From Catellatospora paridis (GTDB lineage Bacteria; Actinomycetota; Actinomycetes; Mycobacteriales; Micromonosporaceae), in assembly GCF_009720365.1 (NCBI RefSeq), contig NZ_WBZD01000038.1:62001-126000 (forward strand): 64,000 bases of DNA, read 5' to 3'. The position numbers were made by a program, and so were the translations under genes. Position 1 is the stretch's first letter. The number at the start of each line of letters is the position of its first letter. A model generated the notes under the pieces. It was not told the origin of the DNA, did no database searches, and saw only the letters and a list, made by a program, of their open reading frames with translations. Shown here piece by piece: positions 1-64,000 of the stretch.

Positions 1-1179
<1,179 letters not shown>

Positions 1180-1218
1180 CGTCTGCGAAGCTGAAGAGAA
1201 CCGCGGAGAGGATCCACT

Positions 1219-2352
1219 GTGCGTGACATCGTCGAGATCGGCATGGGGAAGACCGCCCAGCGCGGCTACCACCTGGATGACATCGCGATCGTGCCGAGCC
1301 GGCGTACCCGCGACGTGGACGACGTCTCGACGAACTGGCAGCTCGACGCGTACAAGTTCGGCATCCCGTGCGTGGCGCACCCGTCCGACGCGATCATGAG
1401 TCCGGCCAGCGCGGTCGCGCTGGGCCGGCTCGGCGGGCTGGGCGTGCTCAACGTCGAGGGCCTGTGGACCCGGTACGAGGACCCGCGCAAGCAGCTCGAA
1501 GCGCTGGCCGAGGCCGGCGAAGAGGAGAACCTGACCGCCCGGCTGCAGCAGCTCTACGCCGCCGAGCCGATCAAGCCGGAGCTGATCGCGGAGCGGGTGC
1601 GCGAGATGCGCGCGCTCGCGGGCGACGGCAACGTCACCGTGGCGGTGCGGGTGTCCCCGCAGCACACCCTGGCGCTGGCCCCGGTCATCCTCGACTCCGG
1701 GGTGGACCTGCTGGTCATCCAGGGCACCATCGTGTCGGCGGAGCACGTCTCCACGGTGGACGAGCCGCTGAACCTCAAGGAGTTCATCGCCGACCTGGAC
1801 CTGCCGGTCATCGTCGGCGGCTGCACCAACTACCAGACGGCGCTGCACCTGATGCGCACCGGCGCGGCGGGCGTCATCGTCGGCATCGGCGCGGACCACC
1901 TGACCACCAGCGAGGCCGTGCTCGGCATCCGGGTGCCGATGGCCAGCGCGATCGCCGACGCGGCCGCGGCCCGCCGCGACTACCTGGACGAGACCGGCGG
2001 CCGGTACGTGCACCTGATCGCCGACGGCGACGTGCACACCTCCGGCGACATCGCCAAGGCGCTGGGCTGCGGCGCGGACGCGGTCATGCTCGGCGCGCCG
2101 CTGTCGCTGGCCGAGGGCATGCCCGGCAACGGCCTGTGGTGGCACCCGTCGGCCAGCCACCCGAAGCTGCCGCGCGGTTCGATCGGGCTGACCCCCGAGC
2201 CGCTCGGCTCGCTGGAGCAGCTGCTCTACGGCCCGGCCACCGATCCCGACGGCCTGCTGAACCTGTTCGGCGGCCTCAAGCGGGCGATGGCCAAGTGCGG
2301 CTACCGCGACCTGAAGGAGTTCCAGAAGGTCGGCCTGCTGCTCGACAACTGA
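1219..2352 (+). CDS. guaB3: GuaB3-family IMP dehydrogenase-related protein
   Basis: A 377-residue IMPDH-like TIM barrel without CBS domains, starting at GTG with GAGAGGA about 8 bases upstream. The phosphate-binding region YVHLIADGDVHTSGDIAKAL and GADAVMLGAPL match the GuaB3 branch. The loop that carries the catalytic cysteine in IMPDH reads GADHLTT here (about residues 224-230), so that cysteine is absent. GuaB3 is reported to act as an IMPDH in cyanobacteria; its role in actinobacteria is not settled. It lies 39 bp after guaB and is followed by a hairpin terminator, so the two are probably co-transcribed. Family assignment is firm, activity is not. Confidence 0.88.
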   Translation: MRDIVEIGMGKTAQRGYHLDDIAIVPSRRTRDVDDVSTNWQLDAYKFGIPCVAHPSDAIMSPASAVALGRLGGLGVLNVEGLWTRYEDPRKQLEALAEAGEEENLTARLQQLYAAEPIKPELIAERVREMRALAGDGNVTVAVRVSPQHTLALAPVILDSGVDLLVIQGTIVSAEHVSTVDEPLNLKEFIADLDLPVIVGGCTNYQTALHLMRTGAAGVIVGIGADHLTTSEAVLGIRVPMASAIADAAAARRDYLDETGGRYVHLIADGDVHTSGDIAKALGCGADAVMLGAPLSLAEGMPGNGLWWHPSASHPKLPRGSIGLTPEPLGSLEQLLYGPATDPDGLLNLFGGLKRAMAKCGYRDLKEFQKVGLLLDN

Positions 2353-2369
2353 GCACAGAAGTCTCCCGT

Positions 2370-2412
2370 CGAAGCCCCGCCGCTGCTGTTCTCGCAGCTC
2401 GGCGGGGCTTCG
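2370..2412 (+). terminator. Rho-independent-type hairpin after guaB3
   Basis: Perfect 13-bp arms (CGAAGCCCCGCCG and its complement) separated by a 17-base loop, 17 bases after the guaB3 stop. There is no U-run, as is common in high-GC actinobacteria. Confidence 0.75.
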
Positions 2413-2487
2413 TGCGAGATGAGCGCCGAGTCGGCATCGGGCGTCGGCGACGGCGGTTAGGGTGGAGGCTCTACGGCGGGAGGTCGC

Positions 2488-3918
2488 ATGGTCAGGCGTA
2501 CGTGGGTCGCGGCGGCGGCGGTGACGGCCGCACTGCTGGCCGGATGCTCGGGCCCGGCCCGGCCCCTGTTCACCGGTGCGCAGGACCGGTTCCCCGAACC
2601 GGTGTCCGTGCCGGTCAACCTGTCGGGCGCCGGTGACCCGTACTTCCCCGGCTACGGCAACGGCGGCTACGACGTCTCCGCGTACGACCTGAAGATCAAG
2701 TATGACCCGGCGACCGACAAGCTCGCGGGCGTCGCGACGGTGACCGCCACCGCCACCACCGACCTGTCGAAGTTCCACCTCGACCTGCACGGCCTGGTCG
2801 TCGACAAGATCACTGTGGACGGCGCGGCGGCGACCTCGACCCGGCAGGGCGACGAGCTGATCATCACCCCGGCCGCCCCGGTCGGCACCGGCAAGCAGTT
2901 CGTCACCGTGGTCACCTACGGGGGCGTGCCCAAGGCGATCACCGCGGCCGACCTCGGCGTCACCGGCTTCCTGACCACTCCCGACGGCGCGTTCACCATC
3001 GGCGAGCCCGAATCGGCGACCACCTGGTTCCCGGTCAACGACCACCCCAAGGACAAGGCGCTGTACGCCATCGAGCTGACCGTGCCCGGCGACCTCGACG
3101 CCATCAGCAACGGCCTGCTCGAAGGCAAGTCCACCCAGGACGGCTGGACCAGCTGGCGCTGGAAGGTCACCTCGCCCATGGCGCCCTACCTGGCCACCTT
3201 CGTGATCGGCGACTACCGCACGGTCGAGGGCACGCACAAGGGCAAGCCGGTGCTGACCGCGGTCGCCGAGTCGCTGCCCAAGGGCAACATCGACGAGGCC
3301 ATGGCGCAGACCACGGAGATCACCGACTTCCTGGAGCAGTACTTCGGGCCCTACCCGTTCGACGCCTACGGCGGCATCGTCATCGACGACGAGCGGGTGC
3401 GCTACGCGCTGGAGACGCAGACCCGTCCGGTCTACTCCGACGCCTTCTGGAGCCGCGGCCAGAACACCATCGTGGTGGCGCACGAGCTGGCCCACCAGTG
3501 GTTCGGCGACAGCGTGTCGGTGGACCGCTGGGAGCACATCTGGCTCAACGAGGGCTTCGCGACGTACGCCCAGTGGATGTGGGGCGAGAAGATCGGCGTG
3601 TCCACGATCCAGGAGGAGTTCGACTCCCGCTACCGCGACCCCGGCAGCCGGATCTGGGACATCGCCCCCGGCTCGCCCGGCGCGGACAACATCTTCTCCG
3701 GCAGCGTCTACGACCGCGGCGGGATGACCCTGCACGCGCTGCGCAAGCTCGTCGGCGACGACAAGTTCTTCGAGATCCTGAAGACCTGGGCCGCGGAGCA
3801 GCGCGACGGCAACGCCAACACCGCCGAGTTCATCACCCTCGCCGAGCGCATCAGCGGCCAGAACCTGGGTGACTTCTTCCAGAAGTGGCTCTTCGAAACC
3901 GGCCGCCCGCCGCGCTGA
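2488..3918 (+). CDS. M1-family zinc metallopeptidase lipoprotein
   Basis: A 476-residue secreted aminopeptidase-type enzyme. The N-terminus has a short basic stretch, a hydrophobic segment and a lipobox ending LLAGC, so it should be a membrane-anchored lipoprotein outside the cell. The zinc site is HELAHQWFGD at about residues 332-341, with the third ligand in NEGFATY, both hallmark M1 motifs. It is shorter than typical aminopeptidase N (about 850), covering the N-terminal beta domain and catalytic domain only, as in many actinobacterial M1 lipoproteins. It stands alone between the guaB3 terminator and a palindromic repeat. The substrate is unknown. Confidence 0.88.
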   Translation: MVRRTWVAAAAVTAALLAGCSGPARPLFTGAQDRFPEPVSVPVNLSGAGDPYFPGYGNGGYDVSAYDLKIKYDPATDKLAGVATVTATATTDLSKFHLDLHGLVVDKITVDGAAATSTRQGDELIITPAAPVGTGKQFVTVVTYGGVPKAITAADLGVTGFLTTPDGAFTIGEPESATTWFPVNDHPKDKALYAIELTVPGDLDAISNGLLEGKSTQDGWTSWRWKVTSPMAPYLATFVIGDYRTVEGTHKGKPVLTAVAESLPKGNIDEAMAQTTEITDFLEQYFGPYPFDAYGGIVIDDERVRYALETQTRPVYSDAFWSRGQNTIVVAHELAHQWFGDSVSVDRWEHIWLNEGFATYAQWMWGEKIGVSTIQEEFDSRYRDPGSRIWDIAPGSPGADNIFSGSVYDRGGMTLHALRKLVGDDKFFEILKTWAAEQRDGNANTAEFITLAERISGQNLGDFFQKWLFETGRPPR

Positions 3919-3935
3919 CCCCGGCCCTCTTTCGC

Positions 3936-4000
3936 GGAGATCGCTGTTTCGTGTCGAAACCTCGGGTCTGACCCCAGGTCCCGACACGAAACAGCGATCT
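3936..4000. repeat. Palindromic repeat family A, copy 1
   Basis: Perfect 19-bp arms (AGATCGCTGTTTCGTGTCG, 3938-3956, and its complement 3982-4000) around a loop containing CCTCGGGTCTGACC. The same arm start and loop recur at 5208-5271 in the same orientation. It may also act as terminator for the M1 peptidase. Confidence 0.85.
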
Positions 4001-4088
4001 TTCGGTAGGTGAGGGAGTCTGCGGGCAGGTGGGACGGGCGCGGGTGGGCTGCGGGGTGCGAGCCATGGGCGCCACCCGCGCCCGCGTC

Positions 4089-4349
4089 TCATTCGGGTGT
4101 ACGCCGACGGGCCTGCCTCGGGCCGGGCTCGTGGCCTCCCCAGTCCTGGTAGTGGACGATCAGTCGGCCGCCGTGCACGCGCCGGTCACAGGGATGGGGG
4201 CGGCCGCACGAGGTGCAGCAGCCTGTTCCGTCGCGCCGGTGCACCCCGAGCAGGTGGTGTCCGTAGGCGGCCTGGGCTTCGGCGTACCTGAGGAACTCCG
4301 GTTCGGCCATCGGCGTGTCCATGCGGGCACGGTATGGCGGGCCGGGCAC
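4089..4349 (-). CDS. Small Cys/His-rich hypothetical protein
   Basis: An 86-residue reading frame (or 77 from the ATG at 4322) divergent from the XRE regulator. It contains GTGCCTSCGRPHPCDRR preceded by HH and GVH, a pattern resembling a small zinc-binding knuckle. No clear ribosome-binding site is visible at either start, so translation could be leaderless. I do not recognise a named family. Its place beside a regulator gene, inside a pair of identical repeats, suggests it belongs to that module, but expression is unproven. Confidence 0.5.
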   Translation of the reverse strand: MPGPPYRARMDTPMAEPEFLRYAEAQAAYGHHLLGVHRRDGTGCCTSCGRPHPCDRRVHGGRLIVHYQDWGGHEPGPRQARRRTPE

Positions 4350-4427
4350 GTCACGCGGCGTCCGCCGGGGCGTCCGTCCGGTGACATGCAGGGCGTCATT
4401 TCGGCGTCATGGGCGTATCGTGTCGGC

Positions 4428-5180
4428 ATGACTGCTCCTAACGCGACACTGCGTGCCGTGCGCATGGGCATGCTCATGAGTCAGGACGACTTCGCCCGTG
4501 CCATCCGCGACGCCGGGCAGCGCGCCGGTGTGCCGAATGACGCCAACAAGCGGCTGGTCCAGCGCTGGGAGGCGGGGGTCATCATCACGCCCCGGCCGAC
4601 GTACGCCCGTGCTTTGGAGGTGGTCACCGGGCTGCCGATCAGTGCCCTGGGCTTCTCCCTCTCGATGCCCCACCCACCCGCCGCGACCGATGGCGTGGAC
4701 GCGGACGCGGAGCCCACGGTGCCGACGCAGGCACTGCCGAACCTGCCGCGCGCCTCGGCGGCGTCCGGGGTGAACCACTCCGGCATCTGGCTCAGCCGGT
4801 ACGAGTACCACTCCAGCGGCCGCGAGGGCACCTTCACCGGCCTGCACCACGTGGTCTTGCTCCAGCACGGCGACCGGCTCACGGTGCGCAGCCTGCCGGG
4901 TTCTTCGGACTCCCCACTGACCATGGACCTCACCGTGGATGGCAACGTCGTCACCGGCACCTGGGTGGAGCAGACGGCGACCGACGGCTACTACCGGGGG
5001 GCCCGCTACCACGGCGCGATCCAGCTGCTGGTCGAGCCGACCGGGCGGCGGATGGCCGGCAAGTGGGTCGGCTTCGGCAAGGAGATGGACGTCAACACCG
5101 GCCCATGGGAACTGGTCTTCCAGGAGGCCTCAACCAACAAGGCCGCCATGGACCGCCACAACCGCCCCCCAGCCGCCTGA
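4428..5180 (+). CDS. XRE-type helix-turn-helix protein with C-terminal beta domain
   Basis: A 250-residue protein. Residues about 5-70 form a Cro/C1-like helix-turn-helix (LRAVRMGMLMSQDDFARAIR, then NKRLVQRWEAG). After a Pro/Ala linker the C-terminal half (about 115-240) is rich in beta strand and aromatics, including HSGIWLSRYEYHSS and repeated GTW/GKW turns, like a small sensing domain of unknown ligand. The frame is open 133 codons further upstream, but the ATG at 4428 is preferred because the DNA-binding domain begins there and the upstream part overlaps the divergent small gene. Probably a local transcription regulator; target unknown. Confidence 0.75.
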   Translation: MTAPNATLRAVRMGMLMSQDDFARAIRDAGQRAGVPNDANKRLVQRWEAGVIITPRPTYARALEVVTGLPISALGFSLSMPHPPAATDGVDADAEPTVPTQALPNLPRASAASGVNHSGIWLSRYEYHSSGREGTFTGLHHVVLLQHGDRLTVRSLPGSSDSPLTMDLTVDGNVVTGTWVEQTATDGYYRGARYHGAIQLLVEPTGRRMAGKWVGFGKEMDVNTGPWELVFQEASTNKAAMDRHNRPPAA

Positions 5181-5207
5181 CCACCTCCGCTCGCCGAGCC
5201 TTGCCGT

Positions 5208-5271
5208 GGAGATCGCTGTTCGCGGTCAGAACCTCGGGTCTGACCGCAGCTTTCGACCGTAAACAGCGATC
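5208..5271. repeat. Palindromic repeat family A, copy 2
   Basis: Second copy of the element at 3936-4000, same orientation. It shares GAGATCGCTGTT, the internal AACCTCGGGTCTGACC and AAACAGCGATC, with imperfect outer arms. It lies between the XRE gene and the flavoprotein, so the two copies bracket the 1.2-kb XRE/small-protein module. Confidence 0.82.
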
Positions 5272-5333
5272 ATGGGCGCGCGGCGTGCGGGTGAGGGCTT
5301 CCGGGAAGTTAACTGGCCGGTAATAATCTCGGC

Positions 5334-6983
5334 ATGCGGTACGACGTGGTGGTGATCGGCTCCGGGTTCGGCGGGAGCGTGGCGGCGCTGCGGCTGGCCG
5401 AGAAGGGCTACTCGGTGGCCGTGCTGGAGGCGGGGCGGCGCTTCGCCGACCAGGACTTCCCCAAGACCAGCTGGCGGCTGCGGCGGTTCCTGTGGGCCCC
5501 GGCGCTGGGCTGCTACGGCATCCAGCGGATCACCCTGCTGCGCCCGGACAAGGGGCACCAGGGCGCGGGCGTGCTGGTGCTGTCCGGCGCGGGCGTCGGC
5601 GGCGGCTCGCTGGTGTACGCCAACACGCTGTACCGCCCGCTGGACCCGTTCTACACCGACCCGCAGTGGCGCGACATCACCGACTGGAAGGCCGAGCTGG
5701 CCCCGCACTACGACACCGCGGAGCGCATGCTCGGGGTGACCGTCTACGACCGCACCACCCCCGCCGACGAGGCGATGCGCAAGGTCGCCGAGCGCATGGG
5801 GGTCGGCGACACGTTCCACCCCACCCCGGTCGGGGTCTTCCTCGGTATGCCCGGCCAGTCCGTGCCGGACCCGTACTTCGACGGCATGGGGCCCGAGCGG
5901 GCGGGCTGCCTGCACTGCGGCGAGTGCATGACGGGCTGCCGCCACAACGCGAAGAACACCCTGGTCAAGAACTACCTGTGGCTGGCCGAGCAGGCCGGTG
6001 CGCAGATCTTCCCGATGTCGACGGTCACCGCCGTCAAGCCGGTCGACGGGCCCGGCTACCGGGTCGAGCTGGTCAGGACCGGGGCGCGGTTCGGGCGTCG
6101 GCGTCGGGCGGCCGGCGGCGGGGTGATCGAGGCCGGTCAGGTGGTGTTCGCGGCCGGCGCGCTCGGCACCCAGCGGCTGCTGCACACCATGAAGGCCTCC
6201 GGCGATCTGCCCCGGCTGTCGGACCGGGTCGGCGCGCTGACCCGCACCAACTCCGAGTCGCTGGTCGGCGCGACGGTGCTGCCCGGGCAGGCCCGCAAGC
6301 GGGGGCTGAAGTACACCGAGGGCGTGGCGATCACGAGTTCGTTCCATCCGGACGAGCGGACCCACATCGAGCCGGTGCGCTACGGCAAGGGCTCCAACTC
6401 GATGGGGCTGCTGCAGTCGGCGCTGACCGACGGCGGGCCGGGGCGCGGGCGGCGCTGGGCGAAGGCGATGTTCCGGTGGCCGTTCGCCTACCTGCGGGCC
6501 ATGTCGGTCCGTGACTGGTCCAATCGCACCATCATCGCGCTGGTCATGCAGTCGGCGGACAACTCGCTGACGGTGCGGCTGCGGCGCGGCGGGCTGCGCT
6601 CGACCCAGGGCCACGGCGCGCCGAACCCGACCTGGATCCCGGCGGGCAACGAGGCGGTGCGGCTGCTGGCGGAGGAGATCGGCGGGCTGCCGGGCGGAGC
6701 GCTGCCGGAGGTGCTCGACATCCCGCTGACCGCGCACATCCTCGGCGGGGCCGTGATCGGGGCGGATGCGGAACACGGGGTCGTGGACCCGTACCAGCGG
6801 GTGTTCGGGCATCCGGGGCTGCACGTCGCCGACGGCGCCGCGGTCGCGGCCAACCTGGGCGTGAACCCGTCGCTGACCATCACCGCGCAGGCCGAGCGGG
6901 CCTTCGCGGCGTGGCCGGTGAAGGGGGAGCCGGATCGGCGGCCGACGCTGGGCGAGCCGTACCGGAAAATCACCGCAGCGTGA
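5334..6983 (+). CDS. GMC-family flavoprotein oxidoreductase (cholesterol oxidase-like)
   Basis: A 549-residue FAD enzyme. The N-terminal dinucleotide fold VVIGSGFGGSVAALRLAE is at residues 5-22, and the second FAD signature GAGVGGGSLVYANT is near residue 85. The C-terminal VADGAAVAANLGVNPSLTIT is typical of GMC oxidases of the cholesterol oxidase type. A cysteine-rich segment, CLHCGECMTGCRHNAKNT near residue 190, is the pattern of a cysteine cluster seen in the cholesterol-oxidase-like branch. There is no signal peptide, so it is probably cytoplasmic. The alcohol or sterol substrate cannot be deduced. It ends 10 bases before the next gene and may lead that operon. Confidence 0.85.
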   Translation: MRYDVVVIGSGFGGSVAALRLAEKGYSVAVLEAGRRFADQDFPKTSWRLRRFLWAPALGCYGIQRITLLRPDKGHQGAGVLVLSGAGVGGGSLVYANTLYRPLDPFYTDPQWRDITDWKAELAPHYDTAERMLGVTVYDRTTPADEAMRKVAERMGVGDTFHPTPVGVFLGMPGQSVPDPYFDGMGPERAGCLHCGECMTGCRHNAKNTLVKNYLWLAEQAGAQIFPMSTVTAVKPVDGPGYRVELVRTGARFGRRRRAAGGGVIEAGQVVFAAGALGTQRLLHTMKASGDLPRLSDRVGALTRTNSESLVGATVLPGQARKRGLKYTEGVAITSSFHPDERTHIEPVRYGKGSNSMGLLQSALTDGGPGRGRRWAKAMFRWPFAYLRAMSVRDWSNRTIIALVMQSADNSLTVRLRRGGLRSTQGHGAPNPTWIPAGNEAVRLLAEEIGGLPGGALPEVLDIPLTAHILGGAVIGADAEHGVVDPYQRVFGHPGLHVADGAAVAANLGVNPSLTITAQAERAFAAWPVKGEPDRRPTLGEPYRKITAA

Positions 6984-6993
6984 CCTGAACGCG

Positions 6994-7503
6994 ATGCGCG
7001 CGCCGCAGCCTGATCGGGTGGACGAGACCGTGCGCGCGGCCCGGGGCGGGCGCGCCGACGTGGTGTATGTGCTGCTGCTGGTGCAGGTCGGCGCGGGGCT
7101 GCTGGCGATGCTTGGCGAGCTGCTGTTCATGGGCGGCAACCCGCTGTACGCACTCGCGCCGGTGACGAAGGCGGCGGTGACGCTGGTGTTCGCGGCGCTG
7201 CTGGTGCGCGGGCGGCGCGGCGCGCTGGTCGCCGTGGCGGCGCTGCAACTGCTGACGCTGACCGGTTTCGCGCTGAGTGCGCTGGCCGGGGCCCTGCCGC
7301 AGCTGGACTTCACACCGACGCTGACGGGCCTGATCACCGGGCTGGTGCTGCCGGTCGCGGTGACGATGACCTGTGTGCGCCTCCTGATCGAACCGGAGCC
7401 CGAACCGGCCGTGCCGGTGGGCCCGGCCGGGGCGGCGGTGCTTCCCCTCGCCGGACCACCGGCCATCGCCGGACCGGCCACAGCACCGGGGGTGGTCCGA
7501 TGA
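6994..7503 (+). CDS. Small integral membrane protein, unknown function
   Basis: A 169-residue protein with about four hydrophobic segments (about residues 24-45, 55-75, 80-103 and 108-130) and a Pro/Ala-rich tail. The ATG is 10 bases after the flavoprotein stop, and its TGA overlaps the ATG of the following membrane protein (ATGA), so translation of the pair is probably coupled. No named family is recognised. Confidence 0.7.
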   Translation: MRAPQPDRVDETVRAARGGRADVVYVLLLVQVGAGLLAMLGELLFMGGNPLYALAPVTKAAVTLVFAALLVRGRRGALVAVAALQLLTLTGFALSALAGALPQLDFTPTLTGLITGLVLPVAVTMTCVRLLIEPEPEPAVPVGPAGAAVLPLAGPPAIAGPATAPGVVR

Positions 7504-8678
7504 ACGCGGTGGAGTCGCTGCTCACCGGGATCGCGCCCGAGCACACCGCGGCGCTGGCCGCCGGGCTCGTGGCCTGCCTGTTCCTGCCGTTCCTGCGGGG
7601 TGGTCCGATCTCGCCGGTGTCGCGCTGGGCGTTCGTGCTGCTGGGGGCGGCGGGCGCGGTGCACCTGGCGCTGCCGCTGGGCCACCGGGACAGCGCTCTG
7701 CTGACCGTGGGTTTTCTCGGCAGTGGCCTGGTCTACGGGCTGCTGGCCTGGCTGGCCTTCACCGGCCGCCGGGGCTGGCGCACTGGAACCGTGCTGCTGG
7801 TGCCGCTGAACCTGCTCGGCTACGTGATCGTGCTGCTGCGCGGCGGCGAGGAGGCCGACCAGGTTGGCATCGCCGCGGCGCTGGTCGAGCTGGTCGCGTT
7901 CGGGCTGGCCGTGGTGCCGTCGCGGGCTCCGGCGCGACCACGCCGTCTGCTGCGGGCGCTGGGCTCGACGTCAACGGTCGCCGGGGTGCTGCTGACCGGC
8001 CTGGTGATCTGGCTGTCGACGCTCCAGGCGCACCAGTCGGCCGGGTCGGCGGCGAGCACCGAGCAGGCGCCCGCGGTCGGGCACAGCCACGCGGGTGGCC
8101 ACGAACACCTGGCCCGCGCGCAGGCCGGGGTCATCATGCGGCCGCTCGGCGGCGACCATCACCCGACCGCCGCCCAGTCGGCGGCCGCCGCCCGGCTGGC
8201 GTCGGCGACGAAGGAGTCGATGCGCAGGTTCGCCCGCCTGGCCGACGCGCTGGCCGCCGGATACCGGCTGCCGATCACCGGCCGCAGCGGCACCGACGTG
8301 CACCTGGAGCACCCGGGGTTCAAGGCAGACGGAGCGGTGCTCGACCCGACTCGCCCGGAGATGCTGGTCTTCGCCATCGAGGAGGGCAAGGCGAGCCTGC
8401 TCGGCGTGGTGTTCGTGATGGAGCGCGCGGGCGCGCCGGGCCCGGAGCCGGGCGGCCCGGTCACCCGCTGGCACGCGCACAACCTGTGCCTGTCCGCGGC
8501 CCCGCCGGGCATCGGCGTCGTCTCCCCGTACGGCGGTTGCCCGGCCCTGTCCGTCGCGGTCACCGTGCCCGAGATGATGCACGTCTGGACGTCGGATCCG
8601 CCCGGTGGGGCGTTCGCCGAGGGCGTCGATCAGGTTTGGGCGCGGGACTACCTCCACAGGAGCGGTCTGCCCACATAA
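7500..8678 (+). CDS. Polytopic membrane protein with His-rich linker and soluble C-terminal domain
   Basis: A 392-residue protein. The N-terminal 185 residues hold about six membrane segments. A His-rich stretch (HSHAGGHEHLARAQ, about residues 199-212) is followed by a soluble domain with HHPTAAQ, HLEHPGF, RWHAHNLCL and MMHVW. The regular spacing of histidines suggests metal binding, but I do not recognise an established family. It is coupled by ATGA overlap to the gene before it and followed after 10 bases by a DUF3152 lipoprotein, so these three and perhaps the flavoprotein form one transcription unit. Confidence 0.72.
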   Translation: MNAVESLLTGIAPEHTAALAAGLVACLFLPFLRGGPISPVSRWAFVLLGAAGAVHLALPLGHRDSALLTVGFLGSGLVYGLLAWLAFTGRRGWRTGTVLLVPLNLLGYVIVLLRGGEEADQVGIAAALVELVAFGLAVVPSRAPARPRRLLRALGSTSTVAGVLLTGLVIWLSTLQAHQSAGSAASTEQAPAVGHSHAGGHEHLARAQAGVIMRPLGGDHHPTAAQSAAAARLASATKESMRRFARLADALAAGYRLPITGRSGTDVHLEHPGFKADGAVLDPTRPEMLVFAIEEGKASLLGVVFVMERAGAPGPEPGGPVTRWHAHNLCLSAAPPGIGVVSPYGGCPALSVAVTVPEMMHVWTSDPPGGAFAEGVDQVWARDYLHRSGLPT

Positions 8679-8688
8679 GGTGATCACC

Positions 8689-9429
8689 ATGGGGAGGATC
8701 TTCGCCGCTCGTATGACGACGGTCGCCGTACTGGCGCTGGTGCTGGCCGGGTGTGGCACGGCCGAGCAGCCCGAGTTCCAGCAGGCGGCGTCACCGCAGC
8801 CGATGCCGTCGGCGGAGCCGTCGCCGTCCCCCTCGACGGTGCCGTCACCGAGGCCGACCAGGAACGCCACCGTGCTGGAGCGTGGCGAGGGCACCTTCAC
8901 CACCGCCGCGGGCAGCTCGCCGGTGGTCGGCGACTCCGGCAGCCTGCGGCGGTATCAGGTGCAGGTGGAGGAGGGCATCACCGCGTTCGACCCGGACGGG
9001 TTCGCGTCCGTGGTGGAGCAGGTGCTGTCCGACGAGCACAGCTGGATCGCCTCGAAGAAGTGGCGCTTCCAGCGGGTCGCCCCGGGCGCGTCGGCCAACT
9101 TCAAGATCATGCTGTCCACGCCGGGCACCACGGACCGGCTCTGCGCCAAGGCCGGGCTGCAGACCAACGGCATCTTCTCCTGCCGGTACGGCGACAACGT
9201 CGTGATCAACCTGCGGCGCTGGACCAACGGCGCGGACGGGTTCACCGACATGGAGGTGTACCGCAACATGGTCATCAACCATGAGGTCGGTCACTTTCTC
9301 GGGCACGGGCACGTCAACTGCCCCGGCCGGGGCAGGCTCGCGCCGGTGATGCAGCAGCAGACCAAGGAGCTGCAGGGCTGCAAGCCCAACCCGTACCCGT
9401 ACCCGGACGGGGTCCACTACGTGGGGTGA
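8689..9429 (+). CDS. DUF3152 putative zinc-protease lipoprotein
   Basis: A 246-residue protein. The start is the ATG at 8689, where a signal sequence and lipobox (LALVLAGC) begin; the open frame extends 28 codons upstream into the previous gene without a signal. After a Pro/Ser linker, residues about 65-245 match DUF3152, with the metzincin-like HEVGHFLGHGH motif at about 198-208. It is therefore a predicted extracytoplasmic metalloprotease, anchored to the membrane. Substrate unknown. Confidence 0.82.
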   Translation: MGRIFAARMTTVAVLALVLAGCGTAEQPEFQQAASPQPMPSAEPSPSPSTVPSPRPTRNATVLERGEGTFTTAAGSSPVVGDSGSLRRYQVQVEEGITAFDPDGFASVVEQVLSDEHSWIASKKWRFQRVAPGASANFKIMLSTPGTTDRLCAKAGLQTNGIFSCRYGDNVVINLRRWTNGADGFTDMEVYRNMVINHEVGHFLGHGHVNCPGRGRLAPVMQQQTKELQGCKPNPYPYPDGVHYVG

Positions 9430-9456
9430 CCTGCGTCGCACCCTAAGATTGACGTC

Positions 9457-11010
9457 ATGACGACGCCTCGCCCCGTCCTGGTGGTTGACTACGGTGCCCA
9501 GTACGCCCAGCTGATCGCCCGTCGGGTGCGGGAGGCGCGGGTCTACTCCGAGATCGTGCCGCACTCCATGCCGGTCGAGGAGATGATGCGCAAGAACCCG
9601 GCCGCGATCATCCTGTCCGGCGGCCCGTCCAGCGTGTACGAGCAGGGCGCGCCGCAGGTCGACGCCGGTCTGTTCGAGCAGGGCGTGCCGGTGTTCGGCA
9701 TCTGCTACGGCTTCCAGGCGATGGCCGCGGCGCTGGGCGGCACGGTCAGCCACACCGGCCTGCGCGAGTTCGGCGGCACCGTGGTCGACGCGCAGCCCGA
9801 GGCGGGCGTGCTGTTCGCCGGGCTGCCCGCGCGGCAGGACGTGTGGATGAGCCACGGCGACTGCGTCAGCGCCGCCCCGGCCGGCTTCACCGTCACCGCC
9901 GCCTCGGCGGGCGCGCCGGTGGCCGCGTTCGAGGACGTCAGCCGCGGTTTCGCCGGGGTGCAGTTCCACCCGGAGGTCGCGCACACCCCGTACGGCCAGC
10001 GCCTGCTGGAGAAGTTCCTGCACGAGGTCGCCGGCATCGAGCCGACGTGGACCATGGGCAACGTCATCGACGACCAGGTGGCCGCGATCCGCGCCCAGGT
10101 CGGCGATGCCGAGGTGATCTGCGGCCTGTCCGGCGGCGTCGACTCGGCGGTGGCCGCGGCGCTCGTGCACAAGGCCGTCGGCGACCAGCTGACCTGTGTC
10201 TTCGTCGACCACGGCCTGCTGCGCGCGGGCGAGGCCGAGCAGGTCGAGCGGGACTACGTCGCCGCGACCGGCATCAAGCTCAAGGTCGTCGACGCGACCG
10301 AGCGCTTCCTGACCGCGCTGGCCGGGGTCACCGACCCGGAGGCCAAGCGCAAGATCATCGGCCGGGAGTTCATCCGGGTCTTCGAGGCGGCGGCCCGCGA
10401 GATCGCCACCGCGGGCGACGTGCGCTTCCTGGTCCAGGGCACGCTCTACCCCGACGTGGTGGAGTCCGGCGGCGGCACCGGCACCGCCAACATCAAGAGC
10501 CACCACAACGTGGGCGGCCTGCCCGACGACCTCAAGTTCGACCTGGTCGAGCCGCTGCGCATGCTGTTCAAGGACGAGGTGCGGGCACTGGGCGCGAGCC
10601 TGGGCCTGCCCGAGGAGATGGTCTGGCGGCACCCGTTCCCGGGTCCGGGCCTGGCCATCCGCATCATCGGCGAGGTCAACCAGCACAACCTCGACATCCT
10701 GCGCGCCGCCGACCTGATCGCCCGCCAGGAACTCACCGCGTCGGGGCTGGACCGCGACGTGTGGCAGTTCCCGGTGGTGCTGCTGGCCGACGTGCGCTCG
10801 GTCGGTGTGCAGGGCGACGGCCGCACCTACGGCCACCCGGTGGTGCTGCGCCCGGTCTCCAGCGAGGACGCGATGACCGCCGACTGGTCGCGCCTGCCGT
10901 ACGACCTCATCGCCCGGATCTCGACCCGGATCACCAACGAGGTGCGGGAGGTCAACCGGGTCACCCTGGACGTGACGAGCAAGCCGCCGGGCACCATCGA
11001 ATGGGAGTGA
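9457..11010 (+). CDS. guaA: GMP synthase (glutamine-hydrolysing)
   Basis: Converts XMP to GMP using glutamine and ATP. The 517-residue length is typical. The class I glutamine amidotransferase domain (about 1-195) has the nucleophile in [11 protein letters not shown] and the catalytic His-Glu in [10 protein letters not shown]. The ATP pyrophosphatase domain begins with the P-loop [14 protein letters not shown], and the C-terminal dimerisation domain ends KPPGTIEWE, the conserved terminus. It lies 8 kb after guaB with unrelated genes between. Confidence 0.97.
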
Positions 11011-11025
11011 ATCCCGCTATCTGCT

Positions 11026-11063
11026 GATCGAGGCCTCGCCCCTACCGGGTGGGGCCTTTGATC
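11026..11063 (+). terminator. Hairpin terminator after guaA
   Basis: GATC-AGGCC-CCCC pairs with GGGG-CCTT-GATC around an 8-base loop, beginning 16 bases after the guaA stop, with small interruptions in the stem. Confidence 0.65.
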
Positions 11064-11174
11064 ACTTCTGGGGTAGGCCGAACGGCCGGTGCAAACCATC
11101 GCATAGTGGTGGAAACATGATCGTAAAATCGGACATCTTGTCGTGATCTTCTCGCCGGGGGAGAATGGTTTCTC

Positions 11175-12134
11175 GTGACCACCGCGCTGGAGCCGTTGCG
11201 GCGGATCGCCGCCTACGCCGTCATCACCAACGAGGCCGACCAGGTCCTTCTGGTCCGGGCCTCCATGCAGTCCGGTACGCCGGGCGTGTGGTCCCTGCCT
11301 GGCGGGGCAGTGGACCACGGCGAGCATCCCAATGACACCGTCGTCAGGGAGACCGCCGCAGAGACCGGGTTGAGCGTGGCCGTGACCGGGCTGCGCGACG
11401 TCCTTGCCGACATCCGGGCGCTGCCGCACCGTGGCGTCACCATCCACACCGACCGAGTGATCTACGCGGCCCGGGTCCGCGGCGGCGCGCTGCGGGAGCG
11501 CGTCGACCAGCCCACCGACCTGGTGCGCTGGCTCAGCCCCGACGAGGCGGCGAAACTGCCGCTGCGGCCCTTCACAGCGGGCGCGCTGGGCATCACCGAG
11601 GCGGCGATCGACCTGCTGCCCGACGAGGTGCCCGACTTCCCGTCCTTCTTCGCCGCACCGGGCCCGGACGGGCTGCACCGCGCGCAGCGCTTCGCGGCGT
11701 ACGCCGTGGTCACCGACCGCCTGCAGCGGGTGCTGCTGACCCGGATCGCGGCCAACTATCCCGGCGCGGGCAAGTGGCACCTGCCCGGCGGCGGCACCGA
11801 CTACGGCGAGCAGCCCGGCGTCGCCCTGATCCGCGAGCTGATCGAGGAGACGGGCCAGCGCGGCCGGCTCGGCGAGCTGCTCGGGGTGGCCAGCCACCGC
11901 GACCCGGCCTCGCTGGGTCCGGAGGGCTACCCCATCGACTGGCACGGCGTGCGGGCCTTCTACCGGGTCCGCGTCGACCGGGCCACCAAGCCCAAGGTGT
12001 ACGACATCGGCGGCTCGACCGCCGAGGCCCGCTGGGTCACCAAGGACGAGCTGGGCGAACTCGGCCCGGAGGACGTCACCGAGGTCACCGCCGAGGCGCT
12101 GAAGGCAGCCCTGCTGGATCACCGGGCGGGCTGA
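11175..12134 (+). CDS. Tandem double-Nudix hydrolase, paralogue 1
   Basis: A 319-residue protein with two Nudix domains. The start is GTG with GGGGGAG about 11 bases upstream. Domain 1 (about 8-140) has box GAVDHGEHPNDTVVRETAAE followed by TGL, in which the first glutamate of the REUXEE core is alanine, so its hydrolase activity may be weak or lost. Domain 2 (about 170-310) has a complete box, GGTDYGEQPGVALIRELIEE followed by TG. Nudix enzymes cleave nucleoside diphosphates linked to another group; substrate not predictable. The next gene is a paralogue with the same two-domain layout. Confidence 0.85.
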   Translation: MTTALEPLRRIAAYAVITNEADQVLLVRASMQSGTPGVWSLPGGAVDHGEHPNDTVVRETAAETGLSVAVTGLRDVLADIRALPHRGVTIHTDRVIYAARVRGGALRERVDQPTDLVRWLSPDEAAKLPLRPFTAGALGITEAAIDLLPDEVPDFPSFFAAPGPDGLHRAQRFAAYAVVTDRLQRVLLTRIAANYPGAGKWHLPGGGTDYGEQPGVALIRELIEETGQRGRLGELLGVASHRDPASLGPEGYPIDWHGVRAFYRVRVDRATKPKVYDIGGSTAEARWVTKDELGELGPEDVTEVTAEALKAALLDHRAG

Positions 12135-12169
12135 CCGACCGTGCCGTGGGCGCCCGATAGCCTGTCGTG

Positions 12170-12241
12170 GTGAGCGAGCGCAGCGAGCGAATCATGATGC
12201 TTGGTCATGCCGCCGACGAGCGCCGGCGAGGAGAAGGCATG
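12170..12241 (+). repeat. Micro-ORF/RBS repeat D, frame-fused copy before Nudix 2
   Basis: Starts GTGAGCGAGCGCAGCGAGCG and ends GGCGAGGAGAAGGCATG, giving the ribosome-binding site and ATG of the next gene. Relative to the copy before purH it has one extra base in the GACGAGCG(C)CGGCGAGGAG segment, so the micro-ORF has no stop and reads in frame into the Nudix gene. Confidence 0.8.
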
Positions 12242-13171
12242 CAGAAGCGGCGGCGCATCGGGGCCTACGGCATAGCGCACGACGAGCAGGGCCGGCTGCT
12301 GCTGGTCCGCTCGTCGGCCAGGTCCAACTTTCCGGGCGTGTGGTTCCTGCCCGGTGGCGGCCTGGAGCACGGCGAGGACCCGGCGGCGGCCGTGGTCCGC
12401 GAGTTCCGTGAGGAGACAGGGCTGACCGCCCGGATCGCGGGCCTGCGCGAGGTGACCTCTGACCTGGTCGAGTTCCCGTGGCGCGGGGTGCTGCTGCACC
12501 ACGACCGGATCATCTACGACATGACCGTCACCGGCGGTGAGCTGACCGTGGAGACCGACGGCACCTCCGACCTGCCCGCCTGGATCGAGCCCGCACGGCT
12601 GGGCGCGCTGGACCTGATCCCGTTCGCCGCCCGCACGCTGGGGCTGGAAGCCACCGGCCCGGCCAGCGGGCAGCGCCCCGCGTCCCCCGATGAGGCGGGG
12701 GAGATGGGGCCGGACGGCCGCGACCTCGGCGGCGCACGCAAGGTCGCCCGCTTCGGGGCGTACGGCGTGGTCACCGACCCGGCCGGCCGGGTGCTGCTGT
12801 CGCTGATCGCGGAGAACTACCCGGGCGCGGGCAAGTGGCACCTGCCCGGCGGCGGCACCGACTTCGGCGAGACCCCGGCCATCGGCCTGGTCCGCGAGGT
12901 CTTCGAGGAGTCGGGGCAGGTCGGCGAGGTGACCGAGCTGATCCGGGTGAACTCGACGCACAACCCCGCCGCGATGGGCCCCGAGGGCGAGCCCTACGAC
13001 TGGTACGTCGTGCGCGCCGTGTACCGGGTGGTGGTGCCGGAGCCCACAGTGCCGTCCGTCACCGAGGCGGTCGGCGGGTCCACCGCGCAGGCCCGCTGGT
13101 TCACCACCGCTGAGCTGGTCGATATTCCGCTGACCGAGTCGGCACACCGAGAATTGCGACATATTTCCTGA
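12239..13171 (+). CDS. Tandem double-Nudix hydrolase, paralogue 2
   Basis: A 310-residue protein starting at ATG 12239 behind GAGGAG. The frame is open to a GTG at 12170 and beyond, but that stretch is the repeat D micro-ORF, so the internal ATG is preferred. Domain 1 has a complete Nudix box (GLEHGEDPAAAVVREFREET), and domain 2 also (GGTDFGETPAIGLVREVFEE). The linker between them (about 140-175) is variable. It shares about the same layout and motifs (GAGKWHLPGGGTD in both) with the preceding gene, so the pair arose by tandem duplication. Confidence 0.84.
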   Translation: MQKRRRIGAYGIAHDEQGRLLLVRSSARSNFPGVWFLPGGGLEHGEDPAAAVVREFREETGLTARIAGLREVTSDLVEFPWRGVLLHHDRIIYDMTVTGGELTVETDGTSDLPAWIEPARLGALDLIPFAARTLGLEATGPASGQRPASPDEAGEMGPDGRDLGGARKVARFGAYGVVTDPAGRVLLSLIAENYPGAGKWHLPGGGTDFGETPAIGLVREVFEESGQVGEVTELIRVNSTHNPAAMGPEGEPYDWYVVRAVYRVVVPEPTVPSVTEAVGGSTAQARWFTTAELVDIPLTESAHRELRHIS

Positions 13172-13391
13172 TTGCCGCTGTCGGGTAGACTCGGACGCTG
13201 ACAAGACGAACAGCCCCCGGAGCGCTGCTGCCCTCCGGCGGGCCGATTGCCCCCGTCAGCAGGGACGGCGCGTGAAGATCGCGCCGGGTATCGCCAAGGC
13301 ACACGGACGTGTGCGATGGTGTAGGCCGCAAAAGCCGGTCGGTCCGCTGAGGCGGCGGAAAGGAACCGAAACCGGTATGGAGGGACGACAC

Positions 13392-14372
13392 GTGCCGAGA
13401 GCCTTATGGCGTCGGCGTCGCTTGACGGACAGCCCGCGCCCTGCGGGCCGCCAGTGGACCGGCCGCTTGCGTGCCGGTGGCTCCTTCGCCCGGCAGATGC
13501 TGCTGGTGCCGGTGGGCCGCCTGCGCAAGGCTGATCACTCCGTTGCGACGAGCACCGCGCTGCCTGGCCTTGACCCGGTCGAACTGCGCGCCATCGAGCA
13601 GGCCGCCACGGCCGAGCCGGTGGAGCAGCCGACCCCGACGACGATCCCGCTGCTGCCGGGCGAGCGCACGCTCGACCGCCGCATCAAGTTCGCCCTGGTA
13701 CAGGCCTGCACGCTGAGCAGCCTGCTGCTCGGCATGACCGCGATCTTCCTCGCGATCCTCGGCCGGCCCGACGGCCGCGCGCCCATGTACGGCGCGCTGT
13801 GCCTGCTGGCCTGCATCACCTTCGACGGCCTCGACGGCGCCCTGGCCCGCAAGTTCGGCGTGGCCAGCCCGTTCGGCGTGCAGATGGACTCGCTGGGCGA
13901 CATGACGTCGTTCGGCATCGCCGCGCCCGTGGTCGTGTTCGCCACGCTGCGGGGCTCCGTGCCCACGCCGGTGCTGATCGCGGCCTGCGCCATGGTCGCC
14001 TGCTGCGCGGCGGTCCGGCTGGCCCGGTTCAACGTCTCGCCGAAGGACGGCCGCTTCTTCTGCGGCGTGCCGACCACCATGGCGGCGACCGTGCTGGCGG
14101 TGACCGTGCTGCTGAAGACCACGATGGGCAGCGCGCTGCCGGCCGGGGCGATGGTGTTCGGGGTGGTGCTGCTGGCCATCGCGATGGTCTCCAGCTTCCC
14201 GTACGCCAAGCTCGCGAAGGTGGTCAAGCTGCCGCCGACGCTGTTCCTGCTGCCGCTGGTCGGCCTGGTCTGGAACACGCAGGTCACCTTCGGCCTGCTG
14301 GTGCTGGTCTACCTGCTCAGCGGCCCGGTCATCTGGGCCCGGCAGCGCCGGACAGCCGCCCGCATCGCCTGA
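13392..14372 (+). CDS. pssA: CDP-diacylglycerol-serine O-phosphatidyltransferase
   Basis: Makes phosphatidylserine from CDP-diacylglycerol and serine at the membrane. From the GTG at 13392 (GGAGGG 7 bases upstream) it is 326 residues; an in-frame ATG at 13377 is an alternative. The CDP-alcohol phosphatidyltransferase signature DG-x2-AR-x8-G-x3-D-x3-D is intact within DGALARKFGVASPFGVQMDS and the following LGD, near residues 150-175. Membrane segments follow. The first ~90 residues are basic and not part of the catalytic domain. psd, the next enzyme, is convergent, so the PE pathway is clustered but not in one operon. Confidence 0.9.
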   Translation: MPRALWRRRRLTDSPRPAGRQWTGRLRAGGSFARQMLLVPVGRLRKADHSVATSTALPGLDPVELRAIEQAATAEPVEQPTPTTIPLLPGERTLDRRIKFALVQACTLSSLLLGMTAIFLAILGRPDGRAPMYGALCLLACITFDGLDGALARKFGVASPFGVQMDSLGDMTSFGIAAPVVVFATLRGSVPTPVLIAACAMVACCAAVRLARFNVSPKDGRFFCGVPTTMAATVLAVTVLLKTTMGSALPAGAMVFGVVLLAIAMVSSFPYAKLAKVVKLPPTLFLLPLVGLVWNTQVTFGLLVLVYLLSGPVIWARQRRTAARIA

Positions 14373-14387
14373 CCATAGGATCCACAG

Positions 14388-14417
14388 AGCGCCACCCCGG
14401 TCCACTGGGGTGGCGCT
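14388..14417 (+). terminator. Hairpin terminator after pssA
   Basis: Perfect 11-bp arms AGCGCCACCCC/GGGGTGGCGCT, 8-base loop, followed by TCTTGTG, 16 bases after the pssA stop. Confidence 0.8.
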
Positions 14418-14487
14418 TCTTGTGCCTCCACCCCGGCCGCTTCGCGCCTTGCGCGCCCCGCAGGGCGCTCGGCGGGGGCGCTCCGCC

Positions 14488-14560
14488 TTTAATAGACCTT
14501 GGCCTATCTGGTTGAGTTTGATCTCTTTTTTCTCATCCAGATAGGCCAACGTCTATTAAA
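14488..14560. repeat. AT-rich imperfect inverted repeat between pssA and psd
   Basis: Arms of about 28 bp (TTTAATAGAC-CTT-GGCCTATCTGG on the left; complement on the right) with two mismatches and a centre containing TTGATCTCTTTTTT. Its base composition is clearly lower in GC than its surroundings. It sits between the terminators of two convergent genes. Confidence 0.75.
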
Positions 14561-14563
14561 AAA

Positions 14564-14605
14564 CGGACCGGGGCCCGCGCCGCGAACGGCAGGGGCCCCG
14601 GTCCG
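14564..14605 (-). terminator. Rho-independent terminator of psd
   Basis: Perfect 13-bp arms CGGACCGGGGCCC and complement. Read on the minus strand it is followed by GTTTTTT, a classical U-tract. It starts 15 bases after the psd stop. Confidence 0.88.
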
Positions 14606-14619
14606 GGAGGGTGGACGGG

Positions 14620-15876
14620 TCAGCGCAGGCGGGCGATGACCGTGGAGCCGCCCGAGACGCGGTCGCCGGGGGCGACCAGGGCCTCGGCCTTGTCGGCGGG
14701 CAGGTAGACGTCGGTGCGCGAGCCGAAGCGGATCAGGCCGAACCGCTCGCCCTTGGCCAGCAGCGCGCCGATCGGGGCCCGCTGCACGATGCGCCGGGCG
14801 ATCAGGCCGGTCCGCTGGGCGACCACGACCCGGTTGCGGTCGGGCGTCTCCAGCACGGTGTACGCGGCCACGTTGTGCTCCGCCTCCGGCTTCATGGCGT
14901 TGGCGTACCCGCCGTCCTCGACGAAGTAGTCGACGACCTTGCCGGCCACCGGGGCCCGGTTGACGTGCACGTCGAACACGGACAGGAACACCGCGATGCG
15001 CAGGAACTCCTCGTCGGCGAAGCGCTCGTCGTAGATGTGCTCCACGCTGAGGACCCGGCCGTCGGCCGAGGCGACGACCGCGCTCGGGTCGGCGGGCACC
15101 TCGCGCTCGGGGTCGCGGAAGAAGGCGGCCACGGGGGCGGCCAGCAGCGCCGGGAGCACCCACGCCTTCGACTTCGGCCGGGTGGCCTTGAGGAACGCGG
15201 CCGCGCCCAGCGCGATGCCGGCCGCCGCGACGCCGTTGGAGTCGATGTTCATGGTGCCGTAGAGCGGCACGCTGGACGGGCGGAAGGCCGGGCCCAGCTT
15301 GGCAGCCACGGCCGGGTCGACGTCGGTGAAGCGCAGGCGGTGCACGCGTACCGGCGGGGTGTTGCGCAGCACCAGGTCGGAGCCGACGCCCTGACGGGCC
15401 GCGATGCGGTCGAGCTCGTCGGTCGCGCCACCGGACAGGCCGGGCAGCGCCACCGCGGCGATGATCAGCAGACCGCCCTCGGCGACGTACTTGCTCAGCT
15501 GCTCGACGGTGTTGCGCGCCTCCTCACCGGAGCCGACCACGGGCTCGGCGACGATGACCAGCTCGGCGGCCTCGGCGGCGGCGAGGTCGTCGACGACCTT
15601 GACCCGCTCGGCCAGGAAGCTGCCCAGGGTGGCCAGGTGGCCCGCGACGCTCGCGTCGGCCGCGACCACGGTGAGCTTGTCGCCGGGCAGCAGCGCGTCC
15701 AGCGCCTCGGCCAGCACCAGCGAGTCCGCGGACGCGCCGACCAGCAGGGCCGTCTTGGGGCCGGCGTGGCGGGCCAGTTCGGTGGTCAGGGTGCGGGCGG
15801 CGCGGTCGCCGATGCGGATCTGGCCGAGCGGGCCCAGCGCCGGTGTGCCGGGACGATCGGTCGGGTGTTGGCTCAT
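14620..15876 (-). CDS. psd: Phosphatidylserine decarboxylase with N-terminal Rossmann-like domain
   Basis: Makes phosphatidylethanolamine from phosphatidylserine. The C-terminal half (about 215-418) is a short-form PSD with FRDPEREVP, HVNRAPVAGKV and the self-cleavage/pyruvoyl site FGSRTD (Gly385-Ser386). The N-terminal ~190 residues are not needed for that fold. They resemble a nucleotide- or SAM-binding Rossmann domain (TALLVGASADSLVLAEAL, then LTVVAAD and GGLLIIAAVALPG). The ATG overlaps the stop of an upstream micro-ORF (ATGA). The fused N-terminal domain could bind a cofactor or be structural; its role is unknown. Confidence 0.85.
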   Translation of the reverse strand: MSQHPTDRPGTPALGPLGQIRIGDRAARTLTTELARHAGPKTALLVGASADSLVLAEALDALLPGDKLTVVAADASVAGHLATLGSFLAERVKVVDDLAAAEAAELVIVAEPVVGSGEEARNTVEQLSKYVAEGGLLIIAAVALPGLSGGATDELDRIAARQGVGSDLVLRNTPPVRVHRLRFTDVDPAVAAKLGPAFRPSSVPLYGTMNIDSNGVAAAGIALGAAAFLKATRPKSKAWVLPALLAAPVAAFFRDPEREVPADPSAVVASADGRVLSVEHIYDERFADEEFLRIAVFLSVFDVHVNRAPVAGKVVDYFVEDGGYANAMKPEAEHNVAAYTVLETPDRNRVVVAQRTGLIARRIVQRAPIGALLAKGERFGLIRFGSRTDVYLPADKAEALVAPGDRVSGGSTVIARLR

Positions 15877-15950
15877 GCCCGCTCCTCGCTGCGCTCGTCG
15901 CGTGCCCGAGCTGACCTGTGCTCCACGATTCGCTCGCTGCGCTCGCTCAT
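15873..15950 (-). CDS. Micro-ORF overlapping psd start (repeat D copy)
   Basis: A 25-codon frame that begins MSERSERIVEH and ends ARDERSEERA. Its TGA overlaps the psd ATG, and its last codons contain the GAGGAG that serves psd. The same length and ends recur before the response regulator, and a 24-codon version occurs before purH. This fits translational coupling, but expression is not shown. Confidence 0.5.
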   Translation of the reverse strand: MSERSERIVEHRSARARDERSEERA

Positions 15951-16053
15951 CTGAGGTTGCTCCTCGTCGTCGTCGACCGGTGGTTCACCGGTCAGCATAG
16001 AGCGCCCCCCACCGCGGGCTCGCGCGGTGAGGGGCGCTTGGTGAGGTCGGTGC

Positions 16054-16317
16054 TCAGTCGGCGCGCTCGGGCTCCGGCTCGGCGGCGGCCGCGGCCGCCT
16101 CCGGGGCGGGCTCGACCGCGGCCGGGTCGCCGCCCCGCCGGGGTGACAGCGCCCCGAGCACGGCCAGCACCCCCAGGATGATCAGGCCACCGGCGATGAA
16201 CCAGCCCAGCGAGGGCAGCTCCACGTCGGTCACCTCGCCGACCAGGAAGGCGCCCGCCACGAGCAGGAAGACGAGACCGAAGAACAGCGAGACCGAATCG
16301 GTGCGGTGGTTCTTCAC
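16054..16317 (-). CDS. Small two-helix membrane protein
   Basis: An 87-residue protein with two hydrophobic segments (about 10-28 and 39-60) and an Ala/Glu/Pro tail. The GTG start overlaps the stop of the upstream PspC gene (GTGA), so it is translated together with it. Likely an accessory of the PspC module. No named family is recognised. Confidence 0.7.
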   Translation of the reverse strand: MKNHRTDSVSLFFGLVFLLVAGAFLVGEVTDVELPSLGWFIAGGLIILGVLAVLGALSPRRGGDPAAVEPAPEAAAAAAEPEPERAD

Positions 16318-17627
16318 CGGATCACCTCCGCGTGACCGAGATTGACGTCGAGTTCGAGGTGCAGCTTGCCGGGGCCCGGCTTGCCGTCGTCGCCGAGGCT
16401 GGTCTGGGTGTCGCGCTGCCCGGCCCCGCTGATGCTGCGGCCGAAGACGTCGGCGTCGGCGAGGTTGACCCGGGTGACGACGGTGACGTCGACGTCCGGC
16501 GGCACGATGACCTTGAGGCCGCCGCCGGTGATCTGCGCGGTCACCTGGACCTCCTGGCCGGTCAGGTCGAGCCCGGTCAGGTCGAGGGTGGCCTCGCCGA
16601 AGCGGTGCTCGTACCGGTCGTGCAGCTCCTCCATGGAGGTCGGCATCCAGGTCACGCTGCCGGCCTGGGTGCGCTCCCGGCTCCAGTCACCGGTCGCGGC
16701 GACCATCGGCAGCACCAGGGCGAGCACGATGCCGATCAGGATGTAGCCGCGGGCCCGGCCGAACCAGGCGCCGATGACCAGTCCGAGGCCGACCACGCCC
16801 AGCGCGGCGGCGACGTAGGTGCTGCCCGGCATCGAGATGCCCGCCATGTCGGCCATGGCCAGGCCGCCGAGCACGACCATGGCCAGCCCGAAGATCAGCC
16901 GACCGAGCCGGGACGGCTCCCGCTTCACCTTGGGCGCCTTAAGCGGAGGCGGCGGGGGCGGCGGGCCCGCGGGGGCGTACGGGCCGTGCGGGGCGAACGG
17001 CGGCCGGTAGCCGGTGGGCTCCACCGGCGGCACGGGCACGGTCACCGCGGTGGGCATCGGCGCGGCGGCCGGCACGGTGACCGGTGCTGCCGCGTAGTCC
17101 GGGGGCAGGTAGGTCGCGCCGGGCCGGCTGCGTGGCGGCTGGCCGCCGGCCGTGTTGCGGCTCACCACGAGCGCGGCGATGACCAGCCCGATCGCGGCGA
17201 TGACGGCGACCTCGAAACTGTTGGTCACCGCACCGATCATGATCACCGTGAGTACGCCGATCACCAGCGTCAGCGTGGACGAAGTGCCCGAGTAGCCGCG
17301 GCCGAACAGCGCCTCGACCGGCGAGGAGCTGTCGCCCTCGGCCGGGGTGAGCAGCCAGGCCGCCAGGTAGATGACGATGCCCACGCCGAAGACGGAGAGC
17401 ACGCCGATCAGCACCCGCCACAGCAGCGGGTCGGTCTTGGTGGCGCGGCCCAGCGCGCCGCACACGCCGGCCAGGTAGCGGCCGTGGCGCGGCCGGATCA
17501 GGCCGTACGGCGCCGCCCAGGAGACGTAGGGGGACGACTCGCCCGGGGGAGGGGGTGGAGCCTGTGCCGCGGGCGGGGCCTCCGCGGAGGGCGCCGCGCC
17601 GGGGGGCGTCGGGGTCTCATCGCTCAT
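16314..17627 (-). CDS. PspC-domain membrane protein with LiaF-like C-terminus
   Basis: A 437-residue protein. After a Pro-rich start, residues about 45-100 form a PspC domain (GRYLAGVCGALGRATKTDPL, then VLIGVLSVFGVGIVIYLAAW). Several membrane helices follow, with a Pro-rich cytoplasmic insert (about 165-235). The C-terminal ~110 residues form a beta-rich domain (LDLTGLDLTGQEVQVTAQIT) like the LiaF/DUF2154 cell-wall-stress sensor tail. It is divergent from a histidine kinase that also carries PspC. Together they look like an envelope-stress sensing system. Confidence 0.8.
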   Translation of the reverse strand: MSDETPTPPGAAPSAEAPPAAQAPPPPPGESSPYVSWAAPYGLIRPRHGRYLAGVCGALGRATKTDPLLWRVLIGVLSVFGVGIVIYLAAWLLTPAEGDSSSPVEALFGRGYSGTSSTLTLVIGVLTVIMIGAVTNSFEVAVIAAIGLVIAALVVSRNTAGGQPPRSRPGATYLPPDYAAAPVTVPAAAPMPTAVTVPVPPVEPTGYRPPFAPHGPYAPAGPPPPPPPLKAPKVKREPSRLGRLIFGLAMVVLGGLAMADMAGISMPGSTYVAAALGVVGLGLVIGAWFGRARGYILIGIVLALVLPMVAATGDWSRERTQAGSVTWMPTSMEELHDRYEHRFGEATLDLTGLDLTGQEVQVTAQITGGGLKVIVPPDVDVTVVTRVNLADADVFGRSISGAGQRDTQTSLGDDGKPGPGKLHLELDVNLGHAEVIR

Positions 17628-17763
17628 GCTGTCGATAGTCCCGCTGAGCAGGCCTGACCTGCCTCAGGCGGCGACCCTGAGCGGACCCTGAGAATGTGCG
17701 GCGGCCCATCTCCGGGGCCTCACCCGTGGGCGATGGCGTCCACCTCGTGAAACCATCGACCCT

Positions 17764-19011
17764 GTGCAGCCCTCCGTGCCCGAGTCCCCCCGCCTGACCC
17801 GCTCCCGCTCCGACCGCCTGGTCGCCGGGGTGGCCGGGGGCATCGCCGCGAACGTACGGCTGTCACCGACGCTGATCCGGATCGCCTTCGTCCTGCTGCT
17901 GCCCATCAACGGCCTCGGCGCGCTCCTCTATGCCGCCTTCTGGGCCGTGCTGCCGGCCGGGCCGGGGGAGACCCGTCCCCGCTCGCTGTGGCGGCTGGCC
18001 CCCTTCGTGCTGGCCGGGCTGGCGCTGATGACGGTCAGCACGCTGATCAACCACAACGGCGGGATCGGGATGACCGTCGGCTGGCTGGTGGCTCTGGTCG
18101 CCGTCGGCGCGGGCATCATCTGGCACCAGAGCGACCCGGACCGCCGCCAGCGCTGGTCCGACGAGTCGCCGTCGGCCCCCTGGCTGGCCGCCCTCTCCGA
18201 CGGGGACCGCCGGATCTACCTGCTGCGCTTCCTGGCCGGCGGGGTGCTGGTCGCGGTGGGCATCCTCGGCCTGGTCTTCCTCTACTCCCCGGTCGCCAAC
18301 GTCTCCTGGGCCGACATGTGGCGGGCGATCGCGTTCGCGCTGGTCGCACTCGCCGGCGTCGGCCTCGTGGCGGCGCCGGTGCTGTGGCGCACGCTGACCG
18401 CGCTGCGCGCCGAGCGCGAGGGCCGTATCCGCGAGCAGGAACGCGCCGAGCTCGCCGCGATGGTGCACGACCAGGTGCTGCACACGCTGGCGCTGATCCA
18501 GCGCAACGCGGCCGATCCGGCGGCCGTGCAGCGCATCGCCCGGGGCCAGGAGCGCAGCCTGCGCAACTGGCTCTACCAGCCCACCGGCTCACCGACCGAG
18601 CATTTCGCCGCGGCGCTCCAGCAGGCCGCCGCGGAGGTGGAGGACACCTACGGCATCGCCGTGGAGGCGGTGGTGGTCGGTGACCGCCTGGTGGACGACA
18701 AGGTGTCCGCGATCGTCGCCGCGGCGCGCGAGGCGCTGGTCAACGCGGCCCGCCATGCCAAGGTCAAGACCGTGTCGTTGTACGCCGAGGCGGAGCCGAC
18801 CATGCTGAGCGTGTTCGTCCGCGACCGCGGCACCGGTTTCGACCTCAACGGTGTCGAGGAGCGGCGGCACGGCGTCCGTGGTTCGATCATCGGGCGCATG
18901 TCGCGGCACGGCGGCCACGCGGAGATTCGCAGCGAGGTCGGCGAGGGCACCGAGGTCAGGCTGACCATGACGGTCACCTCGCCGAAGGAGCCGAAGGAGA
19001 CACCGGCATGA
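17764..19011 (+). CDS. PspC-domain sensor histidine kinase
   Basis: A 415-residue membrane kinase starting at GTG. An N-terminal PspC domain (about 10-65, SDRLVAGVAGGIAANVRLSP) is followed by about four further membrane helices to residue 215. The dimerisation helix has the phospho-acceptor His235 in MVHDQVLHTLALIQRNA, a NarL-type (HisKA_3-like) site. The ATPase domain shows AAREALVNAARHAKV and DRGTGFDLNGV. The architecture resembles MacS of Streptomyces coelicolor, an assignment from memory of that family. Its stop reads GCATGA, overlapping an ATG that runs into the micro-ORF before its response regulator. Confidence 0.88.
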   Translation: MQPSVPESPRLTRSRSDRLVAGVAGGIAANVRLSPTLIRIAFVLLLPINGLGALLYAAFWAVLPAGPGETRPRSLWRLAPFVLAGLALMTVSTLINHNGGIGMTVGWLVALVAVGAGIIWHQSDPDRRQRWSDESPSAPWLAALSDGDRRIYLLRFLAGGVLVAVGILGLVFLYSPVANVSWADMWRAIAFALVALAGVGLVAAPVLWRTLTALRAEREGRIREQERAELAAMVHDQVLHTLALIQRNAADPAAVQRIARGQERSLRNWLYQPTGSPTEHFAAALQQAAAEVEDTYGIAVEAVVVGDRLVDDKVSAIVAAAREALVNAARHAKVKTVSLYAEAEPTMLSVFVRDRGTGFDLNGVEERRHGVRGSIIGRMSRHGGHAEIRSEVGEGTEVRLTMTVTSPKEPKETPA

Positions 19012-19043
19012 GCGGGCGACGGCACACACGGCAGACATCGGGC

Positions 19044-19121
19044 ATGAGTGGACGGACCGGGAAAATCATGTTGCACGGTTCGGCTCAGGCACGTGACGAG
19101 CGCAGCGAGGAGCGGGCATGA
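19044..19121 (+). CDS. Micro-ORF overlapping response-regulator start (repeat D copy)
   Basis: A 25-codon frame beginning MSGRTGKIMLHG and ending ARDERSEERA; its TGA overlaps the response-regulator ATG. The last nine codons match the micro-ORF before psd, and the length is the same. An in-frame ATG at 19008, overlapping the kinase stop, would extend it by 12 codons and link all three frames. Expression is not shown. Confidence 0.5.
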   Translation: MSGRTGKIMLHGSAQARDERSEERA

Positions 19122-19777
19122 GCGAGGACGTGGGCGGGCAGCGGTTGCGGGTGTTCCTGGTCGACGACCACGGGATGTTCCGGGCGGGCGTGCGGGCCGA
19201 GCTGGGGGGCCACGTCGACGTGGTCGGCGAGGCGGCGACGGTGGCCCAGGCCGTGTCGATGATCGGCTCGGTGGTCCCGGACGTGGTGCTGCTGGACGTG
19301 CACATGCCGGACGGCGGCGGCCGCGCGGTGCTCGACGCGGTGCGCAAGACCCAGCCGCAGGTGCGCTTCCTGGCGCTGTCGGTCTCCGACGCGGCCGAGG
19401 ACGTGATCGGCCTGATCCGGGCGGGCGCGCGCGGCTACGTCACCAAGACGATCTCCCCGGACGACCTGGTGGACGCGATCCGGCGAGTGGCCGACGGGGA
19501 CGCGGTCTTCTCACCCCGGCTGGCCGGATTCGTGCTGGACGCCTTCGCCGCGCGGCCGGACGCGCCGGTGGCCGACCCGGAGCTGGACCAGCTGACCAAC
19601 CGGGAACGCGAGGTGCTGCGGCTGCTGGCGCGGGGGTACGCGTACAAGGAGATCGCCAAGGAGCTGTTCATCTCCATCAAGACGGTGGAGACCCACGTCT
19701 CCAATGTGCTCCGCAAGCTGCAGATGTCCAACAGATATGAATTGTCGCGTTGGGCCGCAGATCGACGCCTCGTGTGA
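19118..19777 (+). CDS. LuxR/NarL-family response regulator
   Basis: A 219-residue regulator paired with the preceding kinase. The receiver domain (about 10-125) has acidic residues D16-D17, phospho-acceptor D60 in VVLLDVHMPDGG, and the conserved lysine in GYVTKTIS. The LuxR-type helix-turn-helix is at about 152-215 (LTNREREVLRLLARGYAYKE, then SIKTVETHVSNVLRKL). The start is the ATG at 19118 behind GAGGAGCGGG, which lies inside repeat D. It probably controls envelope-stress genes, including the divergent PspC operon. Confidence 0.92.
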   Translation: MSEDVGGQRLRVFLVDDHGMFRAGVRAELGGHVDVVGEAATVAQAVSMIGSVVPDVVLLDVHMPDGGGRAVLDAVRKTQPQVRFLALSVSDAAEDVIGLIRAGARGYVTKTISPDDLVDAIRRVADGDAVFSPRLAGFVLDAFAARPDAPVADPELDQLTNREREVLRLLARGYAYKEIAKELFISIKTVETHVSNVLRKLQMSNRYELSRWAADRRLV

Positions 19778-20027
19778 CTCTCGGTATCGCCCACAGGCTG
19801 GGATGCCAGTTACCATCGTGTTTCGTTCCTCGATCAACTTCATGATCAAACGGTGCTATATCCGCTGGTCAAAAAGCTACGTCGAGATGTGAAGGATTTC
19901 TTGACGGGATATCGGCGTCGTCCCGTCTCGGTAACGGGTTGGTATCAGGCCCTTCCGGCGCGTGCACACGGGGTGCGAAAGTGTGGCCACCTCACACCCC
20001 CTCGTGAGCGCCTGAGGAGGCACACGC

Positions 20028-21668
20028 ATGCGTGGGATTACCCCATGGAAGGTGACAGTCGGTCTGACCGCTGTCGCCCTGGCCGCAGCTGGTTGCACCA
20101 GCACGCCTGAGCCGGAAGCACCCAAGAACGACGGCTCGTTCATCATCAGCTGGAGCGAGCCCCAGAACCCGCTGGTGCCGGCCGGTACCTCGGAGACCCA
20201 GGGCGGCGTGGTCATCGACGCGCTCTTCACCGGTCTGACGAACTACGCGGCTGCCGACGCCAAGACCGAGATGGCGAACGCCGAGTCGATCACCTCCGCT
20301 GACGGCGGCACGACCTGGACCGTCAAGCTCAAGTCGGGCTGGAAGTGGCACGACGGCACGCCGGTCACCGCGAAGAACTACGTGGACGCGTGGAACTACG
20401 CGGCGTACTCGCCGAACGGTCTGATCAACGGCACGTTCTTCGGTGACATCAAGGGCTACAGCGACGTTGTCAGCGAGGACCCGGACGGTCCGGACAAGCC
20501 TCAGGTGGCCCCGAAGCCGGCCAAGGACAAGCTCGACGGTCTGAAGGTCGTCGACGACAACACGTTCGAGGTGACCCTGGGCGGCCCGTCGAACCTGTGG
20601 CCGATCAAGGTCGGTTACTCGGCGTTCATGCCGCTGCCGGACGTGTTCTTCAAGGACCCGGCTGCCTTCGGCCAGAAGCCGATCGGCAACGGCCCCTTCA
20701 AGCTCGACTCGTGGACCAAGAACGTCGAGCTGAAGGTCACCCGTAACGACGACTACCAGGGCACCGACAAGCCGAAGGTGAAGGACGTCGTCTTCCGCGT
20801 CTACACCGACGACGCCGCCGCCTACGAGGACGTCAAGAACGGCACCATCGACTTCCAGCAGCAGGTTCCGTCGGCCAAGCTGGTCGGCGACCTGTACAAG
20901 ACGGACTTCGGCGCGGACCGCTCGAGCAACAAGCCGGTCTCGTCGTCGGCCTTCATCGCGCTGCCGACCTGGCTGCCGGGTTACAACGACCCGAAGGTGC
21001 GCCAGGCGATCTCGATGGCGATCGACCGCAAGCTGATCGTCGAGAAGATCTTCAACAACACGCGCATCCCGATGAACGGCTGGGTCAACCCGAACATGGC
21101 CGGTTACAAGGACGGCTCGTGTGGCGAGTTCTGCACCTTCGACGCCGCCAAGGCCAAGGCGCTGTACGACTCGGCGACCACCAAGCCGAAGGAGATCTCG
21201 ATCGCCTACAACGGTGACGCCTCGCACAAGCCGTGGGTCGACGCCGTCTGTAACAGCATCGCGACCGCCCTGTCGGTGACCTGCACCGGCAAGCCGTTCC
21301 CGACCTTCGGCGAGTTCCGGACCCTGGTCACCACCCAGAAGATGACGGGCATGTCCCGCGCCGGCTGGCAGGCTGACTACCCGCACATCGAGAACTGGCT
21401 GAACCCGCTGCTCAAGACGGGTGCCTCGTCCAACGACGGCAAGTTCTCGGACGCGGCGTTCGACGCCAAGCTGAAGGAGGCCGACGGCACTGCCGACCTT
21501 GCGGCCGCCGAGAAGCTGTACCAGGACGCCGAGGCGATGCTGCCGGCTCTCATGCCGACCATCCCGCTGTGGCACTCGTCGCAGCAGACCGTGTGGTCCG
21601 CGAAGCTCGCGACCGTCACCATCAACACCTTTGGCGAGCTGGACCTGGCCACCGTCACGGTCAAGTGA
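20028..21668 (+). CDS. Peptide ABC transporter substrate-binding lipoprotein 1
   Basis: A 546-residue family 5 extracellular solute-binding protein. The signal peptide and lipobox (VALAAAGCTS) place it on the outer face of the membrane. Family features include GGTTWTVKLKSGWKWHDGTP, NGPFKLDSWTKN and VRQAISMAIDRKLIV. It is the first gene of a complete Opp/Dpp-type operon and is separated from the permeases by a 141-bp gap with a hairpin, an arrangement that usually lets the binding protein be made in excess. Whether it takes oligopeptides, dipeptides or another solute cannot be told. Confidence 0.9.
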   Translation: MRGITPWKVTVGLTAVALAAAGCTSTPEPEAPKNDGSFIISWSEPQNPLVPAGTSETQGGVVIDALFTGLTNYAAADAKTEMANAESITSADGGTTWTVKLKSGWKWHDGTPVTAKNYVDAWNYAAYSPNGLINGTFFGDIKGYSDVVSEDPDGPDKPQVAPKPAKDKLDGLKVVDDNTFEVTLGGPSNLWPIKVGYSAFMPLPDVFFKDPAAFGQKPIGNGPFKLDSWTKNVELKVTRNDDYQGTDKPKVKDVVFRVYTDDAAAYEDVKNGTIDFQQQVPSAKLVGDLYKTDFGADRSSNKPVSSSAFIALPTWLPGYNDPKVRQAISMAIDRKLIVEKIFNNTRIPMNGWVNPNMAGYKDGSCGEFCTFDAAKAKALYDSATTKPKEISIAYNGDASHKPWVDAVCNSIATALSVTCTGKPFPTFGEFRTLVTTQKMTGMSRAGWQADYPHIENWLNPLLKTGASSNDGKFSDAAFDAKLKEADGTADLAAAEKLYQDAEAMLPALMPTIPLWHSSQQTVWSAKLATVTINTFGELDLATVTVK

Positions 21669-21687
21669 GCTAGGCACCGGATATGAA

Positions 21688-21723
21688 CCGGCGTGCCGTG
21701 CCCGCGAGGGCCCGACACGCCGG
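21688..21723 (+). terminator. Intra-operon hairpin between binding protein and permeases
   Basis: CCGGCGTG pairs with CACGCCGG around a GC-rich loop just after the substrate-binding gene, with further pairing possible between GGGTCCGACCCC and GGGGTCGGCCC downstream. Probably a partial terminator or 3'-end stabiliser. Confidence 0.5.
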
Positions 21724-21809
21724 CGGGTCCGACCCCAGGTGACGCGGCGGGTGACCGCCGTGGCATGTGGGGTCGGCCCTATCTCGGCGAGGCTCAGTGA
21801 GGAGTAGTC

Positions 21810-22718
21810 ATGGGGCGATATGCCCTCCGCCGTTTGCTGCAGGCGATCCCTGTCTTCATCGGCACCACCTTTCTCATCTGGTTCCTGGTGTGGGGACTAC
21901 CAGGTGATCCTTTTGCGGGACGCTGTGGCGAACGGCAGTGCCCGCCCGCGTACGTCCAGTTCATGACCGACAAGTTCGGCCTGGACGACCCGCTGCCTGT
22001 GCAGTACCTGAACTACCTGACCAACCTGCTACGCGGCGAGTTCGGCCAGACCTTCAACGGCACCGAGATCGGCGACCTGCTGGCGCAGGCCTTCCCCGTC
22101 TCGATCAAGCTCGCGCTGGTGGCCGTCGCCGCCGAGGCGCTGATCGGCATCACCGCCGGCGTGCTCACCGGCCTGCGCCGGGGCAGCTTCATCGACAACC
22201 TGGTGCTGGTGTCGACCCTGGTCCTGATCGCAACGCCGATCTTCGTGATCGGCCTCGTGGCCCGCTACTCCCTGGGGCTGGCGTCGGTGTCGCCGGAGGC
22301 GCCCCTGGTGGAGCTGATCATCCCGGGTCTCATCCTGGGCAGCGGCTCGCTGGCGTACATCACTCGGTTGACCCGGGTGAACCTGGTGGAGAACCGGCGT
22401 GCCGACTACGTGCGGACCGCGGTTGCCAAGGGCCTGGCCCCCAGCCGTGTCACGGGTGTGCACCTGCTGCGCAACTCGATGATCCCGGTCGTCACCTGGC
22501 TCGGCCTCGACCTCGGCTCGCTCATGGGCGGCGCCATCGTCACCGAGGGCATCTTCAACATCCGCGGCATCGGCGGGCTGCTGTTCGACTCCATCAACCG
22601 CAGGCAGTCCGGCGTCGTGGTGTCGATCGTGGCGATCCTGGTGCTCGTCTACCTCATCGTCAACCTGATCGTCGACCTTCTGTACGGGGTCTTGGACCCG
22701 AGGATCCGCTATGAGTAG
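21810..22718 (+). CDS. Peptide ABC transporter permease, DppB type
   Basis: A 302-residue membrane protein with the N-terminal pattern of DppB/OppB permeases (RRLLQAIPVFIGTTFLIWFL) and about six helices. The cytoplasmic EAA-type loop reads ADYVRTAVAKGLAPSRVTGV. GAGGAG precedes the ATG. Its stop overlaps the start of the second permease by 8 bases. Confidence 0.92.
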   Translation: MGRYALRRLLQAIPVFIGTTFLIWFLVWGLPGDPFAGRCGERQCPPAYVQFMTDKFGLDDPLPVQYLNYLTNLLRGEFGQTFNGTEIGDLLAQAFPVSIKLALVAVAAEALIGITAGVLTGLRRGSFIDNLVLVSTLVLIATPIFVIGLVARYSLGLASVSPEAPLVELIIPGLILGSGSLAYITRLTRVNLVENRRADYVRTAVAKGLAPSRVTGVHLLRNSMIPVVTWLGLDLGSLMGGAIVTEGIFNIRGIGGLLFDSINRRQSGVVVSIVAILVLVYLIVNLIVDLLYGVLDPRIRYE

Positions 22719-23694
22719 CCCGGAAGTGGCCACGCCCACGGCCGAGGCCGCCCCGATGCCGGTGACCCCGGCGGTCGTGGAGTCGGCCCCCAAAAAGGAC
22801 AAGCCGCGCAGCCTGTGGACGGACGCCTGGTACGAGCTGCGGCGCAAGCCGCTGTTCGTGATCTCCGCGATCATGATCACGATCTTCGTGCTGATGGCCG
22901 CGTTCCCGTCGCTGTTCAGCTCCGTCGATCCGCAGGCGGCCGACCTCAACAGGAGCCTGACCCCGCCCGACTTCGGCAGCTGGTTCCAGTTCGGCAAGCA
23001 GGGCCAGTTCGGGTTCGACCTGCAGGGCAAGGACATCTACGCCCGGACGATCTACGGCGCCCGCGCCTCGATCGTGGTGGGCCTGTCGGCGGTCCTCGGT
23101 AACATGCTGCTGGGCGGGACCTTCGGCATCCTGAGCGGCTACCTGGGCGGCTGGACGGACACGCTGCTGGCGCGGTTCGGCGACATCTTCCTCGGCCTGC
23201 CGTTCGTGCTCGGCGCGCTGGTCATCCTGTCGACCTTCGCCCCGGTGCAGGACAGCCCGAGCGCGCTCCGCATCACCAGCCTGGTGATCATGACGTTCAT
23301 CGCGCTGGGCTGGCCGTCGTTCGCCCGCATCATGCGGGCGGCGGTGCTGTCCACCAAGCAGCTCGACTACGTGCATGCCGCGCAGGCGCTGGGCGCCCGG
23401 CCGGGCCGGGTCATCTTCCGGCACGTCCTGCCCAACGCCATCGCTCCGATGGTGGTCGTCGGCACGATCACGCTCGGCGGGTACATCGGCGCGGAGGCGA
23501 CGCTGTCCTTCCTCGGCGTCGGCCTGCGGGAGCCGGTCGTCTCCTGGGGCATCATGATCGGCGACGGCCGCAACTACATGGAGACCGCGCCCTACATCAT
23601 GGCGTTCCCCGCCGCGTTCCTCGCCATCGCGGTGCTCAGCTTCGTCATGCTCGGCGACGCCGTGCGCGACGCACTCGACCCGAAGCTGCGCTAG
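22711..23694 (+). CDS. Peptide ABC transporter permease, DppC type
   Basis: A 327-residue permease with the DppC N-terminus (SLWTDAWYELRRKPLFVISA), extracellular insert and EAA loop (LDYVHAAQALGARPGRVIFR). It overlaps the DppB gene by 8 bases and precedes the first ATPase gene by 8 bases, so all are in one operon. Confidence 0.92.
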   Translation: MSSPEVATPTAEAAPMPVTPAVVESAPKKDKPRSLWTDAWYELRRKPLFVISAIMITIFVLMAAFPSLFSSVDPQAADLNRSLTPPDFGSWFQFGKQGQFGFDLQGKDIYARTIYGARASIVVGLSAVLGNMLLGGTFGILSGYLGGWTDTLLARFGDIFLGLPFVLGALVILSTFAPVQDSPSALRITSLVIMTFIALGWPSFARIMRAAVLSTKQLDYVHAAQALGARPGRVIFRHVLPNAIAPMVVVGTITLGGYIGAEATLSFLGVGLREPVVSWGIMIGDGRNYMETAPYIMAFPAAFLAIAVLSFVMLGDAVRDALDPKLR

Positions 23695-23702
23695 GAGGCG
23701 TC

Positions 23703-24740
23703 GTGAGTGACATCAAGGTGAAAACGGCGCCGGTGCAGGGCGTCAACGGCGGCTCCGCGAGCCACCTGCTCGAGATCGAGAACCTGCACGTCGAGTTCCG
23801 CACCCGGGACGGCGTGGCCAAGGTGATCAACGGTGTGTCGTACCACGTGGACGCCGGTGAGACGTTGGCGGTGCTCGGCGAGTCGGGCTCCGGCAAGAGC
23901 GTGACGGCGCAGACCATCATGGGCATCCTCGACACCCCGCCGGGCTTCGTGACGGGCGGTTCCATCCGCTTCCGCGGCAAGGATCTGCTCACCATGGGCA
24001 AGGATGAGCGACGGCTGGTCCGCGGCGAGGGCATCGCGATGGTGTTCCAGGACGCGCTCTCGGCGCTCAACCCGGTCTTCACGGTCGGGTTCCAGATCGC
24101 CGAGCTCTTCCGCAAGCGGCGGGGCATGAGCCGCGCCGACGGCTACAAGCGCGCGACGGAGCTGCTGGACCTGGTCAAGATCCCGGCGGCGAAGGCGCGC
24201 CTGAGGGACTTCCCGCACCAGTTCTCCGGCGGCATGCGCCAGCGCGTCATGATCGCCATGGCGCTGGCTCTCGACCCCGAGGTGCTGATCGCGGACGAGC
24301 CCACCACGGCACTCGACGTGACGGTGCAGGCCCAGATCATGGACCTGCTGGCGGAGATCCGCCGCGACCGGAACATGGGCATGATCCTGATCACCCACGA
24401 CCTCGGCGTGGTCGCCGACGTCGCGGACCGGATCGCGGTCATGTACGCGGGCCGGATCGTGGAGCAGGCCGACGTGCACAACCTGTATGGCAAGCCCTGC
24501 CACCCGTACACGCTGGCCCTGCTGGACTCGCTGCCGCGCCTGGACCTCAAGGGCCAGGAGCTCAACACCATCAAGGGTCTTCCGCCCAACCTGCTGCGCG
24601 TCCCCTCGGGCTGCGCGTTCCACCCGCGGTGCCAGATGGCGCGTGACATCTGCTCGACCCAGCGCCCCGCGCTGATCGAGCTGGGTGGCGTCCGGTCCAG
24701 CGCCTGTCACTTCGCAGAGGAGCTGTACGGCCGTGAGTGA
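23703..24740 (+). CDS. Peptide ABC transporter ATPase, DppD type
   Basis: A 345-residue ATPase starting at GTG. It has Walker [13 protein letters not shown], signature [14 protein letters not shown] and Walker [13 protein letters not shown]. The C-terminal oligopeptide-transporter extension has the conserved cysteines CAFHPRCQMARDIC and ACHF. One of two ATPases that power this importer; it overlaps the second by 8 bases. Confidence 0.92.
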   Translation: MSDIKVKTAPVQGVNGGSASHLLEIENLHVEFRTRDGVAKVINGVSYHVDAGETLAVLGESGSGKSVTAQTIMGILDTPPGFVTGGSIRFRGKDLLTMGKDERRLVRGEGIAMVFQDALSALNPVFTVGFQIAELFRKRRGMSRADGYKRATELLDLVKIPAAKARLRDFPHQFSGGMRQRVMIAMALALDPEVLIADEPTTALDVTVQAQIMDLLAEIRRDRNMGMILITHDLGVVADVADRIAVMYAGRIVEQADVHNLYGKPCHPYTLALLDSLPRLDLKGQELNTIKGLPPNLLRVPSGCAFHPRCQMARDICSTQRPALIELGGVRSSACHFAEELYGRE

Positions 24741-25740
24741 AGTGATCCTCGAAGTACGCGACCTGGTCAAGCACTTCCCGATCCGCCAGGGCATCGTCTT
24801 CAAGCGGACCATCGGGCAGATCAAGGCCGTCGACGGCGTCTCGCTCGACCTGCACAAGGGCGAGACCCTGGGCATCGTCGGAGAGTCGGGCTGTGGCAAG
24901 TCGACGCTGGCCAAGCTGCTGATGAACCTGGAGAAGCCGACCTCCGGCGAGGTGCGCTACCAGGGGCGGGACGTGCTGCGGCTCAACCCGGCCGACCAGC
25001 GCCGGCTGCGCCGCAACATCCAGCTGGTCATGCAGGACCCGTACACCTCGCTCAACCCGCGGATGACCGTGGGCGACATCGTCGGGGAGCCTTTCGAGAT
25101 CCACCCCGAGGTCGCGCCCAAGGGCGAGCGGCGGCGCAAGGTGCAGGAACTGCTGGACGTGGTCGGCCTCAACCCCGAGCACATCAACCGCTACCCGCAC
25201 CAGTTCTCCGGCGGACAGCGCCAGCGCATCGGCATCGCCCGTGCGCTGGCCCTCAAGCCCGAGGTCATCGTCTGCGACGAGCCCGTGTCGGCACTCGACG
25301 TGTCGATCCAGGCGCAGGTGATGAACCTGCTGGACCAGCTGCAGAACGAGTTCAACCTGTCGTACATCTTCATTGCCCACGACCTGTCGGTGGTGCGCCA
25401 CATCGCCGACCGGGTGGGCGTGATGTACCTCGGCAAGATGGTCGAGGTCGGCACCGACGACGACATCTACATCCGGCCCACGCACCCGTACACGCAGGCT
25501 CTGCTGTCCGCGGTGCCGGTGCCGGACCCCACGGCGCGTCAGCGCAAGGCGGTCATCCGGTTGGAGGGCGACGTCCCGTCGCCGGCCAACCCGCCGTCGG
25601 GCTGCCGTTTCCGTACCCGGTGCTGGAAGGCACAGGAGATCTGCGCGACGGAGCCGCCGCTGCTGCAGATCCGCCCCACCTCGGGGCACCCGAGCGCATG
25701 CCACTTCGCGCAGGAGCGGGACGTGGTGCACGCGGGGTAG
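24733..25740 (+). CDS. Peptide ABC transporter ATPase, DppF type
   Basis: A 335-residue ATPase with Walker [15 protein letters not shown], signature [14 protein letters not shown], Walker [13 protein letters not shown] and the C-terminal cysteine set [14 protein letters not shown] and ACHF. The start is the GTG at 24733 inside the end of the preceding gene (GTGAGTGA); the frame is open 16 codons further but these lie in the previous coding sequence. Last gene of transporter 1. Confidence 0.92.
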   Translation: MSEVILEVRDLVKHFPIRQGIVFKRTIGQIKAVDGVSLDLHKGETLGIVGESGCGKSTLAKLLMNLEKPTSGEVRYQGRDVLRLNPADQRRLRRNIQLVMQDPYTSLNPRMTVGDIVGEPFEIHPEVAPKGERRRKVQELLDVVGLNPEHINRYPHQFSGGQRQRIGIARALALKPEVIVCDEPVSALDVSIQAQVMNLLDQLQNEFNLSYIFIAHDLSVVRHIADRVGVMYLGKMVEVGTDDDIYIRPTHPYTQALLSAVPVPDPTARQRKAVIRLEGDVPSPANPPSGCRFRTRCWKAQEICATEPPLLQIRPTSGHPSACHFAQERDVVHAG

Positions 25741-25816
25741 GAGTGTCTCCCGGTGGCGAACGGTCAGGTGGGGTTGAGCCTCCGGCCGGACCGCCCGCCA
25801 CCGGGTCAACATAGAG

Positions 25817-25849
25817 CAGGGCACCGTCCGCGTAGCGGGCGGTGCCCTG
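25817..25849 (+). terminator. Hairpin terminator of peptide transporter 1
   Basis: CAGGGCACCG pairs with CGGTGCCCTG in a longer, partly interrupted stem, 76 bases after the last ATPase gene. Otherwise the gap to chorismate mutase shows no feature I can support. Confidence 0.65.
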
Positions 25850-25976
25850 TGCATGTGGGCTGGATTGCGTCAGCCTGGTGAGGAGGTCGTCGTCGCCCGC
25901 GGTAGCGGCCGCTCGGCGTCAGCTGGAGCGCAGCGGAAGATGACGTCGATTAAGGCCGCGGTAGCCGGCGAGCATG

Positions 25977-26261
25977 TCACAGCGGACCGCGGCCGGCGCG
26001 GAGGATGAGCAGGGCGAGCTGGGTGCCGTCGGGGCCGAGTTCGGCGCGGAAGCGGTCCATGATCTCGCGCTCGCGGCTGAGCACCAGGCGGGTGCCGCCG
26101 GAGGCGACGCGGGTCTTGCCGACCTGCTGCGAGATCGCGGCACGCTCCTTCCACAGCGCGATGAGGGCGGCGTCGATCTGGTCGATGCGCTCACGCATCG
26201 AGCTGATCTCCGTTGCGGCCTCCGGCGCGGTGGTGCCGGTCTCGTGGGCGATGGCGCTCAT
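25977..26261 (-). CDS. Chorismate mutase, AroQ type
   Basis: A 94-residue chorismate mutase that converts chorismate to prephenate for Phe and Tyr synthesis. The all-helical AroQ pattern is visible: an Arg-rich first helix (MRERIDQIDAALIALWKERA), then QQVGKTR and the SREREIMDRFR helix. The start is the ATG at 26261 with GAGGAG 6 bases upstream; the frame is open 15 codons further without a better site. No signal peptide, so it is intracellular. It is preceded by a hairpin and a short leader frame rich in Phe/Tyr codons, suggesting attenuation control. Confidence 0.85.
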   Translation of the reverse strand: MSAIAHETGTTAPEAATEISSMRERIDQIDAALIALWKERAAISQQVGKTRVASGGTRLVLSREREIMDRFRAELGPDGTQLALLILRAGRGPL

Positions 26262-26310
26262 GTGGGACTCCTCAGTGGGATTGTCGCTCACCAGTGGCCG
26301 GGACAAAGGC

Positions 26311-26343
26311 GAAAGCCCCGGGCTCTGGGAGCCCGGGGCTTTC
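26311..26343 (-). terminator. Perfect hairpin before chorismate mutase (candidate attenuator)
   Basis: 15-bp perfect arms GAAAGCCCCGGGCTC and complement with a 3-base loop; on the minus strand it is followed by GCCTTTG. It lies 15 bases after the leader-frame stop and 49 bases before the chorismate mutase start. It could equally terminate the upstream 5'-nucleotidase transcript. Confidence 0.8.
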
Positions 26344-26358
26344 GTGAGGTCTGTGTGC

Positions 26359-26475
26359 TCAGGCGCGACCTACGACTGCCGGGTTCCCGGAGCCATAGGT
26401 AAAGTAGAACGCCTGGTTGATCACGTTGCCAAGTATGCCATGGATACCTCGCCGCGCAAGCACGTCGACCATCAT
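26359..26475 (-). CDS. Candidate Phe/Tyr leader peptide upstream of chorismate mutase
   Basis: A 38-codon frame starting ATGATG with GAGG about 8 bases upstream. Residues 23-27 read F-Y-F-T-Y, four aromatic codons out of five, and the stop is 15 bases before a perfect hairpin. Leader peptide, control codons, terminator and an aromatic-pathway gene in this order is the classic layout of ribosome-mediated attenuation (as in pheL). A full antiterminator is not obvious; only short CCGGG/CCCGG complementarity between the leader (codons 28-32) and the hairpin arm is visible. Not shown to be expressed. Confidence 0.55.
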   Translation of the reverse strand: MMVDVLARRGIHGILGNVINQAFYFTYGSGNPAVVGRA

Positions 26476-26504
26476 GTGAGACCTCGATCTATCCGAGTGG
26501 CGGG

Positions 26505-28349
26505 TCAGCCGAGCTTGGTGATGCGGTTGGCCGGACCGGGGGTGACCGGTCCCGTGGCCAGGTGCGCCACCAGCGCGTCGACGTCGAACCCGGGCGCGTA
26601 GACCCGTCCCGTGCCCGCGGTCAGCGCCGTGAAGTTGTCGCCGCCGTTGGCCAGGAAGTCGTTCGTCGTCACCTGGTAGGAAGCCGCCGGGTCGATCGGC
26701 GTGCCGTTGAGCGTCAGGCCGGAGACCCGGCTGCCCAGCGGCAGGGTGCTGTCGTAGGAGTAGGAGAAGCCCGCCGAGATCTGGAGGATCTTGGTGGTGT
26801 TCTGCCCGGCGTGGCCGGCGAACTGCTGCTCCAGCACCGCGTCGAGCTGCGCCCCGGTCAGCGACTGGGTCACCACCAGGTTGTTGAACGGCTGAACGGT
26901 GAACGCCTCGCCGTAGGTCACCTGGCCCGCGGCCTCGCCACCGGGCGAGTTCGCGTACGTGATCGCCGCCCGGATGCCGCCCGGGTTCATCAGCGCGAGC
27001 TGTGCTCCGGCCGAGGCGGTCCAGGCCAGCTGGGCGTCGGCGATGACGTCGCCGAGCGGGCTCTCGCCGCTGGGCACGACGTCGCGCACGATGTCGGCGG
27101 AGATGCTGCCGACGATCCGGTTGGCCAGCGGCGCCACGGCGGTGCGGTACTTGTCCGCGATCGTCTTGGCGGCCGGGTCGGCCAGGGCGGGGTTGCGCAC
27201 GAACACGCCGGGCGCGGTGGTCTGCCAGGTGCCGTCGGCGTTGCGTACGCCGTTCTCGACGACGACGTTGTGCGCCTCGATCGAGGTGAAGGTGCGGCTG
27301 CGGCGGTCCATGTTCAGCGTGATGTCGGTGACCAGCTGGCCGTTGGTGCCGGCGCTGGTGACCACGACCGGCTTGCCCGACTTGTTGGGCAGCGAGCACG
27401 AGTAGAAGCGGTGCGTGTGGCCGGAGACCACGACACCGATCTCGTCGCGCAGCCCGGCCACGATCGGGGAGATCACGCCGGTGAACCCGTCGCAGGTGGA
27501 GATGTTGCCGGTGGCGCCCTGCTGGCCGCCCTCGTGCAGCAGCAGCACCTGCGCCTTGATGCCGAGCAGGCGCAGCAGGCCGCTCCACAGGTTCGCGGTC
27601 TCGACCTCGTCCCGGAAGTCGACCTTGGTGATGCCGGCCGGGTTCACGATGCCCGGGGTGCCCTCCAGCGTCATGCCGATGAAGCCGACCGGCACGCCGT
27701 CGATGATCTTCACGTCGACCGGCGGCAGGATGGGCAGCTTGGTGCGCTTGTCGGTGACGTTGGCGGCGAGGTACTGGAACTCCGCGCCCGCGAAGCCGTC
27801 ACCGGCGAAGCAGCCGTCGACCGGGTGGCAGCCGCCGTGCTGCATACGCTGGAGCTCGGTGACGCCCTCGTCGAACTCGTGGTTGCCGACCGAGCTGACG
27901 TCCAGGCCGAGCTCGCTGAGCAGCTCGATGGTGGGCTCGTCGTGGAACGCCGCGCTGACCAGCGGGGTGGCGCCGATCATGTCGCCCGCGCCGACGGTCA
28001 CGACCTCCTGGCCCGCCGCCTCGCCCTCGGCGCGCAGCTGCTTGACCCAGTGGGCCAGGTATTCGACACCGCCCGCGGGGGTGCCCAGCACCGCCGCACC
28101 GCTGCCGGTCGGCGCGTCGATCGCGCCGTGGAAGTCGTTGAACGCGAGCAGGTTGCCGTACGCCGCGTGGTCGGCCGGAGCCGCCGCGGCCATGTTCACC
28201 GACACGGGCGTGAGAGGGGTCCACGCGGGGGTCGAGGAAGCGCTCGATCCGCTGCTCAGCGGGATCGTGGCGACGACGGCCAACGCCAGCGCCGGTAGCG
28301 CCAGGTGCCGCATCGTGCCTGCCCAGCCCCGAGAACGGGGGTGATTCAT
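26505..28349 (-). CDS. Secreted bifunctional metallophosphatase/5'-nucleotidase
   Basis: A 614-residue exported enzyme that dephosphorylates extracellular nucleotides. From the ATG at 28349 (GGAGG 6 bases upstream) there is a Sec signal sequence (RHLALPALALAVVATIPLSS). The calcineurin-like phosphatase domain follows, with LLAFNDFHGAID, SVGNHEFDEG and VVSGHTHRFYSC. The C-terminal 5'-nucleotidase domain has NPGGIRAAI and NDFLANGGDNF. The longer open frame upstream lacks a signal and is not used. No LPXTG or membrane anchor is visible, so it is probably released. It likely serves phosphate and purine scavenging. Confidence 0.9.
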   Translation of the reverse strand: MNHPRSRGWAGTMRHLALPALALAVVATIPLSSGSSASSTPAWTPLTPVSVNMAAAAPADHAAYGNLLAFNDFHGAIDAPTGSGAAVLGTPAGGVEYLAHWVKQLRAEGEAAGQEVVTVGAGDMIGATPLVSAAFHDEPTIELLSELGLDVSSVGNHEFDEGVTELQRMQHGGCHPVDGCFAGDGFAGAEFQYLAANVTDKRTKLPILPPVDVKIIDGVPVGFIGMTLEGTPGIVNPAGITKVDFRDEVETANLWSGLLRLLGIKAQVLLLHEGGQQGATGNISTCDGFTGVISPIVAGLRDEIGVVVSGHTHRFYSCSLPNKSGKPVVVTSAGTNGQLVTDITLNMDRRSRTFTSIEAHNVVVENGVRNADGTWQTTAPGVFVRNPALADPAAKTIADKYRTAVAPLANRIVGSISADIVRDVVPSGESPLGDVIADAQLAWTASAGAQLALMNPGGIRAAITYANSPGGEAAGQVTYGEAFTVQPFNNLVVTQSLTGAQLDAVLEQQFAGHAGQNTTKILQISAGFSYSYDSTLPLGSRVSGLTLNGTPIDPAASYQVTTNDFLANGGDNFTALTAGTGRVYAPGFDVDALVAHLATGPVTPGPANRITKLG

Positions 28350-28537
28350 GGGGGGCCTCCAGAGTAGGCATCGCGCGGGGGTGCGCGATGATTTATGAAG
28401 GCATCCTTGCGTATGCGTTTCTGTCGCGCCACCGTGCATCGGTGACACCTGCGCGACCGTCGCGCTACGGGCCGGTTTCGCGCTCACCGGTGGCGGGCTG
28501 GGTCGATGTCGGTGGGGGCGCATAGACTCTCCAGACG

Positions 28538-31000
28538 ATGCATGCGCTCTTCGATCTCCCCGAGATGACACCGTCCGAGACGGCGCCCGGGGGGACGCCC
28601 GCCACCGTGAAACCGCCCGCCGAGAAGGCCTCCGGCGGCTCCTGGCCGTCCCAGGGTGACCGGGCCCCCACCGACTCCGGTCCGCGTATAGCGGCGCTCC
28701 TGGAGGGCCTCAACGAGCCCCAGCGGGCGGCGGTGACCCACGAGGGCACGCCGCTGCTGATCGTCGCGGGCGCGGGCTCCGGCAAGACCCGCGTGCTGAC
28801 CCAGCGCATCGCCTACCTGCTGGCTGCCCGCGGCGTGCACCCCGGCGAGATCCTGGCCATCACGTTCACCAACAAGGCCGCCGGTGAGCTGCGGGAACGG
28901 GTGGCGCACCAGGTCGGCAACCGGGCCCGGATGATGTGGGTCTCCACGTTCCACTCGGCCTGCCTGCGCATCCTGCGCGCCGAGCACGAGCACGCCGGCC
29001 TCAAGTCGACCTTCTCGATCTACGACGCGGACGACTCGCGCCGGCTGATGCAGCTGGTCTCGCGCGAGCTGGACCTCGACCCCAAGCGCTACCCGCCGCG
29101 CAGCCTGGCCGCGCAGGTGTCCAACCTCAAGAACGAGCTGGTCGACCCGGAGGCGTTCACCCCGCACGGGCCCGCCGAGCGAGTGCTCGCCGAGGCCTAC
29201 ACGCTCTACCAGCAGCGGTTGCAGCAGGCCCAGGCGCTCGACTTCGACGACATCATCATGCGCACCGTGCACCTGCTGCAGGCCAAACCCGAGGTGACGG
29301 AGAAATACCGGCGGCGCTTCCGCCACGTGCTCGTCGACGAGTACCAGGACACGAACCACGCCCAGTACACGCTGGTCAAGGAGCTGGTCGGCGACACCGG
29401 CGAGCTGTGCGTGGTGGGTGACGCGGACCAGTCGATCTACGCGTTCCGCGGCGCGACCATCCGCAACATCCTGGAGTTCGAGCGGGACTACCCGCAGGCG
29501 CGCACCATCCTGCTGGAGCAGAACTACCGCTCCACGCAGACCATCCTGTCGGCCGCCAACGCGGTCATCGACCGCAACAGCGACCGCAAGCCCAAGCGGC
29601 TGTGGAGCGACCAGGGCGCGGGCGAGCAGATCGTCGGATACGTCGCCGACAACGAGCACGCCGAGGCCGACTGGGTGGCCCGAGAGATCGACCGGCTCAC
29701 CGACGCCGAGTCGGCCCGGCCCGGCGACGTGGCGGTGTTCTACCGCACCAACGCCCAGTCCCGGGTCTTCGAGGACATCTTCATCCGGCTCGGCCTGCCC
29801 TACAAGGTCGTCGGCGGGGTGCGCTTCTACGAGCGCAAGGAGGTCCGCGACGCGCTGGCCTACCTGCGGGCGGTGTCCAACGAGGACGACACGGTCAGCA
29901 TGCGCCGCATCATCAACACCCCCAAGCGGGGTCTCGGCGACCGCGCCGAGGCTGTCGTGGAGGCGCTGGCCGCGCGTGACCGGGTCTCCTTCGGGGCCGC
30001 GCTGCGCCGGGCCGCGGAAGCGCCGGGCATCTCGACCCGCGCGGTCAACTCGATCGGCGACTTCCTGGCCATGATGGACTCCGCGCGCGAGCTGGCCCGC
30101 ACCGCGCCGCCGGAGCAGGTGCTGGAGCTGCTGCTGACCCAGTCCGGCCTGCTCTCGGAGCTGGAGGAGAGCCTCGACCCGCAGGACGAGGGCCGGGTCG
30201 AGAACCTGCAGGAACTCGTCAGCGTGGCCCGGGAGTACGCCGAGCGCACCGCCGCGGCCGACGAGACGCCCACCCTGGCCGGCTTCCTGGAGCAGGTCGC
30301 GCTGGTGGCCGACGCCGACCAGGTGCCTGCGTCGCCTGGCACGGCGCCCGAGGGCGCCGGCGTGGACGAGCCGAGCTATCAGGGCGTGGTCACGCTGATG
30401 ACCCTGCACACCGCCAAGGGCCTGGAGTTCCCCGTGGTCTTCCTCACCGGCCTGGAGGACGGGGTCTTCCCGCACCTGCGGTCGCTGGGTGAGGTCAAGG
30501 AGCTGGAGGAGGAGCGGCGGCTGGCCTATGTCGGCATCACCCGCGCCCGCCGCCGGCTCTACCTGTCCCGGGCGGTGACCCGCTCGGCCTGGGGGCAGCC
30601 GCAGTACAACCCGGCGTCGCGCTTCCTCGAGGAGCTGCCGCCGGAGCTGCTCGACTGGAAGCGCACCGAGGGGGCGTACACCTCCTGGGGTTCGCGCGGC
30701 GGCGGCATCGGCGGCCGGGAGCGGGCGCAGGAGCGGGGGAGCGGCACCTTCGTGGGCGGCACCGCGCGGGCCGCGGCGCTCGCGAGCAAGATCGGCATTG
30801 ACCCGAGCAAGCTGGCCACCGCGAGCGATCTCGCCGGGGCGCCGTCGCTGTCGGCCGGCGACCGGGTCAACCATCAGCGCTACGGCCTGGGCCGGGTGCT
30901 CGCCGTGCAGGGCGCGGGGGCGCGGGCCCAGGTGCAGGTCGACTTCGGCGACCAGGTCCTCTGGCTGGTCCTCCGCCACGCCCCCCTGGAGAAGATCTGA
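28538..31000 (+). CDS. pcrA: ATP-dependent DNA helicase PcrA/UvrD
   Basis: An 820-residue superfamily 1A 3'-5' helicase for nucleotide-excision and replication repair. After a Pro-rich N-terminal tail of about 60 residues come motif Q (LNEPQRAAV), Walker A (VAGAGSGKTRVLTQRIAYLL), motif Ia (TFTNKAAGELRER), motif II (VLVDEYQDTNHAQY), motif III (VVGDADQSIYAFRGA), motif V (TLHTAKGLEFPVVF) and motif VI (RLAYVGITRARRRLYL). The C-terminal ~50 residues form a Tudor-like domain (GDRVNHQRYGLGRVLAVQG), usual in PcrA. Divergent from the 5'-nucleotidase. Confidence 0.96.
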   Translation: MHALFDLPEMTPSETAPGGTPATVKPPAEKASGGSWPSQGDRAPTDSGPRIAALLEGLNEPQRAAVTHEGTPLLIVAGAGSGKTRVLTQRIAYLLAARGVHPGEILAITFTNKAAGELRERVAHQVGNRARMMWVSTFHSACLRILRAEHEHAGLKSTFSIYDADDSRRLMQLVSRELDLDPKRYPPRSLAAQVSNLKNELVDPEAFTPHGPAERVLAEAYTLYQQRLQQAQALDFDDIIMRTVHLLQAKPEVTEKYRRRFRHVLVDEYQDTNHAQYTLVKELVGDTGELCVVGDADQSIYAFRGATIRNILEFERDYPQARTILLEQNYRSTQTILSAANAVIDRNSDRKPKRLWSDQGAGEQIVGYVADNEHAEADWVAREIDRLTDAESARPGDVAVFYRTNAQSRVFEDIFIRLGLPYKVVGGVRFYERKEVRDALAYLRAVSNEDDTVSMRRIINTPKRGLGDRAEAVVEALAARDRVSFGAALRRAAEAPGISTRAVNSIGDFLAMMDSARELARTAPPEQVLELLLTQSGLLSELEESLDPQDEGRVENLQELVSVAREYAERTAAADETPTLAGFLEQVALVADADQVPASPGTAPEGAGVDEPSYQGVVTLMTLHTAKGLEFPVVFLTGLEDGVFPHLRSLGEVKELEEERRLAYVGITRARRRLYLSRAVTRSAWGQPQYNPASRFLEELPPELLDWKRTEGAYTSWGSRGGGIGGRERAQERGSGTFVGGTARAAALASKIGIDPSKLATASDLAGAPSLSAGDRVNHQRYGLGRVLAVQGAGARAQVQVDFGDQVLWLVLRHAPLEKI

Positions 31001-31038
31001 GCCCACGCCGATCATCGGCGTGGCGGCGGTGGGTGGAT

Positions 31039-31080
31039 ACACGTGTGGGCCCGGATCTGGTGATCCGGGCCCACACGTGT
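31039..31080. terminator. Bidirectional hairpin between pcrA and M23 gene
   Basis: Perfect 19-bp arms (ACACGTGTGGGCCCGGATC and complement) with a TGGT loop, placed between convergent genes. Confidence 0.85.
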
Positions 31081-31146
31081 CGGGGGGTGGGGTTTCCGCT
31101 GGGGGACGCCGGTGCGCGGTGGCGCACCGACGTCCGGGAGTGCGGG

Positions 31147-31947
31147 TCAGCAGTTGATCGGCACGCCGCGGGCCTTCAGCCACGCGCTCGGCTCGATCTG
31201 GTTCCACATGCCCTTGTGCACCTCGAAGTGCAGGTGGGGGCCGGTGGAGTCACCGGTGGAGCCCTCGTAGCCGAGCAGGTCGCCGGCCTTCACCTTCTGG
31301 CCGATCTGCACCGCGTCGCGGCTCATGTGGGCGTAGTGGGTGAAGTAGCCGTCGCCGTGGTCGACGACCACGGAGATGCCGTAGCCGCTGTAGGCCCAGC
31401 CGTTGCTGAACACGGTGCCGGGGCCGACCGCGCGGATCGGGGTGCCGGCGGGCTCGGCGAGGTCGACGCCGGCGTGCAGGACGCCCCAGCGCTGACCGAA
31501 GCAGGAGGTGACCGGAGCGCCCGGCATGGGGCTGCCCCAGGTGGGGCGGACCTGGACCGGAGCGGCGGCCTTGGCCTTGGGCACCGAGGTGCCGGCCTTC
31601 GCCTTGCTCTCCGCGGGCTGGGCCGCCTTGGGCGTGACCGCCTTGGGCGCGGCCTTCGGCGCCGCCTTGGGAGCGGCGAGCTGGGTCTTCGCCGTGGTGC
31701 GCGCGGAGCGGTCGGCGCGTTCCGCCGCCGCCTCGCGGCTGACCGTGGACGTCGCCGCCACGGGGGTGACCTCGGTGGGTCCGTTGTCGATGTTGGCTGC
31801 GACCAGGCCTACAGACGCGATGCCGGCCAGTGCCGCGACGGCCACGACATGACGCGAGCGGCCGCGGAGGCCGCTTCGGATCTTGTCACTGACGATGTCG
31901 TACTGGGCGCGGGCTGCCTTGAGGAGTTCGGTACTGCTGCCTTGCAT
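31147..31947 (-). CDS. M23-family peptidase, membrane-anchored
   Basis: A 266-residue cell-wall hydrolase of the LytM/M23 type. The start is the ATG at 31947; an open extension upstream shows no sign of use. One hydrophobic segment (about 30-50, HVVAVAALAGIASVGLVAAN) is followed by a low-complexity Ala/Lys/Pro-rich linker (about 75-125). The C-terminal M23 domain has zinc ligands in HAGVD and HLHFEVH. It is predicted to cut peptidoglycan cross-bridges outside the membrane, or to activate such enzymes. A paralogue lies directly upstream. Confidence 0.87.
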   Translation of the reverse strand: MQGSSTELLKAARAQYDIVSDKIRSGLRGRSRHVVAVAALAGIASVGLVAANIDNGPTEVTPVAATSTVSREAAAERADRSARTTAKTQLAAPKAAPKAAPKAVTPKAAQPAESKAKAGTSVPKAKAAAPVQVRPTWGSPMPGAPVTSCFGQRWGVLHAGVDLAEPAGTPIRAVGPGTVFSNGWAYSGYGISVVVDHGDGYFTHYAHMSRDAVQIGQKVKAGDLLGYEGSTGDSTGPHLHFEVHKGMWNQIEPSAWLKARGVPINC

Positions 31948-32175
31948 GAGGTGGGAACCTCCGGGTCTACGTTGACACGGGCTCGAGCTATGTTGCCTGG
32001 TCAAAGCAGGTATGGCCAGCCCCGCCAAAAGCCGGATCGGACATGCGGGCGGGTACCACTCGGGAGTTATGTCCCCTTTACGTACCCGGGCCCACCCTGA
32101 GTCCCGTCAGGGTCGAGTGACGTGCGCCACCGGATTCCGGTGACCGGGGCCACCGCCGGGCGCAGCAGAACACGA

Positions 32176-32212
32176 CAAAGCCGCCCGGATCTCGCGATAC
32201 CGGGCGGCTTTG
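32176..32212 (-). terminator. Hairpin terminator of upstream M23 gene
   Basis: 13-bp perfect core CAAAGCCGCCCGG and complement, starting 9 bases after the stop of the 32222-32929 gene, so the two M23 genes are probably separate units. Confidence 0.82.
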
Positions 32213-32221
32213 CGGAGGAAA

Positions 32222-32929
32222 TCAGCTCACCGAGCCGTCGTAGGCCTGTTCGATCTCCAATTCGAGGTCGACGCCGTGCGACTTGAACCACGGGATGGGG
32301 TTCACCGCCACGTCGTTCACGTGGATCTCGAGGTGGACGTGCGGACCGGTGGAGTGGCCTGTGCTGCCGGAGATGGCGATGATGTCGCCCGCCTTGACCC
32401 GCTGGCCTTCCTTGACCATGACGCGGCTGTTGTGCCCGTACGTGGTCTTCAGGCCGTTGCCGTGGTCGATGATCACGTGGTTGCCGTAGCCGCCGTTGTA
32501 GCGGGCCAGCACGATGATGCCCTCGTGCATCGCGGCGACGGGCGTGCCCTCGGGCACGGCGATGTCGACGCCCTTGTGCGCTTTGCCCCAGCGCTGACCG
32601 AACAGGGAGGTCAGGCGGTAGTCGTGGTTCGGCAGGACCCAGGCGTTCGGGGACTGGGCGATCGAGGTGCTGAGCGAACGGTCCTCGCCACGGCCTGCGC
32701 GTTCGGCGGCTTCGAGGCGGGCCCCGCTGAGTTCGGAGGCGGCGGTGTCGCCGACGAGAGCGTCGGTCTTCGCGTCCTTGATGCCGGCTCCGGCACCGAA
32801 GGCGACAACCCCTGCACCGACGAAAGCGGTCGTGACTACAGCAAGGTATCTGCTGCGGGGCGGGGCGGGAGCCCGTCGGCGGCCGCGGTAGCGGTCACCC
32901 TCCCGTAACAGTGTTGGCCTGTATTGCAC
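32222..32929 (-). CDS. M23-family peptidase, membrane-anchored
   Basis: A 235-residue M23 enzyme starting at GTG with GGAGG 6 bases upstream. A basic N-terminus (GRRRAPAPPRSR) precedes one hydrophobic segment (about 28-48). A short charged linker follows, then the peptidase domain with HKGVDIAVPEGTPV and HVHLEIHVNDV, which carry the zinc-binding His and Asp. It has the same layout as its neighbour but a shorter linker. Confidence 0.88.
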   Translation of the reverse strand: MQYRPTLLREGDRYRGRRRAPAPPRSRYLAVVTTAFVGAGVVAFGAGAGIKDAKTDALVGDTAASELSGARLEAAERAGRGEDRSLSTSIAQSPNAWVLPNHDYRLTSLFGQRWGKAHKGVDIAVPEGTPVAAMHEGIIVLARYNGGYGNHVIIDHGNGLKTTYGHNSRVMVKEGQRVKAGDIIAISGSTGHSTGPHVHLEIHVNDVAVNPIPWFKSHGVDLELEIEQAYDGSVS

Positions 32930-33279
32930 GTACAGCCTCCGTCATCGGTGGCGCCGCTGGTTGCCGCGACGCTCTGTCACCCATTTTTGGATGGCACATC
33001 TTCGGGTTTTGTCCTTGCGCTGCGGCACAACTTAACCAACCCGTAGGGGTAGGCACAAGCTCCTGTCCGGCATCTCTTCGCTATGTGTGCGACTGTCCGG
33101 CCCGACTTACCCGATAGCAACACTATTTGTCGGGAATGCGAGACCTACGGAGAGTAGTGATGCGCGGGGCAGCGCGTATATATAGGTGTCGCGGACAGAG
33201 ACCGCTGGACCGCTGGCAGTGAACGCCGGTGGGTGGGTTACCGTTCGTTAAGGTCAGTACGGCGGAGAGGTGAGCACTG
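32930..33279. other. 350-bp intergenic region without a gene
   Basis: Holds the promoters of the divergent M23 and B12-binding genes; TATATATAG at 33177-33185 is a possible -10-like element. I searched both strands for the conserved blocks of the c-di-AMP (ydaO) riboswitch that often precedes actinobacterial wall hydrolases and did not find them. Confidence 0.5.
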
Positions 33280-33687
33280 ATGGGCACTCGTATTCGCGTG
33301 GTCGTCGCCAAGCCCGGGCTCGACGGGCACGACCGGGGCGCGAAGGTGGTGGCCAGAGCCCTGCGCGACGCGGGTATGGAGGTCATCTACACCGGCCTGC
33401 ACCAGACCGCGGAGCAGATCGTGGAGACCGCGATCCAGGAGGACGCCGACGCGGTCGGCCTGTCCGTGCTGTCCGGCGCGCACATGACCCTCTTCCCGCG
33501 GGTCGTCGAGCTGCTGCGCGAGCGCGGCGCCGGCGACATGGTGGTGTTCGGCGGCGGCATCATCCCCGACGCGGACATCCCCGAGCTGGAACGGCTCGGC
33601 GTGGCCAAGGTGTTCACGCCCGGGGCGACGACCCACGCCATCGTGGACTGGGTGCGGGCCAACGTGGCGACCGCGCAGCCTGCCTGA
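33280..33687 (+). CDS. Stand-alone B12-binding subunit of acyl-CoA mutase (IcmB/McmA C-terminal type)
   Basis: A 135-residue cobalamin-binding protein. It has the DXHXXG motif in [20 protein letters not shown] (His supplies the cobalt ligand), then the SxL segment [10 protein letters not shown] and FGGGIIP. The length and sequence match the small subunit of isobutyryl-CoA mutase or the detached C-terminal domain of methylmalonyl-CoA mutase. No large subunit is nearby, so its partner must be encoded elsewhere. SD GGAGAGG precedes the ATG. Which of the two mutases it serves is open. Confidence 0.88.
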
Positions 33688-33708
33688 CCTCATACCCCTG
33701 ATAAATCC

Positions 33709-33739
33709 GCACCCCCGCGCCGGACCGGCTCGGGGGTGC
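33709..33739 (+). terminator. Hairpin after B12-binding gene
   Basis: GCACCCCCG pairs with CGGGGGTGC around a 13-base GC-rich loop, 21 bases after the stop. Confidence 0.65.
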
Positions 33740-33780
33740 GTGCGTGCTCCGGACGACCTCACACGGATACGCAGAAAGGG

Positions 33781-33815
33781 AGGAGCCGGACGCACCCCTC
33801 ACACGTCCGGCTCCT
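33781..33815. terminator. Second hairpin in the 33.7-34.0 kb gap
   Basis: Perfect 12-bp arms AGGAGCCGGACG and complement with an 11-base loop, followed by CTATG. The rest of the 307-bp gap shows no gene I can support; the region 33900-33994 presumably holds the promoter of the next gene. Confidence 0.6.
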
Positions 33816-33994
33816 CTATGCACGATGCCCCGCCGCCACCCCTCGACCGACAGGGCATCGGCCGTTTGTGTCATCCTGCCTCGGCCGTTCCGGCCTCAGC
33901 TCTCTGACATCAGACTCAACGACGGCCGGTGGCCGGGGTTACGGGCATGCACAGGGTCACCGAAAAGAGTGACGGGCTGCTAGGTTCACGCGCC

Positions 33995-34678
33995 ATGACC
34001 AGCCCTGACCCCACGGCGGGCACCCCCGCCCCCGCAGCCGTCCCGACGTTGCGGCAGCTCATCCCGGCGGGCCTGCCGGTGACGGTGCAGCTCGCCGGCA
34101 CCTGGCGGCATCTGCTCGCGCACCGCCGCGGCGAACTCGTGTTGATGATCCTGCTCGCCCTCTTCATGCTCCCCACCGGGACGTACCTGCTGCTGCACGC
34201 CCAGGAGACGGTGCACAGCGCCAAGTACGGCGACGTGAACAGCGGCATGCTCGGGCTCGGCGCGCTCGTGCTCGTGCTGGGCCTGCTGGCGTGGCTGCCG
34301 ATCTCGGCCGGGCGCCAGCTGCGCCCGGTGCAGCTCGCCGCCGACGCCGACGGGGTGTACGTCAGGCCCTTCCTCGACAAGGCCCGGGTGCTGCACCTGC
34401 CCTGGGCGGACGTCGAGTCGGTGTACGTGCGCAACTGGCACGGCCCGCAGCTGTGCGTGAAGCCCCGCGACGCCCGCATCGAACCCCAGTTCAACCTCGC
34501 GAAGCAGGGCAACGTGGAGAACCGGGCCGGTACCGCCGTCGCACAGCGGCGGCGGATGAAGAAGCTGGGCACCAACATCCACGTGCCGGTCGCCGCGGCC
34601 CCGGGCACCCCGGCCGAACTCCTGGCCGCGCTGCGCTACCAGGCCGCGGGCCGGGTGCCGGTCGAGATGCTCGGCTGA
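33995..34678 (+). CDS. Two-helix membrane protein with cytoplasmic PH-like domain
   Basis: A 227-residue protein from the ATG at 33995. It has two hydrophobic segments (about 49-66 and 86-107). The C-terminal ~110 residues (VQLAADADGVYVRPFLDKAR, then LPWADVESVYV) resemble the beta-rich bacterial PH-like domains that follow membrane pairs. No named family is certain and its function is unknown. The frame is open 22 codons upstream, but the first Met there has no ribosome-binding site. Confidence 0.68.
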   Translation: MTSPDPTAGTPAPAAVPTLRQLIPAGLPVTVQLAGTWRHLLAHRRGELVLMILLALFMLPTGTYLLLHAQETVHSAKYGDVNSGMLGLGALVLVLGLLAWLPISAGRQLRPVQLAADADGVYVRPFLDKARVLHLPWADVESVYVRNWHGPQLCVKPRDARIEPQFNLAKQGNVENRAGTAVAQRRRMKKLGTNIHVPVAAAPGTPAELLAALRYQAAGRVPVEMLG

Positions 34679-34856
34679 GCCCCCGCCGACGCGCCGTCCG
34701 GCGCCGCACGGCGGCATTCGGGCCGGGCCGGGCCGGCGGCGGACGGCGCCCGGTGTGCAGTTGGGCACACCGGGCGGTCGTGCCGATACGTTGCGCTGAC
34801 CGACCGTTAGGCTGCGCGGAAGGCCCAGCCAGCGGAGGATGGGCAATGGTCCCTAC

Positions 34857-34888
34857 GCGTCGCAGCGGGCGTCCAGCCCGCGACGCCA
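34857..34888 (+). promoter_or_regulatory. Leader hairpin upstream of sucC
   Basis: GCGTCGC-A-GCGGGC pairs with GCCCGCGACGC around GTCCA, 25 bases before the sucC start. It may stabilise or regulate the mRNA leader; no known riboswitch class is recognised. Confidence 0.4.
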
Positions 34889-34912
34889 TGGGCTGGACAC
34901 GAAGAGGTATCG

Positions 34913-36091
34913 GTGGACCTGTACGAGTACCAGGGGCGCGATGTCTTCGAGAAGCACGGTCTGCCCGTGCTCGCCGGTGGCGTCGCCGAGACCCCGGAGG
35001 AGGCCCGCGCCATCGCCGAGCGCCTGGGCGGCCGGGTCGTCGTCAAGGCGCAGGTGAAGGTCGGCGGCCGCGGCAAGGCCGGCGGCGTCAAGCTCGCCGC
35101 CGATGCGACCGAGGCGTACGACCGCGCGAACGACATCCTTGGCATGGACATCAAGGGCCACACGGTCCACAAGGTGATGCTGGCCGAGACGGCCGACATC
35201 GTCGAGGAGTACTACTTCTCCTACCTGCTGGACCGGGCGAACCGCACCTTCCTGTGCATCGCCAGCGTCGCCGGCGGCATGGAGATCGAGACCGTCGCCG
35301 AGGAGCAGCCGGACAAGGTCGCGAAGATCGCGATCGACGCCAATCGCGGCGTCGACGAGGCGCTGGCGCGTGAGATCGTCACCGCCGGCCACTTCCCGGC
35401 CGAGGTCGCCGACCAGGTCGTGGACATCGCGATCAAGCTGTGGCAGACCTTCCGGGCCGAGGACGCGACGCTGGTCGAGGTCAACCCGCTCGCGAAGATC
35501 AGCTCCGGCAAGGTGCTGTGTCTGGACGCGAAGGTGACGCTGGACGAGAACGCCGGCTTCCGCCACGCCGACCACGAGGCGCTGGAGGACAAGGCCGCGG
35601 TCGACCCGCTGGAGCAGGCCGCCAAGGCCAAGGACCTCAACTACGTCAAGCTCGACGGCGAGGTCGGCATCATCGGCAACGGCGCGGGCCTGGTCATGTC
35701 CACCCTGGACGTGGTCGCGTACGCCGGTGAGCAGTTCGGTGGGGTCAAGCCCGCGAACTTCCTCGACATCGGCGGCGGCGCGTCCGCGGAGGTCATGGCG
35801 AACGGTCTGGAGATCGTGCTGTCCGACCCGGCCGTGAAGAGCGTGTTCGTCAACGTCTTCGGCGGCATCACCGCGTGCGACGCGGTCGCCAACGGCATCG
35901 TGCAGGCGCTGGCCATGCTGGAGGGTCGCGGCGAGTCCGTGACCAAGCCGCTGGTCGTACGCCTCGACGGCAACAACGCCGAGGCCGGTCGAGCGATCCT
36001 CGACAGCGCGAACAACCCGCTCGTGCAGCGGGTGGACACCATGGACGGCGCCGCCAAGCGCGCCGCCGAGCTCGCTGCGGCTGGGAAGTGA
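34913..36091 (+). CDS. sucC: Succinate-CoA ligase (ADP-forming) beta subunit
   Basis: A 392-residue ATP-grasp subunit; with SucD it converts succinyl-CoA to succinate with nucleotide phosphorylation in the TCA cycle. It starts at GTG with [20 protein letters not shown], the conserved N-terminus. ATP-grasp [18 protein letters not shown] and C-terminal [20 protein letters not shown] are typical. sucD starts 6 bases after it. Confidence 0.96.
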
Positions 36092-36097
36092 TCTGAC

Positions 36098-36985
36098 ATG
36101 GCTATCTGGCTCACCAAGGACTCCAAGGTCATCGTCCAGGGCATGACCGGCTCCGAGGGCTCCAAGCACACCCGCCGCATGCTGGCCGCGGGCACCCAGA
36201 TCGTGGGCGGCGTCAACCCGCGCAAGGCGGGCACCTCGGTCGACTTCGACGGCACCGCGGTGCCCGTGTTCGGCTCGGTGGCCGACGCGATGAAGGAGAC
36301 CGGCGCGGACGTCACCGTCATCTTCGTGCCGCCGGCGTTCACCAAGGACGCCGTCGTCGAGGCGATCGACGCGGGCATCGGCCTGGCCGTCGTGATCACC
36401 GAGGGTGTGCCGGTGCACGACACCGCCGCCTTCTGGGCGCACGCGGTGGAGACCGGCAACAAGACCCGGATCATCGGTCCGAACTGCCCCGGCGTCGCGT
36501 CCCCGGGCGCCAGCAACGCGGGCATCATCCCGGCCGACATCGCCGGCTCCGGCCGCATCGGCCTGGTGTCGAAGTCCGGCACGCTGACCTACCAGCTCAT
36601 GTACGAGCTGCGGGACATCGGCTTCTCGACCGCCGTGGGCATCGGCGGCGACCCGATCATCGGCACCACGCACATCGACGCGCTCGCGGCCTTCCAGGAC
36701 GACCCGGAGACCGAGGCCATCGTCATGATCGGTGAGATCGGCGGCGACGCCGAGGAGCGGGCGGCCGAGTTCATCAAGGCGCACGTGACCAAGCCGGTGG
36801 TCGGCTACATCGCCGGCTTCACCGCCCCGCCCGGCAAGACCATGGGCCACGCGGGTGCGATCATCTCGGGCTCGTCCGGCACCGCCGACGCCAAGAAGGC
36901 GGCGCTGGAGGCGGCCGGGGTCAAGGTCGGCAAGACGCCGTCGGAGACCGCTCGCCTGATGCGCGAGGTCATGTCCGGCCGCTGA
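36098..36985 (+). CDS. sucD: Succinate-CoA ligase (ADP-forming) alpha subunit
   Basis: A 295-residue CoA-binding subunit. Visible are the N-terminal Rossmann segment ([19 protein letters not shown]), [12 protein letters not shown], and the phosphohistidine loop [13 protein letters not shown]. It forms an operon with sucC and is followed by a strong terminator. Confidence 0.96.
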
Positions 36986-37001
36986 GGCCGTACGCACGTG
37001 A

Positions 37002-37042
37002 AACGGTGGGCGTCCTCCCAGGTCGGGAGGACGCCCACCGTT
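37002..37042. terminator. Hairpin terminator after sucCD
   Basis: Perfect 18-bp arms (AACGGTGGGCGTCCTCCC and complement) with a 5-base loop, followed by CGTTTGGG. It also sits just beyond the stop of the convergent DUF4190-type gene, so it may serve both. Confidence 0.88.
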
Positions 37043-37050
37043 CGTTTGGG

Positions 37051-37440
37051 TCAGTAGCCGCGGTGGTTGTACATGTTGCCGCTGAACGCGCCGGCGACGC
37101 AGGCCAGGATCACGCCGATCACCGCCAGCGCGGTGAACGCGATGCCGAGCCAGAAGGCGACCTTGCCCAGCGTCTGGTCCGCGCCCCGTTCCCGGGCCTC
37201 CTTCATGGACAGCCAGCCGAACAGGATGCCCAGCGGCGCGCAGCAGAACACGGCGACGACGATGCCGATGATTCCGTAGATCATCGCCAGGTCCTTGCCG
37301 CCGCTCGGTCCCGGCGTCACGCCGTACGGCGGAGGCGGAGGCGGAGGCGGCGGTGGCGGTGGCGGCGGGTTGAGCGGCGGTGGCGCCGGTGGAGGGGTCA
37401 CCGGCGGCGGCTCATAGGGCGGCAGCGGGTCGTTCGTCAT
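37051..37440 (-). CDS. DUF4190-type small membrane protein, polyproline N-terminus
   Basis: A 129-residue protein. The first ~48 residues are almost pure proline with an unbroken run of 14 prolines. The rest has two membrane helices (about 51-75 and 94-118) joined by a short cytoplasmic loop, GWLSMKEARERGADQTLGKV, the DUF4190 pattern. It is the first of three such proteins in 4 kb. The role is unknown; the proline tail could be an interaction surface. Confidence 0.75.
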   Translation of the reverse strand: MTNDPLPPYEPPPVTPPPAPPPLNPPPPPPPPPPPPPPYGVTPGPSGGKDLAMIYGIIGIVVAVFCCAPLGILFGWLSMKEARERGADQTLGKVAFWLGIAFTALAVIGVILACVAGAFSGNMYNHRGY

Positions 37441-37463
37441 GGGTTTCCCCTATCCCGACTAGT

Positions 37464-37802
37464 TCAGTTGAACTTCATCCCGCCGCTGGAGTAGCGGATG
37501 CCGTAGATGATGTTCCAGATGATGCCGATGACACCGACGGCCATCGCGATGTAACCCAGCGTCGGCTTCTTGCCGACCTTCTGCGCCTCCTTCACCGACA
37601 GCCAGCCCAGGACCAGGCCGATGAGGCCGCAGCAGCAGAGGCCCAGGACGATGCCGAGCACGCCGTACAGCGTCACGCGGTCGCCGCCCTTGCCCGGCAT
37701 GCCCGACGGCGTCCCGTAGGGCGGCGGGCCCGGTGGCGGTGGCGGCACCGGCGGCGGTGGAGGTGGCGGCGGCACTGACGGCGGTGGCGGTGTGTAGGTC
37801 AC
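37464..37802 (-). CDS. DUF4190-type small membrane protein
   Basis: A 112-residue paralogue of its neighbour, again with a proline-rich N-terminus and two helices joined by GWLSVKEAQKVGKKPTLGYI. It is 23 bp from the next gene and probably in one operon with it. Function unknown. Confidence 0.75.
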   Translation of the reverse strand: MTYTPPPPSVPPPPPPPPVPPPPPGPPPYGTPSGMPGKGGDRVTLYGVLGIVLGLCCCGLIGLVLGWLSVKEAQKVGKKPTLGYIAMAVGVIGIIWNIIYGIRYSSGGMKFN

Positions 37803-37926
37803 GACAAGCCTCCTCGATGAACGACCTTGTTCGCAGCGTATCCCTCCTAACTCGCATATCGGGTCGAAATGGCCACGGGGTAGGGTTCATCGTCAACCCG
37901 GCTCGTTTGTGGTTAGGTAGCGCCTG

Positions 37927-39654
37927 ATGACGGAGCAAGGTGAGTCCCTCGGCGTGCAGCCTGAGCTGCGGCCCGCTGCGCCCGGCGAGGGTTTGGACGC
38001 ATATTCGCGGTCGTCTGGGGACGGCTCGCGTCCCGCCGCGCCGCAGACCCGCGCGTCCGGCCCGGCTCCGTCCGAACACGATGCCGCCGCACCGGAGCGC
38101 GCCCCCCGCGACACGCCCGGCGGCGCGGCCGAAACGGACACCGACGCGAGCCCCGGCGCCCACGCCGCCGAAACGGACACCCCCCGCCACCCCGTCGCCC
38201 CCGCTGCGGCCGAGGACGCGAGCCACCGCGATGCCGCCGACGCGGATCCGGGCTCCGGCGGGTTCGCTGACGATCCGGCGCTGGGCACTCGGGACACCGT
38301 CAAGATCGATCTGGCGCAGCTGGCGGCGCGGGAGACGGTCAAGATCGACGTGAGCCGCCCCGTGCCGCGGGAGCCGCTGGACGACGAGATCGCCACCATG
38401 GAGACCGTGCTGCTGCCGCGCGGCCGCCCGGCCGGCATGCTGCGCCCGCGGGGGGCGCCGCTGCCGGTGGCGGCGCTGGTCAACACCGGCTGGGCGACCT
38501 TGCTGGTGCTCGGGCCGCTGATGCTGCTGACGGTGGCCGCGCGGGCCGCCGAGGGAGCCGTGGACTGGGGGCTGTCGCTGCGCCTGGTGCTGTCCGCCTG
38601 GCTGCTCGGGCACGGTGTTCCGATCACCGTGCCGGTCAACGGTCAGCTGGGCACGATGGAGCTGGCGCCGCTGGCGCTCACCGCGTTCGCGCTGTGGCGG
38701 GTCAACCGGGCCGGGGTGCACACGACCCGGGCGATGGGAGCCCAGGGCAGCGGGTCGATCCGGCACGCGGTGCTGGGCACGCTGGCCGTCGCGGCGGTGT
38801 ACGGCTGCTTCGGGGTGCTCGCCGCCGCGCTGGCCGACGGGCCGGGACTGTTCGTGACGCCGTGGCGCGCCGGGCTGCACTTCGTGGTGCTGGGCGCGGT
38901 GGGGGGCGCGGTCGGGGTGCTGCGCAGCGGCGGGGTGCTGCGCCGGCTGGCCCGGCGCACGCCGGTCGTGCTGCGCGACGGCGTACGGGCCGGCGTGGTC
39001 GCCGCACTGCTGGTGCTGGCGGTCGGCGCGGGCGCGGTGGGCCTCGCGGTGGCGATGAACGGGACACAGGCCACCCACGACCTCGCCGGGTTCTCCACCG
39101 GCGTGTTCGGCCAGGCCGGGCTGACCCTGCTGAGCCTGGTGTACGGGCCGAACTTCGCCGTCTGGGCGGCTTCCTACCTGCTGGGTCCGGGGTTCGCCGC
39201 GGGCACCCTGCCGCTGACCCACCTGCCGGTGTTCGCCGGGGTGCCGACCGGCCCGCTCCAGGGGCTGGGATGGCTGCTCACCGTGCTGCCGCTGCTCGGC
39301 GGCGTGGCCGCGGCGGTGCTCATGGCACGGCGGCGGCTGCGCCCGCGCCGGTCCCGGCTCGGCGACGTGCTCACGCCGCAGCCTCGATGGCTGCGCCTGT
39401 GCGGCTCGACGCTGACCGCCGCAGTGGTGGCCGGGGCGCTGCTGGCCGCCGCGGCGTACGCGTCCGGCGGGGTGCTGCCGGTGACCGGTCCGGTGCGCAC
39501 CGGACCGGTGGTGTGGCAGGTCGCGGCGATGGGGGCGCTGGTGGTGGCGCTCGGTGGTCTGCTCGGGGTCGCCGGGTCCTGGGCGGTGCACGGTCTGCGG
39601 AAAGAGACCGACGGGCGGCCCGCCGTGCGGACCGCCCGTCAGCTGGTGCAGTGA
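37927..39654 (+). CDS. DUF6350-type polytopic membrane protein
   Basis: A 575-residue protein. The first ~170 residues are a low-complexity Ala/Pro/Asp/Glu-rich cytoplasmic tail with two similar segments, DTVKIDLAQLAAR and ETVKIDVSRPVPR. About ten membrane helices follow (about 180-555). The pattern fits the actinobacterial DUF6350 family, sometimes annotated as a cell-division membrane protein. Gene position, upstream of purN/purH after sucCD, is common in actinobacteria. Function unproven. Confidence 0.75.
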   Translation: MTEQGESLGVQPELRPAAPGEGLDAYSRSSGDGSRPAAPQTRASGPAPSEHDAAAPERAPRDTPGGAAETDTDASPGAHAAETDTPRHPVAPAAAEDASHRDAADADPGSGGFADDPALGTRDTVKIDLAQLAARETVKIDVSRPVPREPLDDEIATMETVLLPRGRPAGMLRPRGAPLPVAALVNTGWATLLVLGPLMLLTVAARAAEGAVDWGLSLRLVLSAWLLGHGVPITVPVNGQLGTMELAPLALTAFALWRVNRAGVHTTRAMGAQGSGSIRHAVLGTLAVAAVYGCFGVLAAALADGPGLFVTPWRAGLHFVVLGAVGGAVGVLRSGGVLRRLARRTPVVLRDGVRAGVVAALLVLAVGAGAVGLAVAMNGTQATHDLAGFSTGVFGQAGLTLLSLVYGPNFAVWAASYLLGPGFAAGTLPLTHLPVFAGVPTGPLQGLGWLLTVLPLLGGVAAAVLMARRRLRPRRSRLGDVLTPQPRWLRLCGSTLTAAVVAGALLAAAAYASGGVLPVTGPVRTGPVVWQVAAMGALVVALGGLLGVAGSWAVHGLRKETDGRPAVRTARQLVQ

Positions 39655-39661
39655 CGGCTGG

Positions 39662-39946
39662 TCACATGCCCGCGGCGCCGTTGGCGCCGAGCACGAAGAC
39701 CTGCAGGGCGCAGCAGACGCAGCCGAGGGCCCAGCCGATGCCGCCGATGATGAGGGCGAGCTTCGACCACTTCTTGGACTCGGCCGCTGCGGCCTGGGCG
39801 CCCGCGTAGTCGCCCGCCTGCAGCAGCGGGTTGACCTTGTTGGCGTTGATGATGGCCGGGATGGCCAGCGGCCAGAACAGGAAGATCGAGACGATCGACA
39901 TCGTCAGGTTGTTGTCGATCTGCGGCTGCTGGGAACCGTAGGTCAT
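39662..39946 (-). CDS. CD225/dispanin-family small membrane protein
   Basis: A 94-residue protein with the dispanin layout: NNLTMSIVSIFLFWPLAIPAIINA as a re-entrant hydrophobic segment, a cytoplasmic Ala-rich helix (GDYAGAQAAAAESKKW), then a membrane helix with CVCCAL. Bacterial members have no established function. It is convergent with the DUF6350 gene, 7 bp apart. Confidence 0.8.
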   Translation of the reverse strand: MTYGSQQPQIDNNLTMSIVSIFLFWPLAIPAIINANKVNPLLQAGDYAGAQAAAAESKKWSKLALIIGGIGWALGCVCCALQVFVLGANGAAGM

Positions 39947-40034
39947 GGAGACTCCAGGGGTGTCGGGGTGGTGGCTCGGAGTGAGCCGTTGCCAAACGTG
40001 CGGAGTCTAATAGCAAGCTGTGACGGATGTGACT

Positions 40035-40064
40035 GGTGGGACAGCTGATAACAGCTGTCCCACC
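40035..40064 (-). terminator. Hairpin terminator of proline-rich DUF4190-like gene
   Basis: Perfect 13-bp arms GGTGGGACAGCTG and complement with an ATAA loop, 16 bases after the stop of the 40081-41088 gene. Confidence 0.8.
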
Positions 40065-40080
40065 GGTCGATACGAGTGGA

Positions 40081-41088
40081 TCAGTTGAACTGCTGGTACT
40101 GGTCGTAGATCCGGTCCTGCCAGCCGGTCGCGATGCCGCAGATCGCGGCGATCATGGCGATGACGCCCAGCGCGATGGCGACCCAGCCGAGCCACGACAT
40201 CGATGCCGCGCCCTTCTTCACCTTGTTGAGGTGCATGGCGCCGAGGATGACCGCCGGGATGCCGCCGAGGAACGGGGCGCCGTTGATCCAGGGACAGCAG
40301 CAGCAACCGGTGCCGATGATGCCGCAGGCCAGCGCGATCCAGCCGAACAGGTTGTTCTGCCCGCCCGCCTTCTGGTAGACGGTGCCCTGGGCGGGACCCA
40401 GCGGCGGTGGCGGCGGCGGTCCCCCGATCGAGGGCGGCGGCGGTGGTGGTGGCGGCAGCGGGGTGCCGGACGAGCCGTACACCGTCCCGCCGCCCGAGCC
40501 GTAGGGATCGGGCACCGGCGGGGGAGGCGGCACAGGCGCCGGGTACGGCTGCTCCGCGGGCTCGGGCCAGCCCGGCGGCGTGGGCGTGCTCGCTCCGATC
40601 GACGGCGGAGGGGGCACCGGCGGCATCGGTGGCGGCGGGCCGGGCGGCGTGGGCGGCGACGGCGGGATCGGCGGCGTCGGCGGGGTGGGCGCGGTCGGGT
40701 CGCTCATGGCGGCCGGTGGCGCGAACTCCGGCGCGGGCGGCGGGTTGAACGGGTTGTCCACGCTGGTCGGCGGCTCCGGGCTGGCCGGGGGCTCCGGCCA
40801 GACCCCGCCCGCGGTGCCCGGTGCGCCGGTCGACGGCGCGGCGGGTTCGGGCGCGGACGGCGGTTCCGGCTCGTACGCCGGGCCGGCGGCCGGGGAGACC
40901 GGTTCGGGCTCGGGCCGCCAGGTGGCGCCTTCGGGGGGCGCGGGAACCGGTTCGCTCGGCGGCGACGGCACATCGGGCGAGGGCGGAGCGGGCGGCTGGT
41001 CCTCGCGCGACGGCGGCTGCGACGGCGGCTGCGGCGGCCAGGACGGCGGCTCCTCCGGCGTCTCCGGTGGCTTCGGCGGTTGCGTCAA
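40081..41088 (-). CDS. Long proline-rich DUF4190-like membrane protein
   Basis: A 335-residue protein whose first ~235 residues are a Pro/Ser/Glu-rich, disordered region. The C-terminal ~90 residues have two to three helices with a cysteine cluster (GTGCCCCPWINGAPFLGGIP) and the cytoplasmic MHLNKVKKGAAS loop. It resembles the two DUF4190-type proteins nearby with a much longer tail. The proline tail may be an interaction platform; function unknown. Confidence 0.72.
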   Translation of the reverse strand: MTQPPKPPETPEEPPSWPPQPPSQPPSREDQPPAPPSPDVPSPPSEPVPAPPEGATWRPEPEPVSPAAGPAYEPEPPSAPEPAAPSTGAPGTAGGVWPEPPASPEPPTSVDNPFNPPPAPEFAPPAAMSDPTAPTPPTPPIPPSPPTPPGPPPPMPPVPPPPSIGASTPTPPGWPEPAEQPYPAPVPPPPPVPDPYGSGGGTVYGSSGTPLPPPPPPPPSIGGPPPPPPLGPAQGTVYQKAGGQNNLFGWIALACGIIGTGCCCCPWINGAPFLGGIPAVILGAMHLNKVKKGAASMSWLGWVAIALGVIAMIAAICGIATGWQDRIYDQYQQFN

Positions 41089-41277
41089 GATCGGCTCCTC
41101 GCGTTCGGCAGAGCGTGCGGGGCGACGGCGCCCGGCTGGCCGGGCGGGGTCGGCACGTTCTGGAATGCAGTTCTTCGCCCAATATCTACTTTATTTGCGG
41201 GTTTGTCGGGCAAAACGCCGTAAGTGCGCGCCGCACCCGGCGCGAGCAGCGCCGCGGCTGCCCGATAGGGTGCAGAG

Positions 41278-41883
41278 GTGACCGCTCGCCTCGTCGTCCT
41301 GGTCTCCGGTTCCGGTACCAATCTCCAAGCCCTGCTCGATGCCTGCGCCGACCCCGCATACGGGGCGGCCGTCGTCGGCGTCGGCGCGGACCGCCACGGC
41401 ATCGCGGGCCTGGCCCGTGCCGAGGCCGCGGGAGTGCCCACCTTCGTCGCCCGGGTCCCGGACTTCGCCACCCGCCAGGAGTGGGACGAAACCTTCACCG
41501 ACCTGACCGCGGCGCACCAGCCCGACCTCGTCATCGGCGCGGGCTTCCTCAAGCTGGTGGGCAAGGTGTTCCTGGACCGGTTCGGCGGACGTTATGTCAA
41601 CACCCACAACGCGCTGCTGCCGGCCTTCCCCGGCATGCACGGCCCGCGCGACGCCGTCGAGTACGGGGTGAAACTGGCCGGCGCGACGCTGCACTTCGTG
41701 GACGGCGGTGTGGACACCGGGCCGATCATCGCGCAGGTCGCGGTACCGGTGCTCGACGACGACACCGAGGACACCCTCTCCGAGCGCATCAAGGACGCCG
41801 AGCGCGGACAGCTGGTGGAGTACGTCGGCCGCATGGCCCGCCACGGCTGGACCGTCAACGGCAGGAAAGTGATCGTCGGCTGA
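41278..41883 (+). CDS. purN: Phosphoribosylglycinamide formyltransferase
   Basis: A 201-residue enzyme for the third step of purine synthesis, using 10-formyl-tetrahydrofolate. The phosphate loop is [14 protein letters not shown] near the GTG start. The catalytic N-x-H motif is present as [12 protein letters not shown], with Asn in place of the usual proline after the histidine. The catalytic aspartate lies in [13 protein letters not shown]. 178 bp separate it from purH, and repeat D fills much of that gap. Confidence 0.94.
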
Positions 41884-41969
41884 ACGGCCGCATCCCGCGC
41901 CGTCACCGGCCGGGACGGCGGGACCGCGTACGACGAGCCGACCACGGGGCCGGCGGCTCAGGCCGGTCC

Positions 41970-42064
41970 CGAACGTAGCGAGGAGAAGGCATGAGCGAGC
42001 CTGGCGAGCGAATCATCAGGCTGGTGGCTCATGCCTTCGACGAGCGGAGCGAGGAGAAGGCATG
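41970..42064 (+). repeat. Micro-ORF/RBS repeat D between purN and purH
   Basis: Contains two copies of the translation-start half, GTAGCGAGGAGAAGGCATG (41975-41993) and GGAGCGAGGAGAAGGCATG (42046-42064), the first opening the micro-ORF and the second opening purH. Between them lies GAGCGAGCCTGGCGAGCGAA, the start half seen in the other copies. Confidence 0.8.
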
Positions 42065-42065
42065 A
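41991..42065 (+). CDS. Micro-ORF overlapping purH start (repeat D copy)
   Basis: A 24-codon frame that begins [11 protein letters not shown] and ends DERSEEKA, with its TGA overlapping the purH ATG. It has its own GAGGAG. It matches the micro-ORFs before psd and the response regulator in layout and ends, so it may couple translation of purH to ribosome traffic. Expression is not shown. Confidence 0.52.
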
Positions 42066-43636
42066 CCACGGGTGAGCGCAAGCCCATTCGACGCGCGCTG
42101 ATCAGCGTGTGGGACAAGACCGGGCTGGAGGCCCTCGCCGCGACGCTGCGGCGGCACGGTGTCGAGATCGTCTCCACCGGCAGCACGGCCCAGCAGATCG
42201 AGACCACCGGCTCGCCGGTCACCCGGGTCGAGGAGCTCACCGGCTTCCCGGAGACCCTGGACGGGCGGGTCAAGACGCTGCACCCGCGGGTGCACGCGGG
42301 CCTGCTGGCCGACGTGCGCCTCGACACGCACCGCGCGCAGCTGACCGAGCTCGACATCGAGCCGTTCGACCTGCTGGTGTCCAACCTGTACCCGTTCACC
42401 GAGACGGTGGCCTCGGGCGCGTCCGCGGACGAGTGCATCGAGAAGATCGACATCGGCGGCCCGGCCATGGTGCGCGCGGCGGCCAAGAACCACGCCAATG
42501 TCGCGGTGGTCACCTCGCCCGCCGACTACCACCTGATCGCCGCGGCCCTGGAGTCCGGCGGCTTCTCGCTGGGCGAGCGCCGTGCGCTGGCGGCCCGCGC
42601 CTTCGCCGACATCGCCGACTACGACATCGCGGTGGCGAACTGGTGCGCCCAGGAGCTGGCCCCGGCCCCGGCCGAGGGCTTCGCCTGGCCGGAGTACGCC
42701 GGGCTCGGCCTGTGGCGCAGCAACGTGCTGCGTTACGGGGAGAACCCGCACCAGGCGGCGGCGCTGTACATCGACCCGTCCGCCGCGCCCGGCCTGGCCC
42801 GCGCGCAGCAGCTCGGCGGCAAGGAGATGTCCTACAACAACTACATCGACGCCGACGCCGCCTGGCGCACCGTGCACGACTTCGAGGGCGTGCACGCCGT
42901 CGCGGTGATCAAGCACGCCAACCCGTGCGGCATCGCGGTGTCCGCGGTCTCGGCCGCCGACGCGCATGCCAAGGCGCACGCGTGCGACCCGGTCTCGGCG
43001 TACGGCGGCATCATCGCGGTCAACTCCGAGGTGACCGCGGAGCTGGCCAAGCAGATCGCCGAGATCTTCACCGAGGTCGTGGTGGCCCCCGCGTACGCGC
43101 CGGAGGCGGTGGAGATCCTGACGGCGAAGAAGAACCTGCGCGTGCTGCTCGCCCCGCCGTTCCGGCCGAACAAGGTCGAGCTGCGGCAGGTGTCCGGCGG
43201 CATGCTCGTGCAGACCCGCGACGACTTCGGCGCGCCCGGCGACGACGCGGCCAACTGGCGGCTGGCCACGGGCGAGCCCGCCACGGCCGAGCAGCTCGAC
43301 GACCTGGAGTTCGCCTGGGGTGCGATCCGGGCCGTCAAGTCCAACGCCATCCTGCTGGCCAAGGACGGGGCCAGCGTGGGCGTGGGCATGGGCCAGGTCA
43401 ACCGGGTCGACTCGTGCCGCCTGGCGGTCTCCCGGGCCGGTGACCGGGCCCGCGGTTCGGTCGCCGCCTCGGACGCGTTCTTCCCGTTCGCCGACGGCCT
43501 GCAGATCCTGCTCGACGCCGGCGTGACCGCCGTCGTCCAGCCCGGCGGCTCGATCCGCGACGAAGAGGTCATCGCCGCGGCCAAGGCCGCCGGCATCACC
43601 CTCTACCTGACCGGCTCCCGCCACTTCGCCCACTGA
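42062..43636 (+). CDS. purH: Bifunctional AICAR formyltransferase/IMP cyclohydrolase
   Basis: A 524-residue enzyme for the last two steps to IMP. The N-terminal cyclohydrolase (MGS-like) domain has [25 protein letters not shown] and the PRVHAGLL segment. The transformylase domain has the catalytic KHANPCG motif and [20 protein letters not shown]. The conserved C-terminal end TGSRHFAH is present. Its ATG overlaps the micro-ORF stop. Confidence 0.96.
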
Positions 43637-43642
43637 CAAGAC

Positions 43643-43690
43643 GAAGGAAGGGCACCTTCTCAACTTCCGTTGAGAAGGTGCCCTTCCTTC
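43643..43690. terminator. Repeat B hairpin between purH and peptide transporter 2
   Basis: Perfect 22-bp arms (starting GAAGGAAGGGCACCTTC) with a TTCC loop, between convergent genes. The core AAGGAAGGGCACCTTC recurs at 52073, 55702, 55733 and in part at 62545, so this is a dispersed element acting as a bidirectional terminator. Confidence 0.87.
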
Positions 43691-43716
43691 GCTTTAGCCC
43701 ATGCGGGGCGGAGGCG

Positions 43717-44757
43717 TCAGCCGACGACCTGCCGCAGCTCCGCGAAGTGGCACGCGCTCGGGTGCGGTTCCACGCCGCGGCGGATGAGCAGCGGCTCCTC
43801 CACCGAGCAGCGCTCCTGCGCCTTCCAGCAGCGGGTGCGGAACCGGCAGCCCGACGGCGGGTTGGCCGGCGACGGCACGTCGCCGACGAGCCGGATCACG
43901 TCGCGGTGGGCGCGGGCGTCCGGGTCCGGCACCGGCACCGCCGACAGCAGCGCCTGGGTGTACGGGTGGGTCGGCCGCTCGTAGATCTCCGCGTCGGTGC
44001 CGACCTCGACCATCTTGCCGAGGTACATGACGCCGACCCGGTCGGAGATGTGCCGCACCACGGACAGGTCGTGCGCGATGAAGATGTAGGACAGGTCCAG
44101 CTCGCCCTGCAGCTTCTCCAGCAGGTTGATGACCTGGGCCTGGATCGACACGTCCAGCGCGGACACCGGCTCGTCGCAGACGATGATCTCGGGCTTGAGG
44201 GCCAGTGCGCGGGCGATGCCGATGCGCTGGCGCTGTCCGCCGGAGAACTGGTGCGGGTAGCGGTTGATGTGCTCGGGGTTGAGGCCCACGAGCTCCAGTA
44301 GCTCCTGCACCCGGCGCTGGCGGTCGCCCTTCGGTGCCACCTCGGTGTGGATCTCGTACGGCTCGCCGATGATGTCGCCGACGGTCATCCGCGGGTTCAG
44401 CGAGGTGTACGGGTCCTGCATCACCATCTGGATGTTTCGGCGCATGCGGCGCAGCTCGGAGCCGGACACCTTGAAGATGTCCTTGCCCTTGAGCATGGCC
44501 CGGCCCGCGGTCGGCGTCTCCAGCCGCATCAGCAGCTTGGCCAGCGTCGACTTGCCGCAGCCCGACTCGCCCACGATGCCCAGCGTCTCGCCGCGGTGCA
44601 GCTCGAAGCTGACCCCGTCGACCGCCTTGACCGCGCCGACCTTCTTCTTGAAGAGGATGCCCTGGGTGATCGGGAAGTGCTTGACCAGGTTCTCGACCCG
44701 CAGCAGCGGCTCACCGGCGGGCCGGGAGGCCGTGACGTTCTCAGCGGAGTGTGCCAT
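43717..44757 (-). CDS. Peptide ABC transporter ATPase, DppF type (system 2)
   Basis: A 346-residue ATPase with Walker [15 protein letters not shown], signature [14 protein letters not shown], Walker [13 protein letters not shown] and C-terminal cysteines [14 protein letters not shown] and ACHF. It is the last gene of the second peptide importer and overlaps DppD by 17 bases. It is close to the DppF of system 1 (many identical stretches), indicating paralogy. Confidence 0.92.
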
Positions 44758-45772
44758 CGAGCATCTCCTTAGCGAAGTGGCACGCGCTGGTCCGGCCGTG
44801 GCCGAGGTCCAGCGAGCGGGGTGTCTCGGTGGTGCAGACCGCCTTGGCGTACTTGCAGCGCGGGTGGAACGCGCAGCCCGTCGGCGGGCGCATCAGGTTC
44901 GGCGGCAGGCCCTTGATGGTGGCCAGCTCGGTGCCCTTGGAGTCGAGCCGCGGGATCGAGTCGAGCAGGCCCTCGGTGTAGGGGTGCGCCGGGTGCTTGT
45001 AGACGCTGCGCACGTCCGCGTGCTCGACGATGCGGCCCGCGTACATGACCGCGATGCGGTCCGCGACGTCGGCGACCACGCCCAGGTCGTGCGTGATCAG
45101 GATCAGGCCCATGTTGAGGTCCCGGCGCAGGTCGCCCAGCAGGTCCATGATCTGGGCCTGCACGGTCACGTCGAGCGCGGTGGTCGGCTCGTCCGCGATG
45201 AGGACCTTGGGGTCCATGGCCAGCGACATCGCGATCATGACGCGCTGGCGCATACCGCCGGAGAACTGGTGGGGGTAATCCTTGATCCGGGCCTTGGCCG
45301 CCGGGATCTTGACCAGGTCCATCAGCTCTACGGCCCGCTTCAGCCCGTCCTTGCGGGACATGCCGGCGCGGGTGCGCAGCGACTCGGAGATCTGCCAGCC
45401 CACCGGGAAGACCGGGTTCAGGGCGGAGAGCGCGTCCTGGAAGATCATGGAGATCTCCTTGCCGCGCACCTGCCGGCGCTTCTCCTCCGACATGGCGAGC
45501 AGGTTCTCGCCCTTGTAGAGGATCTGCCCACCGGGGATCTTCGCCGGCGGCATGTCCAGGATGCCCATGATCGCCTGCGCGGTCACCGACTTGCCGGAGC
45601 CCGACTCACCCAGCACGGCCAGGGTCTCACCCGGGTCGAGATGGTACGAGACGCCGTTGATCACGCGGGCGACGCCGTCGCGGGTGTGGAACTCGACGTA
45701 GAGGTCCTTCACCTCAAGCAGGTGGCGACCGCCGCTGCCGGTGGGGGAGGAGCTGACGTGGATGTCGGTCAT
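44741..45772 (-). CDS. Peptide ABC transporter ATPase, DppD type (system 2)
   Basis: A 343-residue ATPase with Walker [15 protein letters not shown], signature [14 protein letters not shown], Walker [13 protein letters not shown] and C-terminal [14 protein letters not shown] and ACHF. It starts 4 bases after the DppC stop. Confidence 0.92.
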
Positions 45773-45776
45773 GGTG

Positions 45777-46745
45777 TCACCGCAGCTTCGGGTCGAAGGC
45801 TTCGCGGATCGCGTCGCCCAGGATGATGAAGGCGAGCACGGTCAGCGCCAGGAACGTCGACGGCACGATCAGCGGGACGGCGTTCTCCCGCATGTAGAGC
45901 CGCGCGGTCGAGATCTCGATGCCCCAGGACTGGGCCGGGGGCCGCAGGCCGATGCCCAGGAAGGACAGCGTGGCCTCGGCGGCGACGAACGAGCCCAGCG
46001 CCATGGTGATGATCACGATGAACGGCGCCAGCGAGTTCGGCAGGATGTGCCGCCACATGATGCGGCCGCTGCCCGCGCCCAGCATCTTCGCGGCATGCAC
46101 GTAGTCCTGCTGCTTGGCGGTGATCACCGAGGAGCGGATGACGCGGGCCGCGGTGGTCCAGCCGAGCAGGCCGAGGATGGCGATCAGCGCGAGCAGGATG
46201 GCGGTCTGGCCGCCACCGGCGTTGGTGACCCGCTTCATGAACACGATGCCGGCCAGCAGCAGCGGCAGGCCCAGCACGATGTCGATGATCCGGGAGACGA
46301 CGCCGTCCCACCAGCCGCCGAAGTAGCCGGAGGTGATGCCCAGCACCATGCCGAGGATTCCCGCCAGCAGGGCGGCACCCGTGCCGACCAGCAGCGAGTT
46401 CTTGGTGCCGTAGATGGCCTTGGCGAACACGTCGCAGCCCTGCACGTCGTACCCGAAGATGGCCGCGCCGGACGGGGCGCCCATGCGGTTGCGCAACGCG
46501 CACGTGGTCGGGTCGGCCGAGGTGAACAGCGACGGGAAGGCGGCGATCAGCAGGATCAGCGCGACGATCACGAGCGCGATCCAGAACAGCGGCCGGCGGC
46601 GCAGCTCGCGCCAGGCGTCCGCGCTGGCGCTGCGGGGCTTGGACACCTCAAGGGTGTGCGGCTGGCCGGGCGCGTTCGGATCGCCGGCCGGTCCGGGGGT
46701 GGCCGTGTGCAGCTCGGTTGCGGCCACGGACTCGAAGTCGGTCAT
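45777..46745 (-). CDS. Peptide ABC transporter permease, DppC type (system 2)
   Basis: A 322-residue permease: N-terminal SADAWRELRRRPLFWIALVI, extracellular insert with paired cysteines (CALRNRMG, GCDVFAKAIYG) and EAA loop (QDYVHAAKMLGAGSGRIMWR). It lies 12 bp after DppB. Confidence 0.92.
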   Translation of the reverse strand: MTDFESVAATELHTATPGPAGDPNAPGQPHTLEVSKPRSASADAWRELRRRPLFWIALVIVALILLIAAFPSLFTSADPTTCALRNRMGAPSGAAIFGYDVQGCDVFAKAIYGTKNSLLVGTGAALLAGILGMVLGITSGYFGGWWDGVVSRIIDIVLGLPLLLAGIVFMKRVTNAGGGQTAILLALIAILGLLGWTTAARVIRSSVITAKQQDYVHAAKMLGAGSGRIMWRHILPNSLAPFIVIITMALGSFVAAEATLSFLGIGLRPPAQSWGIEISTARLYMRENAVPLIVPSTFLALTVLAFIILGDAIREAFDPKLR

Positions 46746-46757
46746 GTCAGGAACCTC

Positions 46758-47684
46758 TTACTCGTACCGGATGCGCGGGTCGAGCACCGCGTAGAGCAGG
46801 TCGACGATCAGGTTGGCCACCAGGAAGACGATCACCAGCACGCTGACGATGCCGATGACCAGCGGGGTGTCCTCGGTCTTCAGGGCGCGGGCGAGCTGGA
46901 AGCCGACGCCCGGGACGTTGAAGACGCTCTCGGTGACGATCGCACCGGCCATCAGGCTGCCGAGCTCGACGCCGAGGAAGGTCACGATCGGGATCAGCGA
47001 GTTGCGCAGCACGTGGATGCCGATCACCCGGCGGCCGGGCATGCCCTTGGAGCGGGCGGTGCGCACGAAGTCGGCGCGCAGGTTCTCGCTGACCGAGGCG
47101 CGGGTAAGCCGCATCGCGGTGGCGACGGACAGCGAACCCAGCACGATGCCGGGCAGCAGCAGCTCGTACCACGTCGGGTTGCCGCTGGCCGTGGTGGGGA
47201 AGAGCTTCCACTGGATGGTGAAGAGGTACTGCGACAGCGGCGCGAGCACGACCGAGGGGATGCCGATCACGATCAGCGTCAGGACCAGGGTGGCGTTGTC
47301 GAAGATGCTGCCGCGGCGGATGCCCGCGATGACGCCGGCGGTGACGCCGAAGATGATCGTGACGAGGATGGCGATGAGCGCCAGCTGCATGGTGACCGGC
47401 CAGGCGTCCAGCAGGATGTCCTTGATCGAGCGCCCGGTCAGGGTGGTGCCGAAGTCAAGGTGCAGCAGGTCGGTCAGGTAGTTCCAGTACCGGACCAGGA
47501 ATGGCTGGTCCAGTCCGTACTTCACGGTCAGCTGGGCGCGCTGCAGGTCGGTGACCGGCTTTTCGCCGGCCAGGGCCTGGATGGGGTCGCCTCCGGTCAG
47601 GTACATCAGCGAGTACACGATGAACGTGGTCGCGATGAATACCATGATCATCTGGAGGAAGCGCCGCACAAGGTAGCGGAACAT
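46758..47684 (-). CDS. Peptide ABC transporter permease, DppB type (system 2)
   Basis: A 308-residue permease with the DppB N-terminus (VRRFLQMIMVFIATTFIVYS) and EAA loop (ADFVRTARSKGMPGRRVIGI). It is separated from the binding-protein gene by a 216-bp gap holding a long hairpin and a 30-G run. Confidence 0.92.
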   Translation of the reverse strand: MFRYLVRRFLQMIMVFIATTFIVYSLMYLTGGDPIQALAGEKPVTDLQRAQLTVKYGLDQPFLVRYWNYLTDLLHLDFGTTLTGRSIKDILLDAWPVTMQLALIAILVTIIFGVTAGVIAGIRRGSIFDNATLVLTLIVIGIPSVVLAPLSQYLFTIQWKLFPTTASGNPTWYELLLPGIVLGSLSVATAMRLTRASVSENLRADFVRTARSKGMPGRRVIGIHVLRNSLIPIVTFLGVELGSLMAGAIVTESVFNVPGVGFQLARALKTEDTPLVIGIVSVLVIVFLVANLIVDLLYAVLDPRIRYE

Positions 47685-47756
47685 CGTCGATTTCTTCTCT
47701 CACCAGGCAGCCCTATTGGCACGAAATATCCGTGTTCTTCGTACCATGGGGCCGCG

Positions 47757-47893
<137 letters not shown>

Positions 47894-47900
47894 TCAGGGT

Positions 47901-49529
47901 TCAGCTGACAATCTGGATCTTGTTGAGGTCGACCCGGTTGAACAGGTCGATGTGAACGTCCTTGACGTTGGTCGAGTGACCGAAGACGTTCTGGCCGAAG
48001 CGCAGCGGAAGGACCGGCATTTCCTGGGCGAGGATGTCCTCGGCCTGCTGGTACTTCTTGATCGCCTCTTCCTGGGTCGGCGCGGCCGAGCCCTCCTTCA
48101 GCAGGTTGTCGAAGGTGGGGTTGCTGTAGCCGTAGTAGTTCGAGGAACCACCGGTGGAGTACAGCGGGCCGAGGTAGTTCTCCATGGACGGGTAGTCCAT
48201 GACCCAGCCCATGCGGAACATGCCGATTTCCTTCTTCGCCTTGGCCTTGGTCAGCAGGTCGGCGAACTTGGCCTCGGGGGTGCCCACGCACTCGACGCCC
48301 AGGTTGGCCTTGAGCTGGTTGCAGGTCGCGTCGACCCACTCCTGGTGGCCACCGTCGGCGTTGTACGTGATGTTGATCGACTTCGGGCCGTCGTTCTCCG
48401 TGTAGAGCTTCTTGGCCTCGGTCGCGTTGAACTCGCACGCCGCGCCACAGGTCTTGTCGCGGTAACCCGCGACGACCGGGGAGACGAAGGAGTAGGCGGC
48501 CTTCTGCGAACCCTGGAAGACCTTGTTCGCGATCTCCTCGCGGTCGATCGCCATGGAGATCGCCTTGCGGACCTCCGCCTTCGCGAAACGCTTGTCGAAG
48601 GTCGGGAAGGCCAGCACCTGCAGGGTCGACGCCGGGCTGGTCATGTAGCGGTCACCCAGGTCGCCCTGGGCGGTCGACAGCGCGGCGGTCGGGATCTGCT
48701 TCACCACGTCCAGGTTGTTGGCCTGGAGGTCGGCGTACTCGGCGTCGCTGTTCTGGTAGATCTTGAACAGCGCGCCGCCGACGGTCGGCTTGGTGCCGGC
48801 GAAGCCGTCGTACTTCTCGACCTCGACCTGGGCGTCGTGCTGCCAGGTGCCCTTGATCTTGAAGGGGCCGTTGCCGACGGGGGCGTCCTCGTAAGCCTTG
48901 GCGATCACCAGCGGCGAGGCGGTGATGCTCTCGAACGCGGAGTTCGGCAGGGGGTAGTACGCGGTGTAGCCCAGCTGCGACTTGAACTCGCTGAACGGCG
49001 CGCTCAGGGTCACGGTGAAGGTCTTGTCGTCGACCTTCTTGAGACCGGTGAGGGTGGTCGCCGTGGGGGTGGTCTTCGCGTCGGCCGGGTTGAGGTCCTT
49101 GTAACCCTCGACCTTGTCGAAGAAGTAGTTGTTGTCCTGGGCGTTCGGGCCGTAGGCCGCGTAGTTCCAGGCGTTGATGTAGCTGTCGGCGGTGACCGGC
49201 TCGCCGTTGTGGAACGTCCAGCCGTCCTTCAGCTTGATCGTCCAGGTCTTGTTGTCGGTGGTGCTGATCTCCTGCGCGGCCACCTCGAAGGGCTTGTTGG
49301 CCTCGTCGAAGTCCACCAGGGGGGCGAACAGCGCCGCCAGCACCTGGGAGCCACTGGTCTCCGAGGTGTTGGACGGGATCAGGTGCTTCGGTTCGGCGAT
49401 GCCGATGGAAACCACACCATTGGGGTTGGCGCCACCCGAGTCGCTGCCACCGCTCTTGCCACAGGCCGACAGGCCGAGAGTGACAACCAGCGGGAGAGCA
49501 GCCCAGGCTGCGAGCCTACGGACCTGCAT
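47901..49529 (-). CDS. Peptide ABC transporter substrate-binding lipoprotein 2
   Basis: A 542-residue family 5 solute-binding protein with signal peptide and lipobox (LGLSACGKSGG). Family motifs include WTIKLKDGWTFHNGEPVTAD, GNGPFKIKGTW and VRKAISMAIDREEIA. It is the first gene of transporter 2, with the same gene order as transporter 1. The coding sequence is intact; the suspect poly-G region begins after its stop. Confidence 0.9.
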   Translation of the reverse strand: MQVRRLAAWAALPLVVTLGLSACGKSGGSDSGGANPNGVVSIGIAEPKHLIPSNTSETSGSQVLAALFAPLVDFDEANKPFEVAAQEISTTDNKTWTIKLKDGWTFHNGEPVTADSYINAWNYAAYGPNAQDNNYFFDKVEGYKDLNPADAKTTPTATTLTGLKKVDDKTFTVTLSAPFSEFKSQLGYTAYYPLPNSAFESITASPLVIAKAYEDAPVGNGPFKIKGTWQHDAQVEVEKYDGFAGTKPTVGGALFKIYQNSDAEYADLQANNLDVVKQIPTAALSTAQGDLGDRYMTSPASTLQVLAFPTFDKRFAKAEVRKAISMAIDREEIANKVFQGSQKAAYSFVSPVVAGYRDKTCGAACEFNATEAKKLYTENDGPKSINITYNADGGHQEWVDATCNQLKANLGVECVGTPEAKFADLLTKAKAKKEIGMFRMGWVMDYPSMENYLGPLYSTGGSSNYYGYSNPTFDNLLKEGSAAPTQEEAIKKYQQAEDILAQEMPVLPLRFGQNVFGHSTNVKDVHIDLFNRVDLNKIQIVS

Positions 49530-50125
49530 TGAGCCTCCTCATCTCCTACGTCACACCTCACGACGGCAGGCTGACCAGCCGTTGTCACGCAGTGCAACGT
49601 CCGGCAAAGGTAGGACGAAGCCGGGCCCGGCACCAAACCCACGAGTTGCAGATTCGCAACAGTCTACGGGTGGAGTACTTGCGGATCCTGTCCCGACTCT
49701 GGTATTAGAGAGCAGCCTGCCATATGGGCGGAACTAAGTCAGTATGCCCGATTCGGCACGTGACCAGGGCAATAGTCGTCGGTCACATAGTGGGACTGTC
49801 GGCAGCCCGATTTAGCCCGTTATGGCGTCCCGGATGCTGGAAGATCCTGCAACCAAGGCCACGCGGTGATCTATCCCACTGTTACCCAGAGTTAGTTGCG
49901 CAGCTAAGGGGCCAAATGATCGACCGCGGTCATCGCAGCCGCTAGCCCCCAGTGCGCCATGATCCTCGAATTTGCCTGGCAAACGGGCGTATCGCCGCGG
50001 CACATACGCCCCATTGCCCGGCAAGTCGGTCGATCATGCGAGGCGCTCGCGGGCAGCGGCTCGGCCCGTCCGGACGGGATGTCCTGGTTTCAGGTGATCG
50101 AAGCGGTGATGGCAGGATCGACGGC
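49530..50125. other. 596-bp intergenic region between transporter 2 and folD
   Basis: Holds the divergent promoters and, near folD, a nested inverted-repeat structure at 49916-50037. I see no convincing gene; a 73-codon frame at 49724-49945 lacks a start context and family features. Confidence 0.5.
49916..50037. repeat. Nested inverted repeats upstream of folD
   Basis: Outer arms ATGATCGACCG (49916-49926) and CGGTCGATCAT (50027-50037) match exactly. Inside, two near-identical palindromes TTGCCTGGCAA (49972-49982) and TTGCCCGGCAA (50014-50024) also form the ends of a 20-bp inner inverted repeat with GGGCGTA/TACGCCC. Could be paired operators or a structured leader. Confidence 0.7.
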
Positions 50126-50989
50126 ATGACGGCGACGATCCTCAACGGCACCGAGACCGCGGCGGCGATCAAGGCGGATCTGCGGACGCGGGTGGCCGCG
50201 CTGCACGCCCGCGGCATCACCCCGGGTCTGGGCACGGTGCTGGTCGGCGACGACCCCGGCTCGCGGTGGTACGTCAACGGCAAGCATCGCGACTGCGCCG
50301 AGGTCGGCATCGCCTCGCTGCGCCGCGACCTGCCCGCCGACGCGAGTCAGGCCGATGTGGAGCGTGCGGTCGCCGAGCTCAACGCCGACCCCGCGTGCAC
50401 CGGCTACATCGTCCAGTTGCCGCTGCCGAAGGGCCTGAACGAGCAGCGGGTGCTGGAACTGATCGATCCGGACAAGGACGCCGACGGGCTGCACCCGATC
50501 AACCTCGGCCGGCTGGTGCTGGGCGTGCACGCGCCGCTGCCCTGCACCCCGCGCGGCATCGTCGAGCTGCTGCGCCGGCACCACGTGCCGATCTCGGGCG
50601 CCGAGGTCTGCGTCGTCGGCCGCGGCGTCACCGTGGGCCGCCCGCTGGGCCTGCTGCTCACCCGGCGTACCGAGAACGCCACGGTGACCCTCTGCCATAC
50701 CGGCACCAAGGACCTCGCCGCGCACACCCGCCGGGCCGACATCGTGGTGGCCGCGGCGGGGGTGCCCGGCATCATCACCGCGGACCTGGTCCGTCCCGGC
50801 GCGGCCGTGCTCGACGTCGGCGTGTCGCGGGTGGAGGGCCCGGACGGAAAGAAGCACATCGTCGGGGACGTGCATGCGGACGTCTTCGACGTGGCCGGGT
50901 TCGTATCGCCGAACCCGGGCGGGGTAGGGCCGATGACCCGCGCCATGCTGCTGACCAACGTGGTCGAGAAGGCCGAGTCCGCGCTCTAG
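50126..50989 (+). CDS. folD: Methylenetetrahydrofolate dehydrogenase/cyclohydrolase
   Basis: A 287-residue enzyme that interconverts methylene- and 10-formyl-tetrahydrofolate, the one-carbon donor used by PurN and PurH. The catalytic lysine is in [17 protein letters not shown], the second signature is [11 protein letters not shown], and the C-terminal [13 protein letters not shown] is conserved. The start is the ATG at 50126, where homology begins; the open frame runs 58 codons further through the repeat region. Confidence 0.94.
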
Positions 50990-51113
50990 CCCACATCGGC
51001 CGCACCCGACAGGCCGTCGATAGACGGTGCGGACTATGGTGCGGATCGTTACACCTTCGTCACAGGGCTGTGCTGGTTACCACCAGACATCCGCCAGCAG
51101 GGAGTATGTGCCA

Positions 51114-52064
51114 ATGGGCAAGAAGGTCACCGTCGTCGGCGCCGGTTTCTACGGCTCGACCACCGCGCAGCGCCTCGCCGAGTACGACGTCTTCGAGACC
51201 GTCGTGCTGACCGACATCATCGAGGGCAAGCCCGAGGGCCTCGCCCTGGACCTCAACCAGTCCCGCTCCATCGAGGGCTTCGAGACCAAGGTCGTCGGGG
51301 CCACCACGGGTGTCGACGGCTCGGGCTACGAGGCCATCGCCGGCTCCGACATCGTCGTGATCACCGCCGGCCTGCCGCGCAAGCCCGGCATGAGCCGCAT
51401 GGACCTGCTCGGCGTCAACGCCAAGATCGTCCGTGGGGTGGCCGAGCAGGTCGCCAAGCACGCGCCCAACGCCGTCGTCATCGTGGTGTCCAACCCGCTC
51501 GACGAGATGACCGCGCTGGCCCAGATCGCCACCCAGTTCCCGAAGAACCGGGTCATCGGCCAGGCCGGCATGCTGGACACCGCCCGCTTCACGCACTTCG
51601 TCGCCGAGGAGCTGAAGGTCCCGGTCGGCTCGGTGAAGACGCTGACCCTGGGCTCGCACGGCGACACCATGGTGCCGGTGCCCTCACGCTGCACCGTCAA
51701 CGGCAAGCCGCTGTCCGAGCTGCTGCCCGCTGACAAGATCGAGGAGCTGGTCACCCGTACCCGCAACGGCGGCGCCGAGGTCGTGGCGCTGCTGAAGACC
51801 GGTTCGGCGTACTACGCCCCGTCGGCCGCCGCCGCCCGCATGGCCAAGGCCGTGGCGGAGGACTCCGGCGAGGTCATGCCGGTCTGCGCGTGGGTCGACG
51901 GCGAGTACGGCATCGCCGGCGTCTACCTGGGCGTCGAGGCCGAGATCGGCGCCACCGGCGCGCGCAAGGTCGTCATCACCGACCTCACCGAGTCGGAGCT
52001 CGCGGGCCTCAACGAGGCCGCCGAGGCCGTCCGCGCCAAGCAGGCCGACGTAGCCGGCCTCTGA
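51114..52064 (+). CDS. mdh: Malate dehydrogenase, LDH-like type
   Basis: A 316-residue NAD-dependent enzyme of the TCA cycle. The nucleotide fold is VTVVGAGFYGSTTAQRLAE, substrate-binding arginines are in GLPRKPGMSRMDLL, and the catalytic Asp-His pair is in GMLDTARF and GSHGDTMVP. The GLPRKPGMSR loop with paired arginines favours malate over lactate. The start is the ATG at 51114 behind GGAG. Confidence 0.94.
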   Translation: MGKKVTVVGAGFYGSTTAQRLAEYDVFETVVLTDIIEGKPEGLALDLNQSRSIEGFETKVVGATTGVDGSGYEAIAGSDIVVITAGLPRKPGMSRMDLLGVNAKIVRGVAEQVAKHAPNAVVIVVSNPLDEMTALAQIATQFPKNRVIGQAGMLDTARFTHFVAEELKVPVGSVKTLTLGSHGDTMVPVPSRCTVNGKPLSELLPADKIEELVTRTRNGGAEVVALLKTGSAYYAPSAAAARMAKAVAEDSGEVMPVCAWVDGEYGIAGVYLGVEAEIGATGARKVVITDLTESELAGLNEAAEAVRAKQADVAGL

Positions 52065-52072
52065 CCAAGTCA

Positions 52073-52120
52073 AAGGAAGGGCACCTTCTTAACGCTCCGC
52101 GTTATGGAAGGTGCCCTTCC
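52073..52120. repeat. Repeat B hairpin after mdh
   Basis: AAGGAAGGGCACCTTCTTAA on the left pairs with GGAAGGTGCCCTTCC on the right around a loop containing CGCTCCGCG. Starting 9 bases after the mdh stop, it probably acts as its terminator; it is an imperfect copy of the element at 43643. Confidence 0.8.
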
Positions 52121-52255
52121 TGACATCTGCCGCCGGGGCGAGCTGTGGCTTCGCGGGCGGCGGGTTCGCGGGCGTGGTTTGGGGCCGCGCGGCGGTCCGT
52201 GGGACCCGCGGGCTTGCGCGCGCGGGTGTCGGATGTGGGCGTTAAGGTGTCCGGC

Positions 52256-52930
52256 ATGGCATTGGACCTGCTCGAACTGCTGCCCGCTGAGTGGCGCGAC
52301 GTGATGAAGCCGCACCTGGACCTCGACGCCACGGCGAAGCTGTCCTCCTTCGTGGAGGCCGAATACGCCGCCGGTCCGGTCTTCCCGCCGCAGGAGGACC
52401 TGTTCACGGCGTTCCGGCTGACCTCACCCGCGCACACCCGGGTGCTCATCCTGGGGCAGGACCCCTACTTCAAGCCCGGCCAGGCCCACGGCCTCAGCTT
52501 CAGCGTGCGCCCCGGCGTGACCGTGCCGCCGAGCCTGCGCAACGTGTACAAGGAGCTCAAGGACGACCTGGGCGTCGAGCCGCCGCGCAACGGCGACCTG
52601 ACCGGCTGGGCCGCCCAGGGCGTGCTGATGCTCAACGCGGTGCTCACCGTGCGCTCGGGCACCCCGAACAGCCACGCCAACCAGGGCTGGGAGGCGTTCA
52701 CCGACGCCGCGATCAAGGCCGTGAACGACTCGCCCTACCGGGTGGTCTTCGTGCTGTGGGGGTCCTACGCCCGCAAGAAGGCCGTGCTGGTGCGCAACCC
52801 GCAGCACGTCGTGCTGCAGGCCGGGCACCCGAGCCCGATGAACCAGAAGGGGTTCCTTGGGAGCAAGCCGTTCTCGCAGATCAAGGCCGCGCTGCAGGAC
52901 GCCGGCCGCGGTGAGATCACCTGGGGCTGA
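52256..52930 (+). CDS. ung: Uracil-DNA glycosylase, family 1, variant motif
   Basis: A 224-residue UNG-like protein that should remove uracil from DNA. The start is the ATG at 52256. The water-activating loop reads LGQDPYFKPGQAHGLSFSV, with Phe where family 1 enzymes have a highly conserved His after DPY. The uracil-binding Asn is in LMLNAVLTV. The leucine loop is HPSPMNQKGFLGSKPF, keeping the catalytic His but altering the usual HPSPLSA. The fold is clear; activity may differ from standard Ung, and a canonical copy may exist elsewhere. Confidence 0.88.
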   Translation: MALDLLELLPAEWRDVMKPHLDLDATAKLSSFVEAEYAAGPVFPPQEDLFTAFRLTSPAHTRVLILGQDPYFKPGQAHGLSFSVRPGVTVPPSLRNVYKELKDDLGVEPPRNGDLTGWAAQGVLMLNAVLTVRSGTPNSHANQGWEAFTDAAIKAVNDSPYRVVFVLWGSYARKKAVLVRNPQHVVLQAGHPSPMNQKGFLGSKPFSQIKAALQDAGRGEITWG

Positions 52931-52981
52931 GGCATCCCGCGCCGCGGCGAAGCCGGTTTCCGGACGCCGCGGCGCGGCAGG

Positions 52982-53584
52982 TCAGTGCCGGAGCAGCGCC
53001 ACCGCGAGCCCGGCGACGGCACCGGCCGCCGACCCCACGGCCAGCATCCGGCGATACTGCGGGGTCACGTCGAACAGGCTGGGCACGATCGGTCCGCGCT
53101 GACCGCGCGACCGCCGCCAGGCCCAGTGGGCGACGATGAACAGCAGCGCCCACACCGCGATCCCGGCGAGCGCGCCCATGGCCCCTTCCGACAGCGCCTC
53201 ACCCGCGGGGGTGTGGCTCGCCGCCCGGTGCTCCGGTGACTCGGGCCGGTATCGTCCCCGGTCCAGCGGGCGGTGGCGGCTGGTCAGGACGGCCAGCTGC
53301 GCGACGGCGAGCAGGATCCCGGCGGAGGCCAGGTGGCCCCACGGTCGGCGCAGCGGGCGCGCGGTCACCGCGAACGTGCTGATCGCCAGGCACAGGGCCG
53401 GGAACGCGACGACCGTCCAGGCGAGCACCAGTGTGATGGTGGTCGGCACGTCGGCCAGGGCCCACGTCTGCGCGGGCAGCAGCAGGTCGCGCAGCAGGTA
53501 GAACAGGCCCAGGGTCGCCAGCACGGCGACGCCGGTCAGCCACATCGCCGGAGTGGGTGCCGAAGTGCGTTCGTCGGTCGTCAC
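52982..53584 (-). CDS. Four-helix membrane protein, unknown function
   Basis: A 200-residue protein (218 if the GTG at 53638 is used). The GTG at 53584 is preferred because the segment before it is not membrane-like; neither has a good ribosome-binding site. Hydrophobic segments lie at about 15-32, 45-70, 80-97 and 140-160, with a charged loop between the third and fourth. No family recognised. It is divergent from icd. Confidence 0.65.
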   Translation of the reverse strand: MTTDERTSAPTPAMWLTGVAVLATLGLFYLLRDLLLPAQTWALADVPTTITLVLAWTVVAFPALCLAISTFAVTARPLRRPWGHLASAGILLAVAQLAVLTSRHRPLDRGRYRPESPEHRAASHTPAGEALSEGAMGALAGIAVWALLFIVAHWAWRRSRGQRGPIVPSLFDVTPQYRRMLAVGSAAGAVAGLAVALLRH

Positions 53585-53749
53585 GGCGGGCAGCGTAACG
53601 GTGCGGCTCAACTCGCGCGGTCCCGTGAGGTGGGGCACCGACCCTGGCAGTTGCGGCAGGTCGATCCTGCAGTACGCTCGTACTGCTAGACGAGACCGCC
53701 GCCCGGCCTTCCGCGCCGGACGCCGAAGGTTTTAAGGAGCGCCCTCGCG

Positions 53750-54967
53750 ATGGCGAAGATCAAGGTAAACAACCCGGTCGTCGAGCTCGACGGCGACGAG
53801 ATGACCCGGATCATCTGGAAGCAGATCCGGGAGCAGCTGATCCTGCCCTACCTCGACGTGGAGCTGGAGTACTACGACCTGGGCATGGAGCACCGCGACG
53901 CCACCGACGACCAGGTGACGATCGACTCCGCGAACGCCATCAAGCGGCACGGCGTGGGCGTCAAGTGCGCCACCATCACCCCGGACGAGGCCCGCGTCGC
54001 CGAATTCGGCCTGAAGAAGATGTGGAAGTCGCCGAACGGCACCATCCGCAACATCCTCGGCGGCGTCGTGTTCCGCGAGCCGATCATCATGAGCAACGTG
54101 CCGCGCCTGGTGCCGGGCTGGACCAAGCCGATCGTCATCGGCCGTCACGCCCACGGCGACCAGTACAAGGCCACCGACTTCGTGGTCCCCGGCCCGGGCA
54201 AGGTCACCATCACGTACCAGCCGGCCGACGGCTCGGAGCCGATGGAGCTGACCGTCGCCGACTTCGCCGACGGCGGCGTCGCCATGGGCATGTACAACTT
54301 CGACGAGTCGATCCGCGACTTCGCGCGCGCCTCGCTGCGGTACGGCCTGGCCCGCAACTACCCGGTCTACCTGTCGACCAAGAACACCATCCTCAAGGCG
54401 TACGACGGCCGGTTCAAGGACATCTTCGCCGAGGTCTTCGAGGCCGAGTTCAAGGCCGACTTCGAGGCCGCCGGCATCTCCTACGAGCACCGCCTCATCG
54501 ACGACATGGTCGCCGCGGCCATGAAGTGGGAGGGCGGGTTCGTCTGGGCCTGCAAGAACTACGACGGTGACGTGCAGTCCGACACCGTGGCGCAGGGCTT
54601 CGGCTCGCTCGGCCTGATGACCTCCGTGCTGATGACGCCCGACGGCAAGACCGTCGAGGCCGAGGCCGCGCACGGCACCGTCACCCGGCACTACCGCCAG
54701 TGGCAGAAGGGCGAGAAGACGTCGACCAACCCGATCGCGTCGATCTTCGCCTGGACCCGTGGCCTCGCGCACCGCGGCAAGCTGGACGGCACCCCGGCGG
54801 TCACCAACTTCGCCGACACGCTGGAGCAGGTCATCATCGAGACCGTCGAGGGCGGCGCGATGACCAAGGACCTCGCGCTGCTGATCTCGCGCGACGCGCC
54901 GTGGCAGACCACCGAGGAGTTCATGAACACCCTCGACACCAACCTGGCCCGCCGCCTCGGCGCCTGA
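53750..54967 (+). CDS. icd: Isocitrate dehydrogenase (NADP), homodimeric eukaryote-like type
   Basis: A 405-residue TCA enzyme making 2-oxoglutarate. The N-terminus [20 protein letters not shown] and [20 protein letters not shown] are the signatures of the type II (dimeric) NADP enzyme. The NADP-binding [20 protein letters not shown] is complete. The ATG has SD AGGAG 7 bases upstream. Confidence 0.96.
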
Positions 54968-55052
54968 TTTCCGCCGGAGCCGTCTCCTGCCTCGCCTGCG
55001 ATCGTTTGACCAGGTGAAACAGCAGAAGAGTCCCGCCTGAATGTCCCTTCCC

Positions 55053-55091
55053 AAACAGTGCCGGCCCGCAGTCCGCGGGTCGGCACTGTTT
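55053..55091 (+). terminator. Rho-independent terminator after icd
   Basis: 17-bp arms (AAACAGTGCCGGCCCGC with one G-U pair) followed by TTTTTAC; a classical terminator 86 bases after icd. Confidence 0.85.
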
Positions 55092-55141
55092 TTACGCCCA
55101 GAAGGTGGGGTCGGACCGTATTTTTTGACACGGGACATCGG

Positions 55142-56518
55142 TCAAGCCGCGGGCTTCGCATCGCCGAGGCTGTGCTGCTGCCAAGGGAGTCGGCGCAGGT
55201 CGAGTTTGGGGGTGTGGAGCCAGACGGGGCCGTCGGGGGTGTCGCGCAGTTCGATGGAGGCGGCGGTCAGGGCGTCGCGGACGCGGTCGGCGGTGGCCCA
55301 GTCGCGCTGCTCGCGGGCCTTCTCGCGAAGTCCTATCAGCGCCTCCACCAGCGGGGTGAGCAGTGGGGTCGGGTCGCCGCCGTCCGCCAGCGCACCGAGC
55401 CGCACGATCATGCCCCGGAGCAGGCCGTGCGCGTGCTCGCCGGAGTCGGAGGTGAGCGTGTCCGCACCCCAGTCGGTGATCGCCTGCTCCAGTTCCAGCA
55501 CCGCCGCGACGCAACCGTCGACGTCCCGCTCGGCCAGTGCCGTGGAGAAGCGGGCCTCGGCCTCGTCGGCCGCCTCCCGCAGCGTGGCCGCCGTGCCGAC
55601 GGATCCGCTGCCGCCCGCCGCGACGCCGGCCGGCGCTTTGCCGCCAGCGCCGATCGGGCCCCTAGCGCGGGGAACGCCGCCGCCGCTCAAGGTGCCGCCG
55701 GCGTTAAGAAGGTGCCCTTCCTCTACGTATTCCGTTAAGAAGGTGCCCTTCCTTTCCTCGGTGGGGAGGGGGAGGACGGTGCCGGTGGGGTAGACGGTGC
55801 TGCGGCCGCGGCGGCGCAGGGTGACGGTGCCGTTGCCGAGGACGGTGGCGGTGCGGGCGTCGAGGTCGCAGACCAGGGCGGTGTGCTCGTCGACGCCGAT
55901 GATCACCGTGTCGTCGGGGAGCTCGCGTTCGAGGTGGGCCAGGCGGGGTTCGCCGAGGTAGCAGAAGCGGGTGTCGTGGTGGCCGCCCTCCGCGTTGTCG
56001 TAGTGCGGGATGACCACCGCCGGCACGCCGGTGAGCTGTTCGAACAGGTTCAAGCCGGGTTCCCAGCGCGGGTCGGCGCCGGCCTTGTAGATCTCGTACA
56101 CGGGGATGGTGTGCGAGCCGAGGGTGAGTGCGGCGGCGCTGGCGAAGACGAGCACCTCGGCCTGGACGAGCAGGGACGGCAGCTCGGTGTCGCGCCACTG
56201 GCGCAGGGCGTACGTCGGCGAGCCCGGACCCGCGAAGATCCAGTTCGCGCCGCGCAGGGCGGCCAGCGCGCGTTCGCGGTCGAGGCCGGGCGCGGGGGTG
56301 CGGCGCCAGGAGACCACGTCCACGGCGCGGCCGACGCTCTGCGCGAAGTAGCCCACCGCCCGCGCGCTGATCTCGTCCGCGTTGAGCTGGAATCCGTACG
56401 GCGTGTCCAGCAGGGCCGCCCGCGCTTCGCCGCGCAGCGCGTCGAAGAACTGCCGGTGCGGCTTGATCATGGTGGGGGTGGTCTCGCCGGACCCCATGAC
56501 CACGAGCAGCTTCGTCAC
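55142..56518 (-). CDS. Peptidase S51-like domain fused to cysteinyl-tRNA synthetase C-terminal domain
   Basis: A 458-residue protein starting at GTG with AAGGAG 6 bases upstream. Residues about 1-250 form a class I amidotransferase-like/S51 (dipeptidase E/cyanophycinase) domain: VMGSGETTPTMIKPH, WIFAGPGSPTYALRQW with an Ala-Gly-Pro-Gly-Ser turn where a nucleophile would lie, and VIGVDEHTALVCDL. A Gly/Ala-rich linker (about 253-310) follows. The C-terminal ~140 residues (LREAADEAEARFSTALAERD, then LREKAREQRDWATADRVRDA) match the helical DALR/CysS-YqeB tail of CysRS. The linker encodes two copies of repeat B. Function unknown; no catalytic CysRS core is present. Confidence 0.8.
   Translation of the reverse strand: MTKLLVVMGSGETTPTMIKPHRQFFDALRGEARAALLDTPYGFQLNADEISARAVGYFAQSVGRAVDVVSWRRTPAPGLDRERALAALRGANWIFAGPGSPTYALRQWRDTELPSLLVQAEVLVFASAAALTLGSHTIPVYEIYKAGADPRWEPGLNLFEQLTGVPAVVIPHYDNAEGGHHDTRFCYLGEPRLAHLERELPDDTVIIGVDEHTALVCDLDARTATVLGNGTVTLRRRGRSTVYPTGTVLPLPTEERKGTFLTEYVEEGHLLNAGGTLSGGGVPRARGPIGAGGKAPAGVAAGGSGSVGTAATLREAADEAEARFSTALAERDVDGCVAAVLELEQAITDWGADTLTSDSGEHAHGLLRGMIVRLGALADGGDPTPLLTPLVEALIGLREKAREQRDWATADRVRDALTAASIELRDTPDGPVWLHTPKLDLRRLPWQQHSLGDAKPAA
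55702..55753 (-). repeat. Two direct copies of repeat B inside a coding sequence
   Basis: CGTTAAGAAGGTGCCCTTCC occurs at 55702-55721 and again at 55733-55752, in the same direction and 31 bp apart. The reading frame stays open through both, translating them in different frames as RKGTFLTE and EEGHLLNA. Confidence 0.85.
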
Positions 56519-56609
56519 GCCGTCTCCTTCCGCCGGCCGCGGGGGTGGGCCGGGAATCGCGTCGATCGCGAGGTCGCCGCCCGGGTGGGGTGGTGCCCAC
56601 GCGAGCGGT

Positions 56610-56700
56610 GAGCAGGTCTGCCGTGACCGCGGCGGGTCATCGGGCGACCAGGCCGAGCAGGTCTGCCGTGACCACGGCGGGTCATCAGGCGACCAGGCTG
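56610..56700. repeat. 45-bp tandem repeat overlapping 3' end of the alpha/beta hydrolase
   Basis: Units at 56610-56654 and 56655-56699 each start GAGCAGGTCTGCCGTGACC and differ at only a few bases; a partial third unit begins at 56700. The hydrolase stop (56685-56687) lies in the second unit, so part of the gene's 3' end has been copied downstream. Confidence 0.8.
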
Positions 56701-57671
56701 AGCAGGTCGGCGGCGATCATGTCCGGGTGCTGGGCGTGCAGGTCGTGGTCGCCGCCGGGATACCAGCGCACGGTCGCGTCGGGCAGCGCCGCCGCGGCCC
56801 GGCGCACCTGCTCGGCGCGGTCGTCCTGCGGGCCGAGCGCGGGCAGCAGGAGGGCGGGCACGGCGACCAGCGGCAGGTCGGGGCCGGGCGGGCCGTCCCA
56901 CATCGAGCGCAGGATCTCCAGGTGGTTCGGGATGGTCAGCCGCCGCTCCACGGTGCCGTCGGGCCTGAGCCGCATGTTCGCCAGCGTCGCCTCCCGGGCC
57001 GTGTCCGACCAGTCGGGATGGCCCGACGCCAGCCACTGCCGCATGGCGGCGGCGGGCCTGCCGTCGATGTCGTGCGGACGCAGTGCCTGCTCGCAGGACT
57101 GCCAGTCGGGGAAGGTGGCGTGCAGGTCGATCCAGCCGCCGTCGACCAGGCCGATCGCGCCGGGCAGCTCCGGGTGCTTGGCGGCGAGCCGGACCACCAC
57201 GTTGCCGCCCCACGACTGCCCCACCACCACCGGCCGGGCCAGGCCCAGTGCGGTGATCACGGCGGCCAGGTCTGCGGCGGCGGTGCCCGTGTCGTATCCG
57301 GACTCCGGCGCGTCGGACTCGCCGTGCCCGCGCAGGTCGACCGCCCAGCTCGGATGCCCGGCGGCGGCGAGTGCGGCCGCCACCTCGTCCCACAGCCGGG
57401 CGTTCGACGACAGCCCATGGACCAGCAGGAAGGGTGTCGGCCCGGATGCCCGCGTGCCGGGTCCGGCCGTGCCGTGACCGCTCAGGATCGCGCCGGTCGT
57501 GCCGGGCCTGCTCACGTCCTGACCGGCGGAAACCGTGCCGGGCCTGCTCCGGCCTCGACCGGCCGAGGCCGTGTCCGTCGTGCTGGGCCTGGTCGTGGCA
57601 CGGTGGCGCAGGCTGAGCCGGACGCTGGGTTCGACCTCGACCTCGACTTGGCGGACCTCGGTGTCGTTCAC
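56685..57671 (-). CDS. Alpha/beta-fold hydrolase
   Basis: A 328-residue hydrolase. The catalytic core begins at about residue 80 (FLLVHGLSSNARLWDEV). The nucleophile elbow GQSWGGN carries the serine, DLRGHGESD is the strand-helix turn, and the catalytic histidine is probably in GGDHDLHAQHP. Residues about 25-78 are a low-complexity insert of Ser/Arg/Pro/Gly/Thr with SRPGT repeated, absent from ordinary family members. The substrate cannot be predicted. The 3' end is tandemly duplicated. Confidence 0.82.
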   Translation of the reverse strand: MNDTEVRQVEVEVEPSVRLSLRHRATTRPSTTDTASAGRGRSRPGTVSAGQDVSRPGTTGAILSGHGTAGPGTRASGPTPFLLVHGLSSNARLWDEVAAALAAAGHPSWAVDLRGHGESDAPESGYDTGTAAADLAAVITALGLARPVVVGQSWGGNVVVRLAAKHPELPGAIGLVDGGWIDLHATFPDWQSCEQALRPHDIDGRPAAAMRQWLASGHPDWSDTAREATLANMRLRPDGTVERRLTIPNHLEILRSMWDGPPGPDLPLVAVPALLLPALGPQDDRAEQVRRAAAALPDATVRWYPGGDHDLHAQHPDMIAADLLSLVA

Positions 57672-57681
57672 ATGTACGAAC

Positions 57682-58710
57682 TTAGAGGGAAACCGCCCTG
57701 AGCGCAGCAGCCGCCTGCTCCGGCGCGATGTCGTTGACCCACGCGCCCATCGCCGACTCCGACCCCGCCAGGTACTTCAGCTTGCCCGGCGCGCGCCGGG
57801 AGCTGATCAGGCGCAGGTGCAGGTAGCCGAGGTCGCGGTCGGCGTGCACGGGGGCCTGGTGCCAGCCCGCGATGTAGGGCATGGCCAGGCCGAACAGCCC
57901 GTCGAGCCGTTGGGTGATCTCCGACCAGAGCGGCGCGCAGGCGTCCAGCTCCGCCTCGGTGAGCGCGGCCAGGTCGGGGACCTGCCGGTGCGGGGCGAGG
58001 TGGATCTCGTACGGCCAGCGGGCCGCGTACGGCACGAACGCGGTCCACAGCTCGTTGGACGCGACGACCCGCGAGCCGTCCTCGCGCTCGCGGGCCAGCA
58101 GGTCGCCGTAGAGGTTGCCGCCCTGTTCGTCCCGGAACTTGCGCGCCGCCTCCAGGTAGCGGCGGGTGACCGGGGTGACGTACGGGTACGCGTAGATCTG
58201 CCCGTGCGGGTGGTGCAGCGTCACGCCGATCTCGACGCCCCGGTTCTCGAAGCAGAACACCTGCTCGACGCCCGGCTGGGCGGACAGCTCGGCGGTGCGG
58301 TCGGCCATCGCGCGCAGCACGGTGCGCACCCGCGACACGGGCAGGTCCTTGAACGACGCGTCGTGCTGCGGGGAGAAGACGACCACCTCGCAGCGCCCGG
58401 CGTCGCCGGAGAACGAGGGGAAGCGGTTCTCGAACACGACCACGTCGTAGTCGTCGGCGGGCACCTCGCTGCGGAACGCGCCCCGCGTCGGGCAGAGCGG
58501 GCACTCCTCGGTCGGCGGCAGGAAGATGCGGGTCTGCCGGTGCGCGGCGACCGCCACCCACTCCTCGGTGAGCGGGTCGAAGCGCAGCTGCGCGGGCGGG
58601 GGCGGCGGGGGCAGCTCGCGGTCGTCGACCATGGCGCGTACGGCGTCGTCGTGCTCGTCGAAGTAGATCAGTTCGCGGCCGTCGGCCATCGTGGTGCTGG
58701 TGCGTTTCAT
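57682..58710 (-). CDS. galT: Galactose-1-phosphate uridylyltransferase
   Basis: A 342-residue Leloir-pathway enzyme that exchanges UMP between UDP-glucose and galactose 1-phosphate. Zinc-type CPLCPTRG, FENRFPSF and the active-site HHPHGQIYAYP with its catalytic histidine are visible. The ATG at 58710 overlaps the DeoR stop (ATGA), so the two are coupled. The frame is open upstream into the regulator but that part is its antisense-phase shadow. Confidence 0.93.
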   Translation of the reverse strand: MKRTSTTMADGRELIYFDEHDDAVRAMVDDRELPPPPPPAQLRFDPLTEEWVAVAAHRQTRIFLPPTEECPLCPTRGAFRSEVPADDYDVVVFENRFPSFSGDAGRCEVVVFSPQHDASFKDLPVSRVRTVLRAMADRTAELSAQPGVEQVFCFENRGVEIGVTLHHPHGQIYAYPYVTPVTRRYLEAARKFRDEQGGNLYGDLLAREREDGSRVVASNELWTAFVPYAARWPYEIHLAPHRQVPDLAALTEAELDACAPLWSEITQRLDGLFGLAMPYIAGWHQAPVHADRDLGYLHLRLISSRRAPGKLKYLAGSESAMGAWVNDIAPEQAAAALRAVSL

Positions 58711-59462
58711 GGGGTCATCTCCACAACGGTGAGCTCGCTGACGTCCACCGGCGGCTCCGCGTCGGTGATGAGCAGGTCGACGGCACTGAGCGGGACGATC
58801 GACGCGATGCCGAGCGTCTCCCACTTGGTGTGGTCGGCGAGCACGACCAGGCGGCGGGTGGCCGCGATCAGGGCCCGGTTGGTCTCGGCTTCGAGCAGGT
58901 TCGGCGTGGTCAGCCCGGCCTCCACGCTGAGCCCGTGCACGCCGAGGAACAGCTGGTCGACGTGCAGGTCGCGCAGCGAGGCGACGGCGATCGGGCCGAC
59001 CAGCGCGTCGGAGGGGGTGCGGGTGCCGCCGGTGAGCACGACGGTCTGGTCGGGGCGGCCCGAGCGGTAGAAGACGTCGGCGACCGGGATGGAGTTGGTC
59101 ACCACGGTCAGCCCGGGGATCTCGACCAGGCGCTGGGCCAGCCGCACCGTGGTGGTGCCCGCGGAGAGCGCGATCGCGCTGCCGGGGGCGACGTGGGCGG
59201 CGGCGGCCTCGGCGAGCTTCGCCTTCTCCGTACGCTGGCGTTCGGCCTTGGCGGCGAAGCCGGGTTCGTCGGCGACGCCGGACGGGGGTGAGGTCGCCCC
59301 ACCGTGCACCTTGACGACGAGGCCGCGCTCGGCGAGCACCTCGAGGTCGCGACGGATGGTCATGTCGGAGACGCCGAGCTCGGCGACGAGGTCGGCCACG
59401 CGCACCCCGCCGGAGCGGCGTACCTGGGCGAGGATCGCCTGCTGGCGTTGCGGGGCGAGCAT
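58707..59462 (-). CDS. DeoR-family transcriptional regulator
   Basis: A 251-residue regulator. The N-terminal winged helix-turn-helix matches DeoR (RQQAILAQVRRSGGVRVADL, then VSDMTIRRDLEVLAERGLVV). The C-terminal sugar-phosphate sensing domain has SAGTTTVRLAQRL, TNSIPVADVF and LADHTKWETLG. GAGGAG precedes the ATG. Its overlap with galT suggests that it controls galactose use, probably responding to a phosphorylated sugar. Most members are repressors. Confidence 0.9.
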   Translation of the reverse strand: MLAPQRQQAILAQVRRSGGVRVADLVAELGVSDMTIRRDLEVLAERGLVVKVHGGATSPPSGVADEPGFAAKAERQRTEKAKLAEAAAAHVAPGSAIALSAGTTTVRLAQRLVEIPGLTVVTNSIPVADVFYRSGRPDQTVVLTGGTRTPSDALVGPIAVASLRDLHVDQLFLGVHGLSVEAGLTTPNLLEAETNRALIAATRRLVVLADHTKWETLGIASIVPLSAVDLLITDAEPPVDVSELTVVEMTP

Positions 59463-59496
59463 CCCGTCTCCTCACCTGTCGGCCCCCGGAGGAGCC

Positions 59497-59530
59497 TAAG
59501 TCACCGAAATCCAACAAGGTTCAACACCGT
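59497..59530 (-). promoter_or_regulatory. Likely promoter/operator region of deoR-galT
   Basis: Minus-strand TTGAACCTTGTTGGATTT and a TTAGGC element lie 35-65 bases before the DeoR start; the paired TTG/GTTGGA half-sites could be an operator. No experimental or comparative support here. Confidence 0.3.
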
Positions 59531-59600
59531 ATCGTACGCGGACGCGCACGGGCAACGGTGGAACGTGGTGATCGGTGCAGGTGTGACTGTGCGAACGCGT

Positions 59601-60692
59601 TCAGATGCCGTGCCCGCGCCGGTGCAGCGCGGTCAGCACCGTCTCGACCTTGACCGCCCCGGTGAGGGCGGCCAGCGCGATCGCGGCGCGCGGCTCGCGC
59701 CAGTTGTTGCGTACCGTCTCGCGGGTCCAGCGCCAGGCCTGCCGCTTGTCCCCGGCCGCCGCCGACCAGCAGGCCAGCTGGCCGTAGACCCGGGCCGCGC
59801 CCGGTCGGCAGCCGGAGATCTCCGGGTGGCGGGCCATCATCCAGCGCAGCGAAGAGATCTTGGTGGAGTACTCGTACGCGTAGAAGCTGCTGCGGCCCCA
59901 GAGCACCCGCACCAGCGGCTCGTCGACGTGCACGATCGGGTGCCGGCGGGCGGCCCGCAGCAGCAGGTCCCAGTCCTCGTTCTGGCTGCCCGGGGCGTCC
60001 TCGGAGACCGGGCCGATGACGCCGGACTCCAGCAGCGCCTCGCGCCGGGCCAGGAAACCCGACGAGTGCAGCATCGACATCCGGGAGCGGGCCAGGTGCT
60101 CGACGGTCACCGCGTCGGTGCCGGCCAGCCGGGGGTGGGGAACCCCCTCGAACTCCACCTCGATCGCACATGTCGCGAACTCCGCGTCCGGCGTACGCAC
60201 CAGGGCGTCGACCTGGCGGCGCAGCTTGCTCGGGTGCCAGAGGTCGTCGTCGTCGCAGAACGCCACCAGCTCGGTGTCCAGCGCCGCGATGCCCGTGTTG
60301 CGGGCCCCGGCCAGGCCCAGCTGCCGCCAGTTGGCCAGCACCAGCACCGGCCGGTGGTCGGCGGTGGCCAGCTGCAGGTCGGGCTCGGCCTGGTCGAAGA
60401 CCACGATGACCCGCAGCGGGCCGGGGTAGTCCTGCGCGCGTACCGCGTCGAGGGCCTTGCGCAGCAGTTCCGGGCGGTTGCGGGTGGGGATGACCACGCC
60501 GACCGCGGGCCAGTCGCGGCGCTCCGCCGACGTGGCGTCCGCGGCCGCGCCGCCTGCCGTCGGCCTGCCTGCCTGCGCGCCGGCTGCCGCCGGCCGGCCG
60601 GCCCGCGTGTTGACGGCCGTGGTGCTGCCTGCGGCGACGGGTCGTGCGCCGCGGGTGCCGTCGAACCGGCCGGTGTTGAGCTTGTACTTCAT
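59601..60692 (-). CDS. Family 2 glycosyltransferase
   Basis: A 363-residue GT-A fold transferase. After an Ala/Gly/Arg-rich 60-residue extension, the core has VGVVIPTRNRPELLRKALDA, GLAGARNTGIAAL and the metal-binding AFCDDDDLWHP. The acceptor-side motif NEDWDLLLRA is also present. It overlaps the sulfotransferase stop by 4 bases (ATGA), so the two enzymes probably act on the same glycan. Cytoplasmic. The donor sugar is unknown. Confidence 0.88.
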   Translation of the reverse strand: MKYKLNTGRFDGTRGARPVAAGSTTAVNTRAGRPAAAGAQAGRPTAGGAAADATSAERRDWPAVGVVIPTRNRPELLRKALDAVRAQDYPGPLRVIVVFDQAEPDLQLATADHRPVLVLANWRQLGLAGARNTGIAALDTELVAFCDDDDLWHPSKLRRQVDALVRTPDAEFATCAIEVEFEGVPHPRLAGTDAVTVEHLARSRMSMLHSSGFLARREALLESGVIGPVSEDAPGSQNEDWDLLLRAARRHPIVHVDEPLVRVLWGRSSFYAYEYSTKISSLRWMMARHPEISGCRPGAARVYGQLACWSAAAGDKRQAWRWTRETVRNNWREPRAAIALAALTGAVKVETVLTALHRRGHGI

Positions 60693-61651
60693 CGGTGCGC
60701 TCCCACGATCTCAGCGGTGCTGCTCAGCGGGTAGCCGTACGCCCGCAGCAGCGGCGCGCACACGGCCCCGACCAGGGCGCGCTGGCGCGGCGGCAGCTGC
60801 CGGCGCCAGGCGTCGTCGCGGCGCAACTCGATGCGCCCGACCGTGAACCGCATCGGGTTGCCCGCGGCGCTGTGGCCGAGGGACAGCTCGACGGCGTCGC
60901 CGGAGACGAAGCCCAGGTCCATCACGGACGGGTCCAGCCCCATGAACGCGGCGATGCGCTGCACGCTGTTGCGGGGCCGGGCCAGGAACTCCTCATAGCG
61001 CACCCGGCGCACGGCGACGCCGCGCCGGCGCAGCAGCCCGAAGGCGGCGTTGTGCGCGTTCCACAGCAGCGCGCTGCGGGTGGGGGCGTAGCGCGTCATC
61101 TCCTCGGCGCCGTCGGTCTCCGGGCGCGCCACCGTCTTGGTCCACGAGTAGGCCACCCCGCGGGCGTCGCGCACCACGTGCAGCACCCGCAGATCCACCG
61201 CGTCCGACCAGCGCAGGCAGTGCGCCAGCGCGCTGTGCTTGGAGGAGTCGATCACCACGCGCGCCCCGGACACCTCGGCGGCCGCGGCGTAGATGCGCGC
61301 GTAGTAGTCGGCGTACTCGGTGACCAGCGCGGTGAAGTCCTTGGCCAGTCGGCTCGACCCGGCCAGCCGGGGGATGTGCCGGGTGCGCTCGACCAGGTCG
61401 CGCAGCGCCAGAATGCGGTGCACGTCCACCCGGTGCCAGCCGCCGAAGGCGGCGATGCCGACCCGCTGCCAGAAGTCGCAGCCGCTGAACCGCTCCCCGC
61501 AGCCGCAGCGCTCGTCGTCGCGCAGGTCCCGCTGCCAGAGGTGGACGATCTCGCCGAGAGCGCACACACCGGGCAGCTCGCCGAGCACGCGCTCGATCAG
61601 GGTCGTGCCGCTGCGGCCGAGCCCACCGACGAATAGAACCCTGGTCGTCAT
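60689..61651 (-). CDS. PAPS-dependent sulfotransferase
   Basis: A 320-residue sulfotransferase. The 5'-phosphosulfate-binding loop is GLGRSGTTLIERVL near the start, and the 3'-phosphate segment is VIDSSKHSALAHCLRW to RVLHVVRDARGVAYSWTKT. A cysteine-rich stretch RCGCGERFSGCDFW is typical of bacterial sulfotransferases of this branch. Coupled to a GT2 gene, it probably adds sulfate to a surface glycan or glycolipid. Confidence 0.87.
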   Translation of the reverse strand: MTTRVLFVGGLGRSGTTLIERVLGELPGVCALGEIVHLWQRDLRDDERCGCGERFSGCDFWQRVGIAAFGGWHRVDVHRILALRDLVERTRHIPRLAGSSRLAKDFTALVTEYADYYARIYAAAAEVSGARVVIDSSKHSALAHCLRWSDAVDLRVLHVVRDARGVAYSWTKTVARPETDGAEEMTRYAPTRSALLWNAHNAAFGLLRRRGVAVRRVRYEEFLARPRNSVQRIAAFMGLDPSVMDLGFVSGDAVELSLGHSAAGNPMRFTVGRIELRRDDAWRRQLPPRQRALVGAVCAPLLRAYGYPLSSTAEIVGAHR

Positions 61652-61739
61652 ACATCCCCCACTGCGGCGTGCCGGTCCGCGACTCGCCTCGTGCGGTATA
61701 ACGACCGAACAGAGTTATTGGTCTGTATTGTCTGAATTC
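61652..61739. promoter_or_regulatory. Divergent promoter region of the glycan genes
   Basis: An 88-bp, relatively AT-rich gap between divergent genes, with GTATAAC and TATTGTCTGAAT elements. The WecG/TagA gene has no clear ribosome-binding site, so its message may be leaderless or nearly so. Confidence 0.4.
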
Positions 61740-62546
61740 ATGGCTTTTACGGGGACAGTTTATGGGCGAAAGGTCCACCTCGCCGGCACCTGGTTCGACG
61801 CCGTCACCGAGGAGGCCGTGGCCGAAAGAGTGATCGCCGCCCTCGATCGCGGCGACGGCGGACGCATCCTCACCCCGAACGTCGACATCATGCGGCTGGC
61901 CTCCGGCCGGGGCGTGCGCGCCGCCGAGATCCGCGGCTTCCTCGAGGACGCGACCATGGTCGTCGCCGACGGCATGCCACTGGTCTGGGCCAGCAAACTG
62001 TCTCGTACCCCGCTACCCGAACGGGTGACCGGCTCCGGTCTCATCTGGAGCCTGTCCGCCGCTCTCGGCCGCGCCGGCCGCTCGGTGTACCTGCTCGGCG
62101 GCACACCGCCCGACGAGACCGGCACCGACGGCGCGGTCAAGGCCGCGTCGGTGCTCGCCGCCGGCTGCCCCGGGCTGCGCATCGCCGGCCAGGTCGCCCC
62201 GCCGTTCGGCTTCGACCTGGACCCGGACCGGTGCGCGGAGGTGTACACCGACGTCATCGAGGCCAAACCCGACTTCGTCTTCGTCGGCCTCGGCTTCCCC
62301 AAGCAGGAGCGCGTCATCTCCGACCTGCGCGCCGAGCTGCCCTTCAGCTGGTTCATCGGCTGCGGCGCGGCCATCGGCTTCGTCGCCGGCGAACTGCACC
62401 GCGCCCCGATCTGGATGCAGCGCAGCGGCCTCGAATGGGCCCACCGCCTGGCCCAGGAACCCGGCCGCCTCGCGGGCCGCTACCTCGTCCGCGACCTCCC
62501 GTACGCCGCCCGCCTCCTGGCCACCGCCGCCCTCCGCCGTAGGTAA
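61740..62546 (+). CDS. WecG/TagA/CpsF-family glycosyltransferase
   Basis: A 268-residue transferase. Family motifs are ILTPNVDIMRLA, VVADGMPLVWASK, ERVTGSGLIWSLS, VYLLGG and FVFVGLGFPKQERVI. Members add N-acetylmannosamine or a similar sugar to a lipid-linked intermediate at the membrane. The ATG at 61740 is where family homology begins; the frame is open 140 codons upstream across the divergent gene and is not used. Confidence 0.9.
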   Translation: MAFTGTVYGRKVHLAGTWFDAVTEEAVAERVIAALDRGDGGRILTPNVDIMRLASGRGVRAAEIRGFLEDATMVVADGMPLVWASKLSRTPLPERVTGSGLIWSLSAALGRAGRSVYLLGGTPPDETGTDGAVKAASVLAAGCPGLRIAGQVAPPFGFDLDPDRCAEVYTDVIEAKPDFVFVGLGFPKQERVISDLRAELPFSWFIGCGAAIGFVAGELHRAPIWMQRSGLEWAHRLAQEPGRLAGRYLVRDLPYAARLLATAALRRR

Positions 62547-62635
62547 GGAAGGGCGCCTTCCCATCGCACCCAGGTGATCATGAAGTTGTGGCCGCGACGC
62601 GCCGTCGAGCCGTGCCATAAGTTCATGATCAACGC
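62545..62635. repeat. Partial repeat B plus repeat C inverted repeat
   Basis: AAGGAAGGGCGCCTTCCC (62545-62562) directly follows the transferase stop. Then GGTGATCATGAAGTTGTGGC (62573-62592) pairs imperfectly with GCCATAAGTTCATGATCA (62614-62631). A half-copy (TTGATCATGAAGTTGATC on the minus strand) lies at 19828-19845. Probably a terminator for convergent genes. Confidence 0.7.
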
Positions 62636-62655
62636 CGAACTCGGCGGCCGGCTCG

Positions 62656-63663
62656 TCAGCGGCGGAAGTGGGGGTCGTGGGCGGTTTCGCGGAAGGCGGT
62701 GAGGGGGGCCCGGTCGGGGCGGAGGGCGAACTCGCCGGCGGGGGTGCGGTTGTCGGGGTTGGACTCGAAGTAGAGGACCGCTTTGATCTGGGTGTTGCGG
62801 CGGAAGACGGTGGTGGCGTCGCGGAGCCAGTCGGCGCGCTGGGCGGCGGTCCAGGCCCGGGAGACGCCGTACTCGCCGATCATGATGGGGTGCGGGCGGG
62901 CGGCGGCCCAGCGCAGGAACGGTTCCAGCAGCGTGCCCAGGGGGACCAGCTCGGAACCGGCGTACACGTCGACGCAGGTCCAGTCGACCTGGTCGTCGCC
63001 GGGGTAGAAGTCCTGGGCGCGGCCCGCCGCGAAGCCCTCCTCGGTCGGGCACCACACCCAGGACACGTTGTCGGCGCCCTCGGCCGTGAACAGGGCGCGG
63101 GTGTGCCGCCAAGCGGCCACGTACTCCTCGGGTGAGCCGACCTCGGCGACCAGGTTGGGCCGGTCCATCTCCCAGCGCAGCCGCAGCAGCACCGGCACGT
63201 CCAGGTCCCGGGCCTGGCGGGCGTGCTCGCGGATCTCGTCGTCGTGGTCGCCGAGGACCACCTCGGCACTGGGCCCGCCGGTCCAGCTGAACATCAGCGT
63301 CGTCCCGGAGTCCAGGAAGGTCCGGTCCGAGCTGGTGCCGAACTCCTCGCGCAGGCGGCGGTACGTGTTGACGACGTCGAGCCGGCGGCCCAGCTCCTGC
63401 TCGAACTCGGCGACACCGGCGACCCGGCCGGCCTGGGTGAGGCTGTCCGGGCGGACCCAGGCGCCCAGCAGCGCGCCGGTCGCGGGGGCGGCGACCGGCC
63501 CGCCCGCCGCGACGGGCGCGACGGGGGAGCCGGGCGGCGGGGACACCGCGATGCCGCGGTCGGCCGGGGGCGGGGAGCCGCACGTGGCGAGCGTGGCGAC
63601 GGCCGCCACCCCGGTCAGGATGCGCAGCAGGCGGGCTGCGGCGCTGGGCCGGCCGGCCGGCAT
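62656..63663 (-). CDS. GH26-like glycoside hydrolase lipoprotein
   Basis: A 335-residue exported protein. The hydrophobic N-terminus ends TLATCGSPPP, a plausible lipobox cysteine. A Pro/Ala linker (to about 60) precedes a TIM-barrel hydrolase with LRLRWEMDRPN as the acid/base strand and HPIMIGEYGVSRAW as the nucleophile strand, the arrangement of family 26 (mannanase-type) enzymes. Next to glycosyltransferase and sulfotransferase genes, it may trim or release a polysaccharide. It starts 1 base after the stop of the methyltransferase. Confidence 0.8.
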   Translation of the reverse strand: MPAGRPSAAARLLRILTGVAAVATLATCGSPPPADRGIAVSPPPGSPVAPVAAGGPVAAPATGALLGAWVRPDSLTQAGRVAGVAEFEQELGRRLDVVNTYRRLREEFGTSSDRTFLDSGTTLMFSWTGGPSAEVVLGDHDDEIREHARQARDLDVPVLLRLRWEMDRPNLVAEVGSPEEYVAAWRHTRALFTAEGADNVSWVWCPTEEGFAAGRAQDFYPGDDQVDWTCVDVYAGSELVPLGTLLEPFLRWAAARPHPIMIGEYGVSRAWTAAQRADWLRDATTVFRRNTQIKAVLYFESNPDNRTPAGEFALRPDRAPLTAFRETAHDPHFRR

Positions 63664-63664
63664 G

Positions 63665-64000
63665 TCAGTCGACTGGCCGGGTGCGGCGCGCCACGTACAG
63701 CACGTTCACGGCCCAGGTGCCGCCCCAGCCGGTGCGGGCGACGAAGTCGTCGACGAGCTTGGCCAGCGTGCGCAGTCCGCGCCGGCCGTACCAGCCCTGC
63801 GTGAACAGGGCGAAGCCGCGCTGCTCGACGATGGTGAAGCCGTGCCGGTCGAGCAGTTCGGCGACCTCGGTGTGGTCGAGTTCGGCGAACCAGGGCGAGC
63901 CGGTGTGCCGGGCGTGGCGCAGGTGGCGCAGCGAGTGCCGGTTGCCGTGGTTCTCCACCACGAGCAGGCCCGCATCGTAGTTGGGCAGCACCTTCGCGGA
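63665..64000 (-). CDS. Class I methyltransferase, C-terminal part only (runs off window)
   Basis: 112 codons visible, open to the window end, so the N-terminal SAM-binding core is missing. The visible part (PNYDAGLLVVENHGNRHSLR, then LDRHGFTIVEQRGFALFTQG) fits the last strands of a SAM-dependent methyltransferase of the glycan or lipid cluster type. It appears to be co-transcribed with the GH26-like gene. Confidence 0.55.
   Translation of the reverse strand, partial: SAKVLPNYDAGLLVVENHGNRHSLRHLRHARHTGSPWFAELDHTEVAELLDRHGFTIVEQRGFALFTQGWYGRRGLRTLAKLVDDFVARTGWGGTWAVNVLYVARRTRPVD

Follow-up and report, generated by a model that had tools for sequence, protein, structure and literature searches.

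The purN-purH micro-ORF of Catellatospora is one unit of a dispersed, MIRU-like repeat often placed at stop/start overlaps

REP/BIME and the palindromic elements derived from IS200/IS605 are short, dispersed, hairpinned and non-autonomous; REPs, to our knowledge, are neither placed at start codons nor accompanied by a coupled ORF. MIRUs are a standard typing marker, and Supply et al. in 1997 reportedly gave their target as 'DTGA'. PMC12548453, citing Supply et al. 1997, describes MIRUs as mobile-looking repeats whose insertion sites are start codons and whose ORF is coupled at -4 nt. Their function is not well understood, and 41 locations are given for M. tuberculosis H37Rv, according to PMC2734929. 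PMC4213456 gives MIRU lengths of 53 and 77 and limits the senX3-regX3 MIRUs to M. leprae and the tuberculosis complex. The element described here, from Catellatospora paridis, is of the same kind as MIRU and forms a branch of its own, in which the start site is folded; the statement in the first-pass annotation that no named description exists thus falls, since PMC12548453 concerns this kind of repeat. It resembles REP/BIME and the IS200/IS605-derived elements in being short, dispersed, hairpinned and non-autonomous, and differs from REP in its start-codon placement and its putatively coupled ORF.

The window is a 64,000-nt stretch of C. paridis DNA. As first annotated, a 24-codon micro-ORF (41991..42065, plus strand) lies between purN (41278..41883, plus strand; Pfam Formyl_trans_N, formyltransferase) and purH (42062..43636, plus strand; Pfam AICARFT/IMPCHase), and its TGA (42063-42065) overlaps the purH ATG at 42062. 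The same translation-start module had been assigned to both starts, and AGCGAGGAGAAGGCATGA indeed occurs exactly at 41977-41994 and 42048-42065; with up to three mismatches, it gave five matches in the window against 0.04 expected. The purH start is preceded by the SD-like purine-rich stretch AGCGAGGAGAAGGC (42048..42061, plus strand). The module is doubled because a degenerate unit (41931..41994, plus strand; nhmmer, model positions 13-75 only) stands head-to-tail before the intact one, providing the AGCGAGGAGAAGGC stretch ahead of the micro-ORF start. With the covariance model R1 described below, the intact unit was matched at C18:103995-104065 (65.4 bits) and the degenerate unit at C18:103932-103994 (30.8 bits, E 2.7e-6). 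The ATGA-to-ATGA spacing of the intact unit is 71 nt (2 mod 3). From the purN stop to the start of the micro-ORF is ∼108 nt, and the focal site therefore lacks a double overlap. No tRNA genes were found within the window. In C. methionotrophica, the orthologous purN-purH copy (L065 2440-2514) has a spacing of 61 and its end is no longer on the purH start; this micro-ORF would overlap purH by 14 nt, making the copy a natural frame variant that counts against the frame rule given below. Among 80 loci compared, the named PurH nearest to that of the window is also from C. methionotrophica (95%).

Like frames had also been noted before psd and a response regulator gene, and both are present, with the gene names upheld by Pfam. 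The unit before psd (15873..15950, minus strand) runs from an ATG at 15950 to the psd ATG at 15876, a spacing of 74 (2 mod 3), and psd itself encodes phosphatidylserine decarboxylase (14620-15876, minus strand). A diverged unit (19044..19121, plus strand; spacing 74) precedes the gene of a LuxR-type response regulator (19118-19777, plus strand), whose ATG is at 19118. The sequence GACGAGCGCAGCGAGGAG is exact in both, at 15882-15899 (minus strand) and 19095-19112 (plus strand). The stretch 19008-19121, between a PspC/HATPase kinase gene and the regulator, holds three ATGA junctions in series: the kinase stop (19009-19011), which overlaps an additional ATG at 19008, then an odd 36-nt step, and then the 74-nt diverged unit. 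A fourth unit (12170..12241, plus strand), absent from the first-pass annotation, with an extra base and a spacing of 69 (0 mod 3), ends at a NUDIX ATG at 12239, and its frame reads into the NUDIX gene, breaking the 2-mod-3 rule. The NUDIX ORF (12167-13171) can also be read from a GTG just ahead of this unit, in which case the protein would gain a 24-residue N-terminal extension, a micro-ORF turned coding sequence. The genes identified by Pfam behind these four units (purH, psd, the response regulator and NUDIX) are mutually unrelated.

The purH micro-ORF belongs to a repeat that is dispersed through the genome and frequently stands in tandem. BLAST of the host genome (G000; 8.97 Mb, 35 contigs) yielded 55 element matches, and R1, a sequence-only covariance model for which 54 units were taken from an initial 57 near-complete ones, yielded 154 at E up to 0.1, the best with E 1.5e-20. 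We took 150 of these with their flanks and examined them as 117 sites, which hold a single unit (88 sites), two units (25) or three (4); elements measure ∼60-90 bp, roughly 70. MIRUs likewise are short (40-100 bp) dispersed repeats of variable tandem number. Ten Catellatospora congeners carry 10 to 126 matches under stricter filters, with which the host has 125. The match places of congener G001 coincide with those of G047 (C. methionotrophica), to which species G001 very probably belongs. Weak units also stand in a row at G000:C19:754-976 (three) and C10:175345-175481 (two), possibly the remains of old tandem arrays. The core GAGCGNAGCGAGGAG is of low complexity, as would be expected if GC-rich SD-like motifs recurred by chance or through base composition; the number and strength of the matches, together with the empty sites and the full-length matches in other genera given below, exclude such an origin.

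Seven host sites on two contigs were aligned to the congeners, and six of the seven are represented in at least one congener by an empty NTGA; the seventh, C23 site C, gave no clear outcome. At C23 site A, three units in the host correspond to two in G003 and G006, one in G004 and an empty site in G007, G002 and G008, so aligned sequences show tandem number varying within the genus. At C23 site B, G003 and G001 lack the element and differ slightly in the adjoining bases. Empty sites were found in eight of ten congeners at both C13:95507 and C13:99838 (the latter with identical bases on both sides in G003), in all seven aligned congeners at C13:102633, where the host is filled, and in two of the five aligned at C13:103717. 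The first NTGA base at the two ends was AA in 27 cases, GG in 7, GA in 8 and AG in 3, with one GTGA/ATGC (Fisher p 0.009), an agreement above chance and not invariable. The empty site at C13:95507 reads GTGA in seven of the eight congeners, in contrast to the host ATGA at both ends. Strict target duplication is therefore not proved, because the end bases agree incompletely and the empty sites at C13:95507 differ. Taken together, the filled and empty sites among congeners show, by alignment, insertion at NTGA and indicate that the element is mobile, in the way that MIRUs appear to be at start codons.

For gene calling around the elements we used a model of codon log-odds, with long ORFs from the retrieved host DNA as its training set. 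The first-pass annotation had asked whether copies stand at start codons, and the 3' start codon of the element is a gene start at 98 of the 117 sites (ATGA 79, GTGA 17, ATGC 2). At the other 19, the match has no start codon at its 3' end (11 sites), or the DNA there is coding in +2 (four) or +1 (two) or is antisense or none (two); 10 of these 19 still have a 5' TGA that is an upstream stop. A 5' NTGA is recognizable at 69 sites and absent at 48, and in 42 of the 69 the upstream gene stops at the 5' TGA. Among 6255 ATGA/GTGA outside elements, by comparison, an upstream stop was present at 2.1-2.7% and a gene-start-like context at 24-25%, a generous null since internal in-frame codons were counted. 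Upstream stop and downstream start coincide at 32 of the 69 element sites versus 61 of the 6255 background sites, a preference for stop/start overlaps that is thus shown at the level of gene calls. At 91 of the 98 sites with a gene start, an ORF that begins within the element has the overlapping TGA as its stop; this internal ORF, overlapping its downstream neighbor here and its upstream neighbor in the 42 cases above, is MIRU-like.

NTGA-to-NTGA spacing is usually 2 mod 3, and therefore the micro-ORF ends on the next start. The 150 examined matches include 108 complete units, the other 42 being incomplete and dropped, and 102 of the 108 obey the rule over length classes 26-83; six break it and count as evidence against it. 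Among the first 57 units, 55 obey, and both exceptions stand in tandem with a partner unit that brings the frame back. The rule extends to other genomes of the order, with 77 of 79 among the full-length matches listed (most from genus g4) and 48 of the 50 retrieved foreign copies in which both ends are present; these 50 belong to 53 taken as full or nearly full matches, some of which are also among the 79. Frame conservation, which the first-pass annotation had wanted followed up, is thus seen across genera by spacing. A repeat supplying the downstream gene with a promoter or terminator would leave the 2-mod-3 spacing and the stop/start overlap unexplained, and we consider such a transcriptional element very improbable, even though the MIRU-bearing senX3-regX3 intergenic region is able to drive regX3 alone according to PMC4213456.

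Codon-position variability revealed no excess of change at third codon positions, and among the first 57 units there are two sites where copies contain a +1 shift that a -1 offsets. A function of the peptide was set aside on these two grounds; the frame is kept and the peptide is not, so that the element peptide, judged from its sequence, appears not to matter. The same two observations argue against a regulatory leader in which the peptide or its translation senses a condition in an attenuation-like manner. Such a leader would have a short ORF and a structured start in front of biosynthetic and regulatory genes, as is seen here. The 117 sites, the unrelated genes behind the four units identified and the lack of any Rfam family near threshold in 41000-43000 speak against it, and we regard this reading as very improbable.

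We then considered the structure of the start site. At purH, a hairpin (42029..42065, plus strand) with a 10-bp stem pairing 42029-42038 with 42056-42065 holds the purH AUG (42062-42064), and its loop contains most of the SD-like stretch. With three more closing pairs the fold reaches -24.0 kcal/mol (z -4.56); the psd copy is no better folded than its shuffles (z 0.47). The element has one hairpin near each end, and the start codon of the downstream gene lies in the second. Over 53 distinct copies from the host, the two hairpins jointly have 94.0% of cells paired, with four pairs and seven cells showing double changes, and the start-codon hairpin alone has 91.2% paired, with three pairs and four double-change cells; these covariation counts were matched by 0-1 of 500 shuffles (0 of 500 for the joint seven cells), and they are flattering and the trials not independent, because the structures were drawn from the same copies and because neither the copies nor the length classes are unrelated to one another. 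In 16 of the 53, the outermost pair of the stem does not form. In 21 mycobacterial copies, to which the same reservation applies, 93.7% of cells of the start-codon hairpin are paired with 11 double-change cells (0 of 500 shuffles), while the number of double-change pairs was equaled in 79 of 500 shuffles; RNAalifold recovers the same stem in these copies. Covariation of the start-codon hairpin is in this sense shown by the aligned copies. The open literature searched, mostly mycobacterial, showed no description of a start-codon hairpin in such repeats.

The explanation that we consider best, and hold with good confidence, is a MIRU-like mobile element in which a relay micro-ORF restores coupling and a hairpin gates the downstream start. 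A small non-autonomous element would insert at an existing NTGA, often an ATGA/GTGA stop/start overlap, and would leave NTGA at both of its ends. We infer that a ribosome ending the upstream gene would restart on the micro-ORF and translate ∼24 codons, and that this translation would open the hairpin holding the next AUG. The ribosome would then stop on the TGA that overlaps this AUG and begin again on the downstream gene. In this way the element would restore the coupling that it interrupted, and the downstream start would be made dependent on translation of the micro-ORF. The first-pass annotation had spoken of a mobile translation-coupling cassette; empty sites, gene-start placement and frame bear out the mobile and positional parts of that description, and an effect of the coupling on expression is predicted by it.

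The element might instead be a selfish repeat, tolerated where a 2-mod-3 insert preserves coupling, of no regulatory benefit and with hairpins that serve as transposition ends. Single-strand mobilization of the HUH/Y1 type takes place 3' of a short target, and the element lies 3' of an NTGA, ends in NTGA and has a hairpin near each end. A Y1_Tnp (PF01797) match was found in 6 of 11 genomes, the host included, and genomes with the match are richer in copies (125, 115, 114, 39, 126 and 31, compared with 90, 25, 14, 12 and 10; Mann-Whitney p 0.017, uncorrected for relatedness). However, G007 has 90 copies and no match, its transposase possibly lost or missed in the draft, and in three of the six positive genomes the match is partial or has a stop inside. 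At transposase loci L262-L265 the best element match, with E 0.032 over 27 positions, is not convincing, and a search for inverted repeats at two transposase loci found nothing usable. Given this patchy occurrence, the Y1 transposase is kept as a suggestive lead to the mobilizer. An RNA role is also compatible with the second hairpin, which spans the start codon of the downstream gene and covaries among resident copies. We give the selfish reading somewhat less than an even chance; it is compatible with the relay micro-ORF and gated start that we prefer.

We also searched other genomes with R1. Matches at E up to 1e-6 occur in 75 of 298 genomes of the order and 19 of 77 sampled genera, and at E up to 1e-3 in 17 of 148 mycobacterial genomes, 14 of them full-length, mostly of a 65-bp class for which we know of no name. 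The 65-bp elements match the Catellatospora element over its full length (E down to 8.2e-7) and share its NTGA ends, with a start-codon hairpin at the equivalent position; their usual spacing is 65 and their middle is shorter. A MIRU-type core is present in 69 of the 148 mycobacterial genomes, in 2 of the 17 matched by R1 (1 of the 14 with full-length matches) versus 67 of the 131 others (Fisher p 0.003). R1 matches, mostly of the 65-bp class, and the MIRU core thus rarely co-occur, and may be lineages of which one has replaced the other.

Thirty MIRU-type loci were compared, 18 with both NTGA ends and 12 missing an end. The 18 have spacings of 53 (11), 77 (2), 50 (2), 51 (2) and 49 (1), with 15 of the 18 at 2 mod 3. 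A MIRU-typing primer matched 2 of 396 genomes with one and two mismatches, and no M. tuberculosis MIRU copy was identified; the primer-matching locus L353 has a MIRU-like remnant without a tandem array, and it prompted the MIRU-core search. We call the core loci MIRU because the spacings of 53 and 77 match the quoted lengths, because the core sequence is that of MIRU, and because it was found at the primer locus. A term search of PMC9094748 returned no mention of MIRU, and no MIRU sequence was obtained from PMC3635867. Tuberculosis complex genomes are ∼4.4 Mb, smaller than those of the mycobacteria G154, G054, G162 and G163 (5.4-6.0 Mb), in which the MIRU core forms tandem arrays with steps of 51, 52, 53, 54 and 77 bp.

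A profile of the 30 MIRU copies placed 38 of its 45 hits on Catellatospora elements, on the same strand, although these make up 1.6% of the searched DNA; the hits cover the 3' arm only and are individually weak (best E 0.024), and R1 scores a MIRU copy at only 6.7 bits. Common descent of the 3' arm is thus likely, not proved, from these profile matches. The 5' half differs, the 5' GCGAGC hairpin arms of the Catellatospora element being absent from the MIRU consensus. In the MIRU copies, a GCGCCG/CGGCGC stem keeps five or six of six pairs in 22 of 30, with little covariation. The Catellatospora-type branch extends over Micromonosporaceae and other genera, as opposed to the mycobacterial MIRU. 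No such element appeared in the open literature searched, few of the searches having been aimed outside mycobacteria, so that this is weak evidence of absence; 'miru' hits in Kutzneria and Actinoalloteichus papers were 'mirum' and were discarded. What is new is a branch outside mycobacteria, a covarying start-codon hairpin and a frame rule that holds across genera. More speculatively, and in our view rather unlikely, MIRU, the 65-bp mycobacterial class and the Catellatospora element could be branches of one old superfamily of single-strand mobile elements targeting the stop/start overlap, whose right-end hairpin would be both a transposition end and an mRNA gate hiding the next start until the micro-ORF is translated.

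One Catellatospora genome offers 117 examined sites, compared with the 41 quoted for M. tuberculosis H37Rv in PMC2734929. Because congeners differ in which sites are filled and which are empty, both coupling and mobility can be put to a direct test. The element also provides a natural set of many replicate insertions, which would rewire translation in gene pairs unrelated to one another.
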